A DNA stretch of 11,956 bases from an uncultured Candidatus Altimarinota bacterium (lineage in GTDB: Bacteria; Patescibacteriota; Gracilibacteria; BD1-5; UBA6164): NCBI GenBank assembly GCA_937864995.1, contig CALMDL010000255.1:1-11956 (forward strand). The letters run 5' to 3'. Of the stretch, positions 1 to 11,956 are shown one piece after another. Position numbers and translations under genes: made by a program. The notes under the pieces are model-generated. The model searched no databases. It was not told the DNA's origin and saw nothing but the letters and a program-made list of their open reading frames with translations. Numbering within the stretch: the stretch's first letter is position 1; every line of letters starts with the position of its first letter.

Positions 1-2328
1 GATAATTTATTAACAAAAGTTGATACAGCTTTATGAAAATATACAAATTGATCAAATAAAATTGATAATTCTAAGTTATTAGCAGCTCAAACTACTACGT
101 CAACAGAATCTACTTCAAATGTAAATTCTTGTAATTCTAAAAAAGAATGAGATGCATGATATGTATATGAATGAATTTATATATTAGAAAATAATAAATC
201 TTATAGACTTTTTGATTATAAAGATGAATTATTATGAAATGAAGAAACTACAATTATAGATTTTGATAGTGATTGAGATGAAGACTTACTATATTTTGCT
301 AATGATGTATTATATCTAAAAGAAAATTTAGATAAAAAAGATGATAAAGTTTACTTAAATGAATGACCAATAGTTCTTGATTATGAAGATAATAAATTTT
401 TAAATTGAGATGTTTATATAAGTGCAATTAATGATGCTTCAAGTAATGTCTCATCAAGCTCTATTATTAATATATCATTTTTATCAATGCAAAATATTAA
501 TAATTATAGATTAAGTTTCTATAATATGGTAGATAAATTCGTAAATGAAAGATTTTCAAATTATTCTCCTAAGTTTAGAAAAAAATCTATTGTAGATGCT
601 ATTGCATGAATATGAGAAGTAAATTTAATATCTCAATCTAATACTTATGATGAATTAAAAGATATTGTAAATATTACTGAAGTTTGAGATTTAAGATGAA
701 TAGAAATATATACAGATGAAATGTTAAATATTAAAGATAATTTAAATAATTGAAATGTTGTTACATTATCTAATGGTACAAAATTATATTCTTGAGATTC
801 TTCACTTGCTTTAAAATATTTAACAGATGGTAATAGTGAAGTTAAAACTTTAATTTTACCTAAAAATAGACATATAGAAGTTAAAACTACTATTAATGTT
901 GTATGAGTAACATGAAATTGATTTATTAGAACTTGAGCTAAAAAAACATATATTTGAACTGAAATAAGAACACTTATATGAAAACCATTATTGGCTTGAA
1001 CTAAAATATCATATGTATGAAATAATTTTGAAGTAAGAGATGATACATATATAGAATTAGAATATTATGATTGATCAAAACTCGATTTAGATTTTGAATA
1101 TATATCTGATTGGGAATTATATGATTTATGATATAGCTCTGAAAGACATCTTATTTCTGTAAGTAGAGATAATGATTTCTATTATTCAAAAATATCTTCT
1201 TTTAAAGAAAATATAAATTCTACATTGAGTAATCAAATTTTATTGTCTCCTCAATTACAAGCAGATAGTAACGCTCCAGAATTAGAAATGAATTCAATTA
1301 GAGTTCCTGTTTATCAAAAACAAAATATCAATTTAAATAAGTATGTTTATGAAGATTCATGAATTGAATGAATTGAAAGTATATATATGGATTTTGATTT
1401 AGCAGTAGATAGTTCTTGAGATTGAAATCCAAAAAATGATGATGATTCTAAATCTATGTCAAACATAAAATTTATAAAAACAGAGGATTCTCTTAATTTA
1501 GAAGTTTGAAGTTTTGAAGAATTATATGATAAAAAAGTTTGAATTTCTATTATTGATTCTAATTGAAATATTTGATACAAAGAGGTGCCATTTGAAATTT
1601 ATAGTCCAATTCCAGAAATAGATGATTATAAAGAAAATAATATTTCATGATCTTTAAATGAAAATTTAAATAATGAACCTGTAAGTATTTATAGAATTAG
1701 ATGATGAATGGTGTCTAAAATAGAAAATAATGAATGATTTAATTCATCATTATCAAATAGTTGAAGTTATCAATTTTTGGTTTGAGATAATAAATCTTGA
1801 TTAAAAATTGAAAAAAATGGATCACTTATTGCAAATGTTGATGAAAATACATGAAAAATTACTATTAAAAATAATAACTATTTTATTGATGTATTAGAAT
1901 CAAATAATTCTAAAAATAAAAATGTATATCCAAAAATAATATTAAAAGATAATTCAGAGGAAATATTTTTTGAAACAATTAAGGTAAATGGTAGTAAAAT
2001 TGTAAAAGTTGTAGATAATTTTGATTTATTAAAATGATCTTGAGTTTATGTACAATTTTTAAATCAAACAAATTATAACTATTATACAACTCCTGAAAAT
2101 ATTTCTTTTAATCCTTGAAGTTTATCTATTTATAGAATCGCAGATACTACAAAAGAACCATTATTTACAATACTTAATGATGGTAGAATTAATACAATTA
2201 ATTCTAATTATTCATTAAAATATGATTATTATGAAAATTATGTTGTTATAAAATTGTATGATAAAAATTTCTCTAGGGATATTGCATCTGTTTTATACAA
2301 AGTTGATAGTGATTATATAATAAAATAA
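1..2328 (+). CDS. Large surface/secreted protein with calcium-binding-like loops (5' end missing)
   Basis: The frame is open from base 1 to TAA at 2326-2328 (775 visible codons) when TGA is read as Gly; the start and any signal peptide lie outside the window. By my count Gly is TGA about 44 times and GGN about 5 times. The protein is rich in Asn, Asp, Ser and aromatic residues and has no membrane helix in the visible part. Visible residues 87-95 read DFDSDGDED, an EF-hand/VCBS-like calcium loop. A second acidic stretch, DSSGDGNPKNDDD, begins near residue 470 and is followed by IIDSNGNIGYKEVPFEIYSP, typical of the last strand of an Ig-like beta-sandwich domain. The motif SIYRI occurs twice (residues about 562 and 709), suggesting diverged domain repeats near the C-terminus. 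I do not recognise a named family. An extracellular adhesin-like or structural role is inferred from composition only. It converges on the next gene and shares its terminator. Confidence 0.85.
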
Positions 2329-2356
2329 AAAAACCTGATTTAAATCAGGTTTTTTT
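2327..2356. terminator. Bidirectional intrinsic terminator
   Basis: A perfect 30-base palindrome: seven A, then CCTGATTT facing AAATCAGG, then seven T. It sits between two converging genes, overlaps the stop codons of both, and has a T-run on each strand, so it can end both transcripts. Confidence 0.9.
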
Positions 2357-2711
2357 ATTTTACATAATATAGAGAAAGTACTTTAGATCTATAATAAATA
2401 TTTTTTAATAAGTTAAATCTCTTTTTTTCATTTAAACTAAGATATGTTTTTTTGTTGTATTTTGAAATCACTGGTTCTAATTTTTTTTCTAAAATTAATA
2501 ACTCATTTCTTTTTTTATAGTATCTAATTTTATTGAAATATAAATCAAGAGTAGTATTATATTTTTTTGAGTAGTCATTTTCTACTTGAGTAGTTGATAG
2601 AGCTAATTCTTTAAATAATTTATTTTTATCTGTTACTTCATTTGCTAATGTTTGACTAACGATTAATGAAGATAATAATAAGCTTATAAAAATTAGAAAT
2701 ATTTTTTTCAT
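2355..2711 (-). CDS. Small secreted helical protein (stand-alone copy of a shared N-terminal module)
   Basis: 118 aa. Residues 1-23 are a clear Sec signal peptide (MKKIFLIFISLLL...TLA, cut before NE). No lipobox, no cysteine and no glycine, so no TGA codon occurs in it. The mature part (24-118) is Lys/Tyr/Leu-rich and looks all-helical. Residues 50-61 (KKYNTTLDLYFN) and 71-82 (LLILEKKLEPVI) match in pattern the segment after the signal peptide of the next two minus-strand genes (Y-x3-[IL]-D, then LE-x2-L), so this protein may be little more than that module alone. The ATG at 2711 is chosen because the upstream in-frame ATG at 2741 abuts the predicted -10 box and would not be transcribed. It has its own strong promoter. 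The function is unknown; periplasmic or surface location is inferred. Confidence 0.8.
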   Translation of the reverse strand: MKKIFLIFISLLLSSLIVSQTLANEVTDKNKLFKELALSTTQVENDYSKKYNTTLDLYFNKIRYYKKRNELLILEKKLEPVISKYNKKTYLSLNEKKRFNLLKNIYYRSKVLSLYYVK

Positions 2712-2741
2712 ATTTTTTAAATTAGTAATTAATACTCTCAT

Positions 2742-2769
2742 ATATTACAATGATTTTTATATTTGTCAA
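2742..2769 (-). promoter_or_regulatory. Sigma-70-type promoter of the 118-aa secreted protein
   Basis: On the minus strand: a consensus -35 TTGACA (2769-2764), a 16-base spacer and -10 TAATAT (2747-2742). Transcription would begin near 2735, giving a leader of about 24 nt before the ATG at 2711. This is the best promoter match in the window and fixes the start of the gene. Confidence 0.8.
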
Positions 2770-2781
2770 TATAAATTATTA

Positions 2782-2815
2782 AAAAACAAAAGAAGATTAG
2801 GTCTTCTTTGTTTTT
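2782..2815 (-). terminator. Intrinsic terminator of the 737-aa secreted protein gene
   Basis: A long stem with a 14-base right arm (2802-2815) pairs with 2782-2796 with one bulged A, around the loop TTAGG. Read on the minus strand it overlaps the TAA stop (2816-2814) and ends in a T-run. It insulates this gene from the promoter of the small gene just downstream. Confidence 0.75.
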
Positions 2816-5027
2816 AATAATCATAATAATATTCATCATCATAATTATAAGTTTTAGTTGGAAAAACTTCCTCATAATCAATTGTGTTTGTTGGAGCTTT
2901 TATTTCAGAGCTTCATTTGTAAGATTTTCAATTATTTTCAATTTCAAAATTTACAATTTTTCAAGTATTTGAAATTAAATCAAAAATCATATAAAAATTA
3001 TTTTTATCATTTGATAAATCTATATCAAAATTTAAATTTCAACTTAAATTAGTTCCTAAATAACTATTTAAATATTCATCATTTACTTTAAAAGTATTAT
3101 TTATTTGAGCTTTTTCACTTGTATAATATCATTCACTTTTTATTTCAAAAATATTTTTTCAAGAATTATATAAATTTGCTTTTCAATTTACACTTTTATC
3201 ATCTATCACTAAATCTATATCAAAAATAGGAGTAAATTTATCTGCATATGTATATTCCCAAGTTTCATAATTTAGAGTTGATTCTCTATTTTGAAAATCA
3301 GCTTTTAGATTTAAATCACTTAATTGAAAATCATTATCAAGTTCTCAATTTGCAATTATTAAACCTTTTGAATATTCTCAAGAATAATTATTTTCAAAAT
3401 TAAATTTTGAACCAACTATAGCAAATTTTCAGCTTAAAAATTGTTTATTAGTTGTTAAATCCTTTCAATTATAAGTAACATTTATTTCTTTTAATTTATT
3501 ATCAATATCTGTTTTTCAAGAAATAGTTCAAGTTATATAATCTTTATCTAGATATTCCCAAGTTTCATTGTCATATCATTTAATTGTATAATCAAATTTT
3601 CAAGTTATTACTTTATTATTTAAGTCTAAATTTCAATTAAAATCAGGAGATTTTATATTTAAATCAATAAAGTTGAATTTGTTTGCCGTTGATAATTTTG
3701 ATAATAATTTTACATCTATATCTCAAGAATCAGCATAAAAATTTAAATCTAAACTATTTCTATTTTTAAAGTCAATTTTAAAAAATTCATTTGGATATTT
3801 TTTTTGATTTGGTATAACTTCATAAAAAAATGAAAGCACTTCTTTGTCATTAAAAGTTATATATCATTGATTTTTATCAATTAACTCATCTTTTAATCAT
3901 TCAAATCATAGTGTAGTTGTTTCTCAAGATATAGTTAAATATAGATTTCAAGTTTTTGATAAATCTTTAAGCATATCTTTATATTGAGTTTCACTACAAT
4001 CTTTACCATAGAAAGGGTCAAATTTATTTGCATATTCTTTCATCTTATCACATGCATATTTAGTAGGTTTTATATAATATTTTTCACCTTCTTTTTTATA
4101 TGCTTCAAACATTGGTTTTGCAAAAACTGTATTTAAATCATTAGATATGTTTGCAGGATTAAGATTTTTAATTAATTCTAAAGACATTTTTGTTGCATTG
4201 TCTTCATATTTTATATATTTGTTTTGTTTTGCTATTTCTTCCAATTTATCTAAATATTCTTTTAAATCTTCTACTCATTTTTCGTCAGTTATATTTAATT
4301 CTTTTAGTAATAAATATATATTTCAGTCTTTTGATATAAAGTCTACAAAACTATTTATTTGTAATCTAACTTCATCGTTTCATTTTGGTAGAGCTTCAAC
4401 AATTGCTTTAAATTGTCATTTTAATTGAGAATCAAAATTATTTGTTTTTGATTCATAATCATTTAATTCAAAACTTGATTTAAATTCTCAAAGATTTTCA
4501 TTATTTATTTCTAAGCTTACTTTTAAATCTCAAGTTTGTTCAGAATTATTTAAATCTTCAAATTCTTTTGTTAAATTTTCTATAAAATTTGTGCTTGATT
4601 CAACTAAATTTAATTGAAGTTTTGTAATTTTATTTTCAGCAGTTTTTTTATCAACAGCGCTTATGTTAGATGTTAATATCTCTAAACTTTTATTTTCTTC
4701 TATATCAAATAATGCTATTTGAGTTTTTTGATTTAAATAATTTAGAGTATTTAAAGTTGTTTTATTTTTTAAATTAGAATTTTCTAAAACTTTTTCTAAT
4801 CTTTCTTCTAGCTTTATAAGTAATTCTTCATTATTTTTATTTTTTTCTATAAAAGTATCAATAGCTTTTATATATTGTTGTCATTGGTTTGTTTTATTTA
4901 ATTCATATTTAGATATAGTCATATTTTTTATATATGGACTTTTATCATCATTTGCAAAAGTATTATTAAGTGAAAATAAATTAAAACAAAAGATTGTTAA
5001 AAGGAGAGAGGTAAAAAATTTTTTCAT
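2814..5027 (-). CDS. Secreted 737-aa protein of unknown function, helical N-module plus beta-rich body
   Basis: 737 aa with TGA as Gly. Residues 1-25 are a Sec signal peptide ending TFA before NDD. Residues about 41-102 are a helical module (QQYIKAIDTFIEK, then LEERL and TLNTLNYL) shared with both neighbouring secreted proteins. From about residue 140 onward it alternates beta-strand-like segments with polar turns; the last 300 residues are a long series of amphipathic strands, and the tail is Asp/Tyr-rich (YDDEYYYDY). The mature protein has only two cysteines, C326 and C344, well placed for one disulfide; the upstream gene encodes a DsbA-like protein that could form it (inference). No catalytic motif and no C-terminal membrane anchor are seen. 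The body is vaguely reminiscent of LolA/LppX-like lipid-binding sheets, but I would not assign that. The start follows a hairpin by 4 nt and has no Shine-Dalgarno site. Confidence 0.88.
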
Positions 5028-5031
5028 AAAA

Positions 5032-5061
5032 ATAAGGGTTAAAAATAAATTTTACCCTTAT
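5032..5061 (-). promoter_or_regulatory. Leader hairpin directly before the start codon (copy 1)
   Basis: On the minus strand ATAAGGGT pairs with ACCCTTAT (8 bp), extended by AAAA/TTTT past a one-base bulge, with a 5-base loop. It is followed by TTTT and then the ATG at 5027. The same element with the same spacing precedes the DsbA-like gene. It may be a 5' mRNA hairpin, a DNA operator, or a terminator for the gene upstream; the sequence does not decide. Confidence 0.7.
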
Positions 5062-5089
5062 ATTTTAATTTTTGATTATAAATAATCAA
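5062..5089 (-). promoter_or_regulatory. Promoter of the 737-aa secreted protein gene, with overlapping dyad
   Basis: On the minus strand: -35 TTGATT (5089-5084), a 16-base spacer and -10 TAAAAT (5067-5062). The same boxes and spacing precede the DsbA-like gene, which supports the call. The predicted transcript start falls at the left arm of the leader hairpin. An 18-base dyad, TTGATTAT-TT-ATAATCAA (5072-5089), covers the -35 and most of the spacer and could be an operator; the other copy lacks it. Confidence 0.6.
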
Positions 5090-5119
5090 GTTTAAAGTAA
5101 TGTTATTATTGACTTTATA

Positions 5120-6349
5120 TTATTTTATTTTTTCAATTATTTCTGTAAAATTATCTATTGGATATGCTCATCATAGAATTTCATATTCCAAAGTCTCATT
5201 ATTTATTATAACACTTCCAGGAGTTCAAGTAATTCAAAAAATATCTGCTCATTTTTGCATTTGTGTATTTATTTTTTCTTCAAATTTAGAATTTTCTAAA
5301 CATTTACTTAATTCATCTTTATTTACTCATAATTTTACTGCTTCGTCTATTAAGAAATCTTTATCAGAATTTAGTTTTTCAAAAGCAACTTCAATTAATT
5401 TGTAAAATGAATCACTTCATTTTTGAGTAGCACTACATTCTAAAATTTCCGCAGCAATTAGTGCATTGTTATGAAAATATAAAGGAAAATGATTATATAT
5501 TATATTTAAGTCACTTCAATATTTTTCTTCTAATTTTTTAGTAGTTCAATCATTATGTAATTTTGCACAATAAGGACATTCTAAATCACTATATATTATT
5601 AAACTTAATTTTGCTTTTGAATTTCATTTTATAAATGAATTATTTTTTATATCTTCAATTATAGATTTTTCTATTATTTTATATCATTTTTCGCTTCTTA
5701 TAATAAAAGGATCATAACTAGCTCCAACTTCTAAATAATATTCTCAATTTCAAATTTCAATTAAAAATTCATTTATATTAGGAGAATGATATCAATCTAA
5801 ATTATTATTAGAATCATTACTAACATCAAAATTATTAGTATTAAAAATAAAAATAGGAAGAGCATTTATATTATTTTTTATTAAATATTCTTTTACTCAA
5901 ATATCAGAAAATTCAATTAATTCAATTTTTGAGTTTTTTATAGAATTTAATTTTGTTAACTCATTTAAAATTGAATTAATATCACTCGAAGTATCTTTTT
6001 CATCAAATATAACAGTTATTTCTAAATTCTTTTCAATTTTATTTACTTTTGTACTTACTTTTTTGTAAAGATATGTTAATTTATTTAAAGTGTCTTTATT
6101 TTTAATTTTATTTCAATCTATAATTGTTTTTAATTTTGTTTCTAGATTTTTTAATTTTGTTTTGTCTTCAACTTTTTCAATTAAAGCATCAATTGTATCA
6201 GTATATTTCTTTCATTTAACAGTTTTATCTAATTTACTTTGAGTTAAAAATATTTGTTCACTAATTGAGTTATTTGCAAATGAATACTTAATTGGTAAAA
6301 AATTATAACTAATAAAAAATGCAGTTAAAATAATAAAAATTTTTTTCAT
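5120..6349 (-). CDS. Secreted protein with C-terminal DsbA-like thioredoxin domain
   Basis: 409 aa. Residues 1-25 are a signal peptide (ending YSFA before NNS). Residues 38-98 are the helical module shared with the two genes downstream (KKYTDTIDALIEK, LETKL, TLNKLTYL). Residues about 105-240 look like a second alpha/beta segment (EITVIFDEKD..., LPIFIFN) that may be a degenerate thioredoxin-like fold. Residues about 245-409 are a DsbA/DsbG-type domain: IIYSDLECPYC with active-site C258-P-Y-C261, an extra cysteine pair C305 and C350 in the helical insert, and FGITGTPGSVIIN with cis-proline P377. The family makes or isomerises disulfides in exported proteins, outside the cytoplasm. Both glycines of GTPG context support the code (one is TGA, one GGA). 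No DsbB/VKOR partner is in the window. Its substrates could include the cysteine-paired exported proteins nearby (inference). The promoter lies inside the end of the gene upstream. Confidence 0.92.
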
Positions 6350-6353
6350 AAAA

Positions 6354-6381
6354 AAAGGGTTAAAAATAAATTTTACCCTTT
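6354..6381 (-). promoter_or_regulatory. Leader hairpin directly before the start codon (copy 2)
   Basis: On the minus strand AAAGGGT pairs with ACCCTTT (7 bp), extended by AAAA/TTTT past a one-base bulge, with the loop TTTAT. TTTT and the ATG at 6349 follow. The core from GGGT to ACCC is identical to copy 1 upstream of the 737-aa protein. The seven-T run after the stem also fits an intrinsic terminator for the O-antigen ligase gene. Confidence 0.7.
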
Positions 6382-6382
6382 C

Positions 6383-6410
6383 ATTTTATTTTTTACTTAT
6401 GAATAATCAA
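6383..6410 (-). promoter_or_regulatory. Promoter of the DsbA-like gene, inside the end of the preceding gene
   Basis: On the minus strand: -35 TTGATT (6410-6405), a 16-base spacer and -10 TAAAAT (6388-6383), aligned base for base with the promoter of the next secreted protein gene. The -35 lies in the last codons of the O-antigen ligase gene and the -10 begins with its TAA stop. Confidence 0.6.
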
Positions 6411-7630
6411 ACGAAAATAAACATTAACATTGATAAATAAGTTGCTTCAAATATATGTAAAAATATATTCATAATCATAATCGCAAAAAACATACCAAAC
6501 ATTATTTTAGATTTACTATATAATTTAAATAGTACAGTAAATAATATAGTTATAAATGTGATAAAAAATATAATTCATCATTCAATTAATACTTGTATAT
6601 ACCAACTTTCAGGAATATATTTAAATTCATCAATTTTTGTTTGTTTTTCAGGATATATATTTCTATATGCTGGACCAGATTCAGCAAGTCAAGCTCATAA
6701 TGGTTTCTCTAGAAATCTATTTATTCATATTTCCATTCTATCGAAATGACCAGTTGTAGATGATGTTCTAAATATGATATTTGTTAGTTGATGTTGAAAA
6801 ATAATTCAAAGTAATCATAAAAATGATACTGAAAATATAGTTAATCAAATAAGTAATTTTTTATGATGCCTATATATGTATTTTAAATTTATTAAAAATA
6901 TTAATCATCATGCTGCAAATATTCAAAGTAGAGCACTTCTTGAATAAGTTAATAATACAAGCCAAAATAAAAATATAATACTTGTATAAACATAAAATTC
7001 ATTTTTTTTCTTTTGTAAATATAAATACATAGAAGAAAAAATAATTAAAAAATATGCCATTGCATTTGGTCCATCAAGAATTCATTGAAACCTTCTGATA
7101 CCTGAATTTTCAAGTCAATGATATACTGGAATTCATCAATTAAAAACCCAATTACTTACATAGTCTATATATCAAAACTCAACTAAAAACTCTTCTTTTA
7201 ATCTAAATTTAATAAGTATTCAAAATAGTAATGATAATGCTCAAGAATATACAAATAATGTAATTAATTGTTTAGTATTTATTTTTAAAAATTGAGCTCA
7301 ATGTTTATATATAATCATAACGATTAAAAACATAAAATCATATCTTCAACCATAAATTATACTATTTAATCCAAGTCAATTATACAAAGTTATTCAAACT
7401 CAATAAATTATATAAAATACAACAAGGTAATCTAGAAAATCTAATTTAGGTAATTTCTTTGCCTTTATAAATTCATAAATTAAACTAAAAAAAATAGCTA
7501 CTAAAAGTCATTCTTTTAAGAAAAATCAAACTTTATCAAATCAAGTTATATATCAAAAAAATACTGCGAAAAACACATAAAAAGGAAGTGTTATAACTGC
7601 AAATTTTGTAAGTAGTGTAAATAGATTCAT
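6386..7630 (-). CDS. O-antigen ligase / Wzy-type polysaccharide polymerase family membrane protein
   Basis: 414 aa, with about ten or more hydrophobic helices throughout. The Wzy_C (O-antigen ligase) signature is visible. A membrane helix carries LTYSRSALLG (S230-R231-S232). The large external loop follows, with GHFDRMEIGINRF (H295, R298), then PLGAGLAESGPA (about 310-321) and PESWYIQVLIEGG before the last helices; ES replaces the HN often seen at the equivalent site. Most of these glycines are TGA. The family transfers or polymerises lipid-linked glycan at the outer face of the membrane (O-antigen ligation, capsule polymerisation, or glycan transfer to protein). Which one applies cannot be read from sequence. 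It lies 58 nt downstream of a GT4 glycosyltransferase on the same strand, which fits surface glycan assembly. TAA at 6388-6386 is shared with the next gene's -10 box. Confidence 0.9.
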
Positions 7631-7642
7631 AATATTTATTTA

Positions 7643-7672
7643 ATAATATTTTTTATATAATAAATAAAACAA
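7643..7672 (-). promoter_or_regulatory. Possible promoter of the O-antigen ligase gene
   Basis: On the minus strand: TTGTTT (7672-7667), an 18-base spacer and TATTAT (7648-7643), 12 nt before the ATG at 7630. The -35 lies inside the preceding terminator stem. The region is almost pure A+T, so chance matches are likely. Confidence 0.3.
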
Positions 7673-7701
7673 TAAAAATGTAAAATTTTTATTGTTTTAT
7701 T
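7663..7701 (-). terminator. Perfect 16-bp AT-rich hairpin at the end of the GT4 gene
   Basis: Arms 7663-7678 and 7686-7701 are perfectly complementary over 16 bp (only two G-C pairs) around a 7-base loop. On the minus strand it spans the TAA stop (7691-7689) of the glycosyltransferase. It probably ends or attenuates transcription before the O-antigen ligase gene, although the trailing bases are AT-mixed rather than a clean T-run. Confidence 0.55.
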
Positions 7702-8837
7702 ATTTTTTTTAGTTTTTCTTCAAATACTTCTTTACTAAAAATAGAAGCTTGTTTTTTACAATTATTAGGATTATATTTTCCTTCTAAATTATTTTTGTGA
7801 AAAATTTTAAATTTTTCTATAAAATCCATACCATTTTTATCAAGAAAAAATTCTCAAGTTATTCAAGGTAATACTGTTTCAGTTAATCATCACTCACTTA
7901 AGGCAAAAACTGGTTTTCAAGCCGCCATAACTTCTATAGGAACAATTCCAAAATCTTCTTCACCTGGAAAAATTAATCACATAGAATTTTGAACTAAATA
8001 TACAAGTTCATCATTATATTTTGGTCAAGCAAATTTGATGTTTTGTTTTTTTATGAGTTTTTCTAAATTTTCTTTGAAATCTCAAGCTCAAATTATAAGT
8101 AAATTTTCTTCTAAATTATTAAATGCATTTATAGCAATATCTATTTTTTTAAATTCTGTTAAAGCAGAAATTATTATATAATAATTATTATTTTCAAAAA
8201 TATTTTTAAATTTTAAATTTTTATCTAATTTCTTTGAAAATCTATTAGTTTCAACAGGGGGGTAAAGTAGAGTAGAATCTTTTTTATAATATTTTTTTAT
8301 TCTGTTAGCAGTATTTTTACTATTTGCTAAAGCAATATCTACTCTATTGCTAGCTATTACATCCCATATCCTAAGATTCAAAAATAATTTATTAATTAAT
8401 GGTTTCATTAAATATTTTTTCCATCAATAATTTAATCATAAATCATTTTTATATTCATTTGTCCAATCCCACATATAACGAGCGGGAGAGTGATAATAAA
8501 CTATAAATTTAGTTTCCGGTTTTGTAATTGCTCAATGTGCAAATCAAGAGCTAGAACATAAAACTATATCATAATTTGAAAAATCTAAGCTTTCTACACT
8601 TCCAGCCATAAATGGTAAACAAAATCTTTGTTTTTTAGTAAGATTATATATCTTTTGAGATTTTAAATTAAAAACTTCTTTATTTATTTTTGATTTAGGA
8701 AATATTTTTCCAACTTTTTTTTCATCATAAATAAGAGTGTATAAATCAGCTTCTGGGAAAATAGATAACAAATTTTCTACTACTTTTTCAGCTCAACCAA
8801 GTTTTATCATCATTTCATGTAATATTGCAATTTTCAT
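7689..8837 (-). CDS. GT4-family glycosyltransferase, WbaZ-like
   Basis: 382 aa, the usual length for a GT-B glycosyltransferase. The N-terminal acceptor domain begins MKIAILHEMMIKLGGAEKVV, the classic glycine loop, with its second Gly as TGA. Further motifs are YYHSPARYMWDWTNEY (about 115-130) and ALANSKNTANRIKKYY, followed by LLYPPVETNRF at the domain linker. The C-terminal nucleotide-sugar domain has the GT4 E-x7-E motif, EDFGIVPIE (E294 to E302), then VMAAGKPVFA and SEGGLTETV. The overall pattern matches WbaZ-like mannosyltransferases, so transfer of a hexose such as mannose from a nucleotide sugar to a lipid-linked glycan is likely; donor and acceptor are not determined. It is cytoplasmic or membrane-associated. 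The HSPAR arginine is CGT, one of only two CGN codons I found in the window. Read with TGA as stop it would fall into pieces; it is intact. The O-antigen ligase-like gene follows. Confidence 0.93.
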
Positions 8838-8941
8838 ATTTTTTGTATTTTCTTTTAAAAAATTTATTAAATAATAATTATTTTTTGAAAAAAACGAATT
8901 TTTTATTAAAATTCAAATAATCTATAATTAATTTTTTATTT
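8838..8941. promoter_or_regulatory. Divergent intergenic region with promoter of the pilin-like operon
   Basis: 104 bases separate the divergent GT4 gene and the pilin-like operon. On the plus strand a consensus TATAAT lies at 8923-8928, with no good -35 at the right distance. Transcription would begin near 8935, leaving only about 7 nt before the ATG at 8942, so that mRNA may be nearly leaderless. A perfect 7-bp inverted repeat, GAATTTT/AAAATTC (8896-8914), occupies the -35 region and could be an operator. No convincing promoter for the minus-strand gene stands out from the AT background. Confidence 0.5.
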
Positions 8942-9562
8942 ATGAAAAAAATATTATTGTTTTTTGTATTGTTTTTTATGAGTTTTTTAAATGTATATTG
9001 ATTTGAAGTTGATAAATCAAATACAACAGATTCTTCATCTTCAAAATATTTTGATAATAATATAAATAATAATTCATTATTTAGTTCTAAAGAGCTTCAA
9101 ACTCTAAAAGATTCTTGATTAGTTGATTCAAATTGAAATTTAACTGATAAATGAAAAGAAGCAGCTTGAACTGATGCAACTCAATGTTGAAATAATTGTG
9201 CTAAAAGTTTAAAAGCAGCAGCTTGAAAAGCATCTTGAGCTTGATGACCATGAGATTTAACTAGTACTAGTTTTCAAATAGATGTTAATAGTATTTCACC
9301 ATGAATTAAAGCTGAATGAAGTACTACTTCAGAAAAAGTTAATTGGGTTTTGTGATCATTAATTCAAAATATGATGATTTGATTGTGAATATTATCAGTG
9401 TTAATAATGACTATTTGATCTGGTTATATTATATTCCATAATTGACAAGATGAACTTTTGAGTAAAGGTAAATCTATTTTTATGTCATGAGTTTATGCAA
9501 TGATTATAGCTTTAACTTCATATTATCTAATATCTATAATTAGATTTATGCTTTATTCTTAA
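8942..9562 (+). CDS. Pilin-like exported protein 1 (VirB2/TrbC-like two-helix architecture, long ectodomain)
   Basis: 206 aa. Residues 1-20 are a signal peptide (MKKILLFFVLFF...VYG). Residues 21-135 are a Ser/Asn/Gly-rich external region with a cysteine pair C82-G-N-N-C86 and a flexible Gly/Ala stretch (94-104). Helix 1 is about 141-165 and helix 2 about 179-203, joined by the short charged loop HNGQDELLSKGKS (166-178). Signal peptide plus two helices around a short charged loop is the layout of CPR type IV secretion pilins, here with an unusually long N-terminal ectodomain. It is the first gene of a five-gene operon. The ATG at 8942 has no Shine-Dalgarno site and is preceded only by T/A. The loop is less typical than in the next three proteins, so the family call is weaker here. 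Confidence 0.78.
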
Positions 9563-9585
9563 GATTATTATTTATCATTTAAATT

Positions 9586-10134
9586 ATGAAAAAAATATTA
9601 CTTTTAGTTTTTGTGTTTTTATTTTCAATTTTAAGTTATGATATTTCTTTTGCAGCAGCACCTGAAATAAATTGTACTTGAATTCCTGGGTGTGTAGATA
9701 AAGATATGACTAAACCATCTCCACCAAATTTATCAAACAATATATGAGCTAAATTTATGGCTAATGTTATTTGAGAATTTATCCAATTAGTTGCAGTTTT
9801 TGCAGTTTTCGCTCTTATTTTTAGTTGAGTTATGTATTTATTATCTGCTTGAGATGAAGAAAAAGCAAATAAAGCAAAAAAATGGATTATTTGGTCTCTT
9901 GTATGAGTTTTATTATCAATTTCAGCATGGGGTATAATTAATTTTTTAAATAATGTAAGGATAAATAATTGATGATGAGCTTCTTGATCAGCTGCTAGCG
10001 CATCAGTAATAAATTTTAGAATTTGATCTGAAGTTTATGATACAAGAGAAACTGCATGAGATTATCCAATTGTACCAGATTGATATACTGAGTGGCAACA
10101 AGTTACTCCAAGTGAATATATAGCTGTAGAATAA
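9586..10134 (+). CDS. Pilin-like exported protein 2 (T4SS pilin family, with long C-terminal tail)
   Basis: 182 aa. Signal peptide 1-23 (ending SFA before AAP). The short ectodomain has cysteines C30 and C36 (NCTGIPGC). Helix 1 is about 63-86, the loop SAGDEEKANKAKKW spans 87-100, and helix 2 is about 101-121 (IIWSLVGVLLSISAWGIINFL). This core is the best match in the operon to the two-helix type IV secretion pilins common in Patescibacteria. It is unusual in carrying a tail of about 60 residues after helix 2 (GGGASGSAAS linker, then an acidic, Tyr-rich end), which should lie outside the cell if the N-terminus does. It follows the first pilin-like gene by 23 nt and precedes the third by 13 nt. 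Confidence 0.85.
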
Positions 10135-10147
10135 TAATTAAAAAAAT

Positions 10148-10525
10148 ATGAGAAAAATACTATACATAATTATATCTATATTAATATTTTGATATTTTCA
10201 AGATAGTTTTTGAGCTCTTTGAGACTCAACAATAAAAGATTGATTAATTTGAGCTACAAATTCAAATATTTGAGCAGTAAGTTGATCAAGTCCAGCATCA
10301 ATACTTTGATGATTATTTAAATGGTTTAAAACTGAAATCTTTTCTTTGATAATGGTTTTGGCAATTTGAGTATTTATATTTATTGGTATCAGATTTGCAT
10401 CTGCTAGATGAAATCCAGAAGAATTTAAAAAAGCTTGGATGCAGTTAATATATGCTATATTGTGAATATTTTTTATATTTATGGCATGGGGACTTGTAAA
10501 AATAGTAGCTAGTTTAAGAATATAA
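10148..10525 (+). CDS. Pilin-like exported protein 3 (minimal two-helix form)
   Basis: 125 aa, the shortest of the four and the only one without cysteine. The N-terminal hydrophobic stretch 1-22 (MRKILYIIISILIFGYFQDSFG) is a probable signal peptide. It is followed by a Gly/Ser-rich region (23-55), helix 1 (about 63-82), the loop SARGNPEEFKKAWMQ (85-99) and helix 2 (about 100-121, ILGIFFIFMAWGLVKIV). The loop and the AWG near the end of helix 2 resemble the preceding protein (SAGDEEKANKAKKW, SAWG), showing common descent. It starts 13 nt after the second gene and ends 11 nt before the fourth. Its role as a pilin or membrane subunit of a secretion-like apparatus is inferred from family. Confidence 0.8.
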
Positions 10526-10536
10526 TTTTAAAAAAC

Positions 10537-10947
10537 ATGAAAAAAATCTTAATATTAATAGGTATTTTCTTATTTAATATATTTTCTTTTAATTCTGTTT
10601 CTGCTTGAGATTGTGCTTATGATCCAACTGTTAATACTTGACCATTAACAGAAGAATTATCTAAGTGTTTAAGTGATTCAAAATTAGTTAATTCTGATGC
10701 AAAAATAACTGGTTGATTTAAAACTTCAATTAAAAAATGGATAGACAATATTTCATTATTTTTATGAATTTGAGCAGTTTTATGAATTGTTTATGGTTCA
10801 TTTATGTTGACTGTTAGTGCGTGAGAAGATGAAAAAGTTAACAAGGCAAAAGATATTATAAAATGGTCAATTATTGGTTTTATATGACTTATAACTGCAT
10901 CGTTGATAATAAATGTATTAGTAAGAGTTATTTATTCGATTAGTTAA
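10537..10947 (+). CDS. Pilin-like exported protein 4 (T4SS pilin family)
   Basis: 136 aa. Signal peptide 1-23 (ending SVSA before GDC). The ectodomain has cysteines C26 and C44. Helix 1 is about 73-94, the loop SAGEDEKVNKAKD spans 94-106, and helix 2 is about 109-131. The SAG-[DE]-[ED]-[ED]-K-x-NKAK loop is nearly the same as in the second protein, so these two are the closest pair. The mature N-terminus begins Gly-Asp-Cys; there is no lipobox, so it is not called a lipoprotein. It ends only 4 nt before the ATG of the zinc peptidase, consistent with one transcript. Confidence 0.85.
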
Positions 10948-10951
10948 TATT

Positions 10952-11821
10952 ATGTTTTCAAATAAAAATAGTAACTTAATAAAATTATTAATTTTAACTG
11001 TTTTTTTTAGTTTTTTGATTTTTATAGCAAAAAACTATTTTTTTTGATGAAAAATTGATTTTGAAAATAAGATTATAGAAGAAAATTATATTGAGCCAGT
11101 TGTTGATAAAAATATTTCATCTGTTAATATAGAAACAATTAATAAAAAAGTAGAAGATAAGATAATTGATAATCTAACTTCAGCTAATAAATTTAGTTAT
11201 AATTTTATACCTGAGTGACTTTTTTTAGAAAATGATGCTAAACCATATTTTGAATCAATAGATTTATTTTTAAATAATCAAAATATAGAAAAAAAGATAA
11301 GTTTTTTAGAAATATTTTTATACAAAGAGAAATCAGATGTTAGATGAAAAATGCAAAATAAAAAATTAAAATTATTTTGAATTTATAATATGAGCTTGTG
11401 AGAATTTTTATCTGTATCTATTCATGAATTTTGACATTTTTTAGATTTATACATTTTAGAAAAAAAGGTTAGTTTTGATATAAGTGATTATTTTTACTCT
11501 ATTTCTTGGGAAAATACTACTACAATAAAAGCATGACTTGAACAAAAAGATTTTGTATCCGGTTATTCAATGACAAATAAATATGAAGATTTTGCAGAAA
11601 GTTTTACTTATTATATAATTCATAATTCTGATTTTTTAGAAAAAACTAATTGATCTGAAGTTTTGAAACAAAAGTATGATTTTTTCTCAAAATTTGTATT
11701 TAGAAATGATGAATTTAAAACAAGTAATTATAAAACAACTACTGAAATCAAGTCATATTATCGGGATATTACAAAAATAGAATTTTCTTTAGAAAATTTT
11801 TTGCAGTATTTGAAAAAATAG
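10952..11821 (+). CDS. Membrane-anchored zinc metallopeptidase (HEFGH zincin)
   Basis: 289 aa. One N-terminal hydrophobic helix (about 8-31) not followed by a clear cleavage site suggests a signal anchor with the body outside. The catalytic motif is H158-E159-F160-G161-H162-F-L-D, where Gly161 is TGA; H158 and H162 would bind zinc and E159 act as base. Y211-E-D-F-A-E216, about 50 residues on, matches the glutamate region that supplies the third ligand in many zincins with the HExxH...EDFAE arrangement. I cannot name the family more closely. As the last gene of the pilin-like operon (4 nt after the fourth pilin), it may process the pilin-like proteins or cut targets at the surface; both are inference. 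It ends in TAG, the only non-TAA stop in the window. Its codon 271 is CGG, otherwise unused here. Confidence 0.85.
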
Positions 11822-11840
11822 ATATACTCTTGTCACCAGA

Positions 11841-11881
11841 TAAAAGTAACTTTTTATTCTTTTATAAAAAAAGTGCTTTTA
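11841..11881 (+). terminator. Imperfect hairpin after the zinc peptidase gene
   Basis: TAAAAG pairs with CTTTTA and ACTTTTT with AAAAAGT, separated by a small internal loop. It lies 20 nt after the stop, but an AT-mixed stretch rather than a T-run follows, so terminator function is uncertain. Confidence 0.35.
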
Positions 11882-11922
11882 CAATATAAAAAAATTCAAA
11901 AATATTCAAAACATACTTGAAG

Positions 11923-11947
11923 ATACTTTTAATTATTTTAAAAGTAT
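11923..11947 (+). terminator. Perfect 10-bp hairpin near the right edge
   Basis: ATACTTTTAA and TTAAAAGTAT (10 bp) flank the loop TTATT, and AATTATTTT follows on the plus strand. It is a better candidate for the end of the pilin-like operon transcript than the hairpin before it. Confidence 0.4.
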
Positions 11948-11956
11948 AATTATTTT

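Follow-up and report, generated by a model that had tools for sequence, protein, structure and literature searches.

The present study analyzes a block of five genes, four different pilin-like proteins followed by a membrane-anchored zinc peptidase, in a window of 11,956 nucleotides that is an entire contig (C255) of the genome (1.2 Mb in 355 contigs, 85% complete) of an uncultured, ultrasmall bacterium. By sequence comparison each of the four pilin positions is its own orthologous subfamily, and a full set of four pilins directly precedes the peptidase at 57 of the order's 64 informative loci. Recurrence of the block in most examined genomes of the order suggests a multi-part contact structure and not a random gene set. 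The reading we prefer, and to which we would give about an even chance, is that these are four non-interchangeable VirB2-type pilins of a dispersed type IV secretion system (T4SS), accompanied by an outward-facing surface protease by which some surface protein is trimmed or released.

Read under genetic code 25, the five open reading frames follow one another on the forward strand with spacings of 23, 13, 11 and 4 nt; these frames and gaps, the four loop motifs and the HEFGH motif, all given in an earlier note on this DNA, were re-found. The first pilin position (p1, 8942..9562) encodes 206 aa with the loop HNGQDELLSKGKS, the second (p2, 9586..10134) 182 aa with the loop SAGDEEKANKAKKW, the third (p3, 10148..10525) 125 aa without Cys and with the loop SARGNPEEFKKAW, and the fourth (p4, 10537..10947) 136 aa with the loop SAGEDEKVNKAKD. 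The peptidase (10952..11821) has 289 aa, and the contig ends 135 nt past it. By simple hydropathy each pilin has one N-terminal and two C-terminal hydrophobic segments, the latter pair flanking the charged loop, and the peptidase has a single N-terminal segment. All four pilins are small, predicted to be exported and provided with two hydrophobic helices, as is expected of VirB2-type proteins (simple hydropathy, with a hairpin in the p4 model). A promoter scan found promoter-like sites no more frequent than in shuffles, and a terminator scan found none. A 10-bp A/T-rich hairpin at 11923 was considered as a terminator and dropped; such stems beat most shuffles in just 7 of 51 loci.

The pilin-profile search proposed in the earlier note placed p2 (39.6 bits), p3 (45.3 bits) and p4 (40.1 bits) above the curated cut-off of 26.6 bits for PF18895 (T4SS_pilin); the same three score under the cut-off of NCBIfam NF045849. 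The p1 of the window had no relevant match, PF18895 included, in a Pfam search of this one sequence. At the profile level p1 nevertheless appears to be a divergent relative of T4SS_pilin-type proteins, because, among the 58 informative loci with p2-p4 upstream of the peptidase, a profile built without it picks out a first pilin in 57, because 9 of 21 rows of the p1 alignment match PF18895 (6 of 21 match TrbC; E<=0.01 for both), and because profile-profile comparison joins p1 to p2 and p4 with probabilities of 98.1% and 98.6%. The predicted structure of p4 is an N-terminal helix plus a two-helix hairpin (mean pLDDT 74, pTM 0.47). Foldseek with this model returned nothing at E <= 0.001; an Aeropyrum pernix conjugation pilus subunit was among its fold matches at E 4.9, which is not significant and not evidence of membership. 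Profiles of p2 and p3 compared with the sequences of solved structures gave only matches with E above 1, no solved pilin among them.

The ectodomains had been described as unrelated, which holds in part, since p2 and p4 each keep a Cys pair of their own: C30 and C36 of p2, a pair of CxGLPGC type, are invariant in 20 of 20 aligned rows, and C26 and C44 of p4 in 22 of 22. In p3, Cys is lacking in 36 of the 57 blocks. The window also holds a DsbA-like gene (cluster c22), which might have been connected with these Cys pairs; no such link is claimed, because the cluster lies near the block in just 5 of 72 loci.

Within the order, the peptidase is present in 72 of 77 genomes searched. Surroundings of all 72 peptidase loci were compared, 8 of them limited by a contig edge, which leaves the 64 informative loci; a rule picked out 54 of the 57 four-pilin blocks, and the remaining three were identified by manual inspection. 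The other seven informative loci have three pilins, p2-p4 (G444), one (G408, G410) or none (G403, G434, G440, G441) before the peptidase. Among the 57 blocks the gap is at most 30 nt between p1 and p2 in 57, between p2 and p3 in 56, between p3 and p4 in 57 and between p4 and the peptidase in 52, distances running to the earliest start codon that the frame allows, which makes some of them negative. The block therefore goes beyond chance, since three of its pilins pass the PF18895 cut-off and its order is kept in so many relatives. The earlier note had named, as outcomes that would speak against it, a lack of pilin-profile hits together with an unconserved gene order, or a peptidase lying elsewhere in all relatives; with profile matches in hand and a five-gene order that recurs when relatives are checked as it had suggested, these objections fall away.

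Comparison of the 228 pilins of the 57 blocks bears on whether the four genes are copies or parts. The best match in a different genus keeps the pilin position in 228 of 228 cases, and the best match in a different family does so in 213 of 228 (47 for p1, 56 for p2, 57 for p3 and 53 for p4, each of 57). With a profile made for each position, every one of the 228 is assigned to its own position by a margin of 20 bits or more, a figure that describes the sequences from which the profiles were built and does not test them. Thus p1-p4 look like four subunits with separate jobs, not a recent amplification. G408 and G410 have one more pilin, beyond RNase J, which was considered as a second p4 and rejected, at 49-54 bits compared with 98-100 for true p4.

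Pilin arrays are in print for Patescibacteria: one study reports, from 383 assemblies, 441 arrays that comprise 2-11 genes and have a mean identity of 25%, and suggests that arrays help to adapt to different hosts (PMC12102498). Applied to the present block, this would be an array for variation, with tandem-amplified pilins diversifying to fit different hosts, an idea stated in that report and in line with the wide spread of outer-part lengths (72-615 aa for p1 and 111-419 aa for p2, as called, one p1 being cut by a contig edge). We regard it as highly improbable here: the reading is weakened by positions that are old orthologous subfamilies across three families of the order, and no second gene of any p1-p4 type was seen in the blocks, the extra pilin of G408 and G410 scoring low as p4. 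The four-position orthology speaks against arrays existing mainly to vary. With one orthologue per position across the order, what had been "many divergent pilins" becomes a specified set of components for co-assembly tests.

The peptidase scores 28.2 bits with PF15890 (Peptidase_Mx1), above the cut-off of 25.6, and 41 of 42 aligned rows match this family at E<=0.01; with TIGR04549 it reaches 33.9 bits, far under the cut-off of 75. Residues H158, E159, H162 and E212 are invariant in the 42 rows, and Y205 is kept in 90% or more. An HExxH with downstream Y205 and E212 corresponds to the PPEP/ATLF (M34-like) motif, in which we would assign putative roles to Y205 and E212, and the predicted fold appears to resemble Pro-Pro endopeptidases and lethal factor, whose catalytic domain is family M34. 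Foldseek with the peptidase model returned nothing at E <= 0.001, and the peptidase profile gave one weak match, at E 0.022, among sequences of solved structures. Unlike PPEP-1/Zmp1, PPEP-3 and the lethal factor catalytic domain, the peptidase described here has an N-terminal membrane anchor, and the residue before the putative zinc-binding Glu, which is Glu in PPEP-1 and PPEP-3, is here Tyr211 (then Glu212). Among 5.8 billion proteins searched, 512 were relatives of the peptidase at E<=0.001, with 120 listed. The peptidase also retrieved 49 relatives with a name, 41 from Candidatus Gracilibacteria and the others called bacterium, Patescibacteria group or Candidatus Altimarinus, and the genome is of Candidatus Gracilibacteria type. 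On viral contigs no relative of the peptidase was found, and plasmids searched at distant-blastn sensitivity gave no match to the block. Pro-Pro pairs are rare in the outer parts of the pilins, with 3 to 8 of 57 members per position having one, and a Pro-Pro cut within pilins is for this reason not indicated.

Several genomes show where pilins and peptidase part. In G403, G434, G440 and G441 an intact p1-p4 module lies elsewhere in the genome, away from the peptidase. In G441 it sits between the usual GT4 gene and pyrH, with the peptidase and RNase J about 21 kb off; because the module kept its usual site, the peptidase seems to be what left. In G385, p1-p4 have their usual left neighbours on one side and RNase J on the other, and a search of that genome detected no peptidase. 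Three genomes of one genus (G408, G410, G411) have p1-p2-p3 tail to tail with a locus of coupling ATPase and tandem-pilin proteins; p4 remains before the peptidase in G408 and G410, and no peptidase was detected in the genome search of G411. The block is intact in G409 and G412 of the same genus. This move of p1-p3 next to the coupling-ATPase locus hints at a functional link but was probably one event. Among the stretches examined, just a p4-type gene was found in G437, and no p1-p4 module in G388 and G392. From the way in which the block breaks across these genomes, the pilin module is a cohesive unit and the peptidase a frequent, separable partner. The earlier description of a dedicated protease was therefore half right: the peptidase mostly follows the pilins, but seven of the 64 informative loci do not have the complete four before it, four genomes hold the intact module elsewhere, and the module of G385 stands without a detected peptidase.

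An alternative explanation, which we consider rather improbable, is plain synteny, with pilins and a peptidase of unrelated surface task held together by a slowly rearranging region near rpmH-rnpA-yidC. RNase J is likewise near the peptidase in 55 of 72 loci of the order, as this would predict, and the separation of the peptidase from the full pilin set in the four genomes with a relocated module and in G408 and G410 agrees with it. A screen of 379 genomes sampled from the phylum detected the peptidase in 31 genomes: our own, another 25 in the class and 5 outside it. Neighbours were examined at 22 of these 25 class loci, in other orders, over a stretch that on the upstream side was 2.6-8 kb in 7 and about 1-1.5 kb in 15; 21 have no pilin beside the peptidase in the stretch seen, which likewise fits synteny. 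In the remaining one (G046), a gene for a 306-aa pilin and the peptidase gene lie back to back with 189 nt between them. Synteny would not account so readily for the two genomes of f154 and three of f155 (L122, L129, L130), which keep pilins and peptidase together where RNase J is not next, or for the difference in spacing: the tight p4-peptidase gap given above for 52 of 57 blocks compares with a gap between peptidase and RNase J that is at most 30 nt in 1 of 53 loci and longer in 52.

The immediate surroundings of the block hold no T4SS genes among the neighbours in the window and on contig C52, and the observation that no secretion machinery lies beside it stands. The left neighbour in this genome is GT4. 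In relatives the right-hand side begins with RNase J, commonly followed by a lipoprotein, pyrH, rpmH, rnpA and yidC (RNase J named by Pfam, the rest by eye). C52, which is the likely continuation of the window, carries RNase J, a lipoprotein, pyrH, rpmH, rnpA and yidC; against the nearest relative the window ends at position 2619 and C52 starts at 2633, which puts the gap at about 13 nt. It had been proposed that VirB4- or VirD4-like ATPases might lie just right of the window, and this RNase J and pyrH-rpmH-rnpA-yidC stretch was found there instead.

T4SS genes are instead dispersed through the genome. VirB4 is on C335 (PF19044, 88.3 bits; NF045971, 338.6 bits, cut-off 325), adjoining ftsZ and ftsA as judged by eye, and a search of the order detected VirB4 in 75 of its 77 genomes. 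In four genomes (G390, G398, G430, G442) VirB4 and the peptidase share a contig, 40 kb or more apart; in the remaining genomes they are on different contigs. C257 carries a coupling ATPase (PF02534, 45.2 bits, cut-off 20.1) and, after it, two three-pilin-domain proteins and a further protein that has a single pilin domain, and C159 has a PrgI, a VirB4-N-like protein and a pilin. Two pilins stand beside leuS on C266 (by eye), and C103 has one pilin beside type IV pilus genes. The VirB4 of this genome matches CedB of archaeal Ced-type DNA import weakly, at 64.1 bits compared with a cut-off of 700, which is not evidence of membership.

VirB6 is reported absent in Gracilibacteria (PMC12102498), and it is conceivable, if unlikely, that p1-p4 are membrane-channel parts, a stand-in for the missing VirB6-like core of the T4SS, and not fibre subunits. 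The two proteins next to the coupling ATPase in which three pilin domains follow in tandem resemble polytopic membrane proteins, and the pilin on C103 has a weak TrbL/VirB6 match (16.8 bits, below the cut-off of 25.9). A Pfam search of the window proteins and the p1 rows, however, found no VirB6-type match for p1-p4, of which p2-p4 score above the pilin cut-off. The signal-like N-terminus and variable outer part seen in 53-57 of 57 members per pilin position are also what would be expected of surface-exposed subunits.

Under the preferred reading, the four-subunit T4SS with its surface protease, p1-p4 would be exported by Sec and form two-helix hairpins in the membrane, the charged loop facing the cytoplasm and the variable N-terminal part the outside. 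The dispersed T4SS genes (VirB4; the coupling ATPase with its tandem-pilin proteins; PrgI with the VirB4-N-like protein) would then assemble the pilins into a hetero-oligomeric fibre or a surface contact complex. For the peptidase, the most likely task would be to trim or release a protein at the surface, a pilin or some other adhesin, by analogy with the Pro-Pro endopeptidases of similar fold, which act in this way. Topology, co-assembly, dependence on VirB4 and the peptidase substrate we infer, each of them, from family knowledge. A stronger version, in which a hetero-oligomeric four-subunit T4SS fibre of the order and a PPEP-like protease that cuts or sheds the fibre or an adhesin make up an attach-and-release switch for host contact, seems doubtful to us. 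As separate observations, the distance between VirB4 and the peptidase, the reported absence of VirB6 and the separation of the peptidase in several lineages were counted against the four-subunit T4SS reading, as were the class loci without pilins, the Foldseek null for both models and the rare Pro-Pro pairs.

Southlakia epibionticum has a pilin series inside its T4SS cluster that is reported to be essential for growth on its host (PMC10633639, PMC12857230), and because of this a role in host contact is plausible here. A late-2025 review calls a T4SS pilus in Patescibacteria an "intriguing possibility" (PMC12857230). Our block is like published Patescibacteria arrays in that several divergent pilins stand in tandem and the genome also encodes a coupling ATPase and a VirB4 of monoderm type. 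It differs from S. epibionticum, where the series within the T4SS cluster is given as six pilins (PMC12857230), in having four fixed positions apart from VirB4 and then a zinc peptidase. To call the block an undescribed system, as the earlier note did, was too strong with such arrays, the essential one of S. epibionticum included, already in print (PMC12102498, PMC10633639, PMC12857230). New, as far as the open-access literature searched shows, are the fixed four-position orthology over an order, the separate site near rpmH-rnpA-yidC and the peptidase partner; that literature, supplements and subscription papers excluded, yielded no paper linking a pilin array with a surface protease. The block points to a surface protease as a partner of pilins.

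Pilins are common in other orders of the class, being found in 12 of 12 genomes searched, with arrays of 3-5 genes. Where these arrays have at least four genes, the first gene scores best as p1 in 6 of 6, three of the six being cut by a contig end and one having a p1 margin of 1 bit. These first genes reach 43-69 bits as p1, compared with a minimum of 75 for the 57 blocks, and because their scores fall below that range the arrays are described as similar and not as orthologues of p1-p4. In a phylum sample of 286 genomes a p3 profile, A5, scored at most 61 bits outside our own genome; A5 differs from the p3 model used for the 57 blocks, which makes comparison of bit scores rough. A methionyl-tRNA synthetase gene, identified by eye, adjoins 6 of the 8 pilin arrays of other orders for which flanks were read.

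Within the window genome, the coupling ATPase gene on contig C257 is followed by genes for proteins that each carry three tandem PF18895-type pilin domains (positions 4842-7178 and 7266-8501 of stretch L010), and the same arrangement, a coupling ATPase and then tandem-pilin proteins, was detected in L220, L224, L230, L237, and L238. VirB6 is reported, in a passage of PMC12102498, to be absent from Gracilibacteria, and the tandem-pilin proteins, with about six membrane helices each, could be substitutes for it in this group. In three genomes of one genus (G408, L237; G410, L238; G411, L230), p1-p2-p3, the first three pilin genes of the block, were positioned tail to tail with this coupling-ATPase and tandem-pilin locus, while two other genomes of the genus kept the normal block of four pilin genes and a peptidase gene.

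There were further pilin genes in the window genome. A single one on contig C103 (L013, 2334-2828), with a weak match to TrbL/VirB6, was close to a PilC/GspF-type gene and to PilN/PilO-like genes, the latter named by eye, and two more occurred in tandem on contig C266 (L011, 15879-16621) immediately ahead of leuS, also identified by eye. For other orders of the class, inspection by eye showed that a methionyl-tRNA synthetase gene adjoined the pilin arrays of L203, L205, L207, L209, L211, and L214 and that type IV pilus pseudopilin genes were often near them. One class genome beyond the order, G046, had a pilin-type gene and a peptidase gene back to back (L024 from contig C21, 100-1017 and 1207-2046).

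Contig C266 also encodes a giant exported protein (L011, 2-10555), 3518 aa on the contig and running off its end, and the leftmost open frame of the window (1-2328), which lies at its edge, resembles a continuation of it. The two contigs share 214 nt at their ends with 93.9% identity and so appear to be neighbours separated by strain variation. To the right of this frame, a 737-aa exported protein (2814-5027) was without a match in the Pfam search; its relatives (cluster c9) were close to the block in 18 loci, all from family f1. The window also encodes a thioredoxin protein of DsbA-like type whose N-terminal part is long (5120-6349). Cysteine pairs are present in p2 and p4, but of the 72 peptidase loci of the order just 5 had this DsbA-like gene close to the block. 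The outer parts of p1 and p2 were very large in G438 (L119), at 615 and 419 aa, respectively; by eye, both were charged and rich in Gly/Ser.
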